Part shown: piece after piece, positions 1-64,000 of the stretch
How the letters are laid out: each line of letters starts with the position of its first letter
How positions within the stretch are numbered: the stretch's first letter is position 1
Source: an uncultured Bacteroidota bacterium
GTDB lineage: Bacteria; Bacteroidota; Bacteroidia; Flavobacteriales; Flavobacteriaceae
NCBI GenBank assembly: GCA_902515395.1
Contig: CABXUL010000001.1
Location: 51,494-115,493, forward strand
DNA: 64,000 bases
Reading direction: 5' to 3'
Program-made: the position numbers and the translations under genes
Notes under the pieces: model-generated
What the model was told of the DNA's origin: nothing
Seen by the model: the letters and a program-made list of their open reading frames with translations, nothing else
Databases searched by the model: none

Positions 1-779
1 CAATACTATTTTATTCAGTTTCAATTCACAGCCAAAGTAAAAATGAACCGACATTGAAAGGGAAAAAAATTATATATGTTTTTGGTGGCTGGGAGGGTCA
101 TTTTCCAAAACAAAGTGTAGATGTATTTGTGCCTAAATTGAGAGCTGCAGGTGCTGATGTGAAAGTTTTTGATAACCTTAAGGTTTACACCAATAAAAAA
201 ATAATGGATGAAACAGATTTAATTATTCAGATCTGGACCATGGGTAAAATATCGGAAAAACAATTTGAAGGTTTACAATCTGCAATAATGTCTGGAACTG
301 GTTTCTCAGGGTGGCACGGCGGTGCAGGAGATGCATTTAGAGCCAATCTTAAGTACCAATTTATGGTCGGTGGACAGTTTATCTTTCACCCTGGTGGTAA
401 AATTGATTATCGAATTAATATTATTGATAAAAAAGATCAAATAACAAAAGGAATTAATGATTTTGATTTGAAACACACCGAACAATACTACATGCTTGTT
501 GATCCAAACACCAAGGTCCTTGCGGTTTCAGAGTTTGTAAGAGATAGATATGAAAAACCAGGGAAAAAAGAAATTAGAGTAACAGGAAGTGTTATGCCAG
601 TTGTTTGGAAAAAGAACTATGGAAAAGGAAGAATATTTTATTCTTCAATTGGTCATTTTATGAAGGACTTTGATGTTCCAGAAGTTTTAAAAATGCAGAT
701 GAGAGGTTTTGCTTGGGCATCAGAAGGAAAATACCACGGAAAAGAGGATTTAATAAATCCATTTATAAAAATTAGGTAA
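1..779 (+). CDS. ThuA-like domain secreted protein (5' end lies outside the window)
   Basis: ORF 54-779 begins at a TTG, but the frame is open to base 1 (ILFYSVSIHSQSKNEPTLKGKKIIY...), so the real signal peptide start is upstream. Aligns closely with the next ORF (YVFGGWEGHFPKQSVDVFVPKL; GTGFSGWHGG; MPVVWKKNYGKGRIFYSSIGH). Confidence 0.85.
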   Translation, partial: ILFYSVSIHSQSKNEPTLKGKKIIYVFGGWEGHFPKQSVDVFVPKLRAAGADVKVFDNLKVYTNKKIMDETDLIIQIWTMGKISEKQFEGLQSAIMSGTGFSGWHGGAGDAFRANLKYQFMVGGQFIFHPGGKIDYRINIIDKKDQITKGINDFDLKHTEQYYMLVDPNTKVLAVSEFVRDRYEKPGKKEIRVTGSVMPVVWKKNYGKGRIFYSSIGHFMKDFDVPEVLKMQMRGFAWASEGKYHGKEDLINPFIKIR

Positions 780-912
780 ATTCTTTAAGTGAGAAACTCT
801 TTTTTTTTATTATTCGACTCTATTTGTGATATATATATTTTAACAAACGTTTTTTTATTTCATTCTATAATATATTGATTTTTGTATTTTTAAAGCTGGC
901 TTATATATTAGG

Positions 913-1755
913 ATGTCAAATATGAAATTTTTTAAAAACACTGGACTTATTTTATTAACCCTTGTTTCATTTCCTTTATCTATTTCATCTCAAAATAACC
1001 TCAAGAATCCGTCTCTTAATGGGAAAAATATAATTTATGTTTATGGTGGAATGAATGGTCACAGTCCAAAAGAGAGCGTTAATCTTTTTGTTCCGATTCT
1101 AGAAAAGGAAGGTGCAAGTGTAAAGGTTTTTGACAACTTTAGTGTTTATGAAGATGAAAAATTAATGAAAGAGGCGGATCTTATAATTCAAATTTTTACT
1201 GATGCTTTTACCTCAGATCCTAGAATGAATAATGATCAATTTAAAGGGTTACGAAATGCTCTAATAAATGGAACGGGTTTTGCCGGTTGGCATGGAGGTC
1301 TTGGAGACTCGAGTCCTAACCCATTATATCATTTCATAGTTGGCGGTGATTTCGTTGCTCATCCAGGGGAATTGAAGGAAATGAAGACTGCTGAGTATGA
1401 AGTAAAAATATATGATTCAGAGGATTATATTACTAATGGGATATCGGACTTTAAAATTAATGGCTCTGAACAATATTATATGATGATCGATCCAAATGTC
1501 AAAGTATTAGCTGTATCAGAATTTAAATTGAATAATTGGCCTACCAATGAAAATAAAATAAAAGGAAGTTTTATGCCTGTGATTTGGAAAAAGAATTATG
1601 GAAAAGGAAGAGTTTTTTACAGTTCTATAGGGCATTATCTTAAAGAATTTGAAATTCCTGAGGTGCTTACCATGCAAATGAGAGGATTTCGTTGGGCATC
1701 AGAAGGTAAATATCATCTGAAAGAAAATTTAATTTCACCAGTATATAAAAAATGA
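913..1755 (+). CDS. ThuA-like domain secreted protein (tandem paralog)
   Basis: Signal peptide, GTGFAGWHGG, MPVIWKKNYGKGRVFYSSIGH; near-colinear with the preceding ORF. Confidence 0.85.
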   Translation: MSNMKFFKNTGLILLTLVSFPLSISSQNNLKNPSLNGKNIIYVYGGMNGHSPKESVNLFVPILEKEGASVKVFDNFSVYEDEKLMKEADLIIQIFTDAFTSDPRMNNDQFKGLRNALINGTGFAGWHGGLGDSSPNPLYHFIVGGDFVAHPGELKEMKTAEYEVKIYDSEDYITNGISDFKINGSEQYYMMIDPNVKVLAVSEFKLNNWPTNENKIKGSFMPVIWKKNYGKGRVFYSSIGHYLKEFEIPEVLTMQMRGFRWASEGKYHLKENLISPVYKK

Positions 1756-3221
1756 TAGCAATAGGATACGACATAGGGAGCTCTTTTGTAAAAGCAGCAT
1801 TAGTAGATGCTGAAACAGGGAAACCTATTGAGCGAGTTAGAGTGCCAGATGCTGAAATACCAATGATAGCCAATGAAATTGGATGGGCAGAACAAGATCC
1901 TAAGCTTTGGTGGGAATACCTCTGTGATGCGACAAAATCTTTAATTGAAAAGGCGAACATCAAGGCGGATCAAATTTCTAGTATTGGTATATCTTATCAA
2001 ATGCATGGATTAGTTTTGGTTGACGAAAATCTCAATCCTTTAAGGAAATCCATCATCTGGTGTGATAGTCGAGCAACACCCTATGGAGAGAAGGCATTTC
2101 AAAAACTAGGAGAATCATACTGTAAAGAAAATTTACTTAACTCACCAGGTAACTTTACTGCCTCAAAGCTGGGGTGGGTTATTGAAAATGAACCAGAAAT
2201 TTCCAATAAGACCTATAAATTTATGCTGCCTGGAGACTTTCTCGTGGCCAAACTTACTGGTGAATTCCAGACTACTATTACTGGGTTATCCGAGGGGATT
2301 TTTTGGGATTTTAAAAATGATACTCCTTCAGATCGTCTTTTTGATTATTATCAGATTGATAAAAGTCTTATTCCAGAGGTAGTACCAAATTTTATTGAGC
2401 AAGCTAGAGTTTCCAAAAAAGGGAGTAAGGATACAGGATTACTTGAAGGTGTTCCCGTAACCTATAGAGCTGGAGACCAGCCCAATAATGCTTATGCATT
2501 GGGGGCAAGAAATGCAGGGGATGTGGTTGCAACTGCTGGAACTTCTGGAGTAGTATATGCCTTAACAGATCAACTTTCTGGTAATGAGCTGACCAAAGTC
2601 AATACTTTTGCTCACGCTAACTATCATCCTGACAAAAAAACCTTTGGGAAATTACTAAACCTAAATGGTGCAGGGATACAATATCGTTGGCTTCACCAAT
2701 TAACAGGGTCAATGGGATATGAAAAATTAAATAAAATGGCGAATTTAGCTCCAATTGGAAGTAATGGATTGGCAGTATTCCCCTTCGGCAATGGTGCAGA
2801 GAGAATGCTTGACAATAAAATTGTTAATGGCCACATTAGAAATATTAATTTCAATATTCATGATAATAACCATATGGTAAGAGCTACTTTGGAGGGAATT
2901 GCCTTCGCCCTTATTTATGGGATCGAAATATTGAAGGGTGACGGGGTAGTTATTGAACGCCTCAAAGTGGGGAATGATAACTTATTTTTATCTAATGAAT
3001 TTTCAAAAACTATTGCAGACACACTTGGTATAACTATTGAAATGCTTGAAGCTACTGGAGCAGAAGGTGCTGCGAAAGCAAGTATAGCAAAACTAAATAG
3101 TGGAGCCGTTGAGGAGAAAATTAAAATTACTAAAACGATTATCCCTGATGCTGACAAGCATGAAATCAGCATTCAGGCTTTTGAAAACTGGAAAAATCAA
3201 TTAATAAATAACATTATCTAA
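1752..3221 (+). CDS. xylB: Xylulokinase (FGGY family carbohydrate kinase)
   Basis: AIGYDIGSSFVKAALVD, SIGISYQMHGLVLVDENLNPLRKSIIWCDSRA; followed by xylose isomerase; ATGA overlap with the upstream ORF. Confidence 0.9.
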   Translation: MIAIGYDIGSSFVKAALVDAETGKPIERVRVPDAEIPMIANEIGWAEQDPKLWWEYLCDATKSLIEKANIKADQISSIGISYQMHGLVLVDENLNPLRKSIIWCDSRATPYGEKAFQKLGESYCKENLLNSPGNFTASKLGWVIENEPEISNKTYKFMLPGDFLVAKLTGEFQTTITGLSEGIFWDFKNDTPSDRLFDYYQIDKSLIPEVVPNFIEQARVSKKGSKDTGLLEGVPVTYRAGDQPNNAYALGARNAGDVVATAGTSGVVYALTDQLSGNELTKVNTFAHANYHPDKKTFGKLLNLNGAGIQYRWLHQLTGSMGYEKLNKMANLAPIGSNGLAVFPFGNGAERMLDNKIVNGHIRNINFNIHDNNHMVRATLEGIAFALIYGIEILKGDGVVIERLKVGNDNLFLSNEFSKTIADTLGITIEMLEATGAEGAAKASIAKLNSGAVEEKIKITKTIIPDADKHEISIQAFENWKNQLINNII

Positions 3222-3223
3222 AA

Positions 3224-4537
3224 ATGAATCAAGATTACTTTAAAAACATTGACAAAATTAAATTTGAAGGGAAAGATTCCGACAATCCACTTGCTTATAA
3301 ATATTACGATGCCACTAAAATGGTTATGGGAAAAACCCTTAAGGACCATTTCAAATTTGCAATGGCATATTGGCATAGTATGAATGATAATGGCGCTGAC
3401 CCTTTTGGAAGATTGACAAACCTATACCCCTGGAATAAGGAGACAGATGTCATGCAGCGGGCTAAAAACAGGGCTGATGCTGCTTTTGAGTTCCTTCAAA
3501 AAATGGGCTTCGATTATTTCTGTTTTCATGATATTGATTTAATACAAGAAGGTGCTTCGCTTTTGGAAACTGAAAAAAGAGTAGGTCAAATTGCAGAATA
3601 TATTAAAGGCAAGCAAAAAGAAACAGGAATGAAAGTACTTTGGGGGACTGCTAATTGTTTTTCAAACCCTGTTTATATGAATGGTGCAATAACCAACCCT
3701 GACTTTAGAGTAGCCTCTAGAGCAGCGGCACAAATCAAAATTGCTTTTGATACGTCAATGGAATTGGGTGCCGAAAATTATGTTTTCTGGGGAGGTAGAG
3801 AAGGGTATTTATCACTATTAAACACAGATATGAAACGTGAGTTAGATCACTTAGCTACTTTCTTTAATAAGATGGTTGAGTATGGTCAAAAACAAGGGTT
3901 TAAAGGAAACTTTTTTATCGAACCTAAACCGGCTGAACCAACAAAGCATCAGTATGATTTTGATGCAGCTACAGTTGTAGGGTTCTTAAATCAAAATGGA
4001 TTACAAGATCATTTTAAACTTAATATTGAGGTTAATCACGCCACTTTAGCAAGTCACACCTTTGAACATGAACTTCAAGTTTCTGCCAATGCAGGAATGC
4101 TAGGAAGTATTGATGCTAACCGAGGAGACAATCAAAATGGCTGGGATACGGATCAGTTTTCAATTAATCTCTACGAAACTATAGAGGCAATGTTGGTATT
4201 CCTTAAATCCGGGGGGTTAAAAGGAGGAGGAATTAACTTTGACGCCAAAGTGAGAAGAAACTCTACTGACCTTGAGGATCTTTTTATTGCACATATCCAA
4301 GGTGCAGATACCTTTGCAAGAGGCTTGATTTCAGCGGAGTATATCCTAAGTAAAACCCCTTATGCTAAAATGTTGAAGGAACGTTATGAGTCCTTTGATA
4401 GCGGACAAGGCAATTCATTTGAAAACGCTAAGTTATCTATTGAGGATTTATATAAAATAGGGATAAATCAGTCTAAGATTTCACTTACTAGCGGAAAGCA
4501 GGAGCTGTATGAAAGTATCTTAGCGAATAGTTTTTAG
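3224..4537 (+). CDS. xylA: Xylose isomerase
   Basis: NPLAYKYYD, YWHSMNDNGADPFG, FCFHDIDL, VFWGGREGY, NFFIEPKPAEPTKHQYDFDAATV, GSIDANRGD. Confidence 0.97.
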   Translation: MNQDYFKNIDKIKFEGKDSDNPLAYKYYDATKMVMGKTLKDHFKFAMAYWHSMNDNGADPFGRLTNLYPWNKETDVMQRAKNRADAAFEFLQKMGFDYFCFHDIDLIQEGASLLETEKRVGQIAEYIKGKQKETGMKVLWGTANCFSNPVYMNGAITNPDFRVASRAAAQIKIAFDTSMELGAENYVFWGGREGYLSLLNTDMKRELDHLATFFNKMVEYGQKQGFKGNFFIEPKPAEPTKHQYDFDAATVVGFLNQNGLQDHFKLNIEVNHATLASHTFEHELQVSANAGMLGSIDANRGDNQNGWDTDQFSINLYETIEAMLVFLKSGGLKGGGINFDAKVRRNSTDLEDLFIAHIQGADTFARGLISAEYILSKTPYAKMLKERYESFDSGQGNSFENAKLSIEDLYKIGINQSKISLTSGKQELYESILANSF

Positions 4538-4594
4538 TTATTATATCAAGATTATTTTTAAATTGGAGTCTGAATAAACCAAATATTTTTAATT

Positions 4595-5752
4595 ATGAAT
4601 TCAAAATTATTTAATGCAAGTTGTTTTGCTCTTGTTACAACAGCGATGACCTTTGCAGTTAGAGCAAAGATTGAGCTGGTATTCAATAATGATTACGGCC
4701 TTACACTTGAACAAATTGGAATTGCCTTTGGCCCTGCTTTCTACGGATTTACTTTGGCTATGATAATAGGAGGTTTTATGGTAGACCTTTTTGGAATGAG
4801 AAAAATAATGAACTTAGCTTTTGCAGGTCACTTATTGGGAATTGTTCTGACTCTTTTGGCAAGAGATTTTTGGATGTTATTTTCGGGGACTTTATTAATT
4901 GGAATTGGAAACGGTATGGTTGAAGCTGCATGTAACCCATTAATTGCAACCCTATATCCCAAAGAAAAAACAAAAATGTTAAACCGATTTCACGTATGGT
5001 TTCCTGGAGGAATTGTGATTGGAAGTATTTTAGCCTACTTGATTGTTGATTTGATGGGATTAAGCTGGATGGTATTGGTTGGGACATTGTTTATTCCACT
5101 AGTAATTTATATAATTCAATTTAGAGGTCAAGAATTTCCTCCTACTGAGAGAGTATCTAGTGGGGTAACATATGAAGATATGTTGAAAGCCTGTTTTGCT
5201 AATCCATTATTTTGGTTCATCGGTTTTTGCATGTTATTGACTGCCTCTACTGAGCTGGCAACTACTCAAAGGATTTCTTCACTTCTAGAGCAAACCGTAT
5301 CAAATCCAATTTTAGTGTTAGCTTTCATTAATGGAATTATGATGGTAGGAAGACTTTTTGCTGGAGATATTGTTCACAGATTGAGCATTACTAAAATGTT
5401 ATTGTTTTCAGCAGTTTTCTCTTTTCTGGGATTACTTTGGTTATCAACAGCATCAGGAATGACTTCCTTTTTAGCAGCCGCCGTATTCGCTATTGGGGTC
5501 TGCTATTTTTGGCCAACGATGTTATCTTTTGTTGCTGAAAAAATTCCAAGTAGTGGTGCCCTAGGATTATCCCTAATGGGTGGACTGGGTATGTTCTCTG
5601 TCTCGATTGTTCTTTGGGCAATGGGATTGGTTATGGATATGGATGCTACCGGTTCGGATACATTATATATAATGGCTTTATTGCCAGCAATACTTATAGT
5701 TCTTTTTGGAGCTCGTTTATTGGTTGAAATGAAATCAGCGAAATCAGTTTAG
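4595..5752 (+). CDS. MFS sugar transporter
   Basis: Multiple TM segments, MFS-like architecture, downstream of xylBA. Confidence 0.8.
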   Translation: MNSKLFNASCFALVTTAMTFAVRAKIELVFNNDYGLTLEQIGIAFGPAFYGFTLAMIIGGFMVDLFGMRKIMNLAFAGHLLGIVLTLLARDFWMLFSGTLLIGIGNGMVEAACNPLIATLYPKEKTKMLNRFHVWFPGGIVIGSILAYLIVDLMGLSWMVLVGTLFIPLVIYIIQFRGQEFPPTERVSSGVTYEDMLKACFANPLFWFIGFCMLLTASTELATTQRISSLLEQTVSNPILVLAFINGIMMVGRLFAGDIVHRLSITKMLLFSAVFSFLGLLWLSTASGMTSFLAAAVFAIGVCYFWPTMLSFVAEKIPSSGALGLSLMGGLGMFSVSIVLWAMGLVMDMDATGSDTLYIMALLPAILIVLFGARLLVEMKSAKSV

Positions 5753-5772
5753 ATTATAAATTATTTTTAAAT

Positions 5773-5801
5773 GGGAAAGTCAGTTACTTTCCCTTTTTTT
5801 T
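5773..5801 (+). terminator. Rho-independent terminator after the MFS gene
   Basis: GGGAAAGT-cagtt-ACTTTCCC followed by a T tract. Confidence 0.8.
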
Positions 5802-5809
5802 GTTGAATA

Positions 5810-6565
5810 ATGTTTAAATACCTTCTTTTATTATTTAGTCCTGGTTTGCTACTAGCTCAAAAAAAAATGGATCCAAAATTAACTGAAGTTTGGGAGCCAA
5901 TACCAGAAGTTATTGTTCCTGGATCAAAGGGAATACCTCCAAGTGATGCTATTATATTGTTTGATGGAACGAGTTTATCTGAATGGACAAACGCTCCGAC
6001 TGGGGGCCCTGCTGGGTGGACAATAAATTCAGATGGTTCAATGACTGTAAAACCAGATGGTGGTATTCAAACCAAGGATGAATTCGGATCAGTTCAGTTT
6101 CATATTGAATGGAAAACTCCTAAAGAAATAAAAGGGCAAGGTCAGGGAAGAGGTAATAGTGGTGTGACTTTTCAAAGACGATTTGAAATTCAGATCCTCG
6201 ATAGCTTTGAAAATCCAACTTATTCTAATGGTCAAGCAGCTTCATTGTATAAGCAATACGTTCCATTAGTAAATGCCAGTAGACCCCCTGGGACATGGCA
6301 AGAATATGATATAATTTTTATGGAGCCAAAGTATGATTTAGATGGCAATCAAATAAAGTCAGGGACTTTTACTGTTTTTCATAATGGTATTCTAGTATTA
6401 AATAATGTACAAATTTTAGGGACTACTGAATTCAGGGGTTATCCAAAATCAGGAAGGGATGAGATTTCAGGTTATATGCCTGGAAAGAGTCTTAAGAAAA
6501 ATATTTATATCCAAGATCATGGTAACCCAGTCTCCTTCAGGAATATTTGGGTAAGAAATTTATAA
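5810..6565 (+). CDS. DUF1080 (3-keto-disaccharide hydrolase-like) secreted protein
   Basis: Signal peptide; IILFDGTSLSEWTN, GNSGVTFQRRFEIQILDS, FRNIWVRNL. Confidence 0.85.
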   Translation: MFKYLLLLFSPGLLLAQKKMDPKLTEVWEPIPEVIVPGSKGIPPSDAIILFDGTSLSEWTNAPTGGPAGWTINSDGSMTVKPDGGIQTKDEFGSVQFHIEWKTPKEIKGQGQGRGNSGVTFQRRFEIQILDSFENPTYSNGQAASLYKQYVPLVNASRPPGTWQEYDIIFMEPKYDLDGNQIKSGTFTVFHNGILVLNNVQILGTTEFRGYPKSGRDEISGYMPGKSLKKNIYIQDHGNPVSFRNIWVRNL

Positions 6566-6579
6566 TGCTTTATATAAAG

Positions 6580-7017
6580 ATGGATTTTAAGACCAAAGTT
6601 TTCATTTATTGCCTAGTTTTTATGTGTATTAATTCATGTGCTCAAGAAAATCAAATTATGAAAATTAATTCTTTAAGTGCAATTGAAGAAGATGTAAACT
6701 TTTATGACGCTTTAAGGCAAAGGTCAGATTTAAACTTTGGTAGAAACATAAGAATCCTCCATACCACAATAAAAAACTTTCAAGAATTTCAGAAAAATTA
6801 TCAAGATTCTGACATGCATCTAGATTATGTGATTAGAAATCGGTTACATACTGCAATATATCTAAACCAAGAAAAAAACTACTTAGAATCTATGGATGGT
6901 TCTATATTCAATTTACCTCAAAATATTAACGCTTCAAAACTAACCGATGAGGTAGTGAAATTAATTGGTGGAATGTATTATGGATCGTCCGAAGTAAGAG
7001 AGCTTATAAATAATTAA
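6580..7017 (+). CDS. Hypothetical lipoprotein
   Basis: ORF 6547-7017; the start at MDFKTKVFIYCLVFMCINSCAQ gives a lipobox-like INSC. Confidence 0.5.
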   Translation: MDFKTKVFIYCLVFMCINSCAQENQIMKINSLSAIEEDVNFYDALRQRSDLNFGRNIRILHTTIKNFQEFQKNYQDSDMHLDYVIRNRLHTAIYLNQEKNYLESMDGSIFNLPQNINASKLTDEVVKLIGGMYYGSSEVRELINN

Positions 7018-7619
7018 CGAAATCTAACATTAAAAACATATTTCATTTCCGTAGCTATTTGTATGGATCTTTCATCATATTTTTCTGATTCCTGATTAGA
7101 ATTTTCGTAAATCTTAGGGTCTTCAAATGGAAGTGATATTCTTTTTTCAGCCCCCGAAATAATTGGGCAATTTTCATCCGCATTGGTACAGGTCATTACC
7201 GCTGCAAAATTATTTTTTGGATTTGACGCATCATCAAAAGTTTTTGAGTAAACTATTATGGGTCTTCTTTTCTCATGGTAGGTTAATTCGTAATGTGGAT
7301 TTTCCCCCCCAGGATTTTCAACCTTAAATCCCATTCTTTCAAAAGATGCGATTGTTCTTGGATTACAATTAGTTACTTCAGTTCCACCTGAAAAACTATT
7401 GATATTAAAACCATAGTAATCAGATATTATCTTAGCCCACACCTGAGCGAGTTGACTTCTACGTGAATTATGTGTACATATGAAGTTGAAGTTGGCTTCA
7501 ACCTTTTGTTTTACTTTGAATATAAAATAATCTTTAAGAGGTTTTAATAAATCTTTCCTATGATCAAGAATTGAATTATGATCAAGCTTGTCGATTATAT
7601 CAATAACGTTAATACCCAT
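7014..7619 (-). CDS. Low-MW protein tyrosine phosphatase / arsenate reductase-like protein
   Basis: P-loop-like FICTHNSRRSQLAQVWA, GGTEVTNCNPRTIASFERMGF. Confidence 0.75.
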   Translation of the reverse strand: MGINVIDIIDKLDHNSILDHRKDLLKPLKDYFIFKVKQKVEANFNFICTHNSRRSQLAQVWAKIISDYYGFNINSFSGGTEVTNCNPRTIASFERMGFKVENPGGENPHYELTYHEKRRPIIVYSKTFDDASNPKNNFAAVMTCTNADENCPIISGAEKRISLPFEDPKIYENSNQESEKYDERSIQIATEMKYVFNVRFR

Positions 7620-7710
7620 GGTGGTTCCTTTAACCGGAAAAAGATTTAATTTAAATGTTTCAACTATTTCGTAATCAAATGTATTAAAAAATTCTAAAGT
7701 AGGCTTTCAT

Positions 7711-9141
7711 CTATTTTTGAGGCTTTTGATTTAGCCTTTTTCGCCACCTCTCCGTATGAATTAAACCTAAGAAAATGGGATCGATCAATTGAGAATCCCA
7801 AGCTTGAAGTATTGAGTCTAGACGTTGAACCTCCTTTGGAAAGAAATCAGCTAGGTTATTTTCCTCTCCTATGTCTTGATCCAGATTATATAGCTCTTTT
7901 ATGGTGTTTTTTTCCTTGGTCACTAATTTCATATCACCATCTCTAATGGAATAAAGGTCATTGTCAAATTTTCTTACATATAAAGTGTTATGAGGCCGTC
8001 CCCGTTTTAATCCTTTAAGAAAGGGAATTATATTCACACCATCTAACGGATTCTTTGCTTCTATAGGGGCATTTGTTAATTCAGCAATGGTTGGTAATAT
8101 GTCTAAACTCGAAATGGGATAATCATAAACCATTTGTGAAATTTCGCCTGTCCATTGCATTGCAAATGGAACTCGGTTGCCTCCCTCATAAATAGACGAC
8201 TTACCCTCTCTTAGTGGTCCATTATTTGACCCATTTTTTGATTCAGGCCCTCCATTATCTGAAAAAAAGAAAATAATAGTGTTATCAACTATCTCTAAAG
8301 ATTCCAACTTATCAAGAATTCTCCCGACTCCGTCGTCAACTGCACTTACCATCGCGGCATATGTTTTTCTTCTTTTATCTTTTATATGGTCAAATCGATT
8401 GAGATATTTTTGAGTCGCTTGAAGGGGGCCATGAGGGGCGTTATATGCCAAATACAAAAAGAAGGGCCCTTGCTTATTTTTAATTATAAAATTTACTGCC
8501 TCATTGGAAAATTCATCTGTTAAATATTCGTCTGTTTTTTCTGGTTTGTGATCCCTCATGATCCAGGTTTTGTAACTAAGAGGTTCGTCACTTATGGAAT
8601 AACTGTCCTTTATAGTCAATTCCTCAGGAAAATAATGGTGTCCTCCACCTAAGTGTCCATAAAAAAAATTGAATCCCCTGTTAAGTGGATGATTTGAAAT
8701 ATGTGCCCCCAAATGCCATTTACCAATTACTCCTGAAGTATAACCCACTTGGCCTATTACTTCAGGAATAGTTTTTTCCGTTTGTGGTAAACCCATATTT
8801 GGGTCATTGGGGCGGTATTGGGCGTTTCTTTCATAGCCAAAACGCTGCTGATATCTGCCAGTGATAAAACCTGCACGGCTTGGACTACAGACGGGATAAG
8901 GCGTATAGCCATTAGTAAACTTAACACCCTTTTGGGCAATACGGTCAATGTTGGGGGTAGGTATTTCCTCACTGCCATTGAACCCTACATCGCTATAACC
9001 CAAATCATCTGTCATGATTACAATTAAATTAGGTAATTTTTTATTAGATACTTTTTGGGGTTGATTTTCACAGCTCAATAGCATGACAAAAAAGAGTATA
9101 GATGTTGAGATAAATTTAATTTTTAAACTATTTTTTTTCAT
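7711..9141 (-). CDS. Sulfatase (Cys-type)
   Basis: IVIMTDDLGYSDVGFNG, CSPSRAGFITGRY motif, GKWHLG, FSDNGGP. Confidence 0.93.
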   Translation of the reverse strand: MKKNSLKIKFISTSILFFVMLLSCENQPQKVSNKKLPNLIVIMTDDLGYSDVGFNGSEEIPTPNIDRIAQKGVKFTNGYTPYPVCSPSRAGFITGRYQQRFGYERNAQYRPNDPNMGLPQTEKTIPEVIGQVGYTSGVIGKWHLGAHISNHPLNRGFNFFYGHLGGGHHYFPEELTIKDSYSISDEPLSYKTWIMRDHKPEKTDEYLTDEFSNEAVNFIIKNKQGPFFLYLAYNAPHGPLQATQKYLNRFDHIKDKRRKTYAAMVSAVDDGVGRILDKLESLEIVDNTIIFFFSDNGGPESKNGSNNGPLREGKSSIYEGGNRVPFAMQWTGEISQMVYDYPISSLDILPTIAELTNAPIEAKNPLDGVNIIPFLKGLKRGRPHNTLYVRKFDNDLYSIRDGDMKLVTKEKNTIKELYNLDQDIGEENNLADFFPKEVQRLDSILQAWDSQLIDPIFLGLIHTERWRKRLNQKPQK

Positions 9142-9215
9142 GTTTTGAAAAATAAACTTCTCTAAAATAGTTATAAATCATTAATTTGGAGTCACAACTA
9201 AATAATTGAACCAAT

Positions 9216-10754
9216 ATGACGTTAAAGTTTGAATTTACTGGCTTATTTTTATTTTTTGCATTATGTTTTATATCCTGTAACGAAAAGGAAACGCCAACAA
9301 AACCCAATATCATTATTGTCTATATGGACGATTTGGGATATGGGGATGTGAGTTACAACGGAGCTTCAAAGCTACAAACACCTAATATGGACGCGATGGC
9401 CATGGCTGGAATGCGATTCAATAACGGGTATGCTACTTCTGCGACATGTACCCCAAGTAGATACGCTCTGTTAACAGGAGTTTATCCTTGGCGGGAAAAG
9501 AGAGCTAAAATTCTTGCAGGTACTGCCCCATTGATTATTGGTACAGACCAGATGACTCTTCCGAAAATGCTTAAACAAGAAGGCTATCAAACGGCCATAA
9601 TAGGTAAATGGCATTTAGGCTTGGGCAATGGAAATGTCAATTGGAATAAGTTGGTAAGCCCTGGACCAAATCAAGTTGGCTTTGACTATTCTTATATTTT
9701 AGCGGCAACACAAGACAGGGTGCCCACTGTATATATCGAAGATGGAAAAGTAGTGGGATTAGACCCTAACGATCCTATCGAAGTAAATTATCAAAAGAAT
9801 TTCGAGGGAGAGCCGACAGGACTTGAAAATCCTGAACTATTGACTATGAATTGGCATCATGGTCATAACAGTAGTATTGTAAATGGAATCCCTAGAATTG
9901 GCTTTATGAAAGGAGGAGAAGCAGCTAAGTGGAGCGATATTTATATGGCAGATCATTTTTTGAATGGGATCCAAAAATATATTAAATCCCATAAGGGAAA
10001 GCCATTCTTTTTATATTATCCTATGCAGCAACCTCACGTACCTAGAACCCCTCACCCTAGATTCGAGGGGCTTTCAGAGTTGGGACCCAGGGGAGACGCT
10101 ATTGTAGAGGCTGATTGGTGTTTGGGGGAATTGAAAAAGACCTTGGAAGCTGAGGGTATTATAGACAATACCCTTATTATTTTTTCTAGTGATAATGGAC
10201 CAGTTCTAAATGACGGTTATTATGATGATTCAGATGTAAAAAATGGTGATCACCTGCCCTCGGGACCCTTAAGAGGAGGTAAATATAGTCTTTTTGAAGC
10301 AGGTACCCGGGTACCATTTTTCACTTATTGGAAAGGAAAAATAAAACCTGGAGTTTCAGATTCTATGCTAAGTCAATTGGATCTTTTGTCATCTTTGGCT
10401 CAATTAGTGGGTAGTGAAGTTAGGACTGCTGATAGCCTTCCTTTACTAGAATTACTTTTGGGTCAATCAGATGAGGGTAGAGATGAAATGGTAATTGAAG
10501 CTACCTCCAGAACTGCCTTTAAAAGAGGAGATTGGGTAATGATTCCCCCTTATGAAGGACCCGCAGTGAATGATAAAGTTCAAATTGAATTGGGGAATGA
10601 TTCCGATTTCCAACTTTATAACCTTACTGAAGATATTGAACAGCAAAATAATCTCGCAGCTCTAAAGCCCGACAAACTTCAGGAGATGTTAACGGCTTTT
10701 GAGGCTATTAGAGGAGATGATTATGGGAAAATTGAGAAACTAGAACTGAAATAG
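9216..10754 (+). CDS. Sulfatase (Cys-type, arylsulfatase A-like)
   Basis: IIIVYMDDLGYGDVSYNG, CTPSRYALLTG, GKWHLGLG, SSDNGPV. Confidence 0.93.
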   Translation: MTLKFEFTGLFLFFALCFISCNEKETPTKPNIIIVYMDDLGYGDVSYNGASKLQTPNMDAMAMAGMRFNNGYATSATCTPSRYALLTGVYPWREKRAKILAGTAPLIIGTDQMTLPKMLKQEGYQTAIIGKWHLGLGNGNVNWNKLVSPGPNQVGFDYSYILAATQDRVPTVYIEDGKVVGLDPNDPIEVNYQKNFEGEPTGLENPELLTMNWHHGHNSSIVNGIPRIGFMKGGEAAKWSDIYMADHFLNGIQKYIKSHKGKPFFLYYPMQQPHVPRTPHPRFEGLSELGPRGDAIVEADWCLGELKKTLEAEGIIDNTLIIFSSDNGPVLNDGYYDDSDVKNGDHLPSGPLRGGKYSLFEAGTRVPFFTYWKGKIKPGVSDSMLSQLDLLSSLAQLVGSEVRTADSLPLLELLLGQSDEGRDEMVIEATSRTAFKRGDWVMIPPYEGPAVNDKVQIELGNDSDFQLYNLTEDIEQQNNLAALKPDKLQEMLTAFEAIRGDDYGKIEKLELK

Positions 10755-10912
10755 GTCAGAAAACTACCTCCCATTTTCCCTATGGAATTGAATAAAAGGA
10801 ATCTAGTGGAATCTTTTCGCCGTTTATTTTTATCGGTTTTATTTTCAATATCGAAAATTTAACTCTATCATAGAATAAATGGATTAAATATAAAAATCAA
10901 TTTTTGGATATT

Positions 10913-12685
10913 TTAGATACGCTTAAATAGCATCAGCCTGAAATCCATAAGTGATTCCCCATTTTTTTTAATGGCCTTTAAGCTCAAAGTTCCTAGTCCT
11001 TTTTCGAGATTAATTACACCAATATTTAATGGTTTAAAATCTTTCACATATGATTCTGTTCTTAGACTACGATCTTCTATAGCTCCATATTCTTTAGGGT
11101 TATGTTCTTCCGATATTTTACCTAAAATACTATTACTTCCAAAGCTGACTTCAAATTCAGAGCCAATTGCATCTCTCATACAGGTATAGTAAATTATTAC
11201 TTCAAAGCTTCCCGCCATAGCTACTTCTACTTCCCAAGTTATTTTATCCTCTATATTAATCCAATTGGTGAAGTATGTACAGTTGGGGTGTCTATTTGAG
11301 CGTATAATAGCGCCGTGAGCTTTCCCATCTCTAGCTGGAATTTGTGTAGTCTGAACACTGTGATGACCAATAAAAAAAGGCCTAATATCTTTTTTTGGCA
11401 GTTCAACTAAAACCTCTTTTTTCCATTGTTTTTTTGCTTGAAAAAGCTTTTCCAAAACATCTGTTTGTTTTTCACTGATATCTGTAGTTTGATTTGGATC
11501 ATTCAACATGTCGAATAACTTATTATCCTTGTCCAATCGATAATTTTGACTTCTCACACTAAACCGACCTTTCCAATAGTTATATATTATACGATCTTCC
11601 CAGTTTACAGTTTTATTTAATATCAATGGCTTTAGACTAATTCCATCAAGAGGTTTTTTGGATTTTACTTTAATCCCAGCTAAATCTTTTAGGGTAGGTA
11701 ATAGGTCAATCACGCTAGTAATTTTTTTGATGATCTTACCTTGTGGAATTTTCCCTTTCCAATTCATAATTAGAGGGGATCTAACACCACCTTCATCAGT
11801 AGTTCCTTTTATACCTTTCATCTCATCATTCCAACGTTTACCATTAGGGCCATTGTCAGATAGGTAAATCACAATTGTATTTTTAGATAAACCTTGTCTT
11901 TCGACTTCTTCTAAAATCCGGCCAACATTCCAGTCAATATTTTCACACATCGCAAGCGCAGCCCTAGTGTGGTCAATTTGATGTTGTGTTTTGAAGGGCC
12001 CATTACTTCCAATTTGACTTAATGTTTTATTTTTAAACTTTTCCCAAAAAACATCGGGAACTTGCATTGGGCTATGCGGAGTATTAAGGGGTAAGTATAG
12101 GAAAAATGGATTGGCTTTATTTTTTTTAATGAAATCAATTCCATGGTTTGTAAGGTCATCAATTATAAAACCTTCTCCTTTAACTAAATTACCATTGTGC
12201 TCCAACACAGGATTATAATAATTCCCCCAATGTCCTGAACAAAAGCCATAGTAGTCGTCAAAACCCCTGCTGTTTGGATGGTAAGGGGCTTGCATACCGT
12301 TGTGCCATTTACCATATGCTGCAGTGCTATAGCCAGCCTTTTTAAAAACCTGAGCAATAGTTTGTTCGTCAATGTCAAGTCTCTCACCTCCTGTGCTCGT
12401 ACTATATACTCCTCCTCTAACATGATAACGACCAGTCAATAACTCTGCCCTTGTTGGAGAGCAAACAGGACTAACAAAAAAACGATCAAATTGAACTCCA
12501 GTTCTTCCTAATTTGTCAATATTTGGTGTTGAGAGATCAAGATTTCCTTTAATGCTTAAATCTCCCCATCCTTGATCATCAGTAAGTATAATAATAACAT
12601 TAGGAGGGTTCTCTTTTTGATATTTGCATCCAAGACAAATTATAATTAGTAGGGCTCCAAAAGTATTAATTAGATTAAATTTCAT
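10913..12685 (-). CDS. Sulfatase with C-terminal beta-sandwich-like extension
   Basis: IILTDDQGWGDLSIKGN, CSPTRAELLTGRYHVRGGV, YGKWHNG, LSDNGPNG; ~130-aa extension after the sulfatase core. Confidence 0.92.
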   Translation of the reverse strand: MKFNLINTFGALLIIICLGCKYQKENPPNVIIILTDDQGWGDLSIKGNLDLSTPNIDKLGRTGVQFDRFFVSPVCSPTRAELLTGRYHVRGGVYSTSTGGERLDIDEQTIAQVFKKAGYSTAAYGKWHNGMQAPYHPNSRGFDDYYGFCSGHWGNYYNPVLEHNGNLVKGEGFIIDDLTNHGIDFIKKNKANPFFLYLPLNTPHSPMQVPDVFWEKFKNKTLSQIGSNGPFKTQHQIDHTRAALAMCENIDWNVGRILEEVERQGLSKNTIVIYLSDNGPNGKRWNDEMKGIKGTTDEGGVRSPLIMNWKGKIPQGKIIKKITSVIDLLPTLKDLAGIKVKSKKPLDGISLKPLILNKTVNWEDRIIYNYWKGRFSVRSQNYRLDKDNKLFDMLNDPNQTTDISEKQTDVLEKLFQAKKQWKKEVLVELPKKDIRPFFIGHHSVQTTQIPARDGKAHGAIIRSNRHPNCTYFTNWINIEDKITWEVEVAMAGSFEVIIYYTCMRDAIGSEFEVSFGSNSILGKISEEHNPKEYGAIEDRSLRTESYVKDFKPLNIGVINLEKGLGTLSLKAIKKNGESLMDFRLMLFKRI

Positions 12686-13069
12686 TGATTTCTCATTTTA
12701 TAAAAGTCCATGTAAATTAAATAAAATTTTTTTTGTCATTTCGTAAATTAATTTCATTAAAAATTAATTAGCTATTGAGTAGGAGATGTCATTTTAAATT
12801 ATGTTATGAATTCAATCTTCAAAAAAAATAGGAAATAATTGATACTTAAAACCAAAATGATTTTTTTCATTTTCTTTTTAAACTAATAATAATTGAATTT
12901 ATAGTAAAAGTGTGAAACTTATTTTAATGAAGTTTTTTTAATTTTAAGGAAAATTTAATTCGGATTTACTTTTTTGAGTCCTTTATTTTTTGTTGCTTAT
13001 AACTTTAGTCTTTACAAGGTTCAGAAAACAATCCAAATATTCCATATTTTTTAATAAAAATTAATAATA

Positions 13070-13417
13070 ATGAAAAATGTATTGCTCTTATTAATAACAT
13101 TTACCTCTTTATTTTCTTATTCACAAGAATGGATAATTATTGATATCTTGGAACAATCCAAAAAACAGCTTATTTATAAGATTGATGATGGTAAGGAGGT
13201 TATAAAAAAAAATATTAAAAATCCTTCAATTGTAAAATTGATTAAAGAATATCAGAATCAAGGATTTAAGCTTGAGGCTGTTACCCAAGGAATAGAGTTA
13301 GACCTTAATGGAAACCTTCCTTTAATGAATAGTCCCAATAATAATTTTGGCATAACTAATTTGACACTTTTCAATAATAACAGAGTGATGTTGTGGTTTG
13401 AAAAAGAAGAAAATTAG
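13070..13417 (+). CDS. Hypothetical secreted protein
   Basis: N-terminal signal peptide (MKNVLLLLITFTSLFSYSQ); no family recognised. Confidence 0.5.
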   Translation: MKNVLLLLITFTSLFSYSQEWIIIDILEQSKKQLIYKIDDGKEVIKKNIKNPSIVKLIKEYQNQGFKLEAVTQGIELDLNGNLPLMNSPNNNFGITNLTLFNNNRVMLWFEKEEN

Positions 13418-13614
13418 AACTGTTAATTTGACAAATTTTTAGTTTCTGTTCAATGAAAAATCATTTTATTATTGAGCTGAAAACTAAAAAATTCAATTTT
13501 CAATGTTGAGTCAGAGTAAATTTTTCTGATCAAAACTTGTGAAGTTTTACTAATTTTATTTTTAATTGCAATGATTTTAATTTACTTGTGCCATCTTAAT
13601 TATTTAAAGCAGTA

Positions 13615-14592
13615 TTGATGAAGGATGTAATAATTATTGGCGCCGGGCCAATTGGACTTGCTTGTGGAATTGAGGCCAAAAAAAATTGCTTGGATTATTT
13701 AATTTTTGATAAAGGATGCTTGGTTAACTCTCTTTATAATTATCCAATGAATATGACATTTTTTTCAACTTCTGACAAGTTGGAAATTGGTGAGGTTCCT
13801 TTTATCTCTCACAATCCAAAACCCACCCGAGCTGAAGCTCTTGAGTATTACAGAAGGGTATCAAGCCACTGGGAATTGTCTCTTAAATTATATGAGGAAA
13901 TAAAGCTAATTGAGAAAGTTGACAACGGTTATGAGTTGAAAACAACGAAAGGTATCTATAAGACAAAAAAAATTGTATTATCTACAGGCTTTTATGATAT
14001 TCCCTATTTATTAGAAGTTCCAGGTGAGAATCTGGATAAGGTATTGCACTACTATAAAGAACCTCATACTTTTTTTGGAATGAATGTAGCAGTGGTAGGG
14101 TCAGCAAATTCTGCAGTTGATGTAGCATTGGAATTATACCGAAAAGGAGCTAAAAGCGTTACGATGATTATCAGAGAGGAGGAAATAGGGCAAAATGTAA
14201 AATATTGGGCACGCCCCGATATTAATAATAGAATTAAAGAGGGAAGTATTAGAGCATTTTTTAATGCTGATGTAAAGGAAATTACAGAGGATAAAATAAG
14301 ATTCGAAACTCCCGATAAGGAGATCATTATTGAAAATGATTTTGTACTAGCTATGACGGGATACAAACCTAATTTTGAACTATTAGAATCTCTAGAGATC
14401 GAATTTCAAGAAGATGAATATAAAACTCCAGTTTACAATTCAACCACGATGCAATCTAATCAAGTGGGGGTATACCTTGCAGGGGTTGTTTGTGGTGGGC
14501 TTAAAACTAATAAATGGTTTATTGAAAACTCTCGTGTACACGCGAATATCATAATGGATCATGTTAAAGAACAAACCAGAAAAATCTCTTGA
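13615..14592 (+). CDS. ypdA: YpdA-like FAD/NAD(P)-dependent putative bacillithiol disulfide reductase
   Basis: DVIIIGAGPIGLACGIEAK, NMTFFSTSDKLEIGEVPF, VAVVGSANSAVDVALELYRKGA, LAMTGYKPNFELL. Confidence 0.85.
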   Translation: MMKDVIIIGAGPIGLACGIEAKKNCLDYLIFDKGCLVNSLYNYPMNMTFFSTSDKLEIGEVPFISHNPKPTRAEALEYYRRVSSHWELSLKLYEEIKLIEKVDNGYELKTTKGIYKTKKIVLSTGFYDIPYLLEVPGENLDKVLHYYKEPHTFFGMNVAVVGSANSAVDVALELYRKGAKSVTMIIREEEIGQNVKYWARPDINNRIKEGSIRAFFNADVKEITEDKIRFETPDKEIIIENDFVLAMTGYKPNFELLESLEIEFQEDEYKTPVYNSTTMQSNQVGVYLAGVVCGGLKTNKWFIENSRVHANIIMDHVKEQTRKIS

Positions 14593-14623
14593 TTAACTTA
14601 TATCGAGATATTATAAAAATAAT

Positions 14624-14887
14624 TTAATTCCGTAAGGGCTCAAAGGAGTGCATTTCATCATTTTTAATATTCATTTTTTTGGACAACTCAACCAAAAAAT
14701 CGGAACTCATTAAATTCTGCATACCAGCCATATCAACGTTATATAACATTACAATACAATTTTGATCATCTATTTTTCCAACTGTGGTTCTTGACTCGTC
14801 ACAAACACTAGCCCTTTCAGCATGATTATCAAATGAAGCCCTCCACTCATCGTAATTATTAAAAGATACTTTTATAACTAAATTCAT
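14624..14887 (-). CDS. Small hypothetical protein (DUF3764-like)
   Basis: 87 aa, VSFNNYDEWRASFDNHAERA; family call tentative. Confidence 0.5.
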   Translation of the reverse strand: MNLVIKVSFNNYDEWRASFDNHAERASVCDESRTTVGKIDDQNCIVMLYNVDMAGMQNLMSSDFLVELSKKMNIKNDEMHSFEPLRN

Positions 14888-14961
14888 ATTTATATTTTTT
14901 TAAATCAATATATTGTTGTTAAATAATTGTCAATATATAAATTTAAAAATCCAAAAAAAAA

Positions 14962-16314
14962 ATGAGTAAATGTAATAGAAGGAATTTTATAAGAAAATCT
15001 GCACTTGGAGGTCTAGGTTTAGCCAGTGTTTCTTCAATGGGAATGAGTGCCCAAAGTTATAATAATATTATTGGCTCAAATGATAGATTATATGTAGCTA
15101 TTGCTGGTTTGGGTCGTAGATTAGGAGCATATTATTCTCCTATTGCACGTAAAGAAAGTAATGTAAAACTAGCTTACTTATGCGATGCAAAACAAAGTCA
15201 AATAAATAGGGCGGCCAATAGGTTTCAAAAATATATAAGCTATAATCCTAAACTAGAGCAGGATATTTTTAAGGTTTTAGACGATAACAAGGTAGATGTT
15301 ATGATTAATGCAATGCCCGACCATTGGCATACCCCAGGAGCAATTATGGCTATGAAATCTGGCATGCATGTCTATGTTGAAAAGCCAAGTAGCTGTTCAA
15401 TGGAGGAGAATGAACTACTTGTGAAAGCAGCTAATAAATATGGCAAAGTGGTTCAGATGGGAAATCAACAACGCTCATCTATTCATACCCAGAAAGTTAT
15501 AAAAAAAATACATGATGGTGTAATAGGGAAGGCTTATAAAGCTATTGCATTTTACAGTAATGGAAGGGGACAGGTTCCGCCTCAGAAAAAGTCTACCGTT
15601 CCGGAGGGATTAGATTGGAATTTATGGCAAGGTCCGGCCGTTCATAGGGAATATACTTCTGAGACATGGGACTACAATTGGCATTGGTACGGCTGGAACT
15701 ATGGAACAGCTGAAATGGGTAATAATGCTACCCATGAATTAGATATAGCTCGTTGGGCACTGAATGTAAATTTACCTCAAATGGTAGAGGTTGAATCTGC
15801 GAAAAGGCATTTTATCAATGATGGATGGGAAATGTATGACACTATGCTTGCTAGATTTTCCTTTGAAGATGATAAAGTTATTGAATGGGATGGTAAAAGT
15901 AGAAATGCCTACAATACATATGGAAAAGCTAGGGGAACTGTTATTTTTGGAGCTGAGGGAACCGTATTTGTTGATCGATCACATTATAAGCTTTTTGATA
16001 GAAATGGTAAGCTGGTAGAAGAAGTTAGTAGTGGAGGTAAAGAAGCCGGCGTTGCTTTGGGTGGCGGAGGCGATATGTCTACCCTTCATCTTATGAATTT
16101 TTTTGATACAATTAGGGGTAAGTCGTCCTCCAACGCACCTATAGTAGATGCTAATATTTCTATGGCAATGGTTCACTATGCAAATGTTTCTTCAAGGATA
16201 AAACAGAATTTTGAAGTGGACCATATCAATGGTACTATGTTTAATCGTGAGGCGATGAAATATTGGGGAAAACCATATGAAGAGTCTTGGAAAAAAATGT
16301 TTTTGTACCTATAA
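14962..16314 (+). CDS. Gfo/Idh/MocA family oxidoreductase with Tat-like leader
   Basis: RRNFIRKSALGGLGLASV leader; VAIAGLGRR; MPDHWHTPGAIMAMKSGMHVYVEKPSS. Confidence 0.9.
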   Translation: MSKCNRRNFIRKSALGGLGLASVSSMGMSAQSYNNIIGSNDRLYVAIAGLGRRLGAYYSPIARKESNVKLAYLCDAKQSQINRAANRFQKYISYNPKLEQDIFKVLDDNKVDVMINAMPDHWHTPGAIMAMKSGMHVYVEKPSSCSMEENELLVKAANKYGKVVQMGNQQRSSIHTQKVIKKIHDGVIGKAYKAIAFYSNGRGQVPPQKKSTVPEGLDWNLWQGPAVHREYTSETWDYNWHWYGWNYGTAEMGNNATHELDIARWALNVNLPQMVEVESAKRHFINDGWEMYDTMLARFSFEDDKVIEWDGKSRNAYNTYGKARGTVIFGAEGTVFVDRSHYKLFDRNGKLVEEVSSGGKEAGVALGGGGDMSTLHLMNFFDTIRGKSSSNAPIVDANISMAMVHYANVSSRIKQNFEVDHINGTMFNREAMKYWGKPYEESWKKMFLYL

Positions 16315-16458
16315 TAATAGACTTAAACCAATTTAAATGGATTTTTAATTAAAATAATTTCTTCTAAGAGCCTCATTCTATCGTAAGATAAATATGTTAA
16401 GAAGGTGAGAAATTTAAAGATTTAATTCATAGAGGATAATCTTATTAAACCTTTATAA

Positions 16459-17934
16459 ATGATTAAAAGACTGATCTTAGTATTATTATTTTTTTCGTGT
16501 AATGAGAAGGAAATTTTTTTTGATCAAAGACCAAATATTCTTTTTATAATGCTTGATGATTTGGGCAAGGAGTGGATTAGTGGTTTTGGGGCTTCAGAAA
16601 TAAAAACTCCTGCCATAGATAAACTAATTTCAACTGGAATCTCATTTAAAAATGTTTATTCAATGCCCCAGTGTACTCCTACTCGGGTTACTTTATTAAC
16701 TGGTCAATATCCTTGGAGACATGGTTGGATAAATCATTTCGATGTTCCAAGATGGGGACATGGAGTTAGGTTTGATCCAAATTTAAACCCAAGCTTTCCT
16801 AAAATGCTTCGAAATGCAGGTTACTTAACTTGTGCAGCTGGTAAATGGCAAATAAATGACTTTAGACTTGAGCCAGATGCAATGGTAAAAGCTGGATTTG
16901 ATGAATATTGTATGTGGACCGGGGGTGAGGGAGGCAATATTAAATTGAGTGAGAATAGATACTGGAATCCATACATTCACACAAAATCTGGAAGTAAGGT
17001 TTATAAGAATAAATTTGGAGAGGATGTTTTTACGGATTTTATAATTGATTTTATGAAAAAAAATAAAGATAAGCCTATGATGATTTATTACCCTATGTGT
17101 TTACCCCATGGCCCTCTCACTTCAACTCCATTGGAACCTAATGCTCCTAAGTCAGAACAACATAAGTCCATGGTTAGGTATGCAGATCATATTTTAAATG
17201 TTTTGGTCAATGCACTAGATCAAATAGGAATAAGAGAAAATACCATAATAATTTGGACAACTGATAATGGGACTTCTGGAAGCATTATTGGAGATTTAAA
17301 TGGTCAAAGGGTAAGGGGAGGAAAGTCTATGCTTAGTGAAAATGGAGTTAATGCTCCTTTTATAATAAATGCACCAGGAATTGTTCCTGAAGGCATAACA
17401 AGCGATGCTTTGATAGATTTCAGTGATTTATTGCCAACCCTTTGCGATTTAGCTCAAACATCACCTGATAAAGAATATGAATATGATGGAATTTCTTTTG
17501 CACCGGAAATTTATGGATTAGAAAATAAATCCAGAAGAGATTGGATAATGGCATTAGGGTCAAATCCGGCTAAAATAGAAAATGGTAGAATAAAAAATGC
17601 TTTTGATTTTCGCGATCGTATAGTTCGAGATAAAAATTTTAAAGCTTATATAGATACACTGAATAAAATTTATGAGATTATAGAATTAAAATCAGATTTT
17701 TATGAGGAAAATAACCTTTTGAATAGTAAAAGGGAGGATGTCATTTCAGCAATCAAAAAATTTGAGTCTGTAATAAAAAAATATCCATCATTGGATGCAA
17801 GCCCAATGTATAATAAGTCTAAAAACTCTTTATTTGATATTGATAGTATCGAATTATTAAAGATGAGTAACAGGGGTAAGTTGAAACCCAATAAAACTAG
17901 TTCTCCTAGAGAAATGAAAAGTAAAAATTTATAA
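16459..17934 (+). CDS. Sulfatase (Cys-type)
   Basis: ILFIMLDDLGKEWISGFG, QCTPTRVTLLTGQYPWRHG, TTDNGTSG. Confidence 0.9.
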   Translation: MIKRLILVLLFFSCNEKEIFFDQRPNILFIMLDDLGKEWISGFGASEIKTPAIDKLISTGISFKNVYSMPQCTPTRVTLLTGQYPWRHGWINHFDVPRWGHGVRFDPNLNPSFPKMLRNAGYLTCAAGKWQINDFRLEPDAMVKAGFDEYCMWTGGEGGNIKLSENRYWNPYIHTKSGSKVYKNKFGEDVFTDFIIDFMKKNKDKPMMIYYPMCLPHGPLTSTPLEPNAPKSEQHKSMVRYADHILNVLVNALDQIGIRENTIIIWTTDNGTSGSIIGDLNGQRVRGGKSMLSENGVNAPFIINAPGIVPEGITSDALIDFSDLLPTLCDLAQTSPDKEYEYDGISFAPEIYGLENKSRRDWIMALGSNPAKIENGRIKNAFDFRDRIVRDKNFKAYIDTLNKIYEIIELKSDFYEENNLLNSKREDVISAIKKFESVIKKYPSLDASPMYNKSKNSLFDIDSIELLKMSNRGKLKPNKTSSPREMKSKNL

Positions 17935-18287
17935 ATGGGATTATTTTATATTTTAAAAAAGGCAATCAATATTAATTAGACTTTTTTTAAATAAAAATAG
18001 ATTTTAAACATATTAATCTTGTTAGAAGTGATAAGTAACAATTAATATGTCAGACTGGCAAATAATATATTACAAGCTTAGTTGGGTTTTTTTGTGACAG
18101 TTTCATCTACTCTTTTATGTGGTAGGTATAAATCAAGTTTAACAATTAATATAATTTTGCAAAATTTGATTAATAATTATGACATACAACTAAACTAAGT
18201 TTATTGATTTAATTGTTTTGGTTAGCCCCTCTGAATCGGGGATTTTTTTATTTTTTTAGATCAAACTCAAAGACCATGGGCATAAAA

Positions 18288-18319
18288 AAAAGGGTTTAGA
18301 TGTTTTCTAAACCCTTTTT
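18288..18319 (-). terminator. Hairpin terminator downstream of susD
   Basis: AAAGGGTTTAGA-tgttt-TCTAAACCCTTT flanked by A/T tracts. Confidence 0.75.
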
Positions 18320-18339
18320 AAAAATTTTGATATTAAGCT

Positions 18340-19788
18340 TTAATATCCAGGATTCTGAGATAGAATTGAAGGATCATTAACTTTTAAAATTTCAGCTTCA
18401 GGAATGCCAAAAAGTCTTTTTACAGAACTGTAGGGGTATGCAGGCGAAGCAAATGCTGATAGAACTGCCTCATCTTTTCCTGTTCTTAAAAGATCCCACC
18501 AACGATTACTCTCACCAGCAAATTCGAATCTCCTTTCATTAATTATAGCATCAAAAAAAGAAGACTGACTTGAAAGCTCAGCAGAAGATAAATTAGCTAA
18601 TCCAGCTCTAGTTCTAACTTCGTTTAATATACTAAATGCTTCAGCACTTGGGTAGCTTTCACTGTTTAATATTTCGGCGTAAAGCATTTTAACATCAGTA
18701 TACCTTACAATTGGAATATCAACCCCCCACTCTTGGAAGGTAGCTGGGCTATTGTTTTTAGCATATTTAATCCAGAAACGATCATCAGGAACAAACTCAC
18801 CATCTTCAGTTGAAGTCCATCCATTTTGGATTGTTAAATCTCTTCTTAGATCTCCTGCTTCATATGAAAACCATAAATCATCACTAACCATTTGTTTTCT
18901 AGTAACTCCATTTAGGGGGATTTCAGCAGCCATTTTAGGAACTTGCTGAGGTTGGGCATTTCCCATACCCGCAATGGTCTTGTCATATTGTATAGAAAAA
19001 ACAACATGAGGCCCATTATCATTTGATTCTTTAAAAATTTCAGCGTAATCTGATTGCATTGAAAATTTTCCACTATCAATTATAGATTTGAGATGAGGTT
19101 TAGCCGAGGCATAATTTCCTTGTTGCATATATGCTTTTGCAGCCATACCAAGAGCAGAGTAAATTGTTGGACGCCCCTTATCGTTTTGATTACTGCTAAG
19201 ACCAGATGATGGATTTGAAACTGCCTCAAATTCAGAAGTAACAAATGCATAAACTTCAGCTGATGCAGTTCTTCCAATTGTAAAACTTTCCTCTAGCCCA
19301 ACTGGATTTAAAACCAAGGGCACATCCCCAAAATGTCTTACTAACTCATAATACATAAGCGACCTTAAAAATCTAGCTTGTGCAAGATGACCAGCTTTTT
19401 GAGCATAATCTTCAACACCTTCAGACTTCTGTATAACTAAATTCACTCTATTTATTATGGAATAGCATGTGTTCCAAATATCTGTTGACACCTGAGAACC
19501 CGCATTTTCATTGTATTGGGAGATATTTAACTCCAAGTTATTTGCATATCCTTGAGTCTGAGAAGAATTATCTCCCCTCCATATCGCAGCTCTGATCATC
19601 ATGTTATCATAGAGCGGATTTAGGTCTGAATAGGCACCAGTTAATGCCTGATCTATTTGAATTGATGATTGATAGAAATTTCCAGTTGTCATCTGTGAAA
19701 TGGGAGCTAAATCCAAAAAATCATCATCACAACTTATAATTGCAATTGAAGTTATTAAGCTATAAAATAAAATTCTAATTTTTTTCAT
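18340..19788 (-). CDS. SusD/RagB family glycan-binding lipoprotein
   Basis: SIAIISCDDDFLDLAPISQMTTGNFYQS lipobox and SusD N-terminus; INERRFEFAGESNRWWDLLRTG. Confidence 0.95.
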   Translation of the reverse strand: MKKIRILFYSLITSIAIISCDDDFLDLAPISQMTTGNFYQSSIQIDQALTGAYSDLNPLYDNMMIRAAIWRGDNSSQTQGYANNLELNISQYNENAGSQVSTDIWNTCYSIINRVNLVIQKSEGVEDYAQKAGHLAQARFLRSLMYYELVRHFGDVPLVLNPVGLEESFTIGRTASAEVYAFVTSEFEAVSNPSSGLSSNQNDKGRPTIYSALGMAAKAYMQQGNYASAKPHLKSIIDSGKFSMQSDYAEIFKESNDNGPHVVFSIQYDKTIAGMGNAQPQQVPKMAAEIPLNGVTRKQMVSDDLWFSYEAGDLRRDLTIQNGWTSTEDGEFVPDDRFWIKYAKNNSPATFQEWGVDIPIVRYTDVKMLYAEILNSESYPSAEAFSILNEVRTRAGLANLSSAELSSQSSFFDAIINERRFEFAGESNRWWDLLRTGKDEAVLSAFASPAYPYSSVKRLFGIPEAEILKVNDPSILSQNPGY

Positions 19789-19799
19789 TTTTATATTTT

Positions 19800-22700
19800 T
19801 TAAAAAGTTGCTCTTAATCCGAATGTAACGACTCTGGATAATGGATACCCAGCATAATCAACTCCAGTGGTTAAAGTATTTTCAACTTCAGAGTTATTCG
19901 CCTCTGGATTACCTCCAGGATATTTAGTTGAATTTAAGACATTATCAGCCGACATGTATAGTCTAAGATTCTTCATGCCAATTTGATCAATTATTTCTTT
20001 ATCAAAAGTATAACCTATAGTGATGTTTTTTAGTCTTATATAATCTCCGTCATAGAGCCATCTATCAGTGAAGTCAGGCAGTCTACCTCCTTCTTCTTTA
20101 AAGTACGTTCCATTACCTGCAGTATATGCCTCACCAGTTGGAACTCCATTTGTAGAGGGAAGTCGACGAGCACCATTTGCCCATATTGACAATTGATTTC
20201 TACCTTGTTGACCTGCATCAGCATATCTACCAAAAAACCAATAAGCCTTAAAATCTAAAATAGCGGTTGTCAATATTCGGGCATCAAAATTTTTGTATCT
20301 GAATGTATTTGTAAAGCCAATAATATAGTCAGGAGTATTATTTCCAAGTTCGGTTCTATCTCCTATACCAATTGCTCCGTCACTATCAGTATCAGCAATT
20401 GCTGGGTTTCCAGGAACTGCATTTTTTATCAAGGGTCTATCTTCAGAGGGATTTGAAATATCAGATTCAGAATAAATACCATCTGTTTTGTACATGTAGT
20501 AACTATGAAGAGGCCTTCCCACCATAGTTCTGTGAGTTGGCTGATTTCTAGAGGTTCCTATAATTTGATCAATTCCATAGCCTAACTTGGTAACCTTATT
20601 CTCATTATTGGTAAAATTCAATGAACTTGACCAAAAGAAATCTTCTTTGTCAATATTATTGGTATTAAGCTCAAGCTCCCATCCCCAATTTTCAACTTCA
20701 CCTGAATTCAAAACACTTGCTTGAGTTAAACCAGTAACAGCAGGTAGCTCTACCTCTAGTAGAACATCTGAAGTAACATTTTTATAATAATCGAGTGATC
20801 CATAAATTTTGTTCCCAAAAAAACCAAAATCAATACCTAAGCCCTGAGTTGTTGTTGTCTCCCAACTTAGATCAGGATTACTTGCTGTCGAGGGAGCAAA
20901 ACCATAAGAAAGGGAATTGCCAAATGAATAATTGGATCCAGATAATTGGCCAAAAGAGGAATAAGCTCCAATTCTGTCATTTCCTGCTTGACCCCAGCTT
21001 GCTCTGATCTTTAATTGATTAATGTTTGGATTATCAATTATATCATTACTTAACCTCCATGCAACAGATGCTGCTGGAAAGACACCCCATTTATTATTTT
21101 CACCAAACTTTGAACTACCATCCCTCCGTATAGTAAAATTAACCAAATATTTATCATCGAAATTGTAAACAGCTCTTCCAAAATATGATTGTAATGAAGC
21201 CTCCATTTCATAATCGTCCCAATTTCTAAAAGCAGTAGCTGCATTAAATGTTTGAATATCGTCGCTTCCAAAATCCCAGGAATCAAGAAATGTGTATTCC
21301 CAGTCTTGTTCTTCAGCAGATGCACCGACTAAAAAATCTAGATTGTGAGATCCAATAGACAAATTATAAGTAGCTGTTAACTGATATAGGAATTTATTAT
21401 CATTTCTGTGTTCATTTCTTGCCTCTCTTCTGGCTTTTTTATTAACCCACATTGGTTTAAACCAGTCATAAGTAAAATCCTCAATGTCAAAACCAAACTG
21501 ACCTTTTATGTCAAGACCCTCTATTGGTTGAATTGAAATGTAGGATGTAACTAGTGATCTTTTTCTTTTTCCAAAATCCTTTATGTTTAACATTTGAAGA
21601 ACAGGATTTGGATTATCAATTAATCCTAAAGGATGATTTCTATGATTGAAATCTACTGGGATAGTTGGATCAGCAACTATAGCTCGCATGTAAGCACCCT
21701 CTTTCCTCTCAGCCTCTCTCCTACCATTCTCTCTAGAAACAGTGGTAGACAGACTAAGCCCAGCAGAAACAATATCATTGATATTGTAATTTCCATTTGC
21801 TCTGAAAGAGAACCTTTCATATTTAGTGTTCACTACAAGCCCATCGGTCGCATTATAATTACTAGATATCATAAAATTTCCACCTTCAACTCCTTTAAAA
21901 ATTGATACTTGGTAATTTCTTCTGATAGCTTGTTGAGTTATTGCCTCTTGCCAATTTGTGTCTGCAATATCATCTGGATTAGTATACCACCACCTTCTAG
22001 GGTGATATTTATTAGATCTCTCCCCTATAGTTGTACCATCATAAACCCCTCCATTATCATTAATGTATCGAAGAGTTTGTCCCCATTCACGATATTCTAT
22101 ATATTCAGGACCGCTAAGCATATCAAGGGCATTTCCTGGAGCAATTGCTTCCATTCCAGTGTAAACATCTAAATCAATTTTAGTCTCCCCTGTTTTAGCT
22201 TGTTTTGTTTTGATTATAACTACACCACCTGCAGCTCTTGCACCATAAATTGCTCCAGCAGATGCATCTTTTAATACATCAATTGATTCAACATCTCCAA
22301 TATTAATGTCTCTCATACTTTCAACAGGCATTCCGTCGATAATGTATAATGGATTTGAACCACTTGTTATACTATTTGTACCGCGAACTTTTATGTTAAA
22401 TTCGGCTCCAGGTAAACCTGAGGATTGCTGAGCATAAACTCCAGCTAACTGACCTGAAAAAGCCTCTCCCAAAGTCATAATAGGCCTATCTACTAGACTC
22501 TCGGTATTTAATTTAGAAACAGAGTTTGTTAGGTTAGCTCTTTTAGTTGTTCCATATCCGGTTAAAACTACTTCGTCAAGCTCATCAGATCCCATTTGTA
22601 GAGAAAGATTAAACGATTCAGCATTACCGACTTCAATTTCCTTATCAATGAAACCTACAAAAGAAAAAGTAAGAATATCTGTATCAGATGCATTAATAGA

Positions 22701-22883
22701 ATAATTTCCATTGAAATCTGTGGTAGTTCCTGTATTTGTACCTTTAATTACAACATTAACTCCAGGTAAAGGGATCCCAGATTCATCAGATATTACCCCA
22801 GTAATATTCTGTTGAGCATATGTGAAATATGGCATAAATAAAAGAAATATAACCATCACAAGATGATTGAAAGTTATTTTCAT
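19800..22883 (-). CDS. SusC/RagA family TonB-dependent receptor
   Basis: Carboxypeptidase D-like repeat (GVISDESGIPLPGVNVVIKGTNTGTTTDFNG), DELDEVVLTGYGT, plug domain, SIDVLKDASAGAIYGARAAGGVVIIKTK. Confidence 0.97.
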   Translation of the reverse strand: MKITFNHLVMVIFLLFMPYFTYAQQNITGVISDESGIPLPGVNVVIKGTNTGTTTDFNGNYSINASDTDILTFSFVGFIDKEIEVGNAESFNLSLQMGSDELDEVVLTGYGTTKRANLTNSVSKLNTESLVDRPIMTLGEAFSGQLAGVYAQQSSGLPGAEFNIKVRGTNSITSGSNPLYIIDGMPVESMRDINIGDVESIDVLKDASAGAIYGARAAGGVVIIKTKQAKTGETKIDLDVYTGMEAIAPGNALDMLSGPEYIEYREWGQTLRYINDNGGVYDGTTIGERSNKYHPRRWWYTNPDDIADTNWQEAITQQAIRRNYQVSIFKGVEGGNFMISSNYNATDGLVVNTKYERFSFRANGNYNINDIVSAGLSLSTTVSRENGRREAERKEGAYMRAIVADPTIPVDFNHRNHPLGLIDNPNPVLQMLNIKDFGKRKRSLVTSYISIQPIEGLDIKGQFGFDIEDFTYDWFKPMWVNKKARREARNEHRNDNKFLYQLTATYNLSIGSHNLDFLVGASAEEQDWEYTFLDSWDFGSDDIQTFNAATAFRNWDDYEMEASLQSYFGRAVYNFDDKYLVNFTIRRDGSSKFGENNKWGVFPAASVAWRLSNDIIDNPNINQLKIRASWGQAGNDRIGAYSSFGQLSGSNYSFGNSLSYGFAPSTASNPDLSWETTTTQGLGIDFGFFGNKIYGSLDYYKNVTSDVLLEVELPAVTGLTQASVLNSGEVENWGWELELNTNNIDKEDFFWSSSLNFTNNENKVTKLGYGIDQIIGTSRNQPTHRTMVGRPLHSYYMYKTDGIYSESDISNPSEDRPLIKNAVPGNPAIADTDSDGAIGIGDRTELGNNTPDYIIGFTNTFRYKNFDARILTTAILDFKAYWFFGRYADAGQQGRNQLSIWANGARRLPSTNGVPTGEAYTAGNGTYFKEEGGRLPDFTDRWLYDGDYIRLKNITIGYTFDKEIIDQIGMKNLRLYMSADNVLNSTKYPGGNPEANNSEVENTLTTGVDYAGYPLSRVVTFGLRATF

Positions 22884-23066
22884 AATTTGAAATATTTAGT
22901 TAATTATTTATTTCTCGTGTGGGGACACGAACACTAAATATAATGTTTTTAAATAAACTATAAAATGTTTTATATTTTCAAATCATTTTAACATACTTTC
23001 TGGATAGATTGCTTTTAAATTACAATCTTCAGAAACTTTATTAAATTTTGATTAAAAAAACATCAT

Positions 23067-24191
23067 TTGGACCTATGTAACTTTTTGGGAATATTCATTT
23101 CACTTTCAGTATCAATTTTTGTCATGTGGATCGCGAAGTTCAAGAATAAAATCGTTCAAACCATACTCCATTGGTTGCCTGCAATTCTTCTAACCTTTCT
23201 TATTCCTGGCTTAGTCTCTTTTATTTTTAATCTATCGCTAGAAAATATCGTTTTGCATGATTGGAGTAAGGCCTACATATACCCTATTACAATTTTTTGT
23301 ATTATGAGTTCTATGTCTCTAGCTCAATTAAAAATTGTAGGACTAAAACCTCTACTACTATTTTTAATTGGGTCTTTTACAATTGCAGTTATCCCTGCAC
23401 TATTATTTATGCTTTACTATATTGGAACTGAGGAGATGGTCGATTTATGGAAAGGTATCATCCCTATTGTAGGGAGTTGGATTGGTGGAAGCTCAAGTAT
23501 GCTAGTTCTTAAAGAATATGTAGCTATTAGAGAAGATCTTTTTTTATCAGTTTTACTTTTAGATAATATGATACAAAATATAGTAATGATTTTTTTATTT
23601 CAAATCATTCGAAGAACAGGTGAATTAAACCGAAAATTTAGTATATCTCAATCCATTGATTTCATGGAACATCAGTTGGAGGAAAAGCCTAAATCCAAAA
23701 AACCCTTTTTATCTGTTTTTATTGCAATTGTTTTAACAGCTGGGGTAGTAGCCATGAAATTCAGTTTTATCACTAATGTTATCATCCTCTCAATTTTGGG
23801 ATTGATCATTGGAAATGTTTTAAAGTTTTGGTCTTTTAATATCAATTTGAAAATAGGTTCAATTGGTATCATTCTGATCATGTCTATTTTGGGGCTCAAG
23901 CTCAAGTTTAATGACTTTGAATTACCATGGGTCTTGATACTCTTTATGATCAACTGGATGATAATTAATATTTTAGTGATTGCCTATTTCAATTATAAGC
24001 TCAAAATTTCCATGGCTTGGGGCCCTATTGCCATGATGGCGAATATAGGAGGGATATCCACTTCTCCTGCATTAGCCTCGGCCTATAATGAAAAACTTAT
24101 GCCCCATGCAGTGGTTTTAGCAATAGTGAGTATGGCTACTGGGACTTTTTGGGGGTTTCTTACCACCTTTTTGATCGAATTGCAACTTTAG
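23067..24191 (+). CDS. DUF819 family membrane protein
   Basis: Polytopic; VGSWIGGSSSMLVLKEY, ANIGGISTSPALASAYNEKLMPHAVVLAIVSMATGTFWG. Confidence 0.8.
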   Translation: MDLCNFLGIFISLSVSIFVMWIAKFKNKIVQTILHWLPAILLTFLIPGLVSFIFNLSLENIVLHDWSKAYIYPITIFCIMSSMSLAQLKIVGLKPLLLFLIGSFTIAVIPALLFMLYYIGTEEMVDLWKGIIPIVGSWIGGSSSMLVLKEYVAIREDLFLSVLLLDNMIQNIVMIFLFQIIRRTGELNRKFSISQSIDFMEHQLEEKPKSKKPFLSVFIAIVLTAGVVAMKFSFITNVIILSILGLIIGNVLKFWSFNINLKIGSIGIILIMSILGLKLKFNDFELPWVLILFMINWMIINILVIAYFNYKLKISMAWGPIAMMANIGGISTSPALASAYNEKLMPHAVVLAIVSMATGTFWGFLTTFLIELQL

Positions 24192-24281
24192 ACTTCTATT
24201 TTGCGACCATTTGACTTTCTCTAATATCAATCTTAAAAACAAAAAAGATATGACAATAAATCATCTATAAATGTTAGTTTG

Positions 24282-24341
24282 ACCTATTTAAGAGGATTAG
24301 AAGTTCAAGAACTTAAAGAGGAGGATATACCCATGATTTAG
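24282..24341 (+). repeat. Degenerate coding-tail repeat, copy 1 (TYLRGLEVQELKEEDIPMI*)
   Basis: Frame ACC TAT TTA AGA GGA TTA GAA GTT CAA GAA CTT AAA GAG GAG GAT ATA CCC ATG ATT TAG; reading continues upstream in frame. Confidence 0.7.
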
Positions 24342-24541
24342 ACTTTAAAATAATATGTATCATTATAAATATCTTTACCTAAATTTTAATTAAAAGATCT
24401 CCCCATTCTTGTTTTAGTTCATAAGTTTGATAAGGTTTTTAAATAACATTGAAAAACTATGAAATTAAAATGATATTATAAGGTTAGTTTATTAGAGGTA
24501 AGTATATTTTGAGTATCAAATTAATATAAATAAGTAGTTTT

Positions 24542-25402
24542 ATGGATAAACCTAGAAAGGATAATAGAGGCCTTATAATTCCCAAAATAATAATTTTTTC
24601 CTTAAAAATTTTGGATTTTATTAGCCCATATTTATGTATGCGTTTTGCTGGGTATCTTTGGACAAAACCGCTGAAATATAAAATTTCTAAAAGAGAAATT
24701 CCAATTATTAAATCAAGTAAAATTTCGACAGTAAAAATTAAAGAAATTGGTAAAGAAATTAAACTTTACAGGTGGAAAGGAAAGGGACCGAAAATTTTAT
24801 TGGTACATGGTTGGAGTGGAAGAGCAACCAGTATGTACTTTATAATAGAAAAATTAATTGAAAATAATTATGATGTTTATTCCTTTGATGCTCCGGCCCA
24901 TGGAAATTCACCAACAATTACATCAAATATACCCGAGTTTATAGCATGTATAAAAGAATTATCCTCATCTATAAAATCTTTTAATGGAATAATAGGTCAT
25001 TCAGGTGGAGCATTTGCTTCAATTTACTACACCTCAATTTATAAGAATAAGCTTAAAAAATTAGTACTTATTAGTCCTTTCAATAGCGTGTATGAGATTT
25101 TTCATGGCTTCTTCAAACAAATAAATGTAAGTAAAAAAGTAGGTGATTTAATGATTAGTTTTTACAGTAAAAAAACCGGAATCATGATAGATGAAGATTT
25201 GTCTGTTCATAAATTTGCTAGGCTCTTAAAATCTGAAACATTGATTATTCATGATGAGAATGATAAGGAGATTTCCATTCAGAATTCAAAGTTAATCAAA
25301 TCAAATATCAAAAATATACAGGCATATTTTACAAAAGGCCTAGGTCATAGAAGAATATTAAGAGATGAATCCGTTACAAAAAAAATCTTAGATTTTCTAT
25401 AG
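24542..25402 (+). CDS. Alpha/beta hydrolase
   Basis: ILLVHGWSGRATSMYFI, FDAPAHGNSP, GIIGHSGGAFAS nucleophile elbow, LGHRRIL. Confidence 0.85.
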   Translation: MDKPRKDNRGLIIPKIIIFSLKILDFISPYLCMRFAGYLWTKPLKYKISKREIPIIKSSKISTVKIKEIGKEIKLYRWKGKGPKILLVHGWSGRATSMYFIIEKLIENNYDVYSFDAPAHGNSPTITSNIPEFIACIKELSSSIKSFNGIIGHSGGAFASIYYTSIYKNKLKKLVLISPFNSVYEIFHGFFKQINVSKKVGDLMISFYSKKTGIMIDEDLSVHKFARLLKSETLIIHDENDKEISIQNSKLIKSNIKNIQAYFTKGLGHRRILRDESVTKKILDFL

Positions 25403-25519
25403 GAGGATATGCCGATACTTTAAATGAATAGCTTAAAGTCTAATCTTAAATACCATTATCTATTGTTTAAGTGTTTTAAACGTCTAATTTTCTGGGGGTG
25501 TAATTTTGTAATTATAAAG

Positions 25520-25855
25520 TTATGTAGCAACTAAAATATCACTAGTATTTTTTCTTATTGAAAAAACTTGTCCATGAAGTGAAGCTTGTGCAAAATTTTC
25601 TCCTACTTGCGTCCATGCCAAACCCGTAAATTCTCCAGCATCTTTGGTGTCCATTTTATTTGTAAAAACATAGGATAAATAAACTCGTCCATATTCTCCT
25701 GCTTCGCCAGAAACATTCATTTGGTTACTGTCAACTCCTAAAGTTACTGAATCAACAGTAAAGTCAGCTTTGAACATATTCTTACCCAAAGGGATGTCTT
25801 GTCCTAATATAAAACTACAAAATAGGACTGATACAAATAATAATAATTTTTTCAT
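25520..25855 (-). CDS. Small secreted hypothetical protein
   Basis: Signal peptide MKKLLLFVSVLFCSFILGQ; shared leader sequence upstream. Confidence 0.6.
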   Translation of the reverse strand: MKKLLLFVSVLFCSFILGQDIPLGKNMFKADFTVDSVTLGVDSNQMNVSGEAGEYGRVYLSYVFTNKMDTKDAGEFTGLAWTQVGENFAQASLHGQVFSIRKNTSDILVAT

Positions 25856-25895
25856 TTTAAATAATTTATGGTTAATGATCTATTAATATATCAAA

Positions 25896-25922
25896 ACTTA
25901 CAAAAGGGGTTAGAAGTACCTG
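25896..25922 (+). repeat. Coding-tail repeat, copy 3 (TYKRG then frameshift; LEVP)
   Basis: ACTTACAAAAGGGGTTAGAAGTACCTG; one base short relative to copy 5. Confidence 0.6.
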
Positions 25923-25946
25923 TAATTAAATTATCTATGGATAATC

Positions 25947-26648
25947 TTAATTAACCTCAGAAGGAATTAGGACTAATATTTCCCTCAAATCTTTTTCAAT
26001 AGCATTAATAATATTCTTATACCTATTCATCAAGGTTATAGAGTGAGAATAAAATTGTATTAAATCCTGAGAATTATAATACTCTTTACTTACAAAATAA
26101 TCTAAAATATCTTCCTTGTTATAAGTAGTTATAAGCGATGCTTCATCAGAAAATAATTTATTGATTACCCATATTTTTCCGGATGCAGCCTGAATACTTC
26201 TCCAGCCAAATTCATCAATTACATTATCAACTGCATCTTTCCTACTAAAAGCGTGCTCATAAACGTACATTAATTTTGCCTTTAAATTTCTATCTATAAT
26301 TAATTCAAGAGAGCCTGTTGTTAATAATTGATTATATACCCCATCACGAGGAAAATAGGAGATATTCATTGACCTTAATTTTGAAAAATTTTGTGCAATA
26401 ATTTTTTTTTCTGCTTTTTCATCTGATAAAAAATCATTCATCAAATAAATTGCAGAATCAAGAGATTCATTTAAAATACTTCCGACTTCATTTATCTGAT
26501 TAAGGTCTTCCTCAATTGAAAAGGATAACTCTTTCATCAGTGCATCTTTTAATTCAATTTTTGATTGTTCAACTCGGTAAGATTCTAAAAAAAATGCAGA
26601 GAGTACACTAAAGAAAATTAAAACTCCCTCAATAAAATATTTTTTCAT
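25947..26648 (-). CDS. Hypothetical membrane-anchored protein (DUF6090-like)
   Basis: N-terminal TM FIEGVLIFFSVLSAFFLES followed by a helical domain; family tentative. Confidence 0.6.
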   Translation of the reverse strand: MKKYFIEGVLIFFSVLSAFFLESYRVEQSKIELKDALMKELSFSIEEDLNQINEVGSILNESLDSAIYLMNDFLSDEKAEKKIIAQNFSKLRSMNISYFPRDGVYNQLLTTGSLELIIDRNLKAKLMYVYEHAFSRKDAVDNVIDEFGWRSIQAASGKIWVINKLFSDEASLITTYNKEDILDYFVSKEYYNSQDLIQFYSHSITLMNRYKNIINAIEKDLREILVLIPSEVN

Positions 26649-26684
26649 TTTCTATAGATTATAATTCACTTTACTAAAATAATA

Positions 26685-26704
26685 AAACCTACAAAAGGGG
26701 GTGA
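26685..26704 (+). repeat. Coding-tail repeat, copy 4 (fragment)
   Basis: AACCTACAAAAGGGGGTGA = TYKRG*; truncated right after this. Confidence 0.5.
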
Positions 26705-26706
26705 AT

Positions 26707-26729
26707 AAAAAACCCTCCACTTGGGAGGG
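26707..26729 (-). terminator. Terminator downstream of the 26758-27495 gene
   Basis: On the minus strand, CCCTCC-caagt-GGAGGG then TTTTTT. Confidence 0.65.
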
Positions 26730-26757
26730 CAATTAATTATTATTAATAGTGATTAAA

Positions 26758-27495
26758 TTAGTCCCTTGGAGAACTTAATTCAGGCATATAGGTATGATGT
26801 CTTGTCATTCCCCAATCCTCAACCATTGACTCCCTGTACTTGTTATAATCCATTTCCCAGGCCTTATCTCCAAATAGTTCTTTGTAAGTAGATTTGATTT
26901 TAGGTACTTCATTCTCCCTCCAATTTTGTTCTTCTTCATAAGACTTGTAAAGATATCTAATCATAACTACGTTTGGTCTTGAACCACCAGAAATCAAACT
27001 AAAAACACCTCTGTTGTATGGCTGTTGCATTTTTTCAAGTACTTCTTTTATACGATATCTAAATGTCCAAAAGTCTTTTCTTCTACTATACTTATAACTT
27101 ACAAAAACAATTCTTCTATGATTTACTCCATCATAGTTTCCTGTTATATAACTTGCTTTATTATTTCTTCTCCAAGTATATTGAGTCCCAGAAGTGTGAG
27201 GTACATTCTTAAACCAATATTCATTTCCTTTCTTATTTTGATAATCAAGTTCACTAAGGTCCTCAGCAAGTCTGACACGAGAATAATTCATCGCATTAGG
27301 TCCTGTCAATATTTTGAATGTAAACCACTTTTCTTTTGAACCTTTTCCATTAAACATTTGAGTTTTTTTTGCTACTGCACTTTCAAATTCTTTCACATTT
27401 TCAGTTTCCACATATAAAACTCTTGTTTGTATTATTTGAGAGTTTAAATTGGCACATAAAGAAAAAAGAAAGAGTGTATAAAATATTCTTTTCAT
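26758..27495 (-). CDS. Secreted hypothetical protein
   Basis: Signal peptide MKRIFYTLFLFSLCANLNSQ; no family recognised. Confidence 0.6.
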   Translation of the reverse strand: MKRIFYTLFLFSLCANLNSQIIQTRVLYVETENVKEFESAVAKKTQMFNGKGSKEKWFTFKILTGPNAMNYSRVRLAEDLSELDYQNKKGNEYWFKNVPHTSGTQYTWRRNNKASYITGNYDGVNHRRIVFVSYKYSRRKDFWTFRYRIKEVLEKMQQPYNRGVFSLISGGSRPNVVMIRYLYKSYEEEQNWRENEVPKIKSTYKELFGDKAWEMDYNKYRESMVEDWGMTRHHTYMPELSSPRD

Positions 27496-27534
27496 TTTAA
27501 ATAATTTATGGTTAATAAATGCTAATATAACAAA

Positions 27535-27594
27535 ACTTACAAAAGGGGATTAGAAGTACCATAACTTAAGGAGGAGGATTTGCCTATGGTTTAG
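27535..27594 (+). repeat. Coding-tail repeat, copy 5 (TYKRGLEVP*LKEEDLPMV*)
   Basis: ACT TAC AAA AGG GGA TTA GAA GTA CCA TAA CTT AAG GAG GAG GAT TTG CCT ATG GTT TAG. Confidence 0.7.
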
Positions 27595-27687
27595 CTATTG
27601 TTATTGCTGTACTTTTGTTTGGCTTAACTATTTCTCTTCCTCCAGTTTTTTTACCTTTTGGTCATTATCTATTTTTATATTTTAGAT

Positions 27688-28275
27688 TTAGAAGTCAACT
27701 ATTGGAGATAACGTTTCCTCTAATGTTACATTTGTTGTTGATGCATTATAAATAACTCTATTTTGGGAGTTTCTAATAATAATACTCTTAATTGAATTAA
27801 CCCCTTCATCAGATAATCTAAAATATAAGTAAAGCCAATCATCATTTTTTATATCTCTTAAAAATCTTGAATTTTTTCTAAATTTTTTCTTGTCATAAGT
27901 TGCAGGGTTAAGAATACTAAATGGAGAGTTTAAAAGTAGTTGCTCAAAATTTCTATATGTACCTCTATTAGAAGACTTTTTTCCACTTAGATGTACATAT
28001 GTAACTCCAACTAATGCAATAGTTGTGTAATTATTTAAGTCTGTAGTTAATGGTATTTTAATTTCTTGTCCGGCAGGAGCCATTAGATTGGCTCTTGCAG
28101 CGCCATCCTGTCCACGGTTGTGCTGATTCTCCATCATAATGTACATCTTACTAATTGCATTTTGAGAGTTCTGTCTAATAAAATCTGTAGCTTGAGTTGA
28201 ATAATTATTCTGAACTTGAACCTGCCCAAAAGAAATAACAGGAACTATTAGTAAAAGAACTATTAGCTTTTTCAT
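27688..28275 (-). CDS. Secreted hypothetical protein
   Basis: Signal peptide MKKLIVLLLIVPVISFGQ. Confidence 0.6.
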   Translation of the reverse strand: MKKLIVLLLIVPVISFGQVQVQNNYSTQATDFIRQNSQNAISKMYIMMENQHNRGQDGAARANLMAPAGQEIKIPLTTDLNNYTTIALVGVTYVHLSGKKSSNRGTYRNFEQLLLNSPFSILNPATYDKKKFRKNSRFLRDIKNDDWLYLYFRLSDEGVNSIKSIIIRNSQNRVIYNASTTNVTLEETLSPIVDF

Positions 28276-28292
28276 ACTACTAAAATAACAAA

Positions 28293-28352
28293 ACCTACAA
28301 AAGGGGGGGAGAAGTTCCTGAACTTAAAGAGGAGGATATGCCTTTTATTTAG
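28293..28352 (+). repeat. Coding-tail repeat, copy 6 (TYKRGGEVPELKEEDMPFI*)
   Basis: ACC TAC AAA AGG GGG GGA GAA GTT CCT GAA CTT AAA GAG GAG GAT ATG CCT TTT ATT TAG. Confidence 0.7.
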
Positions 28353-28561
28353 TTTACAATTATTGTACCAACCATACCTGCGTGAAGTGTGCATTGATAG
28401 TAATAGGTTCCTGCTGATATTGGAGTAAAGGATACAAAACTGCTAGATGCTCCATTATTCGTAATGCCACGTAAGACTACTGATTCAGTTCCACTGCCCA
28501 ATGACATACAAATACAAATCGTCCAATAGTAATTTTTATTATATTGGTGATTATTAACCAT
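28349..28561 (-). pseudogene. C-terminal fragment of a cupredoxin/plastocyanin-like gene
   Basis: Ends ...ISAGTYYYQCTLHAGMVGTIIVN (Cu-ligand C..H..M signature) but has no signal peptide or upstream ligand region; its 5' side abuts the leader of the next gene. Confidence 0.55.
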
Positions 28562-28574
28562 AAATTATTTAAAA

Positions 28575-29078
28575 ATGAAAAAGCTATTATTAGTTTTTGT
28601 TTGGGTATTGTCAATTCCATTTTCATTCGGACAAAACATAATTGGTGAAAAAGTACTTACCATTAAAGCCTCCACAGGAGACTACTCTAAACCGGGGAAT
28701 TTTTTAAACCTTCAGACATTATACGCTCCATACGTAGATGGGAAAGTTAACGGTATTTTTGATGGAAAGGTTTTGCCAATTGGTGGTGATATGCCTGATT
28801 ATTATGAAAAAAATGGGATGTGGTTTATGGAACTGGATATAGATATGATCCTTCTCACAGACGAAAATGAAAAAATTTATTGTAAGGCGACCGGGGTTTT
28901 AAATCTTGAATTAGACACTTTTAAAGCACAAAAGTTTCAAACCCAATGGAGATTCAGAACATCAAGTGAAAAGTATAGTTTTCTAAACGAATTAATGGGA
29001 GTTGGATTTGGGAAGTTTTTACCTGAGGGTTCAAAATATGGACTTCAACACGATATTTACAAAATCACTAAATCTTAA
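28575..29078 (+). CDS. Secreted hypothetical protein
   Basis: Signal peptide MKKLLLVFVWVLSIPFSFGQ; preceded by the ATTAACCATAAATTATTTAAA leader. Confidence 0.6.
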   Translation: MKKLLLVFVWVLSIPFSFGQNIIGEKVLTIKASTGDYSKPGNFLNLQTLYAPYVDGKVNGIFDGKVLPIGGDMPDYYEKNGMWFMELDIDMILLTDENEKIYCKATGVLNLELDTFKAQKFQTQWRFRTSSEKYSFLNELMGVGFGKFLPEGSKYGLQHDIYKITKS

Positions 29079-29089
29079 AATTATTTAAA

Positions 29090-29551
29090 ATGAAAAATAT
29101 CTTATTCTTAATATTGCTTCCACTATTAGTTTTTTCTCAACAACCAAGGAATATGAAAGGAGTGAAAAAAGCTGATGCTAGAATTATTGATTTACTTGAA
29201 AATTATGGAAAAGCTTATGAATATAAGGATATTGAAAGTATCGCAAGTTACTTTGACTATCCAACCACCTTCAAAGCTCCGATTGGGAATATAATTTTAA
29301 AAGACAAAGAAGAACTAATCAAATTTTATAAGGTAGCGAGAAGTGCCGAAGTAGTTGGTGATGACTATTGGTATTCACTTTATAAAAAAATTAAACCCAT
29401 ATGGATAAATAAAGATTTATGCATTATGGATGCATTTTACAACTGATATGGCAAAAAATATAACTTGGTTCACGAAGGGAGAGCTCTTTATATGTTCAGA
29501 AAAACAGAAAATAGCTGGAAAATTTTCGATGTAACTATAGTCCCCAATTAA
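29090..29551 (+). pseudogene. SnoaL/NTF2-like secreted protein interrupted by in-frame TGA
   Basis: ORF 29090-29446 stops at TGA (29444-29446), but the same frame continues YGKKYNLVHEGRALYMFRKTENSWKIFDVTIVPN* to 29551, a plausible domain end. Confidence 0.65.
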
Positions 29552-29577
29552 TAATAGATTTTATAGTAAATAAGATC

Positions 29578-29597
29578 AGTGCCAAATGAGTGCCAAA
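29578..29597. repeat. 11-bp-period tandem AGTGCCAAA(TG) x2
   Basis: AGTGCCAAATGAGTGCCAAA, ~100 bp from the 3' end of tRNA-Asn. Confidence 0.6.
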
Positions 29598-29631
29598 AAA
29601 TTGACTAAATTTATATTAAACTAAATTGTAA

Positions 29632-29661
29632 GAAAAAACCCCTACTTAACGTAAGGGTTGA
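29632..29661 (-). terminator. Likely terminator of tRNA-Asn
   Basis: AACCCCTAC-ttaac-GTAAGGGTT hairpin (one mismatch) with T tract on the minus strand. Confidence 0.5.
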
Positions 29662-29694
29662 ATTTTAATGGGTTTGTAAGCGGTTACTTGCTTG

Positions 29695-29768
29695 CTCCTC
29701 CTCTTGGGCTCGAACCAAGGACCCTCTGATTAACAGTCAGATGCTCTAACCAACTGAGCTAAGGAGGA
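29695..29768 (-). tRNA. tRNA-Asn (anticodon GTT)
   Basis: Minus strand TCCTCCTTAGCTCAGTTGGTTAGAGCATCTGACTGTTAATCAGAGGGTCCTTGGTTCGAGCCCAAGAGGAGGA; cloverleaf with anticodon loop CTGTTAA. Confidence 0.95.
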
Positions 29769-30155
29769 ATTAATCCTAAATATAAAGGCTACTAGAGGTT
29801 TTTTAAGTTATGATAGCTAATTAATAACTCTCATTTGCATACGAATTTACATTAATCCAAAAAAAGTATGAAACTATATCAACCTTTAAATAGGCAAGCA
29901 AATATAATACAAAAGAGCGTAATCTATAAACCCTATTAATAACATAATTTTATGAGAGGTTTTTAAAAATAATATCATAAAAGCTGAATTAAAATTTTTA
30001 TATAATTGGAACAAAAACTTTTAATAATAACAAACTCTTGTGAAATTGAATTGTTTAAACCTTAAAATATTTGGAGCTTAACGGTAATTTGAATAACACT
30101 AGAGAGTATATCTTCCGCTTTACTCTATTTATATAATAAGTTTCGTAAGAATTAG

Positions 30156-30163
30156 TAAATTTG
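30156..30163 (+). promoter_or_regulatory. Bacteroidota -7-like element TAAATTTG
   Basis: Matches TAnnTTTG; 22 bp upstream of the Cys-rich micro-ORF. Confidence 0.45.
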
Positions 30164-30184
30164 TTGAAATAAAAAAATACTAAA

Positions 30185-30274
30185 ATGTGTAATTGTAATT
30201 GTGATCCCTGTAAAGCGGAAAGTTGTGTGGAGTGTATTTGTGAGCCTTGTTCCTGTTCTAGCTGTGACTGCTAA
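30185..30274 (+). CDS. 29-aa Cys-rich metallothionein-like micro-protein
   Basis: MCNCNCDPCKAESCVECICEPCSCSSCDC*; 11 of 29 residues are Cys in CxC/CxxC spacing; not in the supplied ORF track. Confidence 0.65.
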   Translation: MCNCNCDPCKAESCVECICEPCSCSSCDC

Positions 30275-30391
30275 TAGAATTGATTCCTTAATTTTCCAAA
30301 CTTCATACTTAATTTATTCTTTATAATTGACTTGAATTATCGTATTTTTAATTCTTAGATTTTATTTTTTTAGTAGATATGTAGACTGTTA

Positions 30392-33300
30392 ATGAAAAAA
30401 AGAAGTTTAATTTTTGCTGTTTTATCATCTATTCTCTTATTGGGACTCTTGAAAATCCCATTAAATGGAGAATTCGATAATACATTCATTTTTTTTCTTG
30501 GCAGATTTCACCCAATTATTCTTCACCTTCCAATAGGTGCTTTGATAGTTCTATTTTTCATGGAATTAATCGACAGTGTCAATTCAAAACTTAATCTAGA
30601 AAGCGCTTGCAATATTTTACTTTGGTTTTCGGTAGTAAGTATCATCCCGACTTTATTACTTGGATTTTTATTAGGCTCGAGTGGAAATTACGACGATGAA
30701 CTTTTAAATTCACATAAATGGTTAGGTTGGTTTACTGCTTTGATTTGTGTTTGGTTGGTAGTAATTCGCGAAAAAAAATCAAAGTCCAACCCCAATAAGG
30801 TTTCAAATTTTTACAGGGTCTTCTTATTTGTAAATGTTATACTATTATCTCTTGCTGGGCATTATGGAGGCTATCTTACCCATGGTGAGGATTATTTGAC
30901 TAAGTATATGCCTGTTGCTATGAAAAAAATGATTGGTCTTGATAACGAAAATGCCGAATATGTAGTTATAAATGAAGAAGTTGATGATTACTCCAGTGAA
31001 GTAGTTTACTACGAAAACACAATAAGACCAATTATTCAAACTTATTGTTTTGAATGCCATAATGTAGACAAACAAAAGGGTGATATGCGTTTAGACACAT
31101 TACATTGGGATATGAGAAATCAGCGACACGCAGAAAGATGGCATGAGGCTTTAAATGTGATCAATTTAGGTGAGATGCCACCCAAGAAGAAAAAACAACT
31201 TGATGACAGTGAGCGTCGAATTTTAGTTAATTGGTTGACTGAAAATTTAGAAAAAGCATCTCTTGCAAGAAAAAAAGACAATAAAGGTGTAATGCGAAGA
31301 CTTACAAAGAGACAATACACTAATAGCTTAAATGAATTACTTGATGTTTCAGTGAATTTTGGAGATGTTTTACCTGACGATGGAAAATCCAAGATGGGAT
31401 TTACTAATAATGGTAATGTTCTTCAAACCTCATCCCTTCATCTTGATTATTATCAAAAAATTGCAAGAGAAGCCCTTGAAAAAGCCATTGTTTCAGGAGA
31501 AAAACCTGAAAGTAAACATTACAGAGTTAAAATTGGAAAAAATATCGGATCTGGTAATTCAGGTGCTGAATTTCGAGGGTATCAAACCGCACCAATTGAT
31601 AATGAAAATTTAATTGTAGATGTATTTAATACTGATGGTACTCCAATTACACATTTGGAAAATAACCTATTAGATCCTTTAACATTATTAAAAAATAAAA
31701 TTGGAATAGGAATGAGAGGGTCTCATAGTAACAGATATAGTGTTGTAGATGAGGGTATCATTTTGAATTCTGCGCTTCCAGCCAAAGAGGTGACGCCAAA
31801 GTCTTGGCAAGGTCCTTCACCCAATTTAAAACTTTTAATAAAAGAAGATTTTCCTAGAACCGGTGATTTTGCGTTTCGAGTTAATGCCTCCAAAGGCTAT
31901 AACTCCACATCGATAGAGAGACTTATCAATTTGAGAGAGAACAGCCCTAGATTAGATGAATCAAGTTCAATAACTGTTTCCGCGAAAGATATAATGTTGA
32001 AATTGAGAAAAGAGGGATCAACAAATGGTCTTATCCTCAGGGATAACCGTTGGTTGATGCCGAAAGATTTTGCCGACTATGTTTGGACTAAATTTAATTA
32101 TACTGTTCCAAAGTCTGGATTATACCAAATAGACCTAGTTCATCCCTATGTTCCAAATGACGCAAATCCGTCTTACCGTATTTCCATACTAGATAAACAT
32201 GACCATGGTATCGTTTCGAAGCGATTATTCATCAATGAGCAATACAAGGATGATTATGAAATCGTAACTCCTGTAACTCTAGCTTATTTATCAGAGGGAA
32301 ATCACACAGGATATATTGGCGGCAGATTTTTTGTTGGATTTAGTAACATTATTTTCTCACCCTTGTCTGAAGATGATCCACTTCCTGAAATCCTTCAGGA
32401 GGAAGCAAGAGTTGACGATTTAAAATATGCATCTATTAATCCAACAATTCAAGTATTTGCTGGTTCAAGAACAGATGATGGAATGGATTATAAAACTTTT
32501 CATAGACCTGTTGAGGTGACAGCTTCTCATGGGCAAAATCAGACTTTTGAGTTTACAGGTAGGCTTGAAAACCTCCCGATCCCTCAGTCTAGTGATGATG
32601 TTAGTGGAGAACTTGCTAATATTTTTACAATTGGTCTATGGAATAATCACCTCGTTAAAGAAAGCAGCCTTAAGGGTCCTCCATTACTAATTAAATCAGT
32701 AGAATTTGAGGCTCCATACTTTCCTATTTGGCCTCCTAAAAGTCATAAATCAATATTTTTTGATTCCCCAAATGAATCAAATTTGGATATATATGCTGAG
32801 GAAGTTATATCTAGATTCATGGAGCGCGCATTTAGAAGGCCACTAAATCAAGGCGAGCTTGATAGGTATTTAAGTTTTTGGAAAAGTATTAAAGATGATT
32901 TTTATAATTTTCAAGACAGCATTAAAGAAGTTCTTGTAGCAGTGCTTTGTTCTCCAAACTTCATCTATCTATTTGAAACTGAGAATCAAGAATTAGAAGA
33001 AACCAGTAATCAACATTACTTGGCATCACGACTTTCATATTTTCTTTGGAACTCTCCACCTGATAAGACCTTGACATCCCTTGCTAATAAAGGTAGATTA
33101 CAGAAAAAATTACCTGATCAAATTGACAGAATGATTAATAGCCCTAAAATAGAGCAATTGGTTAAAACTTTTGCAGATGAATGGCTTCGCTTGGATAGAT
33201 ATAAAACCATGGATATAGATGTCGAAAGGTATGAGGATTTTACTCGATTTGTTCAGGAGGACATGCTGAACGAAACATATAGCTTTGTTCACTACGTCTT

Positions 33301-34042
33301 AAAAAAGGACATGAGTATCATGAATTTTATTGATTCAGATTTTGCTATGCTAAATCAAAATCTCGCTGAATTTTATGGTATTAAGGGAGTTAAGGGGAAT
33401 AAATTCAGGCCTGTAAAATTATCTGAAAGACATAAAAGAGGGGGATTGCTTTCCCAAGGATCTTTTCTCAGTGGTCATTCAGATGGTGTTCAAGCTCATA
33501 CTATCAAAAGAGCTGTTTGGTTAAAAGAAAAAATACTTGGTGAACACCCACCACCTCCTCCACCAAATGTTCCCGAAATTGATCCAGATACCCCAGGCTT
33601 TGAAAATTTATCTTTAAAAGAACAACTTTTTTTACATAGAAATAAGGTCTCCTGCATGGATTGTCATCGTAAAATAGATCCTTTTGGCGTTGTCTTTGAA
33701 AACTATGATGCTGTTGGGAGGTTTCAATTATCTTTTAATGAAAAATTGATTGATGCAAAGTCAGAGTTACCAGATGGAACTGAAGTGGAAGGTATAGAGG
33801 GAATTAAGAACTATATTTTAGATTTAAAAAAGGATAATTTCACAAAATCATTGGTAAAAAATTTATTTACATATGCATTAGGCCGAGATGTAAATTTTGC
33901 AGATGAAAAAGAAATTAATAATATTGTAGAAGAAGTTAAGGATGATGATTATAGATTTAGAACGATAATCGAACAAATAGTCTTGAGTCCCTCTTTTTAT
34001 AAAAAAGAAGAAAGTTGGTTTAATAAATTAGTTGGTGGATGA
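30392..34042 (+). CDS. PSCyt1/DUF1587/DUF1592/DUF1588/DUF1585-type membrane cytochrome-like protein
   Basis: N-terminal TM region, CFECH haem motif, RRLTKRQYTNSLNELL, RAFRRPLNQGELDRYL, CMDCHRKIDPFGVVFENYDAVGRF. Confidence 0.9.
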   Translation: MKKRSLIFAVLSSILLLGLLKIPLNGEFDNTFIFFLGRFHPIILHLPIGALIVLFFMELIDSVNSKLNLESACNILLWFSVVSIIPTLLLGFLLGSSGNYDDELLNSHKWLGWFTALICVWLVVIREKKSKSNPNKVSNFYRVFLFVNVILLSLAGHYGGYLTHGEDYLTKYMPVAMKKMIGLDNENAEYVVINEEVDDYSSEVVYYENTIRPIIQTYCFECHNVDKQKGDMRLDTLHWDMRNQRHAERWHEALNVINLGEMPPKKKKQLDDSERRILVNWLTENLEKASLARKKDNKGVMRRLTKRQYTNSLNELLDVSVNFGDVLPDDGKSKMGFTNNGNVLQTSSLHLDYYQKIAREALEKAIVSGEKPESKHYRVKIGKNIGSGNSGAEFRGYQTAPIDNENLIVDVFNTDGTPITHLENNLLDPLTLLKNKIGIGMRGSHSNRYSVVDEGIILNSALPAKEVTPKSWQGPSPNLKLLIKEDFPRTGDFAFRVNASKGYNSTSIERLINLRENSPRLDESSSITVSAKDIMLKLRKEGSTNGLILRDNRWLMPKDFADYVWTKFNYTVPKSGLYQIDLVHPYVPNDANPSYRISILDKHDHGIVSKRLFINEQYKDDYEIVTPVTLAYLSEGNHTGYIGGRFFVGFSNIIFSPLSEDDPLPEILQEEARVDDLKYASINPTIQVFAGSRTDDGMDYKTFHRPVEVTASHGQNQTFEFTGRLENLPIPQSSDDVSGELANIFTIGLWNNHLVKESSLKGPPLLIKSVEFEAPYFPIWPPKSHKSIFFDSPNESNLDIYAEEVISRFMERAFRRPLNQGELDRYLSFWKSIKDDFYNFQDSIKEVLVAVLCSPNFIYLFETENQELEETSNQHYLASRLSYFLWNSPPDKTLTSLANKGRLQKKLPDQIDRMINSPKIEQLVKTFADEWLRLDRYKTMDIDVERYEDFTRFVQEDMLNETYSFVHYVLKKDMSIMNFIDSDFAMLNQNLAEFYGIKGVKGNKFRPVKLSERHKRGGLLSQGSFLSGHSDGVQAHTIKRAVWLKEKILGEHPPPPPPNVPEIDPDTPGFENLSLKEQLFLHRNKVSCMDCHRKIDPFGVVFENYDAVGRFQLSFNEKLIDAKSELPDGTEVEGIEGIKNYILDLKKDNFTKSLVKNLFTYALGRDVNFADEKEINNIVEEVKDDDYRFRTIIEQIVLSPSFYKKEESWFNKLVGG

Positions 34043-35385
34043 GTAAAAAATCGTGGCATATTGACCGAAGGACCTTTCTCAGGGGGCTTGGAGTAACCTG
34101 TATGCTACCATACCTTGAAGGAATGGCAATGACCACTGTTTCAAGGTTTACAGAGCCTTTAACTCCAAAACGACTTTGTTTCTTATATTTTCCTAATGGT
34201 GTTGGACTTCCCCCTGAAGATAGCATCTATCACAAAGAGTGGAGTTGGTTTCCAAAAGTTGAGGGTAATAAATATAAATTGACTAAGTCTCTCTCACCAT
34301 TGTCTCCGCATCGAAGTGATATGTCAATTTTGGGTGGCTTAAGCCATCCGTTTAGTCGTAATGTATTAGGTCATATGGCCGGTGATTCTTTTCTTACTGG
34401 GGGGGATCTACGCGGTGTGTATAAAAATAGTATTTCAGTTGATCAGCTTGCTGCCATGGAATTAAGTAAATATACCCGTTTTCCATCACTCACCCTATCC
34501 ACTGATGGTGGTGTAGGTTACAAATCCAGAACATCTACACTCTCATTTAATTCCTCAGGAAAACCAATTCCCTCCGAACATCGTTTGAGAGAAATTTTTG
34601 AGCGTTATTTTTCTCCAAATGGAAACTCAACAACTAAAGAAAGAAGAAAAAGTATTAATCAGGGAAAAAAGATCGTTGATCTTGTTCTTGAAGATAGTAG
34701 AAGTCTAAAAAATCGTCTAGGTTCAAACGATAAGGATAAAATAGAAGAGTATTTATCATCACTCAATGAGATAGAAAAACAGTTGAATAGAAATGAAAAG
34801 TGGTTAGAGGTTCCCATGAAAGATTTCGATTCAAGTTTAATTAATCTCGATTTAGATCCAACTACTGCCCCGAAAGACTATGTTCGATCGATGTTAGATA
34901 TAATTGTCCTTGGATTTCAAACTGATGCCACTAGGGTAATATCATATATGATGGCTCGCGAAGACGGTATGGGCTTTGGTGATAATTTCCCAAAAATCGC
35001 TTTGGGACTTAAAGGGCACCATACTATTTCACACGATAAAACAACCGGACATTGGGCTGAATGGGGACGATTAGATAGATGGTATGCGGAACAATTTTCC
35101 TATTTCATTGATAAAATGAAAAAAACTAAGGATATTCACGGTTCATTGCTTGATAACACATTAATACTTTATGGAAGTTCTCAAAGCACTAATCACAATG
35201 CTAGAAATTGCCCTCTTATCTTAGCAGGTGGATCAAATTTTGATGTGAAACATGGTGTATTTAAAAAGTTTGATGAAAAAGATGAAAGATTATCTAATCT
35301 TTTTGTGAGTATGCTTAATAAAATTGATATAAAAACTGAGAGTTTCTCGGATAGTACCCGAAAACTATCAACTTCTATTTTGTAA
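34039..35385 (+). CDS. DUF1552 protein
   Basis: WHIDRRTFLRGLGVTCMLPYLEGMA leader; FLYFPNGVG; ATRVISYMMAREDG; overlaps the upstream stop, as is usual for DUF1592/DUF1552 pairs. Confidence 0.88.
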   Translation: MSKKSWHIDRRTFLRGLGVTCMLPYLEGMAMTTVSRFTEPLTPKRLCFLYFPNGVGLPPEDSIYHKEWSWFPKVEGNKYKLTKSLSPLSPHRSDMSILGGLSHPFSRNVLGHMAGDSFLTGGDLRGVYKNSISVDQLAAMELSKYTRFPSLTLSTDGGVGYKSRTSTLSFNSSGKPIPSEHRLREIFERYFSPNGNSTTKERRKSINQGKKIVDLVLEDSRSLKNRLGSNDKDKIEEYLSSLNEIEKQLNRNEKWLEVPMKDFDSSLINLDLDPTTAPKDYVRSMLDIIVLGFQTDATRVISYMMAREDGMGFGDNFPKIALGLKGHHTISHDKTTGHWAEWGRLDRWYAEQFSYFIDKMKKTKDIHGSLLDNTLILYGSSQSTNHNARNCPLILAGGSNFDVKHGVFKKFDEKDERLSNLFVSMLNKIDIKTESFSDSTRKLSTSIL

Positions 35386-35395
35386 TAAATTTAAC

Positions 35396-35773
35396 TCAGT
35401 TTTTTGGTTTGAAATAAGTGAGCACAGCCAAACCAAACATAACAATATCCAATGCAAAGTCCTGAATACCCATATTAGTCATGGGGGAAACCGACATACA
35501 ATAAAAGGCTATAAAAAGGGGGATGTATGCAATAATAATAGCTAATAAAAGTTTTTTTGCATTTTCAATTCCGGTATTTCTACTAAATAGTAACATAAGA
35601 CCAATCATTAGAAAGGCAGGTGAAATGGCATATTGAAACATCAAAGCTAATTGAGTAGCCTCATCTCCGATATTAAACATCATTTCAATGGCAGGTTTAG
35701 CAAAAGCGCTATATAGTATAGCCTGTAATACTTGAAGAGTACCAATTATAGTTAGCGTTATTTTTGTTTTCAT
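35396..35773 (-). CDS. Hypothetical 4-TM protein
   Basis: Hydrophobic 125-aa ORF. Confidence 0.55.
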   Translation of the reverse strand: MKTKITLTIIGTLQVLQAILYSAFAKPAIEMMFNIGDEATQLALMFQYAISPAFLMIGLMLLFSRNTGIENAKKLLLAIIIAYIPLFIAFYCMSVSPMTNMGIQDFALDIVMFGLAVLTYFKPKN

Positions 35774-35844
35774 TTTCAGGTGGTTTTTTTAATTCCTCAG
35801 TTTTTCATTAATTGAACAGGTTGTTAAGATGATGAGAGAGTATA

Positions 35845-36033
35845 TTAGTTAGCCCTATTTTTTGGTTTTTTATTTGGAATCCTACCAAAATTACCAGAAC
35901 CATCATAATCAATGGTGTCTGTTTCAACTCGATTAGGTTTATCCTCTTTTATTTCTTTTGAATTAAATAAAATCCCGAGAAGGAATATCATGAAGACAAT
36001 AAGTCCAAAAATGAAAATTCCAGATAGACTCAT
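35845..36033 (-). CDS. Small single-TM protein
   Basis: MSLSGIFIFGLIVFMIFLLGILFNS; TAATG overlap with the upstream micro-ORF. Confidence 0.5.
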   Translation of the reverse strand: MSLSGIFIFGLIVFMIFLLGILFNSKEIKEDKPNRVETDTIDYDGSGNFGRIPNKKPKNRAN

Positions 36034-36194
36034 TACTTATAAATTTGCTTAATGTATGCCCCTGCAGCTAAAATGGAAGGAACCCAAATACCAACGTATA
36101 GTCCCTCTTGTTGCTGGCCATTAAACCAAAGGTAAACCGAGAAAAGAAAGCTAATAAATGCAGCAAGTAAAATACAATAGTCAGATTTTTTCAT
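36033..36194 (-). CDS. 53-aa membrane micro-protein (not in ORF track)
   Basis: MKKSDYCILLAAFISFLFSVYLWFNGQQQEGLYVGIWVPSILAAGAYIKQIYK*; shares a TAATG junction with 35845-36033. Confidence 0.6.
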   Translation of the reverse strand: MKKSDYCILLAAFISFLFSVYLWFNGQQQEGLYVGIWVPSILAAGAYIKQIYK

Positions 36195-36239
36195 CATGAA
36201 TTTTGATTTAAAATAAATCCTATAAAAAAGTATTTATAG

Positions 36240-37136
36240 TTATTCAACTGATTTATTAACTCTGAAGAATTCTTCATCCGAGTCAATCCAAGAAAAATCA
36301 CTGGTGGCTTTTTTTGTAATTGGATTATAAAAAATTTCTAAATACTTAAGTCTTTTAATGCTTTTCACTTTCACTTGAGCAATGAATACATGGTAGTGAT
36401 ATTTATCAAAAGGACTTAAAAAAGTTGCGTAGGAGTCCCATATGATATTTCTTGTGTACTCTACATTGTTGTAATTACTTTTAACAAAACTTCTAATAGT
36501 TTTATTTATCTCAACTACGTTGAGGGGAATAATTTCGCCCTCTTTAAGGTTTTTAGTTTCCATAACATCTAAAAAACCTTGATGTTCAGATATAAAATCG
36601 TCTAAGGTTGCTTTTTGTTCTAAGTTACCAATTCCTAAATCAATTAAATCTGGTTTTTTCTTTTGATTCTCCTCTTTATCACCAGATAAATAAAATTCTT
36701 CATCCTCCTCTATCCACTCATAATCGCCAAGGACCTCGCCGTTATAGGGATTGAAATTTACTTCAACATATTTTAAACGATCAATATCATTAACTTTTAC
36801 CTGGGCAATGAATGTGTGATAGTGATATCTATTAGAGGGGCTCAAAAAGGTAGTATAAGAATCCCAGATGATATTTCTTGTATATTCTACTATTTCAGGA
36901 TACTTTTCCTCTACAAAAAATCTAATTTTTTTATTAATTTCCTTTATGTTAATTGGGGTAATTTCTCCAACTTCATTCTCTTCAAATCCACTATGCTCAA
37001 TAATAAAATCCTCAATTTTGATTATATCTTGACTATAAACAGATAGATTAAAAACAAAAATTAGGGGCGCAACTGCTAAAAACTTTTTTAACATGATAGA
37101 TAATTTTTTACTAAAGATAATAAATATCAAATTCAA
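36240..37136 (-). CDS. Secreted hypothetical protein with two tandem ~100-aa repeats
   Basis: VEYTRNIIWDSYTTFLSPSNRYHYHTFIAQVKVNDIDRLKYVEV vs VEYTRNIIWDSYATFLSPFDKYHYHVFIAQVKVKSIKRLKYLEI. Confidence 0.75.
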   Translation of the reverse strand: MNLIFIIFSKKLSIMLKKFLAVAPLIFVFNLSVYSQDIIKIEDFIIEHSGFEENEVGEITPINIKEINKKIRFFVEEKYPEIVEYTRNIIWDSYTTFLSPSNRYHYHTFIAQVKVNDIDRLKYVEVNFNPYNGEVLGDYEWIEEDEEFYLSGDKEENQKKKPDLIDLGIGNLEQKATLDDFISEHQGFLDVMETKNLKEGEIIPLNVVEINKTIRSFVKSNYNNVEYTRNIIWDSYATFLSPFDKYHYHVFIAQVKVKSIKRLKYLEIFYNPITKKATSDFSWIDSDEEFFRVNKSVE

Positions 37137-37235
37137 TAAAATTTTGATGAAGAAAATTAAATTTCAAGTGGATTCTTGAATAATGATAATTAGAAATTCA
37201 TAGAGAAAAATTATACATTGATTTAAAATCTTTTC

Positions 37236-38561
37236 TTAGGTTGAAAAAAATCTAAATAAGTCATTACCATTAGCATATATAACCAGAGCCATAAGAAGAA
37301 AGAATCCAGCAATTTGAGCATATTCCATAAATTTATCATTCGGTTTTCTACCAGATACCATTTCATAAATCAAAAACATGACATGTCCTCCATCCAATGC
37401 TGGGATTGGTAATAAGTTCATGAATGCTAAAATTATGGAAATAAAAGCCGTACTTGCCCAAAACCCTTTCCAATTCCAAGTATCAGGAAAAAGACTTCCA
37501 ATAGCACCGAAACCGCCTAGTTGAGAAGCTCCTTTTTTGGTAAAAACGTACTTAAATTGAGCTACATAATCATATAATGTCCAATATCCGTAGCTAAAAC
37601 CCTCTACTATACTTTGGCTAAACGACAATTCAACTTGATCTAATTTTATTACATTCCTTGGCATTACTCCCATTTTTCCATTGCCGTCAAGTCTCATGCT
37701 TAAAGTGTCAATTGACATATCATTCACAACAATATAATTGACCACTTGATTAGCATTATCATTATTGAACTTACTAAGATCCATCCAATCATCTATTGTT
37801 ACGCCATTTGCTGAAATGATTTTATCTCCTGTTTTAATACCAGCTTGACCGGCTGGTTTATTTGCCAAAACACTGTCGACAATTGCAGGTGATCTAGGGT
37901 ATAAAATACTTAACTCACCAGATTCAAACATTCTATTACCAATATTTTCGGGGATAGGGATTATAACTTTGCTTTGGTTAGCTCTTTCAACTACAACTTC
38001 TTTTACACCTCTAATAAGTAACATTTTATTGATATCTAAAGCAATATCTAATTGTTTCCCATCGACTAAAAGAATTTGATCTCCTTCTTCAAAACCAATT
38101 TCTTTTGCCAATGATGATACTCCCAATCCCATTGGAAGTGAACTGTTTGGAAGCATATTTTTCCCCCAAACAAATAAAATCATCATGTAGATTAAGAAAC
38201 CTAAAAATAGATTTACAGTAACACCTCCTAGCATAATAATTAACCTTTGCCATGCAGGTTTGCTTCTAAATTCCCATTCCTTAGGAGCCTCTTGCATTTG
38301 TTTAGTATCCATGCTCTCATCGATCATCCCAGAGATTTTAACGTATCCTCCTAATGGCAACCAACCAATTCCATAAACTGTATCGCCTACCTTCTTTTTA
38401 AATAATGCAAATTTTACATCGAAGAATAAAAAGAACTTTTCAACTCTTGTCTTAAATATCTTGGCTGGAATAAAATGTCCAAGTTCGTGCAAAATGATTA
38501 AAAAAGATAAACTTAGTAGCAATTGAATGCCTTTAAGCAAAAAGGGTTCCATAGTATTCAT
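37236..38561 (-). CDS. rseP: RseP site-2 metalloprotease
   Basis: IILHELGHFIPAKIF (HExxH), PDZ domain (AGIKTGDKIISANG), LLPIPALDGGH. Confidence 0.93.
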   Translation of the reverse strand: MNTMEPFLLKGIQLLLSLSFLIILHELGHFIPAKIFKTRVEKFFLFFDVKFALFKKKVGDTVYGIGWLPLGGYVKISGMIDESMDTKQMQEAPKEWEFRSKPAWQRLIIMLGGVTVNLFLGFLIYMMILFVWGKNMLPNSSLPMGLGVSSLAKEIGFEEGDQILLVDGKQLDIALDINKMLLIRGVKEVVVERANQSKVIIPIPENIGNRMFESGELSILYPRSPAIVDSVLANKPAGQAGIKTGDKIISANGVTIDDWMDLSKFNNDNANQVVNYIVVNDMSIDTLSMRLDGNGKMGVMPRNVIKLDQVELSFSQSIVEGFSYGYWTLYDYVAQFKYVFTKKGASQLGGFGAIGSLFPDTWNWKGFWASTAFISIILAFMNLLPIPALDGGHVMFLIYEMVSGRKPNDKFMEYAQIAGFFLLMALVIYANGNDLFRFFST

Positions 38562-38662
38562 AATTTTTGGAGACCAAAAATACCAATTTTTAATAGACTT
38601 TTTGACGAAATTAAATTAAAAACTAAAGGAGTCGTTTTTTTTCATTTTTTAATCGATTATCT

Positions 38663-39346
38663 TTGATGTCAATGGATATATTTTCAAAATATAGGCGGTT
38701 TTTTATTTTACTTGGATTAGTTTCTTTAATCATAATATTGCTTTTCTATGAAGCACTTTTACCTCCCAAAAAACTACCTGTATTTCAACCTGCAATGGTA
38801 AATTTTGAATTGGTGGATAGTACGATGCAACATGTTAAAAAATTTCACCGAGTTGCAGAGTTTGAGTTGATTAATCAAAATGGGAAAACTATAACCCACG
38901 AAAATTTTAGAGGTAAAATATATATAGCGGATTTTTTTTTTACAACTTGTCCGACTATCTGTATAGCTATGACAGATAATATGTTGAAAATTCAAAAAGA
39001 AGTCCAAAATAACCCTAATATACTTTTGATTTCTCACTCTGTTACCCCAAAAATTGATTCGGTCTCTCAATTAAAAAAATATGCAATTGAGAAAGGTGTA
39101 ATCGACAATAAATGGCACTTGGTTACAGGAGATAAAAAAGAAATTTATGAGCTTGCTAGAAAATCTTATCTAGCAGTAAAGGATGAGGGAGATGGAGGGC
39201 CCTTTGATATGATTCATACAGAGAATTTTATTTTAGTTGATCCAGATAAGAGGATTCGTGGGTTTTATGATGGTACTGACCTAAAGGAAATCGATAGGTT
39301 ACTTTTAGAATTAGATATTTTAAGCTCCGAATACTTTAATAATTAA
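38663..39346 (+). CDS. SCO1/SenC family protein
   Basis: IADFFFTTCPTICIAMTDNM, ...HSVTPKIDSVSQLKKYA, HTENFILVDPDKRIRGFYDGT. Confidence 0.9.
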   Translation: MMSMDIFSKYRRFFILLGLVSLIIILLFYEALLPPKKLPVFQPAMVNFELVDSTMQHVKKFHRVAEFELINQNGKTITHENFRGKIYIADFFFTTCPTICIAMTDNMLKIQKEVQNNPNILLISHSVTPKIDSVSQLKKYAIEKGVIDNKWHLVTGDKKEIYELARKSYLAVKDEGDGGPFDMIHTENFILVDPDKRIRGFYDGTDLKEIDRLLLELDILSSEYFNN

Positions 39347-39351
39347 TTTTT

Positions 39352-39921
39352 ATGATTATATATATGAATAATTTTAACATTTTTAAGAGTTCACTATCCA
39401 TGTTTTTAATAATTTTTTCTTCAATTCTTAATTCTCAAGAATTGGTTATTGGTGTGGAAAGACTCAAACCAGGAATCGCAATAGTTTTTGAGGGAGCAAT
39501 TAAAGATAAAATATATCCAACCAATATTAATCTTGATATCAATGATACAGATGTTCATATCGAAGCTAGGATAAATTGGGACAGTAATGCTACCCCCTCG
39601 GGGTCTCCAATGGGTGGATTTATTCCATATTTAAATGTAAAAGCAAAAATTACAAATCAGAAAACTGGTCTTAACATTTTAGTTGACCTTATTCCACACA
39701 TTAATTTAAGTGACAATTTTCACTATGCGAGAAATATTTCTTTGCCAGGAAATATTGATGATTTATACAATATTGAATTTATAATTAAACCCCCTAAAAA
39801 AATTGATTTATCATTTCATAATGATTGGTTAAAAAAATATGGTGATAGATTGATCGATGAGCAAAATTTTAAATACAGTAATATCAATTTTTATGAGGTA
39901 GCTAAAGCGACTAGAAGCTAA
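39352..39921 (+). CDS. Hypothetical protein (periplasmic Fe2+-transporter-like/DUF-type)
   Basis: Signal peptide; IHIEARINWD...GSPMGGFIPYLNVKAKI...NLSDNFHYARNISLPG; family tentative. Confidence 0.5.
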   Translation: MIIYMNNFNIFKSSLSMFLIIFSSILNSQELVIGVERLKPGIAIVFEGAIKDKIYPTNINLDINDTDVHIEARINWDSNATPSGSPMGGFIPYLNVKAKITNQKTGLNILVDLIPHINLSDNFHYARNISLPGNIDDLYNIEFIIKPPKKIDLSFHNDWLKKYGDRLIDEQNFKYSNINFYEVAKATRS

Positions 39922-39971
39922 ATATATGTTCTCATTATCCGTTATTTTTTAAGCTTTCTTTAGTAAAAAAG

Positions 39972-41267
39972 TCACCTTGAAGACATTAAAAATTCAATCT
40001 CATCTGGATCTTTTGGTATATTTTTAGTCAAATTAATAGGCCCACCTTTTTCTTGAACGACAATATCCTCCTCGATTCTTATTCCAAAACTTTCTTCAGG
40101 AATATAAATACCAGGCTCTACTGATAAGACCATATTAGGCTCTATTGGTTCTTCAATCAATCCATAGTCATGTGTGTCTAATCCTAAATGGTGTGAGGTA
40201 CCATGCATATAATATTTTTTATAAGCTGGATTTTTTTTGTCTTTAATATTTAAATCTTTCTTGTCTAACAAGCCCAAATCAATTAATGCCGAGGACATGA
40301 TTTTACCTACTTCCTGATTATATTCCTTAATGAGCGTTCCCGGCACTAATAGTTTCATTGATTCCTCTCCAATTTTTCGGACTGCATCATAAACCCTTCT
40401 TTGACGAGGGGTGAATTTCCCTGAAACAGGAATGGTTCGGGTCATATCACTAGCATAATTTCCATATTCTGCTCCAACATCTATAAGGATTAGGTCACCT
40501 GATTGGCATTTAGAATTGTTTTGTGTGTAATGCAACACATTGCTGTTTTGCCCTGAGGCAATTATAGGAGAGTAAGCGAAACCTTTAGAACGGTTTTTTA
40601 TAAATTCATATACAAATTCTGCCTCAATTTCGTATTCCCAAACCCCAGGCTTAACAAAATCTAAAACTCTTCTAAACCCTTTTTCAGTAATATTAACAGC
40701 TTGCTGAATTTGGCATATTTCTTCTTTATGTTTTAAAGACCTCAGCCTTTGTAAAATAAAATTACTTTTTTCATGTTGGTGGGTTGGATATTTTTTCTTT
40801 GCCCATTCAATAAAACGATCCTCTCTGGTTTGCGTTTCTATATTAGCGCGATAATGCTCGTTAGTATTAAAGTAGATAGATTTAGCCTCTTTTGTTAACT
40901 GATTAAATAATGAATTAAAATCATCTGTCCACAAAACAGTTTGGATACCAGATATATTAGTCGCTTCTTTTTGGGATAGTTTTGCACCTTCCCAAACCGC
41001 AATATGATTATTTGTTTTTTTAACAAACAATACTTCTCTGTGATTAGAATTTTTTGCATCTGGGAATAACAAAAGAACACTCTCTTCTTGATCAATGCCA
41101 CTGAGATAAAAGATATCTCTATGTTGCTGGAAGGGCATTTTACTGTCTGCACTGATTGGATAAATGTCATTAGAATTAAAAACAGCTAATCCCCCTTGAG
41201 AAATAGCATCCATAAATCTAGCCCTGTTACTTCTATAGAAACTTGAGCTAAGGGGTATGTATCGCAT
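39972..41267 (-). CDS. pepP: Xaa-Pro aminopeptidase P-type (M24)
   Basis: LILIDVGAEYGNYASDMTRTIPVSGKFTPRQR, HGTSHHLGLDTHD, LSVEPGIYIPEE. Confidence 0.92.
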   Translation of the reverse strand: MRYIPLSSSFYRSNRARFMDAISQGGLAVFNSNDIYPISADSKMPFQQHRDIFYLSGIDQEESVLLLFPDAKNSNHREVLFVKKTNNHIAVWEGAKLSQKEATNISGIQTVLWTDDFNSLFNQLTKEAKSIYFNTNEHYRANIETQTREDRFIEWAKKKYPTHQHEKSNFILQRLRSLKHKEEICQIQQAVNITEKGFRRVLDFVKPGVWEYEIEAEFVYEFIKNRSKGFAYSPIIASGQNSNVLHYTQNNSKCQSGDLILIDVGAEYGNYASDMTRTIPVSGKFTPRQRRVYDAVRKIGEESMKLLVPGTLIKEYNQEVGKIMSSALIDLGLLDKKDLNIKDKKNPAYKKYYMHGTSHHLGLDTHDYGLIEEPIEPNMVLSVEPGIYIPEESFGIRIEEDIVVQEKGGPINLTKNIPKDPDEIEFLMSSR

Positions 41268-41423
41268 ATTTATGTGTAATTAAAATAGATATATGAATTT
41301 AGAAAATTAATTTAATTATCTAATCTATAATTAAGTATCTATTGGATTGGCTCAGAAAATATTGTGTTTTAGTTTTTTCTATTCGATGTTTATGGAGTAA
41401 TTTTGCCATAATACAATATCTAG

Positions 41424-42080
41424 ATGATTAAAACTTCGATAGCCAGAAAAGTAGCTATGGCACTTTCAGGACTGTTTTTAATACTTTTTTTAGGACAGCA
41501 TTTCACTATCAATATTACTTCTGTTTTTAGTGAAAAAACTTTCAACATGCTTTCTCATTTTATGGGAAATAACCCTCTGGTTCAGTTTATCTTACAGCCA
41601 ATATTAATTTTTGGTGTGATTTTCCATTTTATTATGGGATTTGTTTTACAAATAAAAAACACAAAAGCTCGAAAGCAGAATTATGAATCATTTAAAGGTA
41701 ATTCAAATTCAAGTTGGATATCACGAAACATGATCCTCTCTGGAATTGTTATACTTTCTTTTCTTGGCCTACATTTTTATGACTTTTGGGTCCCTGAAAT
41801 TAACTATAAATACGTTGAATTTTTACCTAATGATCCAGACCGTTATTATATAGAATTGGTTCATAAGTTTCATAGCCCTATTAGAGTATTAATATATTGT
41901 TTGTCATTTGTTTTTTTAGGATTGCATCTTCTCCATGGATTTTCATCATCATTCCAGTCTGTTGGCATGAATAATAAATATACGAATGGAATTAAATTTC
42001 TAACGGTAGCTTTCTCAATATTTGTACCCGTAGGGTTCATTTTCATTGCAATTTTTCATCACTTAAATGTAGTTAACTAA
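41424..42080 (+). CDS. sdhC: Succinate dehydrogenase cytochrome b subunit
   Basis: TSIARKVAMALSGLFLILFLGQH, 5-TM Bacteroidota SdhC; upstream of sdhAB. Confidence 0.92.
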   Translation: MIKTSIARKVAMALSGLFLILFLGQHFTINITSVFSEKTFNMLSHFMGNNPLVQFILQPILIFGVIFHFIMGFVLQIKNTKARKQNYESFKGNSNSSWISRNMILSGIVILSFLGLHFYDFWVPEINYKYVEFLPNDPDRYYIELVHKFHSPIRVLIYCLSFVFLGLHLLHGFSSSFQSVGMNNKYTNGIKFLTVAFSIFVPVGFIFIAIFHHLNVVN

Positions 42081-42086
42081 CAACCG

Positions 42087-42159
42087 AAATGTACCTCAAA
42101 TGTACCTCAAATAAATTTTTTAGCTTAACAGTGTACCTTACAAAAATTGTGTACCTTTG
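42087..42159 (+). promoter_or_regulatory. Four GTACCT repeats (42091, 42102, 42133, 42151), last one forming a TACCTTTG -7-like box
   Basis: AAATGTACCTCAAATGTACCTCAAA tandem (11-bp period), then GTGTACCTTA and GTGTACCTTTG just before the chimeric sdhA ATG. Confidence 0.65.
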
Positions 42160-42174
42160 TTTATAAGATAGATT

Positions 42175-44457
42175 ATGAAACTAAATAAAGTTAAAATAAG
42201 ATATAGAAAAAATTCCAATGGAACTACTTCTATTAGGCTTAACTACTTCGGTGGATACTCATATGAAAATGGCATTAAAAAAGCTTTGAGGTTAATTAGG
42301 ACTTTACCTGATCATTTGATCACTAATCCTAATACAGAAAAAGATAAATTAAAAAATATTCATTTAAAAGAACAAGCTCTTATTATCGCATCCGATTGGG
42401 AAAAAAATCTGTTGTTAAAAAAAAATGAATCATCATTTAAAAAGAATAATTTCTTTTCAAATCTAAACTCCAAAATACCTGATGGACCTCTTGCTGATAA
42501 ATGGACAAATCATAAGAGTAAAATTAATCTAGTCAGCCCTGCTAATAAACGTTCAATTGATATAATTGTTGTTGGAACAGGACTTGCAGGAGCATCTGCT
42601 TCTGCGACTTTAGCTGAATTAGGATATAATGTAAAAACATTTTGTTTTCAGGATTCACCCCGTCGTGCACACTCGATTGCTGCGCAGGGAGGAATCAATG
42701 CTGCCAAAAACTATCAGGGAGATGGTGATTCAACTTATCGTCTATTTTATGATACTATTAAAGGTGGGGATTATCGCTCACGAGAGGCAAATGTTTACAG
42801 ATTGGCTGAAGTTTCTACTAATATAATTGATCAATGTGTTGCTCAGGGGGTTCCTTTTGCTAGAGATTATGGAGGGTTACTTGATAATCGATCTTTTGGA
42901 GGGGTTTTGGTTTCTAGAACTTTTTACGCCAAAGGCCAGACTGGTCAGCAACTTTTATTGGGAGCTTATTCAGCAATGAATAGGCAAATAGCCCGAGGGA
43001 AAATAAAAATGTACAACCGTCATGAAATGATGGATTTAGTCCTCGTTAATGGCAAAGCAAGAGGAATTATCGCCAGAAATTTAGTTAATGGTGAAATAGA
43101 AAGGCATAGTGCTCACGCTGTTGTTATTGCCTCTGGAGGTTATGGAAATGTTTTCTTTCTTTCGACCAATGCCATGGGGAGTAATGTTTCTGCTTCATGG
43201 AAAATTCACAAACGTGGTGCTCACTTTTGCAACCCTTGTTATACTCAGATCCATCCAACTTGTATTCCTGTCTCAGGTGAGCATCAGTCTAAATTAACTC
43301 TAATGTCTGAGTCATTAAGAAATGATGGCAGAATTTGGGTTCCTAAGAAGCTTGAAGATGTTAAGGCAATTAAGTCTGGAGAATTAAAACCAACAGATTT
43401 AAATGAGAATGACAGAGACTATTATTTAGAGCGCCGATACCCTGCTTTTGGAAATTTAGTTCCTCGAGATGTTGCTTCAAGAGCTGCAAAAGAACGGTGT
43501 GATGCTGGATTTGGTGTAAATAAGACTGGAGAGGCTGTATACTTAGATTTTGCTGCTGCAATTACTCGTTACGGAAAAGAACAAGCTCTAGTTAAAGGAC
43601 AAGATGAAAATGATCCCATATTAGTGAAAAAACTTGGTCAGGAAGTTGTTCGCGCAAAGTATGGGAATCTTTTTCAGATGTACGAAAAAATTGTTGATCA
43701 AAACCCCTATGAAACTCCTATGATGATATATCCAGCAGTTCATTATACCATGGGAGGTGTTTGGGTTGATTATAATTTAATGACAAGTATTCCTGGATGC
43801 TATGCTATTGGAGAGGCAAATTTTTCCGACCACGGTGCTAATAGATTAGGTGCATCAGCATTAATGCAGGGACTGGCTGATGGATATTTTGTTCTTCCAT
43901 ACACAATTGGCGATTATCTTTCCGATGATATTAGAACTGGACCTATTTCAACTGATACGCCTGAATTTGAATCTGCTGAAAAAGAAGTTAAAAATCGTAT
44001 AGATTCTTTAATTAACAATAAAGGAAAAAATTCAGTTGATTTTTATCACAAAAAATTAGGTAAAATCATGTGGGATAAATGCGGGATGTCGAGAAATACT
44101 AAAGGATTAAAAGAGGCAATGATTGAAATTAAAAAATTGAGAGAAGATTTTTATAAGAACGTTAGCGTTCCTGGATCTTCAAGTGAGTTTAATGAGCAAC
44201 TTGCCAAAGCTGGCCGTGTTGCTGATTTTTTAGAATTAGGAGAATTATTCGCCAAAGATGCTTTAGAGAGAACCGAGTCTTGTGGAGGTCACTTCAGAGA
44301 AGAATCTCAAACACCGGAAGGAGAGGCTCTTAGAGACGATAAGAATTTTAGTTTCTCCTCCGCTTGGGAATATAATGGTGAGCCTTCAAAAGCCAAGTTA
44401 CATAAAGAGCAACTTAAATTTGAAGCAATAGAGGTTAAAACACGGTCTTATAAATAA
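42175..44457 (+). CDS. sdhA: Chimeric succinate dehydrogenase flavoprotein: tyrosine-recombinase arm-type domain fused to SdhA
   Basis: SdhA core intact ([57 protein letters not shown]). Residues ~1-90 ([24 protein letters not shown]...[36 protein letters not shown]) resemble the N-terminus of Bacteroidota integrases. Confidence 0.88.
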
Positions 44458-44464
44458 AATTAAT

Positions 44465-45211
44465 ATGGATCTTACACTTAAAATATGGCGTCAAGCCAAT
44501 GTTGATGAGGATGGAAAAATAGTAAATTATTCCATTTCAGACGTTTCTCCGGATATGTCTTTCTTGGAGATGATGGACATGCATAATGAGCAGCTAATTA
44601 ACAAGGGAGAAGACCCTGTCGCTTTTGATCATGACTGTCGAGAGGGAATTTGTGGAATGTGCTCAATGTTTATTAATGGTGAAGCACACGGACCGGACCG
44701 ACTTGTAACGACTTGTCAGCTTCATATGCGAAAATTTAAGGATGGTGATACTATCGTAATTGAGCCATTTAGAGCAAATGCGTTTCCTGTAATTAAGGAT
44801 TTAGCAGTAGATAGATCTGCTTTTGATAGAATTCAACAGGCAGGTGGTTTTATAAGTGTTAATACCTCAGGGAATACACAGGATGCTAACGCTATTCCCA
44901 TTGAGAAACATGACGCTGATAAGGCTTTTGATGCTGCAACTTGTATAGGGTGTGGTGCTTGTGTAGCAAGTTGTAAAAATGCTTCTGCAATGCTCTTTGT
45001 TTCCGCTAAAGTATCACAATATTCTCTTTTACCCCAAGGAAAAGTTGAGGCTACAGATCGAGTTTTGAACATGGTGAAGCAAATGGATGAAGAGGGGTTT
45101 GGAAATTGTACCAATACTGGGGCATGTGAGGTTGAGTGCCCCAAAGGAATTTCACTTGAAAATGTTGCTAGAATGAATAGTGAGTATTTATATGCTAGCT
45201 TAAAAGGGTAA
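44465..45211 (+). CDS. sdhB: Succinate dehydrogenase iron-sulfur subunit
   Basis: [47 protein letters not shown]. Confidence 0.97.
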
Positions 45212-45236
45212 AATTGTATTTTAATTTTTATACATT

Positions 45237-46232
45237 CTAGAACTGAATCCCAATACCCACATAGTGAATACCTGAATTAACAAACCCTATATCTGCTATA
45301 CTACTAGTATACTGATATGAAAATTTCATTTTTTTATAGTTTAAACCAGCGATTGGAGTAAAGTGCTTATAGTTGTCGTGTACCATTTCCGATCCATTAT
45401 TATATGCTAACCTTATCTTGTTTTGCCTATATGAGGAACCTAACCACAATCTTCCTTCTTTGATTAATCGATAAATTTTAAAATTTAAGTCTACACTATT
45501 ATCTAGAGTTTTTTCCTCATACTGCATGAGAAGGGATGGCTCGAAATTCCAACCAGAATCTGTATAAATCTCATACTGAATAGACCCAATAAAAATCTTA
45601 TTACTTTTAATATTATAGTTAATTTCTTGATCTATATTTTTCTGATTTGAAGGTGTAACTGAGATATTATGTATTGAAAACTGAATGGAAAATCGAGTAG
45701 AAACGTAGGCAATGCTGGCATCGAATGAGGTAAATTGTTTTTGATTCAAATTTTGAGTTACCAAAGGATCTGATGTGGGTCTTTTCCAACTACTTTGGTC
45801 CAAACCAGTTCCAGAAAACCCAATATTTAAACCAAAGGATAACTCTTGAATATTATCATTCTTTGTAGGAAAGGACCTTCGAGTATTCCAGAATTCATCA
45901 TTGAAAAAAATCCTGTAGCAATAGGTGAAATTATACTTATAATGGGTGTGATAACCATTTATATCACTTACTCCTGAAAATCCAAGTGTGGTATTAGCTG
46001 AAGATTTGTATTCTAATGTAAGCATTTGTGTAGAGGGTCGATTGGCCATGCCGAACCACTGTTGTCTAGTACCAAAATCTATTCTAATACCATTGAGATT
46101 TACCCCCGCCATAGCAGGATGAATGCGATAATAGTTTTCAGCTAAATACTCGTTAAAGTAGAGTGGATTCATTTGTCCGCTTACCAAAATAAAAAAACTG
46201 AAAAAGAAAAAAAATAAATACCGTTTCAGCAT
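45237..46232 (-). CDS. PorP/SprF family type IX secretion membrane protein
   Basis: QMNPLYFNEYLAENYYRIHPAMAGVNLNGIRIDFGTRQQWFGMANRPSTQMLTLEY. Confidence 0.9.
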   Translation of the reverse strand: MLKRYLFFFFFSFFILVSGQMNPLYFNEYLAENYYRIHPAMAGVNLNGIRIDFGTRQQWFGMANRPSTQMLTLEYKSSANTTLGFSGVSDINGYHTHYKYNFTYCYRIFFNDEFWNTRRSFPTKNDNIQELSFGLNIGFSGTGLDQSSWKRPTSDPLVTQNLNQKQFTSFDASIAYVSTRFSIQFSIHNISVTPSNQKNIDQEINYNIKSNKIFIGSIQYEIYTDSGWNFEPSLLMQYEEKTLDNSVDLNFKIYRLIKEGRLWLGSSYRQNKIRLAYNNGSEMVHDNYKHFTPIAGLNYKKMKFSYQYTSSIADIGFVNSGIHYVGIGIQF

Positions 46233-46235
46233 ACT

Positions 46236-48800
46236 TTAAAGATTTCTTAAAAGGCTAAAATGACCACTGTGTCTTCTTCCATCTTCAAAAAATACCCTGA
46301 ACCAATAATCGTCTTGTGGCAATTGACCACCATTAAAAGTTCCATCCCACCCCTTTTGAGATGGTTCAATATATAGTAGTAGCTGTCCAAACCTATTATA
46401 AATGTAAATCCTACTTTTGGGCTGAAAATTTTCATTAACTCCAAGAATATGCCAATAGTCATTCAGCCCATCTCCGTTTGGACTGAAATACTTCATGTGA
46501 CCCAATAACGATACTTCAATTTCAGCGATACCACAACTGTTTTTATCCCTTATAAACAGTTTACTTATTCCAGGGTATACTTGATCAAAATAAGGGCTGT
46601 CTTGGTAAGGGCCAAATTGATCATTTATTGAAAACTCATAATCTCCTAGGCCAAGATTTTGAGTTAAAACTTCAATAGTCCCTGTATCCCCTACTAAATC
46701 AACGACGACCAATTCTGATTGGGTTATACTAGCAATTTGTGAGGGAGTAATTTTAAATTCAGCAGACCTTGAACATAGCGTTCCATCTATAGTAGTAGCA
46801 GTAACCCGATAATCTCCTCCCTCACTAATCAATATAGTTGAAGTTTCCTCGGGAATATTTTTTGGAAACGGTTTGCCATTTAACTTCCAAGTATAGCTAT
46901 AATTCCTTTCATCGGTTGATCTTACACCAACAGGAATAGGATCTAGATTTAAGCAAACAATTTTAGTATCATCAGCTCTTTCAAATTCAGGTAGTGGATT
47001 TACCCTTAGTGAAGCCACTTTTTTTACACCCAAACAGCTGATTTGATTTAGATTCAGATTATCAATTCTAGCCCATATATTCTCCAAATAAGGGGTCCTC
47101 ATCAGGTATTTATTTTCCAAATCAAAAGAAACCTTATTTTGAGCAGTAAATGCCTCATCTTCAGACTTGTAGTAGGTAATTTTAATACGCTGGTTTTGAA
47201 ATTTGACATCTGAATTAATAATTGATCTATCGAGATTGTCAAAAATTGATTTATCCCATTTTTCCAATCCATTCCCCCAACTTTTTATTACAGATTCGCA
47301 AGTTTCATGATTGGCAAATATGTCATCTTCAATTTCACTAGCACTAACTTTTAAAAGGATTGAAGTGTAATCAAAACAATTACTTGGGGTATTAACTTTT
47401 ACATAAATCTTTTGCTCGAAGGCGATATTTTGATAATTCGTTGGGTTATTAATCTTTGAACTCAATGAGAAATTTTTATCAGTATAATATTCAAAAATTT
47501 CATTTTCATAATACTTAGATAAACTACTTTCAAATTCAGTCAAATTAAATATAGTAATTCCATCATTTGAGTTATCCTGATCACACTGTTCAATTGATAG
47601 CATTGGGGTTAGAATAATTGGATAAGGATAAATTGTAGCTGTAATGGGAATCCTCTCTGATTGAGCGCAATCTTCAGGATATATGTCTAGCCAAAACGTA
47701 GTAGAGCTCACTAACTTTGTGTCATAACTAAATCCTATGTTAAGTAAATTACCACCTGTTATAGTGTCGAACCATCTAACATCATTAATATTGGTATCAA
47801 CTTCCATATTAACTATGTCACCTTCGCAGGCTACAATATTTTCAATATTTTGGATTCTAGGCATTATTAGTTTAGTGCTTGTAGAAATCTTTAAAACTGG
47901 GTCACCTGGCATTCCCCCGTATTCCACTAAATACCCCTTTGCTTGATATGCTCCGCTGGATTGTGTTTGATTTGGTAAATCATTCCAAGAACCAGAAATA
48001 CCAATTGAATTATCAGTTATATGCGCATAATCTTCTCCCTGACAGCAGTTGTTTGGCTCATTATTATTCCAATGGGCAAAATTAGGGGTGGATCCGTTTA
48101 TATTTCCATTCCAAAAAACTGTTCCTTTTTCAGGACCAGAGGCCCATTTCCACACCCCTTCTTCTTCCTCATCAGTTCCACCTATCCACCCAGCTCCAGC
48201 ACTTAATTCTCCAGCTAATTGTGATTCGTCTGAGGACATAATGGTTACCAAATACCCTTTTATTCCATAATAATCTTTATTTTCTGCGGCAGTCTTTGCT
48301 TCAGTCCAAGTAATATTTAAATCTGAAATAAATTGATAATAGTGTCCAGTAGAAGGTAAATAATTCGCATTTCCAAGCGAAATTGATATAGATTTATCAA
48401 TAGTTGGATTAGGGGAGCTAGTGTAAAAACTAACGGACTTTACCGCTTCAACTAAATCTAAATAGGGAATGTCAACTCCACCAATTCCTGTTAAGGTTAG
48501 TTTAGCTTCATTAATTGACCAGCTTGAATTAATTTTATTTGCATCTCCTTTAAAAATTAGCTGATCTCTATTTCGATCATACCCTGATGAAATTTGAATA
48601 TAGATAGCTTTTGCAGAATCTTCACCGTTATTTTGAATAGTAAAATTAGTAACAATGGGTTGTTCACTTCTGGGACAATAAAATTGAGACTCATTAGCAC
48701 TTAATTCTGGGGCACTATTACTTTGAGAATGTAACTGGTGAAAAAGAATCCAGAATATATAAAATAATAATAATTTTTTTTTTTCTTCCAATGAAATCAA
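46236..48800 (-). CDS. Large secreted protein: C-type lectin-like domain and gliding-motility (CHU_C-type) C-terminal domain
   Basis: YYQFISDLNITWTEAKTAAENKDYYGIKGYLVTIMSSDE...NNEPNNCCQGEDYAHI (lectin-like); KYFSPNGDGLNDYWHILGVN...YNRFGQLL...GWDGTFNGGQLPQDDYWF. Confidence 0.92.
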   Translation of the reverse strand: MISLEEKKKLLLFYIFWILFHQLHSQSNSAPELSANESQFYCPRSEQPIVTNFTIQNNGEDSAKAIYIQISSGYDRNRDQLIFKGDANKINSSWSINEAKLTLTGIGGVDIPYLDLVEAVKSVSFYTSSPNPTIDKSISISLGNANYLPSTGHYYQFISDLNITWTEAKTAAENKDYYGIKGYLVTIMSSDESQLAGELSAGAGWIGGTDEEEEGVWKWASGPEKGTVFWNGNINGSTPNFAHWNNNEPNNCCQGEDYAHITDNSIGISGSWNDLPNQTQSSGAYQAKGYLVEYGGMPGDPVLKISTSTKLIMPRIQNIENIVACEGDIVNMEVDTNINDVRWFDTITGGNLLNIGFSYDTKLVSSTTFWLDIYPEDCAQSERIPITATIYPYPIILTPMLSIEQCDQDNSNDGITIFNLTEFESSLSKYYENEIFEYYTDKNFSLSSKINNPTNYQNIAFEQKIYVKVNTPSNCFDYTSILLKVSASEIEDDIFANHETCESVIKSWGNGLEKWDKSIFDNLDRSIINSDVKFQNQRIKITYYKSEDEAFTAQNKVSFDLENKYLMRTPYLENIWARIDNLNLNQISCLGVKKVASLRVNPLPEFERADDTKIVCLNLDPIPVGVRSTDERNYSYTWKLNGKPFPKNIPEETSTILISEGGDYRVTATTIDGTLCSRSAEFKITPSQIASITQSELVVVDLVGDTGTIEVLTQNLGLGDYEFSINDQFGPYQDSPYFDQVYPGISKLFIRDKNSCGIAEIEVSLLGHMKYFSPNGDGLNDYWHILGVNENFQPKSRIYIYNRFGQLLLYIEPSQKGWDGTFNGGQLPQDDYWFRVFFEDGRRHSGHFSLLRNL

Positions 48801-48884
48801 TTTCCTACTTATCTAAATTTTTTGGGGTTATTCAGAGTTTAAAAGTAGAAAAAAAGAAAGATAATACGGTTAGAAGAATTTTTT

Positions 48885-48911
48885 AAAAAAACCCCAGCTT
48901 AGCTGAGGTTT
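48885..48911 (-). terminator. Terminator of tRNA-Gln
   Basis: AACCTCAGCT-AAGCTGGGGTT hairpin with T tract on the minus strand. Confidence 0.65.
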
Positions 48912-48912
48912 T

Positions 48913-48988
48913 TTGTTGGCCTACTAGGGCTCGAACCTAGACTCTTCTGAACCAAAATCAGACGTGTTACCAGTTACACCATAGGCCA
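48913..48988 (-). tRNA. tRNA-Gln (anticodon TTG)
   Basis: Minus strand TGGCCTATGGTGTAACTGGTAACACGTCTGATTTTGGTTCAGAAGAGTCTAGGTTCGAGCCCTAGTAGGCCA. Confidence 0.93.
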
Positions 48989-49125
48989 TAAATAATATTT
49001 TGCAAATTTATATTAAACTTTTTTGATGCCAAATAAATCCTTTCAAAATCTCGTAAACAATTCAATACTAAGTAAGGTCATTTTTTTTATAATTCATACA
49101 TTCGTGATTCAAAATCAAACTGTCC

Positions 49126-52100
49126 GTGAACACTTTTAAACTTTGGAATCGTTCTTTTGGCTGGGGGATATTTGTTATTGCCCTTTTTACCTATGGTTTC
49201 ACTGTAGAACCTACAGCTAGTTTTTGGGATGCAGGCGAATATATAGCTACCTCTGCGAAACTTCAAGTTGGTCACCCTCCTGGAGCCCCTCTTTTTCAGA
49301 TGATGGGTGCTTTCTTTGCTATGTTTGCCACCTCTCCTGAAAAGGTTGCTCTAATGGTTAACTTTATGTCTGTTTTCTCCAGTGCATTTACCATTCTTTT
49401 TTTGTTTTGGACACTAACGTTACTGCTAAAAAAACTTCCTGCTTTCAAGATATTAGAAACGACAAATCAGCGAATTACTTTTTTTGGAAGTGCCTCAGTT
49501 GGAGCATTATCATTTTGTTTTTCCGATAGCTTTTGGTTTAATGCAGTTGAAGCAGAGGTATATGCTATGGCTACGTTTATACTTTCTTTAATATTTTGGC
49601 TTGCCTTACGTTGGGAACAAGATATGCATCAGCCACGTGGAGATCGATGGTTATTGCTAATTTCATTTATTATCGGTTTATCCTTTGGGGTTCACTTTAT
49701 GGGACTACTTACGATCCCTGCATTGGGAATGATTTATTTTTTTAAGAATACTCAAAGTATCAATTTTAAAAACTTTTTGATAGCCAACATAATATCCGTA
49801 GCCATATTATTATTTATTTTTAAATTATTACTTCCTACCACGCTAGCTTTTTTTGGAAAATCCGAGGTGTTTTTTGTAAATAACATTGGCTTGCCTTTTA
49901 ATTCTGGAACAATTATAGCAGGAATTTGTTTTTTATTATTCTTTTTTTACTCTCTACGCATCACAGAAAAAAAGAAATGGATAAACCTTAACACAATTAC
50001 CTTATGTATACTATTTGTACTGGTAGGGTTCTCCTCCTGGTTAATGATCCCCATTAGAGCAAATGCCAATACCGTAATCAACGAAAACGCCCCAACAGAC
50101 GCCAGGGCTTTATTAGCTTATTACAATCTAGAGCAATATCCTGAAACTCATCTATTTTATGGGCCACTTTTCTCGGACGTTTATGCAGGACAGGATGAAA
50201 CAGAGCCTTATTTTGATGATAAGCCCAAATACGAAAGGGATTATAAAAAAGGGAAATATATAATTGTTAATCACTGGGAAAATGCTAGGATTAATTCTAA
50301 CAGCAATCATCGGGGATTTTTGCCTAGACTTTGGAGCTCAGAACATGCTGGAAACTACATGAATTTTACTGGACCACTCGAGTTTGCAATTGCCCCAGAG
50401 TACCGTTCAAATCAAATGCTTGTGAGTCGAGTGAATGACTTTAGAAATGAAATTCGAGAGGGAATGGTTTCAGGGGATGATTATCATAAATTTTTTAGAA
50501 CATTATCGCCTTATTTGGAAATTCAAAAACCCAGTTTTTGGAGTTCCCTACAGTTTTTATTTCAATACCAAATTGGCTATATGTATTGGCGGTATTTTAT
50601 GTGGAATTATACTGGAAGGCAGAACGACATTGCCGGAACATATGACACTTTGAATGGAAATTGGATTAGTGGGATTAATTTATTTGACAGTTTACGCCTG
50701 GGAAATCAATCTGAGATTTCCGAAGATGCAAAAAATAACAAAGCTCGAAACACCTATTTCTTTTTACCTTTTTTATTGGGATTAATAGGCTTATATTTTC
50801 TATATCAACAAGATCCGAAACGTTTTTGGGTGCTCTTACTTTTTTTCCTTTTTACAGGATTAGCACTGAAAATTTATTTAAACGAACGTCCTTTTGAACC
50901 GAGAGAAAGAGATTATGCTTTGGTTGGTTCTTTTTACGTATTTGCCATTTGGATTGGGATGGGTGTTTTTGCACTTGCACATAAAATAAAATTAATCATC
51001 AAATCCAATGTGGCGCCATTGACCATCGTCATTTTATGCCTATTTGTGCCACTTTTAATGGCCTACCAAAATTGGGATGATCACGACAGGTCAGGCCGAT
51101 ATACAGCTCAATCTATGGCAAAGTCATATCTAGAGTCAATTCAAGAGGATGCAGGAGCCATGATCTTTACAATTGGAGATAATGACACTTTTGCCCTTTG
51201 GTATGCCCAAGAAATTGAAGGTTACCGAACTGATGTCAAAACCATTAACACAAGCCTTTTGGCAACGGATTGGTATATTGATCAAATGAAAAGAAAAACA
51301 TACGAAAGTGAATCTATACCTTCTCAAATGACACATGACTTGTATGCCTATGGGATTAGGGACTATATAAAACACGAGTCCTTAATAGATTCTGTTCGAT
51401 GGGATATTAAAGATTTTATCAATTGGGTTGCCAGTGATCATCCAAGAACCAAATATAAAAGTCTACTCCTTCAAGCGGGAGAGGATCCTAATCGATTACC
51501 AATGGGTACCCAAGAAATGATCTTTTATCCCACTAATAAAATCCGAGTTTCTGTCAACAAGGAAAATGTTATAAAAAGTGGTCTTGTTAAGCCCAAAGAT
51601 TACGACTTGATTGTTCCTTATATTGATATTGATTTACCTGAGGGAGGAATGACAAAAAACCAAATAATGATGCTAGATATTCTTGCTAACAACGACTGGG
51701 AAAGACCAATTTATTTTACAGGGGGGAGTTATGCAGATTCAGAGTATATGTGGATGAAGGAGTATTTACAACTGGAGGGCTTGGTATACAAGTTAGTTCC
51801 AATAAGAACTCCATTGAATAGTAATAATCCCTATATCATGGGCCGTTTAGATACAGATTTAATGTATGATATTGTTATGGAGTGGAGCTGGGGTAATTCT
51901 GAGAGCACCTCAATTTATCACGACCCCGAAACCCGAAAAAACAGTATTTCCTTCAGGAGCAATATGGCTCGATTGGCAGAAAAGCTAATTGATGAAGGTA
52001 AGAATAAGAAAGCGAAAGAAGTTCTTGATTTGGCAGTTCAGAAAATGCCCCTAGATTATTTTGGTTATTACAGCCTGGTAGTACCTATGATAGATACCTA

Positions 52101-52656
52101 CTATAGATTGGGTGCTGTTGAATCTGCTCAGCAATTAGCAGTGAAAGTAGGGGAAAAATACAGGGATGAAATGGAATATTTTTCATCATTAAAGCCCAGT
52201 GAACAATATCTTTTAGGAGAGGAGATTATTACTCAAGCAGAAAGATATCGTACACTTATGGAAGCAGTTTTAGTTAATGAAGATAAAATTTTACTTGCAA
52301 AGTCACTTAATCAATTTATAGAGGCAATAACCCCTTTCGTTAATTTATATGGAGAATATGATTTTTATACAAGTTTATCAATGTTTGTAGAAGGATATTA
52401 CTTGGCCGGTGAACAAGTGAAAGCAAAAAATTTAATTGAGGATATTGTCCAACAATATGAAGAAAGATTTTCAATGATTGCGAGTTTTCCTCAAAGTAAT
52501 CTTGATCGAGTATTTGATCGAATAAAAGAGGAAATTTTAGATTTTCAGCAGATGATAGATTTAGTTAAAAACTTTGATCAAGACTTAGCTGACTCTCTAC
52601 AACTAAGATTTGATAAATCAATGAGTCAGTTTAAACTAGATGAAAAAGACGATTAA
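49126..52656 (+). CDS. DUF2723 family membrane protein
   Basis: FWDAGEYIATSAKLQVGHPPGAPLFQMMG, FVLNERPFEPRERDYALVGSFYVFAIWIGMG-type motif; GTG start. Confidence 0.9.
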   Translation: MNTFKLWNRSFGWGIFVIALFTYGFTVEPTASFWDAGEYIATSAKLQVGHPPGAPLFQMMGAFFAMFATSPEKVALMVNFMSVFSSAFTILFLFWTLTLLLKKLPAFKILETTNQRITFFGSASVGALSFCFSDSFWFNAVEAEVYAMATFILSLIFWLALRWEQDMHQPRGDRWLLLISFIIGLSFGVHFMGLLTIPALGMIYFFKNTQSINFKNFLIANIISVAILLFIFKLLLPTTLAFFGKSEVFFVNNIGLPFNSGTIIAGICFLLFFFYSLRITEKKKWINLNTITLCILFVLVGFSSWLMIPIRANANTVINENAPTDARALLAYYNLEQYPETHLFYGPLFSDVYAGQDETEPYFDDKPKYERDYKKGKYIIVNHWENARINSNSNHRGFLPRLWSSEHAGNYMNFTGPLEFAIAPEYRSNQMLVSRVNDFRNEIREGMVSGDDYHKFFRTLSPYLEIQKPSFWSSLQFLFQYQIGYMYWRYFMWNYTGRQNDIAGTYDTLNGNWISGINLFDSLRLGNQSEISEDAKNNKARNTYFFLPFLLGLIGLYFLYQQDPKRFWVLLLFFLFTGLALKIYLNERPFEPRERDYALVGSFYVFAIWIGMGVFALAHKIKLIIKSNVAPLTIVILCLFVPLLMAYQNWDDHDRSGRYTAQSMAKSYLESIQEDAGAMIFTIGDNDTFALWYAQEIEGYRTDVKTINTSLLATDWYIDQMKRKTYESESIPSQMTHDLYAYGIRDYIKHESLIDSVRWDIKDFINWVASDHPRTKYKSLLLQAGEDPNRLPMGTQEMIFYPTNKIRVSVNKENVIKSGLVKPKDYDLIVPYIDIDLPEGGMTKNQIMMLDILANNDWERPIYFTGGSYADSEYMWMKEYLQLEGLVYKLVPIRTPLNSNNPYIMGRLDTDLMYDIVMEWSWGNSESTSIYHDPETRKNSISFRSNMARLAEKLIDEGKNKKAKEVLDLAVQKMPLDYFGYYSLVVPMIDTYYRLGAVESAQQLAVKVGEKYRDEMEYFSSLKPSEQYLLGEEIITQAERYRTLMEAVLVNEDKILLAKSLNQFIEAITPFVNLYGEYDFYTSLSMFVEGYYLAGEQVKAKNLIEDIVQQYEERFSMIASFPQSNLDRVFDRIKEEILDFQQMIDLVKNFDQDLADSLQLRFDKSMSQFKLDEKDD

Positions 52657-52952
52657 TTCAAGTGATCCTTCATTAGGCTAATTAGGGTATTAGCATCCTG
52701 TTCACCGCTTTGTCTCCAAACCATTTCTCCTAATTTATAAATCATTAATGTAGGCAGAACTCTAACTCTAAGAGCCTCGGAGAGTTTGTTGTTTTTATTA
52801 GTGTCTATTTTTATAACCTTTCCCTTATCACCTAATGCTGCAGCAACATCTTTGAGAACTGGATGGATACCAGTAGAAACTTCCTCATTTTCATTATAGA
52901 AAACCAGGAGAAGAGGTAATTTATCATCAATGAGTTCACCAAACTTGGACAT
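52653..52952 (-). CDS. Thioredoxin-fold protein
   Basis: LLLVFYNENEEVSTGIHPVLKDVAAAL...IDTNKNNKLSEALRVRVLPTLMIYKLGEMVWRQSG; CxxC absent. Confidence 0.8.
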   Translation of the reverse strand: MSKFGELIDDKLPLLLVFYNENEEVSTGIHPVLKDVAAALGDKGKVIKIDTNKNNKLSEALRVRVLPTLMIYKLGEMVWRQSGEQDANTLISLMKDHLN

Positions 52953-53003
52953 ATCTCAATAATTTCAAGTATTTGCCGATAACAAATGTAGTTTTTTTTG
53001 TGA

Positions 53004-54233
53004 TTAAATCAAGGAATTCTTCCTTTTCAGGGTAATGACAGTGATTTCTGGCCAGATTCCTACTCGGCCAGGATAGGCAAGGTAACCAAAGCCTCTATTG
53101 ACATTTAATTTCTGATTTTCACTCTCGTAGATCCCAGCCCATTGTTTGTATCTCCATTTGATGGGGCTCCACTTAAACCAACCTGGGATTTCAATACCAA
53201 ACTGAAACCCATGGGTATGACCACTTAGGGTTAAGTGAAAAGTGAATTTGTGGGGAAGAACTTCAGCGTCCCAATGAGAGGGATCATGGGTTAATAATAT
53301 TTTAAAATCATTTTTATCAACCCCAGTTAATGATTTACTTAAGTCCCCTGCTTTTTTAAACCGGCCAGCACCCCAATTTTCAACTCCAATTATTGCAATT
53401 TTATCGCCATTTTTTTCAATTTTTCTGCTATCATTAAGCAGTAGGTCAAAGCCCATTTCTTGATGAAAGTTGAATAGGTCTTGCAGATTTTTTTCCTTTG
53501 CTGAAATGCTCTCCCATTCAGTGTAATCTCCATAATCATGGTTTCCCATTACGGAAAACTTTCCAAATGGGGCAGTTATTTTAGAGAATAATTTTACCCA
53601 TGGAGCAGCTTCTTTAGCCACTGAATTGACCAGATCACCTGTAAAAAGAATTACATCACCTTTTTGTTGATTAATCAAATCTACTCCATATGCAACCTTC
53701 TCGAAATTATCAAAACTACCACAGTGTAAGTCGGAAATTTGAGTGATTTTAAAACCATTAAATTCCTCAGGAAGGTCATCATATTCCAAAGTGTAATTCA
53801 GTACTTTGTAATTATATCTTCCTTGATACATTCCATAAAGTAAGGAAGCAAAGGGAATAGCCCCTAGCCCGATAGCTATTTGTGAAATAAATTTTCTACG
53901 ATATGGAATATCAAAAGATTTCCTCTCGGAAAAAAAGTTAACAAATGCCTTTAAAAGCCTAAATACATCCTCGAAAAAAAGAAAGGAAAAGAGTACTATT
54001 TGAAGTGAGGCAAGGGCAACAAAAAAACCAATGGCATAGGCGATAGCATGGGTCCAACCCTCGGTCCTGTCATACCCAAAAAATTGCCAAAAAAAGTTTC
54101 CTAAAACCAATACTACAATTAGGCTATAGACCCCAAGCAACCACTTATTATTAAAGGCGGTTTTTATAGCTTGAAAGGCATACCACTCAACAATTAGAAT
54201 CACAATAATTAAAGGAATCCAGCGTAGAAACAT
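53004..54233 (-). CDS. Metallophosphoesterase with N-terminal TM region
   Basis: ITQISDLHCGSFDN, LFTGDLVNS, VMGNHDYGDY, LSGHTHGFQ. Confidence 0.92.
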   Translation of the reverse strand: MFLRWIPLIIVILIVEWYAFQAIKTAFNNKWLLGVYSLIVVLVLGNFFWQFFGYDRTEGWTHAIAYAIGFFVALASLQIVLFSFLFFEDVFRLLKAFVNFFSERKSFDIPYRRKFISQIAIGLGAIPFASLLYGMYQGRYNYKVLNYTLEYDDLPEEFNGFKITQISDLHCGSFDNFEKVAYGVDLINQQKGDVILFTGDLVNSVAKEAAPWVKLFSKITAPFGKFSVMGNHDYGDYTEWESISAKEKNLQDLFNFHQEMGFDLLLNDSRKIEKNGDKIAIIGVENWGAGRFKKAGDLSKSLTGVDKNDFKILLTHDPSHWDAEVLPHKFTFHLTLSGHTHGFQFGIEIPGWFKWSPIKWRYKQWAGIYESENQKLNVNRGFGYLAYPGRVGIWPEITVITLKRKNSLI

Positions 54234-54280
54234 AATCTATTTCAAAGGTATAAACTGGAAATGAATAAATACCAATAAAA

Positions 54281-55603
54281 CTATTTAAACCCTATTTTTT
54301 CTGCTAGCAACATTGCCTTACCATCTGTTAGGCTGGCAACATAGCATGTTACGTTTAAAAGAGTTTCATATAAACTGTCCGAAGGGAGTAACTCATCTTC
54401 AGGGATTAATTCAAGCAACAACTCATCATAAGTGTTGGTCTTTTTATTGTAAGCATTTGCAGCAGCAGTAACAAATGCCTTAAGAAGAGAAGAGATTACT
54501 TTATAACCTAAAATTTCTTTTTGTACAACCTCTTCTGATTTATATATCTTGTCTATACTTAGATTAATGATGTCAGTGATTTGTGCCTTATATTGACTTC
54601 TTTCCATTAGAGCATCGCTAAAACTGCCCTCAAGTATTTGAGTTTCGTTTTCTTGAAAAATTGATACTGCATCTCTAATCAAACTATTTATTGACAGTGA
54701 TCTTAAATAGCTTAATCTCTGCTTCCTGTTTTGGAGTTTTGAATATTTTAGGGTATCAATATCATTTTTGACCAAGTTGATTAAGTACTCTAAAGCATAC
54801 TCCTCCTCAATCCATCCCAAGTGAATCCCATCCTCAAAATCTATAATTGTGTAGCAGATGTCATCAGCAGCTTCAACCAAATAGGCTAACGGATGTCTGT
54901 AAACCATTTTTTTGTCATTTAAATTTAGCTCAGTCATTAACTCTTTAAAAAAAGGTTCTTGGGCCTGGAAATAGCCAAATTTCTTATGTGCTACATGTGA
55001 GGTGGGTCGATAGGGAAGACTAGCTTTAGGGTATTTAATAAAAGCACCGAGGGTAGCATAGCTGAGTCTTAGTCCACCAGGAGTTCCTGGTTTACTTTGT
55101 GATAAAATTTTAAAGCCATTAGCATTTCCTTCAAAATGACATAGGTCTTGGTATTGTTTGTCTGTTAATTGATTTTTGTAATGGCTGCCATTTCCATGGG
55201 AAAAATAATGCCCAATAGCTTTTTCTCCACTGTGACCAAAAGGGGGATTTCCAATATCATGAGCCAAAGAAGCTGCAGCTACAATTGCTCCAAAGTCATT
55301 GATTTGGTATCCTAAATTATCTTTTAAATCAGGGTATTTTTGAAGGATATTTTTACCGGCCATTCTTCCTAAACTTCTTCCTACAACTGAAACCTCTAGA
55401 CTGTGAGTAAGTCTGGTGTGAACAAAGTCTGTTTGTGAAAAGGGAATGATCTGTGTTTTGTCCTGTAAACTTCTAAAAGCACTGGAGAATATAATCCGAT
55501 CGTAATCTACTTCAAATCCCAAACGGGTATCATCTTGGGTAATTCTTGGCCGGTCTTTTGTATCACCTAACCTTCTAAGCTTCAGTAGTTTATACCAGTT
55601 CAT
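54281..55603 (-). CDS. dgt: dGTP triphosphohydrolase (HD domain)
   Basis: FRSLQDKTQIIPFSQTDFVHTRLTHSLEVSVVGRSLG, AASLAHDIGNPPFGHSGEKA. Confidence 0.93.
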   Translation of the reverse strand: MNWYKLLKLRRLGDTKDRPRITQDDTRLGFEVDYDRIIFSSAFRSLQDKTQIIPFSQTDFVHTRLTHSLEVSVVGRSLGRMAGKNILQKYPDLKDNLGYQINDFGAIVAAASLAHDIGNPPFGHSGEKAIGHYFSHGNGSHYKNQLTDKQYQDLCHFEGNANGFKILSQSKPGTPGGLRLSYATLGAFIKYPKASLPYRPTSHVAHKKFGYFQAQEPFFKELMTELNLNDKKMVYRHPLAYLVEAADDICYTIIDFEDGIHLGWIEEEYALEYLINLVKNDIDTLKYSKLQNRKQRLSYLRSLSINSLIRDAVSIFQENETQILEGSFSDALMERSQYKAQITDIINLSIDKIYKSEEVVQKEILGYKVISSLLKAFVTAAANAYNKKTNTYDELLLELIPEDELLPSDSLYETLLNVTCYVASLTDGKAMLLAEKIGFK

Positions 55604-55813
55604 ACTTATTAAATGTTACCGAATTGTTAAAGCTAAAAATTTTAAATAACATTAATTTAAATTTAAACATTATCATTTAACATTAAAGTAAAATACTATT
55701 ACTAAATACCAAATACATTTGAAATAATTATAAAGATTTAGTTATCAAATCAAATTATTTTAATAATGACCTTTTTGCCCAATTTTTTAACAAATCTAAA
55801 CCTTAACTCTAAA

Positions 55814-57119
55814 ATGACAAATTTTAAATTTATTCCTTTAATTACTATTTTATCTTTAATTATTTCTTGCTCTGGCGATGACGATCCAGTAATAGAATAT
55901 GTAACAGTTACTGAAACAGTAACAGAAACTGAAACCGTCGTAGTAGATCCCTATGCTGATACGACATTAGAGGGTAATATTACCTCTGATACAACACTAG
56001 ATGCCTCAAAAATCTGGTTATTAAAAGGACGCGTTTCTGTAGTTAGTGGTTCTACATTAACTATTCCTGCTGGAACAATCATTAAAGCTGCATCGGGTAC
56101 TGGAGCTGATGCCACCACTTTGATTATAGCTAGAGGAGGGAAAATTATTGCCAATGGAACGGCAAATGCTCCGATTATCATGACCTCAGTATCAGATAAT
56201 ATAGGTGTTGGGGGAACTTATCCTTCAAGCGGCCCCGCTTTAGGTGTTGATACTAGAGGGCTTTGGGGAGGCTTATTAATTCTTGGTAATGCTCCTTGTT
56301 CTTTTTTCTGGAGATGTAGCTGAGCTACAAATCGAGGGAATTCCAACTTCAGACATTAATGGTCTTTATGGAGGAACAAATCCAGCAGACGATTCGGGGT
56401 CTATTGAATATCTTTCTATCCGTCATGGCGGTGCTGAGATTGGTGAGGGAAATGAAATTAATGGTCTTACACTTGGAGGTGTTGGGTCTGGAACTAAAAT
56501 TAACCATGTTGAAGTGGTTGCAAACGTTGATGATGGTATTGAATTTTTTGGGGGAACAGTAAATGCCTCAAATCTTCTTGTTTGGGGACAGGGAGATGAT
56601 GCGATAGATATTGATCAAGCATACGCAGGAACAATTGTCGGAGCAATGGTCATATTGACTGACGCCTCAGATCACGGTTTCGAGGTAGATGGTCCTGAGG
56701 GATCGGCAGCTGGGAGCTTTACACTTAAAAATGTAACAGTTCTTGGGGCAACTAAAGCATGCAGCGCTTTGGGAGTTAATGGAGAAATGGCTGATTTTAG
56801 AAAAGCAGCTACAGGAAGTTTATCAAACATTCTATTTAAAGACTTTTCAGGAGGTAAAGACGTGGAGTTAGATGCTTCAGCTGATGCGGCCTCATACACT
56901 GCTGGAACCTTGACTTTTGCCAATATTGATGTTATGCATCCAGTAAGTGATGGAGTAGTCTGTTCCGATGTTGAAACACTTAACCAGATTTTTGATGACA
57001 AATCTGACGAAAGTTCATTTGAAGCTGATGCCTCAACTTTTGCTGAGGTAGTCATAGAACAACAGGCAGGAAATGGAGTAGATTCATCTATTTTTTCATG
57101 GACATTTTATGCGAGGTAG
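55814..57119 (+). pseudogene. Secreted lipoprotein (beta-helix-like), disrupted by a +1 frameshift
   Basis: ORF 55766-56323 (LWGGLLILGNAPCSFFWRCS*) and ORF 56283-57119 (...FSGDVAELQIEGIPTSD) rejoin if one T is removed from the 6-T run at 56302-56307; lipobox LIISCSGDD. Confidence 0.85.
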
Positions 57120-57148
57120 GTGGATGTAAATAACTTTCTTAATAACAA

Positions 57149-57180
57149 GTGTTTGGGGACCTCTCCAAACACTTTTTTTT
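57149..57180 (+). terminator. Rho-independent terminator
   Basis: AGTGTTTGGGGA...TCTCCAAACACT followed by T8. Confidence 0.75.
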
Positions 57181-57208
57181 GTTATAAATTTCACTCACAA
57201 ACTATTCA

Positions 57209-60046
57209 ATGCAATTAAATTTTCTTCTTAATTTCTTTCTTTTATTTTTCACCCCTTTTTTTTTGTTGGGTCAGGTCGGAATAACAGGTACTGTAATCGA
57301 TGGGGATTTTAACGAACCTCTTCCCTTTGCCAATATTCTTATAAAAGAAACTGGGGATGGAGTTACCTCAGATTTTGATGGGAAATATTCATTTGAATTG
57401 GAGCAGGGAATTTACACCCTTCAGTTCTCTTTTGTAGGATATGAAACCAAAATTGTTACTCAAATTCAAGTTAAGGGAAATGAATTCACAATTACTGATG
57501 TTGTTTTAAATTCCATCGCTCAAGGTTTGGAGGAAGTAATTGTGACAGTTGAAGCTAGTCGGAATACCGATGCATCTGTTTTAGAGATACAGAGAAAATC
57601 TGCTAGTTTATTGGACGGAATTTCTGCTCAGGCATTCAGAAAAATAGGTGCTAGTGATATTGCCGGTGCAGTAAAAAGTGTCCCGGGTGTATCCGTGCAA
57701 GGTGGAAAATATGTTTATGTACGAGGACTGGGAGATCGTTATTCTAAGTCTATTTTAAATGGAGTGGATATTCCAGGTTTAGATCCTGATCGAAATACCC
57801 TTCAAATGGACCTCTTTCCAACTAATATGCTCTCCAACGTTTTGGTTATCAAATCTGCAAGAGGAGATTTGCCCGCCGATTTTACAGGTGGAGTAATAGA
57901 CATTATCACCAAAGATTTTCCAAGTAAAGAAGAGTTTTCTGTTTCCTTAAATATGGGTTACAATCCAGATATGCATTTCAATGATAACTATCTATCATAC
58001 CAGGGAGGAAGTACAGACTTTTTAGGCTTTGATGACGGTTCAAGAAAGAATAAAATTGCCAATAGTTTATTGGGAAATGCATTTGATCCTAGATTAAATA
58101 GCGCTGAATCAACTCTTAATCTTGTCAATCGAGTCAGCAATCAATTTGATCCTCAAATGGCTCCAAAAGTATCCAATAGTGGAATGAATTTTGGCTTAGG
58201 TATTACATATGGTAATCAAATTAATTTTGAAAACGGAAATTCTATTGGAGTATTAGGATCTTTATCATACAAAAATGAACAGACCGTTTATGAAAACACT
58301 CAAGATAATCTTTACAACTTTAGCCCTGACAAAAGTGTATTAAATTTCGAGCAAAACCGTATTCAATATGGAACTATTGGAGGAAACAATATTATTCTGA
58401 GTGGTCTTTTTGGATTGACCTATAAGACCAAGGCTTCGAAATACAAATTCAATGGCTTGTATATTCAAAATGGGGAGAGTACTTCTGGAAGCTTTAGACA
58501 ACTAACCAGATTTTCTGATTTTATAGACTTTAATAAGTTTAACCTCGAATACAATGAAAGAAGTATTTCGAATGGCATGTTTTCAGGCTTGCACAATCTC
58601 AATAAATATAATTTAAAATTAGAGTGGACACTTTCTGGAACCCTAGCCAAAGTTCATGACAAAGATGTTAGAAACACAACTTTCCAAGATGAAGAAGGCG
58701 TTTTTAGTTTCCAGGAAAATACTCAACCCAAAAGAATATGGAGAACACTAGATGAAAATAATTTGGTTGCCAAAATTGACTTTACAAAAAAAATTGAATT
58801 TTTAAATTCGGATGCCATCTTAAAATTCGGATTATTTGGTTCATCAAAAGAAAGAGATTTTTCTATTGCGCAGTTCTCGGTGAGTTCAAATTACACATCT
58901 GAGAGTGATTGGGATAACTATGGTGGGGATCCAAATCAGATTTTTAAACCTAACAATCTAATAGGACCTAATAATGATAAGGGAACCTTCGTTAATCCTC
59001 AAACAACAATTATTCAAGATGCAAATATTTTCAATGCTAGACAACAAAATATTGCGGCCTATGTTTCAAATGAATTTAATTTCTCAGAAAAATTTAAATC
59101 AATTATTGGTTTAAGATTAGAGGATTATCAGGTATTTTACACTGGTGAAAATAGTCAGTTGGGTCAAGTTTTTAACAATGAAAATATTATAAGTAATATT
59201 AATTTGTTTCCCTCGTTAAATGTTATTTACAATTTAAAAGAAAATAAAAATCTGAGATTGGCCTATTCGCTTACCACTGCCAGACCCAGTTTTAAGGAGG
59301 CATCTATTGCCGAGATTTTTGACCCACTATCCAATTTGTTTTTCATTGGAAACATTGATATCCGTCCTACATATATTGATAATTTTGACATTCGTTACGA
59401 GGCTTTTGGCGAAAATGCAGAATTATTTGCCATAAGTACATTTTATAAAAATCTTACTGATCCAATAGAAATAGCTTTTGTGGCGGCCTCTTTTTCAAAC
59501 TACAAACCATTGAATTTAGAAACGGCAAATGTTTTTGGATTAGAAATTGAATTGAGAAAAGATCTGAGTACTTTATTTTCAATTCTAGAAAATTGGAGAA
59601 TAAACTTCAATGGCTCCTACATTATATCTGATGAGAAATACAGTGAGGATGAATTGAAATTGAGAAGGCTAGGTTTACGGGAGGGTCAAACATTGGGGAC
59701 TTCGAGACCACTTCAGGGTCAATCCCCATATCTGATTAACGCAGGAGTTGAATACAATATTCAAGAAAAAGGATTCCAAGGTGGACTTTTTTACAACGTT
59801 CAAGGAAAAACATTACAAGTTGTTGGTAATGGTTTTTACCCAGATGTATATACCATGCCATTTAATAGTCTTAACTTTAATGTAATTAAACAATTAAAAA
59901 AAAACAGAACGTTGACTTTTAAAGTAACAAACCTTTTAAATGATAAACGAGAGAGCAACTTTATTGGCTTTAATGAGGAGCAAAGGTATTTTAGCCTTCG
60001 TCATATAGGAAGGACTTTTTCTTTTAATTATGCTGTTCGATTTTAA
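57209..60046 (+). CDS. TonB-dependent outer membrane receptor
   Basis: Carboxypeptidase-like domain GTVIDGDFNEPLPFANILIKETGDGVTSDFDGKY; plug KSVPGVSVQGGKYVYVRGLGDRYSKSILNGVDIPGLDPDRNTLQMDLFP; C-terminal aromatic. Confidence 0.93.
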   Translation: MQLNFLLNFFLLFFTPFFLLGQVGITGTVIDGDFNEPLPFANILIKETGDGVTSDFDGKYSFELEQGIYTLQFSFVGYETKIVTQIQVKGNEFTITDVVLNSIAQGLEEVIVTVEASRNTDASVLEIQRKSASLLDGISAQAFRKIGASDIAGAVKSVPGVSVQGGKYVYVRGLGDRYSKSILNGVDIPGLDPDRNTLQMDLFPTNMLSNVLVIKSARGDLPADFTGGVIDIITKDFPSKEEFSVSLNMGYNPDMHFNDNYLSYQGGSTDFLGFDDGSRKNKIANSLLGNAFDPRLNSAESTLNLVNRVSNQFDPQMAPKVSNSGMNFGLGITYGNQINFENGNSIGVLGSLSYKNEQTVYENTQDNLYNFSPDKSVLNFEQNRIQYGTIGGNNIILSGLFGLTYKTKASKYKFNGLYIQNGESTSGSFRQLTRFSDFIDFNKFNLEYNERSISNGMFSGLHNLNKYNLKLEWTLSGTLAKVHDKDVRNTTFQDEEGVFSFQENTQPKRIWRTLDENNLVAKIDFTKKIEFLNSDAILKFGLFGSSKERDFSIAQFSVSSNYTSESDWDNYGGDPNQIFKPNNLIGPNNDKGTFVNPQTTIIQDANIFNARQQNIAAYVSNEFNFSEKFKSIIGLRLEDYQVFYTGENSQLGQVFNNENIISNINLFPSLNVIYNLKENKNLRLAYSLTTARPSFKEASIAEIFDPLSNLFFIGNIDIRPTYIDNFDIRYEAFGENAELFAISTFYKNLTDPIEIAFVAASFSNYKPLNLETANVFGLEIELRKDLSTLFSILENWRINFNGSYIISDEKYSEDELKLRRLGLREGQTLGTSRPLQGQSPYLINAGVEYNIQEKGFQGGLFYNVQGKTLQVVGNGFYPDVYTMPFNSLNFNVIKQLKKNRTLTFKVTNLLNDKRESNFIGFNEEQRYFSLRHIGRTFSFNYAVRF

Positions 60047-60061
60047 AATTAAAAGGCTTAC

Positions 60062-62338
60062 TTGGAAAATATTTACTTATACATTGTTGTTTTATTGACC
60101 CTGCTTGCCATAGGAGATTTGATTGTTGGTGTAAGTAATGATGCGGTTAACTTTCTAAATTCTGCAATTGGCTCAAAAGCCATCTCTTTCAGAAATATCA
60201 TGATTCTTGCAAGTTTGGGAATTGCACTTGGGGCTCTTTTCTCGAGTGGAATGATGGAAGTTGCCAGAAAAGGAATATTTAATCCAGGGTCATTTTATTT
60301 TGAGGATATTATTTTCATTTTTATGGCAGTAATGATGACTGATATCCTTTTATTGGATTTTTTCAATACTTTGGGTATGCCTACATCAACAACAGTATCA
60401 ATTGTATTTGAATTACTTGGAGCTGCAGTAGTTATGGCAATGATTAAAATATTTGCCAATTCAGGAAATCTAACTGAATTATCTACCTACATCAATACAG
60501 ATAAAGCAACTCAAATTATTTTAGGAATATTGCTTTCTGTCTTTATTGCCTTTACAATCGGAGCTTTAGTTCAATGGATTTCAAGGGCATTACTTTCTTA
60601 TGATTTTCTTTCTAAATCCAAGTGGATCAGTGCAATATTTGGAGGTTTATCCTTGGCTGCTATTAGCAATTTTATTTTGATTAAAGGAATCAAGGGTACA
60701 CCTTATTCTGGAATTCAATATGATTTATTAAATGGACAAACAATTAATGGGTTTCTGGACAGCAATTCTTTAGTGGTTAATGTAGTTAGTCTTATCTTCT
60801 GGTATTTATTCTCGTATGTATTAATTCGTGTTTTCAAAACAGATATCTATAAAGTAATTATTGGGGTCGGTACTTTTGCTTTGGCATTGGCATTTGCTGG
60901 TAACGACTTAGTTAATTTTATTGGAGTCCCCGTTGCTGCTTATCAGTCTTATGATGCATGGTTGAGTTCTGGAATTGCTGCCGATGAGTTTAGTATGGAG
61001 GTGCTTTCTAATAAGGTGTCTACTCCAACTATTTTTCTTTTTGTATCAGGCTTAATTATGGTCCTCACCCTTTGGTTCTCTTCAAAGGCAAAGAAAGTTG
61101 TTAAAACATCTCTTGATTTATCTGATCAAAATGATATAAAAGAAAGATTTAAACCTAACCTATTATCAAGATCATTGGTTCGGTTTTTTATTTGGTTAAA
61201 TCAATATTTTTCAAATTTAGTTCCTATCTCAGTTAATGAAAAAATTAATAACTCATTTAGTCTTTCTAATAATGAAGGGGTTGTTAAAGATCCAAACGCT
61301 CCATCTTTTGATACCCTGCGAGCATCAATCAACCTGACAGTTGCTGCAATTCTTATTTCTATTGCAACTTCTTTGAAGCTTCCACTTTCTACTACTTATG
61401 TAACTTTTATGGTTACGATGGGAACTTCATTAGCTGATCGTGCTTGGGGATCAGATAGTGCGGTATACAGGGTTGCAGGTGTAATTAATGTGATAGGTGG
61501 TTGGTTTTTTACTGCTTTAAGTGCTTTTGTTGTCTGTGGAATTATAGTTTATTTGATTCACTATGGTGGATTTACTTCGATTTTAATCATTTTAAGTATT
61601 ATTTTACTTCTTATTGGCAGAAATTTTATTAGTCATAGAAAAGATAGTCAAAAACAGGAAGCTGCAGCTAAAGTACTGATATCCGAAAGCGAATCTTTTG
61701 AGGGTGTTATAAAGGAAAGTGCAAGAAATATTGCTAATGTAATTGGAAAAACTTATCAAATATATTCTACTATAATTAGAGGATTATCTCATTACGATTT
61801 AAAGACTCTCTCCATTGCGAAGAAGGATGTTGATCAATTGTATGATGAAGTCAATGACTTAAGAAATGGAGTATTTTACTTCTTAAAGGGTAGCAAAGAA
61901 ACAAGTGTGTCATCTGGTCGATTTTATATTTCTTTACTTGGAGTTATTTACGACTTGGTTGAAGATTTGTCTTACCTGTCTAATGTGAGCTATAAACATG
62001 TGAACAACAATCATAGTGGGTTAAAAAAGACTCAAATTCAAGACTTAAATGAAATATATGAATCTTTATCTTCGGTGTTTAAAGAAGGAATAGAGGCATT
62101 TAGTTTAGAGTTTAGTGAAAAAGAATTTCAGGATGTATTAGTTCAAAAGTCAGAAAATTTTGACTTACTCAATTCAAAAATTGACGCTCAAATATTACGA
62201 ACTCAATCAGAAACAAGTCCCAAAACTACAGCTCTTTATTTTAATATGTTGATTAGAACTAAAGACCTGATCTTACACAAATATAGTTTAATTGAAGAAT
62301 TCTTTCAGGTTAGCAAAGATGTAAAATCTAAAAAGTAA
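60062..62338 (+). CDS. PiT family inorganic phosphate transporter with C-terminal PhoU-like region
   Basis: GVSNDAVNFLNSAIGSKA, LGMPTSTTVSIVFELLGAAV, AFAGNDLVNFIGVPVAAYQSY, LKLPLSTTYVTFMVTMGTSLADRAWG. Confidence 0.92.
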   Translation: MENIYLYIVVLLTLLAIGDLIVGVSNDAVNFLNSAIGSKAISFRNIMILASLGIALGALFSSGMMEVARKGIFNPGSFYFEDIIFIFMAVMMTDILLLDFFNTLGMPTSTTVSIVFELLGAAVVMAMIKIFANSGNLTELSTYINTDKATQIILGILLSVFIAFTIGALVQWISRALLSYDFLSKSKWISAIFGGLSLAAISNFILIKGIKGTPYSGIQYDLLNGQTINGFLDSNSLVVNVVSLIFWYLFSYVLIRVFKTDIYKVIIGVGTFALALAFAGNDLVNFIGVPVAAYQSYDAWLSSGIAADEFSMEVLSNKVSTPTIFLFVSGLIMVLTLWFSSKAKKVVKTSLDLSDQNDIKERFKPNLLSRSLVRFFIWLNQYFSNLVPISVNEKINNSFSLSNNEGVVKDPNAPSFDTLRASINLTVAAILISIATSLKLPLSTTYVTFMVTMGTSLADRAWGSDSAVYRVAGVINVIGGWFFTALSAFVVCGIIVYLIHYGGFTSILIILSIILLLIGRNFISHRKDSQKQEAAAKVLISESESFEGVIKESARNIANVIGKTYQIYSTIIRGLSHYDLKTLSIAKKDVDQLYDEVNDLRNGVFYFLKGSKETSVSSGRFYISLLGVIYDLVEDLSYLSNVSYKHVNNNHSGLKKTQIQDLNEIYESLSSVFKEGIEAFSLEFSEKEFQDVLVQKSENFDLLNSKIDAQILRTQSETSPKTTALYFNMLIRTKDLILHKYSLIEEFFQVSKDVKSKK

Positions 62339-62339
62339 A

Positions 62340-62693
62340 TTAAATATCGTTGAGGACTAGTTTATTTTTATTTCCCCATTCAACTTTATTTAAAACAACG
62401 TTATCTTGGTAAACAACTTCGATGAGATTGTCTTCCTTCCAAAAAAACCATTGCCCGTTTTTCTTCCCTAGTAAGTAGGATCCCATTGCAATTTTTTCAC
62501 CTTTTTCGCTATAACTGATCCACTTTCCATGAAGTTTATTTTTTTTGAGAAATCCAGTCTGTGCAATTTCTCCATTTTCGTGATAGGTAACTACTTTAGT
62601 TAATTTTCCCTCAAGAGTAAACTTTGGAGCTTCTTTTTGCTGAGCGCTTAACGATAGTGTGGCTATTAAGGCAATAAATATTAAATTTCTCAT
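62340..62693 (-). CDS. MORN-repeat-like small secreted protein
   Basis: YHENGEIAQTGFLKKNKLHGKWISYSEKGEKIAMGSYLLGKKNGQWFFW. Confidence 0.8.
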   Translation of the reverse strand: MRNLIFIALIATLSLSAQQKEAPKFTLEGKLTKVVTYHENGEIAQTGFLKKNKLHGKWISYSEKGEKIAMGSYLLGKKNGQWFFWKEDNLIEVVYQDNVVLNKVEWGNKNKLVLNDI

Positions 62694-62800
62694 AATCTGA
62701 ACTTTTAGACATTCGTCACAAACTTACAAAAAATTTACATTTAGTTAACATTAAATTTACATAAGAATAATAATTAATTGGAAATCAGTATATTAATAAC

Positions 62801-62841
62801 AAAAAAAGCGCTTATTCAATAGTGAATAAGCGCTAAAAAAA
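62801..62841 (-). terminator. Bidirectional-looking terminator after the RNR gene
   Basis: AGCGCTTATTCA-atag-TGAATAAGCGCT, perfect 12-bp stem with A/T tracts on both sides. Confidence 0.85.
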
Positions 62842-62856
62842 AGTAAATCTATAAAT

Positions 62857-64000
62857 TTATGAGCCGCACATTAGGCAGTCATCGTCTTCATTTTTTTTTG
62901 ACTGCTCCAACATTTGTTTGAGTTCTTCAGGATCAAGTGGCTCTGCTACTACATCTGCTTTAGTTTCACTTTGAGATAAAGCAGCTATGGACGATGCAGT
63001 AGTTGTTTTTTCATTAACGGAAACTGAAGATCCGGTTAAGTTTTTCTCAACTTCTTTTTCCGCTTTGGTATTATCCAATGTAAACTTAATGGCATCTACA
63101 GCTGATTTTGTTCTTAGATAATACATACCAGTTTTGAGTCCAGACTTCCAAGCATAAAAATGCATTGACGTTAGTTTTGCCATAGTTGCACCTTCCATAA
63201 AGAGATTTAGCGATTGAGATTGATCAATAAAGTATCCACGATGTCTTGACATGTCGATTATATCCTTCATACTCATCTCCCAAACAGTTTTATAAAGTTC
63301 TTTAACATCGTCAGGAATTCCATTTATTTTCTGGATTGATCCATTGGCTTGCATCAATTGTTGTTTCATGTCTTCGTTCCAAAGCCCAAGGTTGACAAGG
63401 TCTTCCAATAAGTGTTTATTTACAACAATAAATTCTCCAGATAGGACTCTACGCGTATATATATTAGAGGTATAGGGCTCGAAACACTCGTTGTTACCTA
63501 GAATTTGAGAGGTTGATGCTGTTGGCATGGGTGCTACAAGTAATGAGTTTCTTACCCCATGTTTTTTAACTTTTTTCCTTAAATCTGCCCAGTCCCATCT
63601 TCCACTGAGTTCCTCATCTTTAATTCCCCATAAATTATGTTGGAATTCTCCCTTAGACATAGGAGATCCTTTATAAGATTTATAAGCACCATCTTTTTCA
63701 GCCTCCTCAACTGATGCAGTTACCGCAGCGAAGTAAAGGGTTTCAAAAATTTCCTGATTTAAAGTTTTTGATTCTTCACTAGTAAACGGAAGCCTCATTT
63801 TAATAAATGTATCTGCCAAACCCTGAACACCAAGTCCTATAGGACGATGTCTCATATTGGAATTTTCTGCTTCCTTGACTGGGTAGTAATTACGATCAAT
63901 TACCCTATTCAGATTTTTTGTTACCCTTTTTGTTACATCGAATAATTCATCGTGATTGAATTTGCCATTTTCTACAAACATATTTAAGGCAATAGATGCT
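62857..64000 (-). CDS. nrdA: Ribonucleoside-diphosphate reductase alpha subunit, class I (5' end beyond window)
   Basis: [59 protein letters not shown]-terminal CLMCGS. Confidence 0.93.

Follow-up and report, generated by a model that had tools for sequence, protein, structure and literature searches.

A mobile-element-type DNA-binding domain on succinate dehydrogenase SdhA: a candidate self-regulating flavoenzyme in Flavobacteriales

Introduction

Succinate dehydrogenase is a central enzyme of the tricarboxylic acid (TCA) cycle and of respiration. The question addressed here is why a domain of mobile-element type should precede its flavoprotein subunit, SdhA, in an uncultured member of the Flavobacteriaceae, and what it may do there. 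The locus lies in a stretch of 64,000 nucleotides of contig CABXUL010000001.1 (assembly GCA_902515395.1), hereafter referred to as the window. An initial annotation, made from the nucleotide sequence, had interpreted the extra domain as the fossil of an integrase insertion.

An extended SdhA in an ordinary operon

The sdhA open reading frame (42175-44457, forward strand) encodes 760 amino acids without any stop and is flanked on the same strand by sdhC (41424..42080; membrane anchor, Pfam Sdh_cyt) and sdhB (44465..45211; iron-sulfur subunit, assigned from its reading frame and a domain search). SdhA of congeners measures about 667-671 residues and starts some 20 bp past the sdhC stop, so that the roughly 95 additional in-frame codons pointed out in the initial annotation are indeed there, the protein being about 93 residues longer at the N-terminus than usual for flavobacterial SdhA. 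The closest congeners (G006 and G019) have no such extension and share 97% identity with the window's SdhA from residue 93 to residue 760; in the alignment with them, the position of the native start methionine is occupied by Phe94 (TTT, 42454-42456). No further in-frame ATG is met until far inside the SdhA core, and the TTG at 42412, proposed earlier as the one possible restart of translation, is in frame as codon 80.

The reading frame runs directly from the extension, through a linker (residues 84-94, 42424..42456, forward strand) that ends in Phe94 and is delimited by the alignment to congeners and by low pLDDT, into the SdhA core (42457..44457, forward strand). This core scores 1166 bits against NF005749/PRK07573, for a cut-off of 866, and contains the Pfam domains FAD_binding_2 and Succ_DH_flav_C. 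No second SdhA was found in the genome, where the other matches correspond to a distant paralogue of about 525 residues. In other words, the locus shares with the flavobacterial SdhA of this family both the full-length enzyme and the sdhC-sdhA-sdhB operon, and differs from it in the added N-terminal residues and in a wider gap between sdhC and sdhA, in which operator-like sites lie.

The extension, a homologue of the arm-binding domain of integrases

The initial annotation had read the extension as an arm-type DNA-binding domain of integrases and had suggested a domain search on the N-terminal residues. Searched alone against Pfam, NCBIfam and PHROGs, the extension gave no meaningful match; the identification came instead from the comparison of profiles. 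Specifically, the domain occupying SdhA residues 1-83 (42175..42423, forward strand), designated type A, was aligned as a family with integrase N-terminal domains by hhalign with a probability of 99.4 (E 5e-22), and one integrase N-terminus of the type A kind matches PF17293, Arm-DNA-bind_5, at 9e-10. In addition, when 400 genomes of the family were searched with a profile built from five type A domains, six SdhA fusions came up at E < 1e-42, together with some 30 weaker matches that are for the most part N-termini of tyrosine recombinases of 380-430 residues. On the basis of these profile comparisons, residues 1-83 are a homologue of the arm-binding domain with which tyrosine recombinases of Bacteroidota begin, and the view of a TCA-cycle enzyme provided with a predicted DNA-binding module is upheld.

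Structural modelling is consistent with this assignment. The topology of arm-binding domains is b-b-b-a, and AlphaFold returned a confident b-b-b-a model, with block-mean pLDDT of 91-97 over residues 11-80, followed by a low-confidence linker; AF2 modelling of full-length SdhA, based on a shallow alignment, reached a pLDDT of only 44 and was set aside. As Foldseek detected no significant structural match for the type A domain in the PDB or among viral models, the claim on the fold is limited to topology. The core-binding and catalytic domains of a recombinase are absent, as the frame enters SdhA and no Phage_integrase match is found, and no PF17293 integrase domain was detected elsewhere in the window's own genome, which is 68% complete. 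Viral collections searched with this domain and with a second arm-type domain, type B, gave no match, nor did phages. Within type A, the window's domain is the most divergent, being 48-57% identical to the others.

Three types of domain at the same position of SdhA

The type A profile was also used to scan 84,980 species genomes, an independent collection. Twelve loci were found, in Flavobacteriaceae and in unplaced Bacteroidetes assemblies, and all twelve are SdhA fusions, so that the search of related genomes for the same chimera, as advised at the outset, was successful. Several of the fusion-bearing records are titled MAG and some have AG- style isolate names, which we take to denote single-cell genomes of marine bacteria. 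Since the same chimera occurs in all the loci of this independent collection, an assembly artefact as the source of the fusion junction is ruled out. Altogether, the type A-SdhA fusion is present in about a dozen flavobacterial genomes besides the window, belonging to many genera.

Moreover, type A is not the only domain found at this place. The type B domain is fused to SdhA in six genomes (G025, G435, G099, G194, G376 and G111) and also in G482, of another family; it is unrelated to type A by profile (hhalign probability 1.1) and related to another set of integrase N-terminal domains (probability 99.8, E 8e-28). A third domain, type C, is an excisionase-like HTH_17 domain (E 9e-15), fused to SdhA in 8 of about 11 genomes seen of family f6. 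All the fusions found are in frame. In the tree of SdhA cores the fused genes are scattered, and its well-supported branches cannot be reconciled with fewer than three changes for type A or fewer than two for type B. Sequence comparison indicates three separate captures of DNA-binding domains at the same SdhA position in different lineages. A literature search, with thin coverage of subscription papers, found no report of such SdhA fusions. In the 400-genome sample, the 12 fused genomes all measure 2.1 Mb or less, as compared with about 55 genomes of such size by hand count; as the fused lineages are related, this association with small genomes is a hint only.

Individual loci show further peculiarities. 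No ATG precedes the fused domain in L096-L098, L101, L103 and L104, where the likely start is a TTG just ahead of it. Type C fusions with GGACAAA-type repeats in the gap are found at L132, L147-L152, L154 and L155 of family f6; one of these genomes, G500, has two different SdhA genes (L150 and L151), both HTH-fused, in an assembly with 5% contamination whose bin may hold two organisms. The type B fusion of G482 (L158) has an unusually long linker and a stop-to-stop frame of 827 residues. Other long stop-to-stop frames (L043, L044, L050-L054, L056-L058, L060-L062, and likewise L153, L156, L157, L159 and L161-L163) were discarded, being ordinary SdhA read upstream and not fusions.

Operator-like sites between sdhC and sdhA

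Ahead of the sdhA ATG of the window, four TGTACCT sites are predicted on the forward strand from motif counts and spacing: TGTACCTC at 42090..42097, again TGTACCTC 11 bp further (42101..42108), TGTACCTT 31 bp past the second site (42132..42139) and TGTACCTT after another 18 bp (42150..42157). The fourth overlaps a candidate promoter, TACCTTTG (42152..42159, forward strand), proposed by consensus match only, which fits TAnnTTTG, the -7 promoter element of Bacteroidota. No convincing -33 element was found for it, and TAnnTTTG is not clearly enriched across the type A gaps (4 occurrences vs 1.7 expected).

The sites themselves are strongly over-represented. TG[TC]ACC occurs 34 times in the 1,253 bases of 13 type A gaps, vs about once in shuffled sequence; GTGTTA[CT] 21 times in type B gaps (0.8 expected), in both orientations; and [AG]GACAAA 22 times in type C gaps (0.6 expected). 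The spacing of type A sites is maintained in distant genomes (11-31-18 in the window and in L099, 11-29-18 in L095, 12-30-17 in L102), with some type A members having only one or two recognisable sites left. In the window's genome, 1.67 Mb at 68% completeness, the paired pattern TGYACCTN{3,13}TGYACCT has two matches, both in the gap, vs none in the control. In one type C locus (L147, genome G493), the operator-like region upstream of the fused sdhA is itself tandemly duplicated, over roughly 110-130 bp.

Integrases offer a parallel. Among those with a type A N-terminal domain, direct repeats spaced by 11 bp stand right before the start in 10 of 20, vs 0.45 expected, no other repeat offset being clearly enriched, and these repeats resemble the type A motif (TACACCTC, TGTACCTC). 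Because integrases with the same domain carry such similar repeats, the type A domain and its sites probably moved together. In its layout the sdhA locus recalls the beginning of an integrase module, composed of sites and arm domain, SdhA standing where the recombinase would be.

A ready-made cassette imported by recombination

The comparison with congener G003 shows how the fusion entered the window's lineage. Identity is 97-100% over 37.3-41.6 kb, falls to 62-80%, where alignable, over 41.66-42.55 kb, and is back to 98-100% over 42.56-43.0 kb; the congeners G003 and G006 are themselves 89-96% alike over the 41640-42550 stretch. As the drop is restricted to that stretch, the 3' two thirds of sdhC, the operator-like sites, the DNA-binding domain and the first 28 or so residues of the SdhA core were imported together (41640..42550, no strand assigned). 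Judged from this identity profile, the fusion reached the lineage ready-made on a homologous recombination tract of about 0.9 kb, and the original capture of the type A domain lies outside the window's lineage. The insertion of an integrase between sdhC and sdhA with later deletion of its catalytic domain, as initially envisaged, is thereby refuted for this lineage. In a search for the donor of the tract, the best full-length match was only 69% identical.

A direct repeat of the sdhC 3' end in the window, TCATCAyTTAAA, considered as an att-type duplication, was dropped, given that the whole stretch lies in the imported tract and that repeats of this type were not seen in the other fused loci examined. 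Within 34001-41600 of the window, near 36.4-37.3 kb, the identity to G003 rises abruptly, from about 82% to 97-100%, and that to G006 stays near 84-97%; this pattern represents other recombination tracts in this genus.

Constraint on the type A domain and persistence of a type B domain after replacement of the enzyme

In unsaturated pairs from the group L096-L104, six loci closely related to one another, dN/dS of the type A domain is 0.05-0.17 vs 0.02-0.05 for the core. The type A domain is under purifying selection where this is measurable, that is, in one related lineage; as the window's domain diverges most from the others, the case for selection on it rests on these relatives. Relaxed selection, as in a pseudogene, is not what the related group displays. 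The notion of a fossil fusion does not survive these data, taken together with the recurrence of the fusion, always in frame, the kept spacing of the sites and the presence of unrelated domains at the same place.

A different kind of evidence comes from genome G180 (locus L125, C13:50000-68000, 8559-12611, reverse-complement), in which the ordinary SDH genes are gone from the locus. Their place is taken by a foreign sdhCAB that belongs to the PRK07803/PRK12386 class, its sdhA and sdhB scoring above the NCBIfam cut-offs. Before this operon, and next to the M24 peptidase gene that also neighbours the window's locus, stands an open reading frame of 131 residues that contains a type B domain and what seem to be the first residues of the old SdhA. 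GTGTTAC/TGTAACAC sites lie ahead of it, and between the domain and the foreign operon are stretches that appear to be left over from sdhC and from the start of the old SdhA. Domain and sites have outlasted the exchange of the enzyme, as expected of a regulator.

A model of autogenous control and its alternatives

PutA is a flavoenzyme whose N-terminal DNA-binding domain represses its own regulon and which switches to the membrane (PMC5293562). At the sequence level the SdhA fusion has the same layout, a DNA-binding domain at the N-terminus of a membrane-associating flavoenzyme, and the locus probably encodes a PutA-like, autogenously controlled succinate dehydrogenase. According to this model, the arm-binding domain of a tyrosine recombinase would have been taken over together with its arm sites, the sites becoming an operator between sdhC and sdhA and the domain settling on the SdhA N-terminus. 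SdhA not assembled with membrane SdhC would occupy the four TGTACCT sites and thereby keep down transcription of sdhAB from a promoter located in the gap, and assembly at the membrane would take SdhA off the DNA and relieve repression. As in PutA, flavoprotein output might in this way be matched to anchor supply or respiratory demand. Repression rather than activation, as well as the membrane switch, are suggested by analogy; the overlap of site 4 with the TAnnTTTG-like element would suit repression.

The analogy has its boundaries. The ribbon-helix-helix, proline dehydrogenase and P5C dehydrogenase domains of trifunctional PutA are absent from the SdhA fusion, which has another fold and is another enzyme, a subunit of a respiratory complex, with domains derived from integrases or excisionase-like proteins; and repression of the own operon is demonstrated for PutA (PMC5293562), whereas it is proposed for SdhA. 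Integrase genes are widely negatively autoregulated (PMC2951348), which explains how such a module could be ready to use. The integrase IntS of KplE1 acts on sites of the att region, which overlap the promoter, to repress its own gene (PMC2951348), a layout similar to that of the window, where SdhA takes the place of the core-binding and catalytic domains. MrpR of prophage SPbeta (PMC10516654) is likewise a tyrosine-recombinase protein turned transcriptional repressor, but it is a phage repressor that retains the overall recombinase fold, whereas the SdhA fusion uses the arm domain alone, on a metabolic enzyme.

Among the alternatives, a functional domain acting mainly elsewhere, with the sites at sdhA as one target among others, is the least unlikely. 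As a subunit of a membrane complex that carries a DNA-binding domain, SdhA could signal the respiratory state to other genes or tether the chromosome to the membrane, and the genome-wide site search covered the exact paired pattern only; yet that pattern is confined to the sdhC-sdhA gap in the 68%-complete genome, and the sites travel with the domain. It is more doubtful still that the domain is an inert leftover of an integrase, carried along in frame because SdhA lost its own start codon. The integrase origin, the missing native methionine and the sporadic distribution among close relatives would fit, but an inert remnant hardly accounts for low dN/dS in relatives, conserved number and spacing of sites, three unrelated DNA-binding domains at one place, arrival as a finished cassette or survival of the replacement of SDH in G180.

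Two further readings have very little probability. One places control at the RNA level, with the domain binding its own mRNA leader and the repeats acting as RNA elements, as their position directly before the sdhA start codon might suggest; against it, similar repeats are also found ahead of integrase genes, where the encoded domain is an arm domain that binds DNA, spacings of about 11 bp fit a turn of the DNA helix, type B sites occur in both orientations and type C is a classical HTH. The other, equally improbable, regards the module as a selfish cassette that propagates through recombination from one sdh locus to another and brings its host no benefit: recombination did bring it into the window's lineage and its distribution on the SdhA tree is patchy, but neither a recombinase nor any other gene for mobility is part of it, and the same behaviour would have to be assumed separately for each of three unrelated domains.

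Perspectives

Autogenous control by SdhA is directly testable by a binding assay and a reporter. In a broader perspective, it seems reasonably likely that in Flavobacteriales succinate dehydrogenase has come to regulate its own transcription on three or more independent occasions, by capture of mobile-element-type DNA-binding domains, two of the three being arm domains that probably came with their sites, and that the cassette moves between species by homologous recombination. If true, the DNA-binding domain and the operator would both have come from mobile elements, several times, as a regulatory module ready for use, and SdhA would join PutA as a second natural example of a membrane flavoenzyme tipped with a DNA-binding domain. 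In marine bacteria whose genomes are small, about 2.1 Mb or less in all cases seen, a central enzyme of the TCA cycle and of respiration would then be an autogenous regulator.
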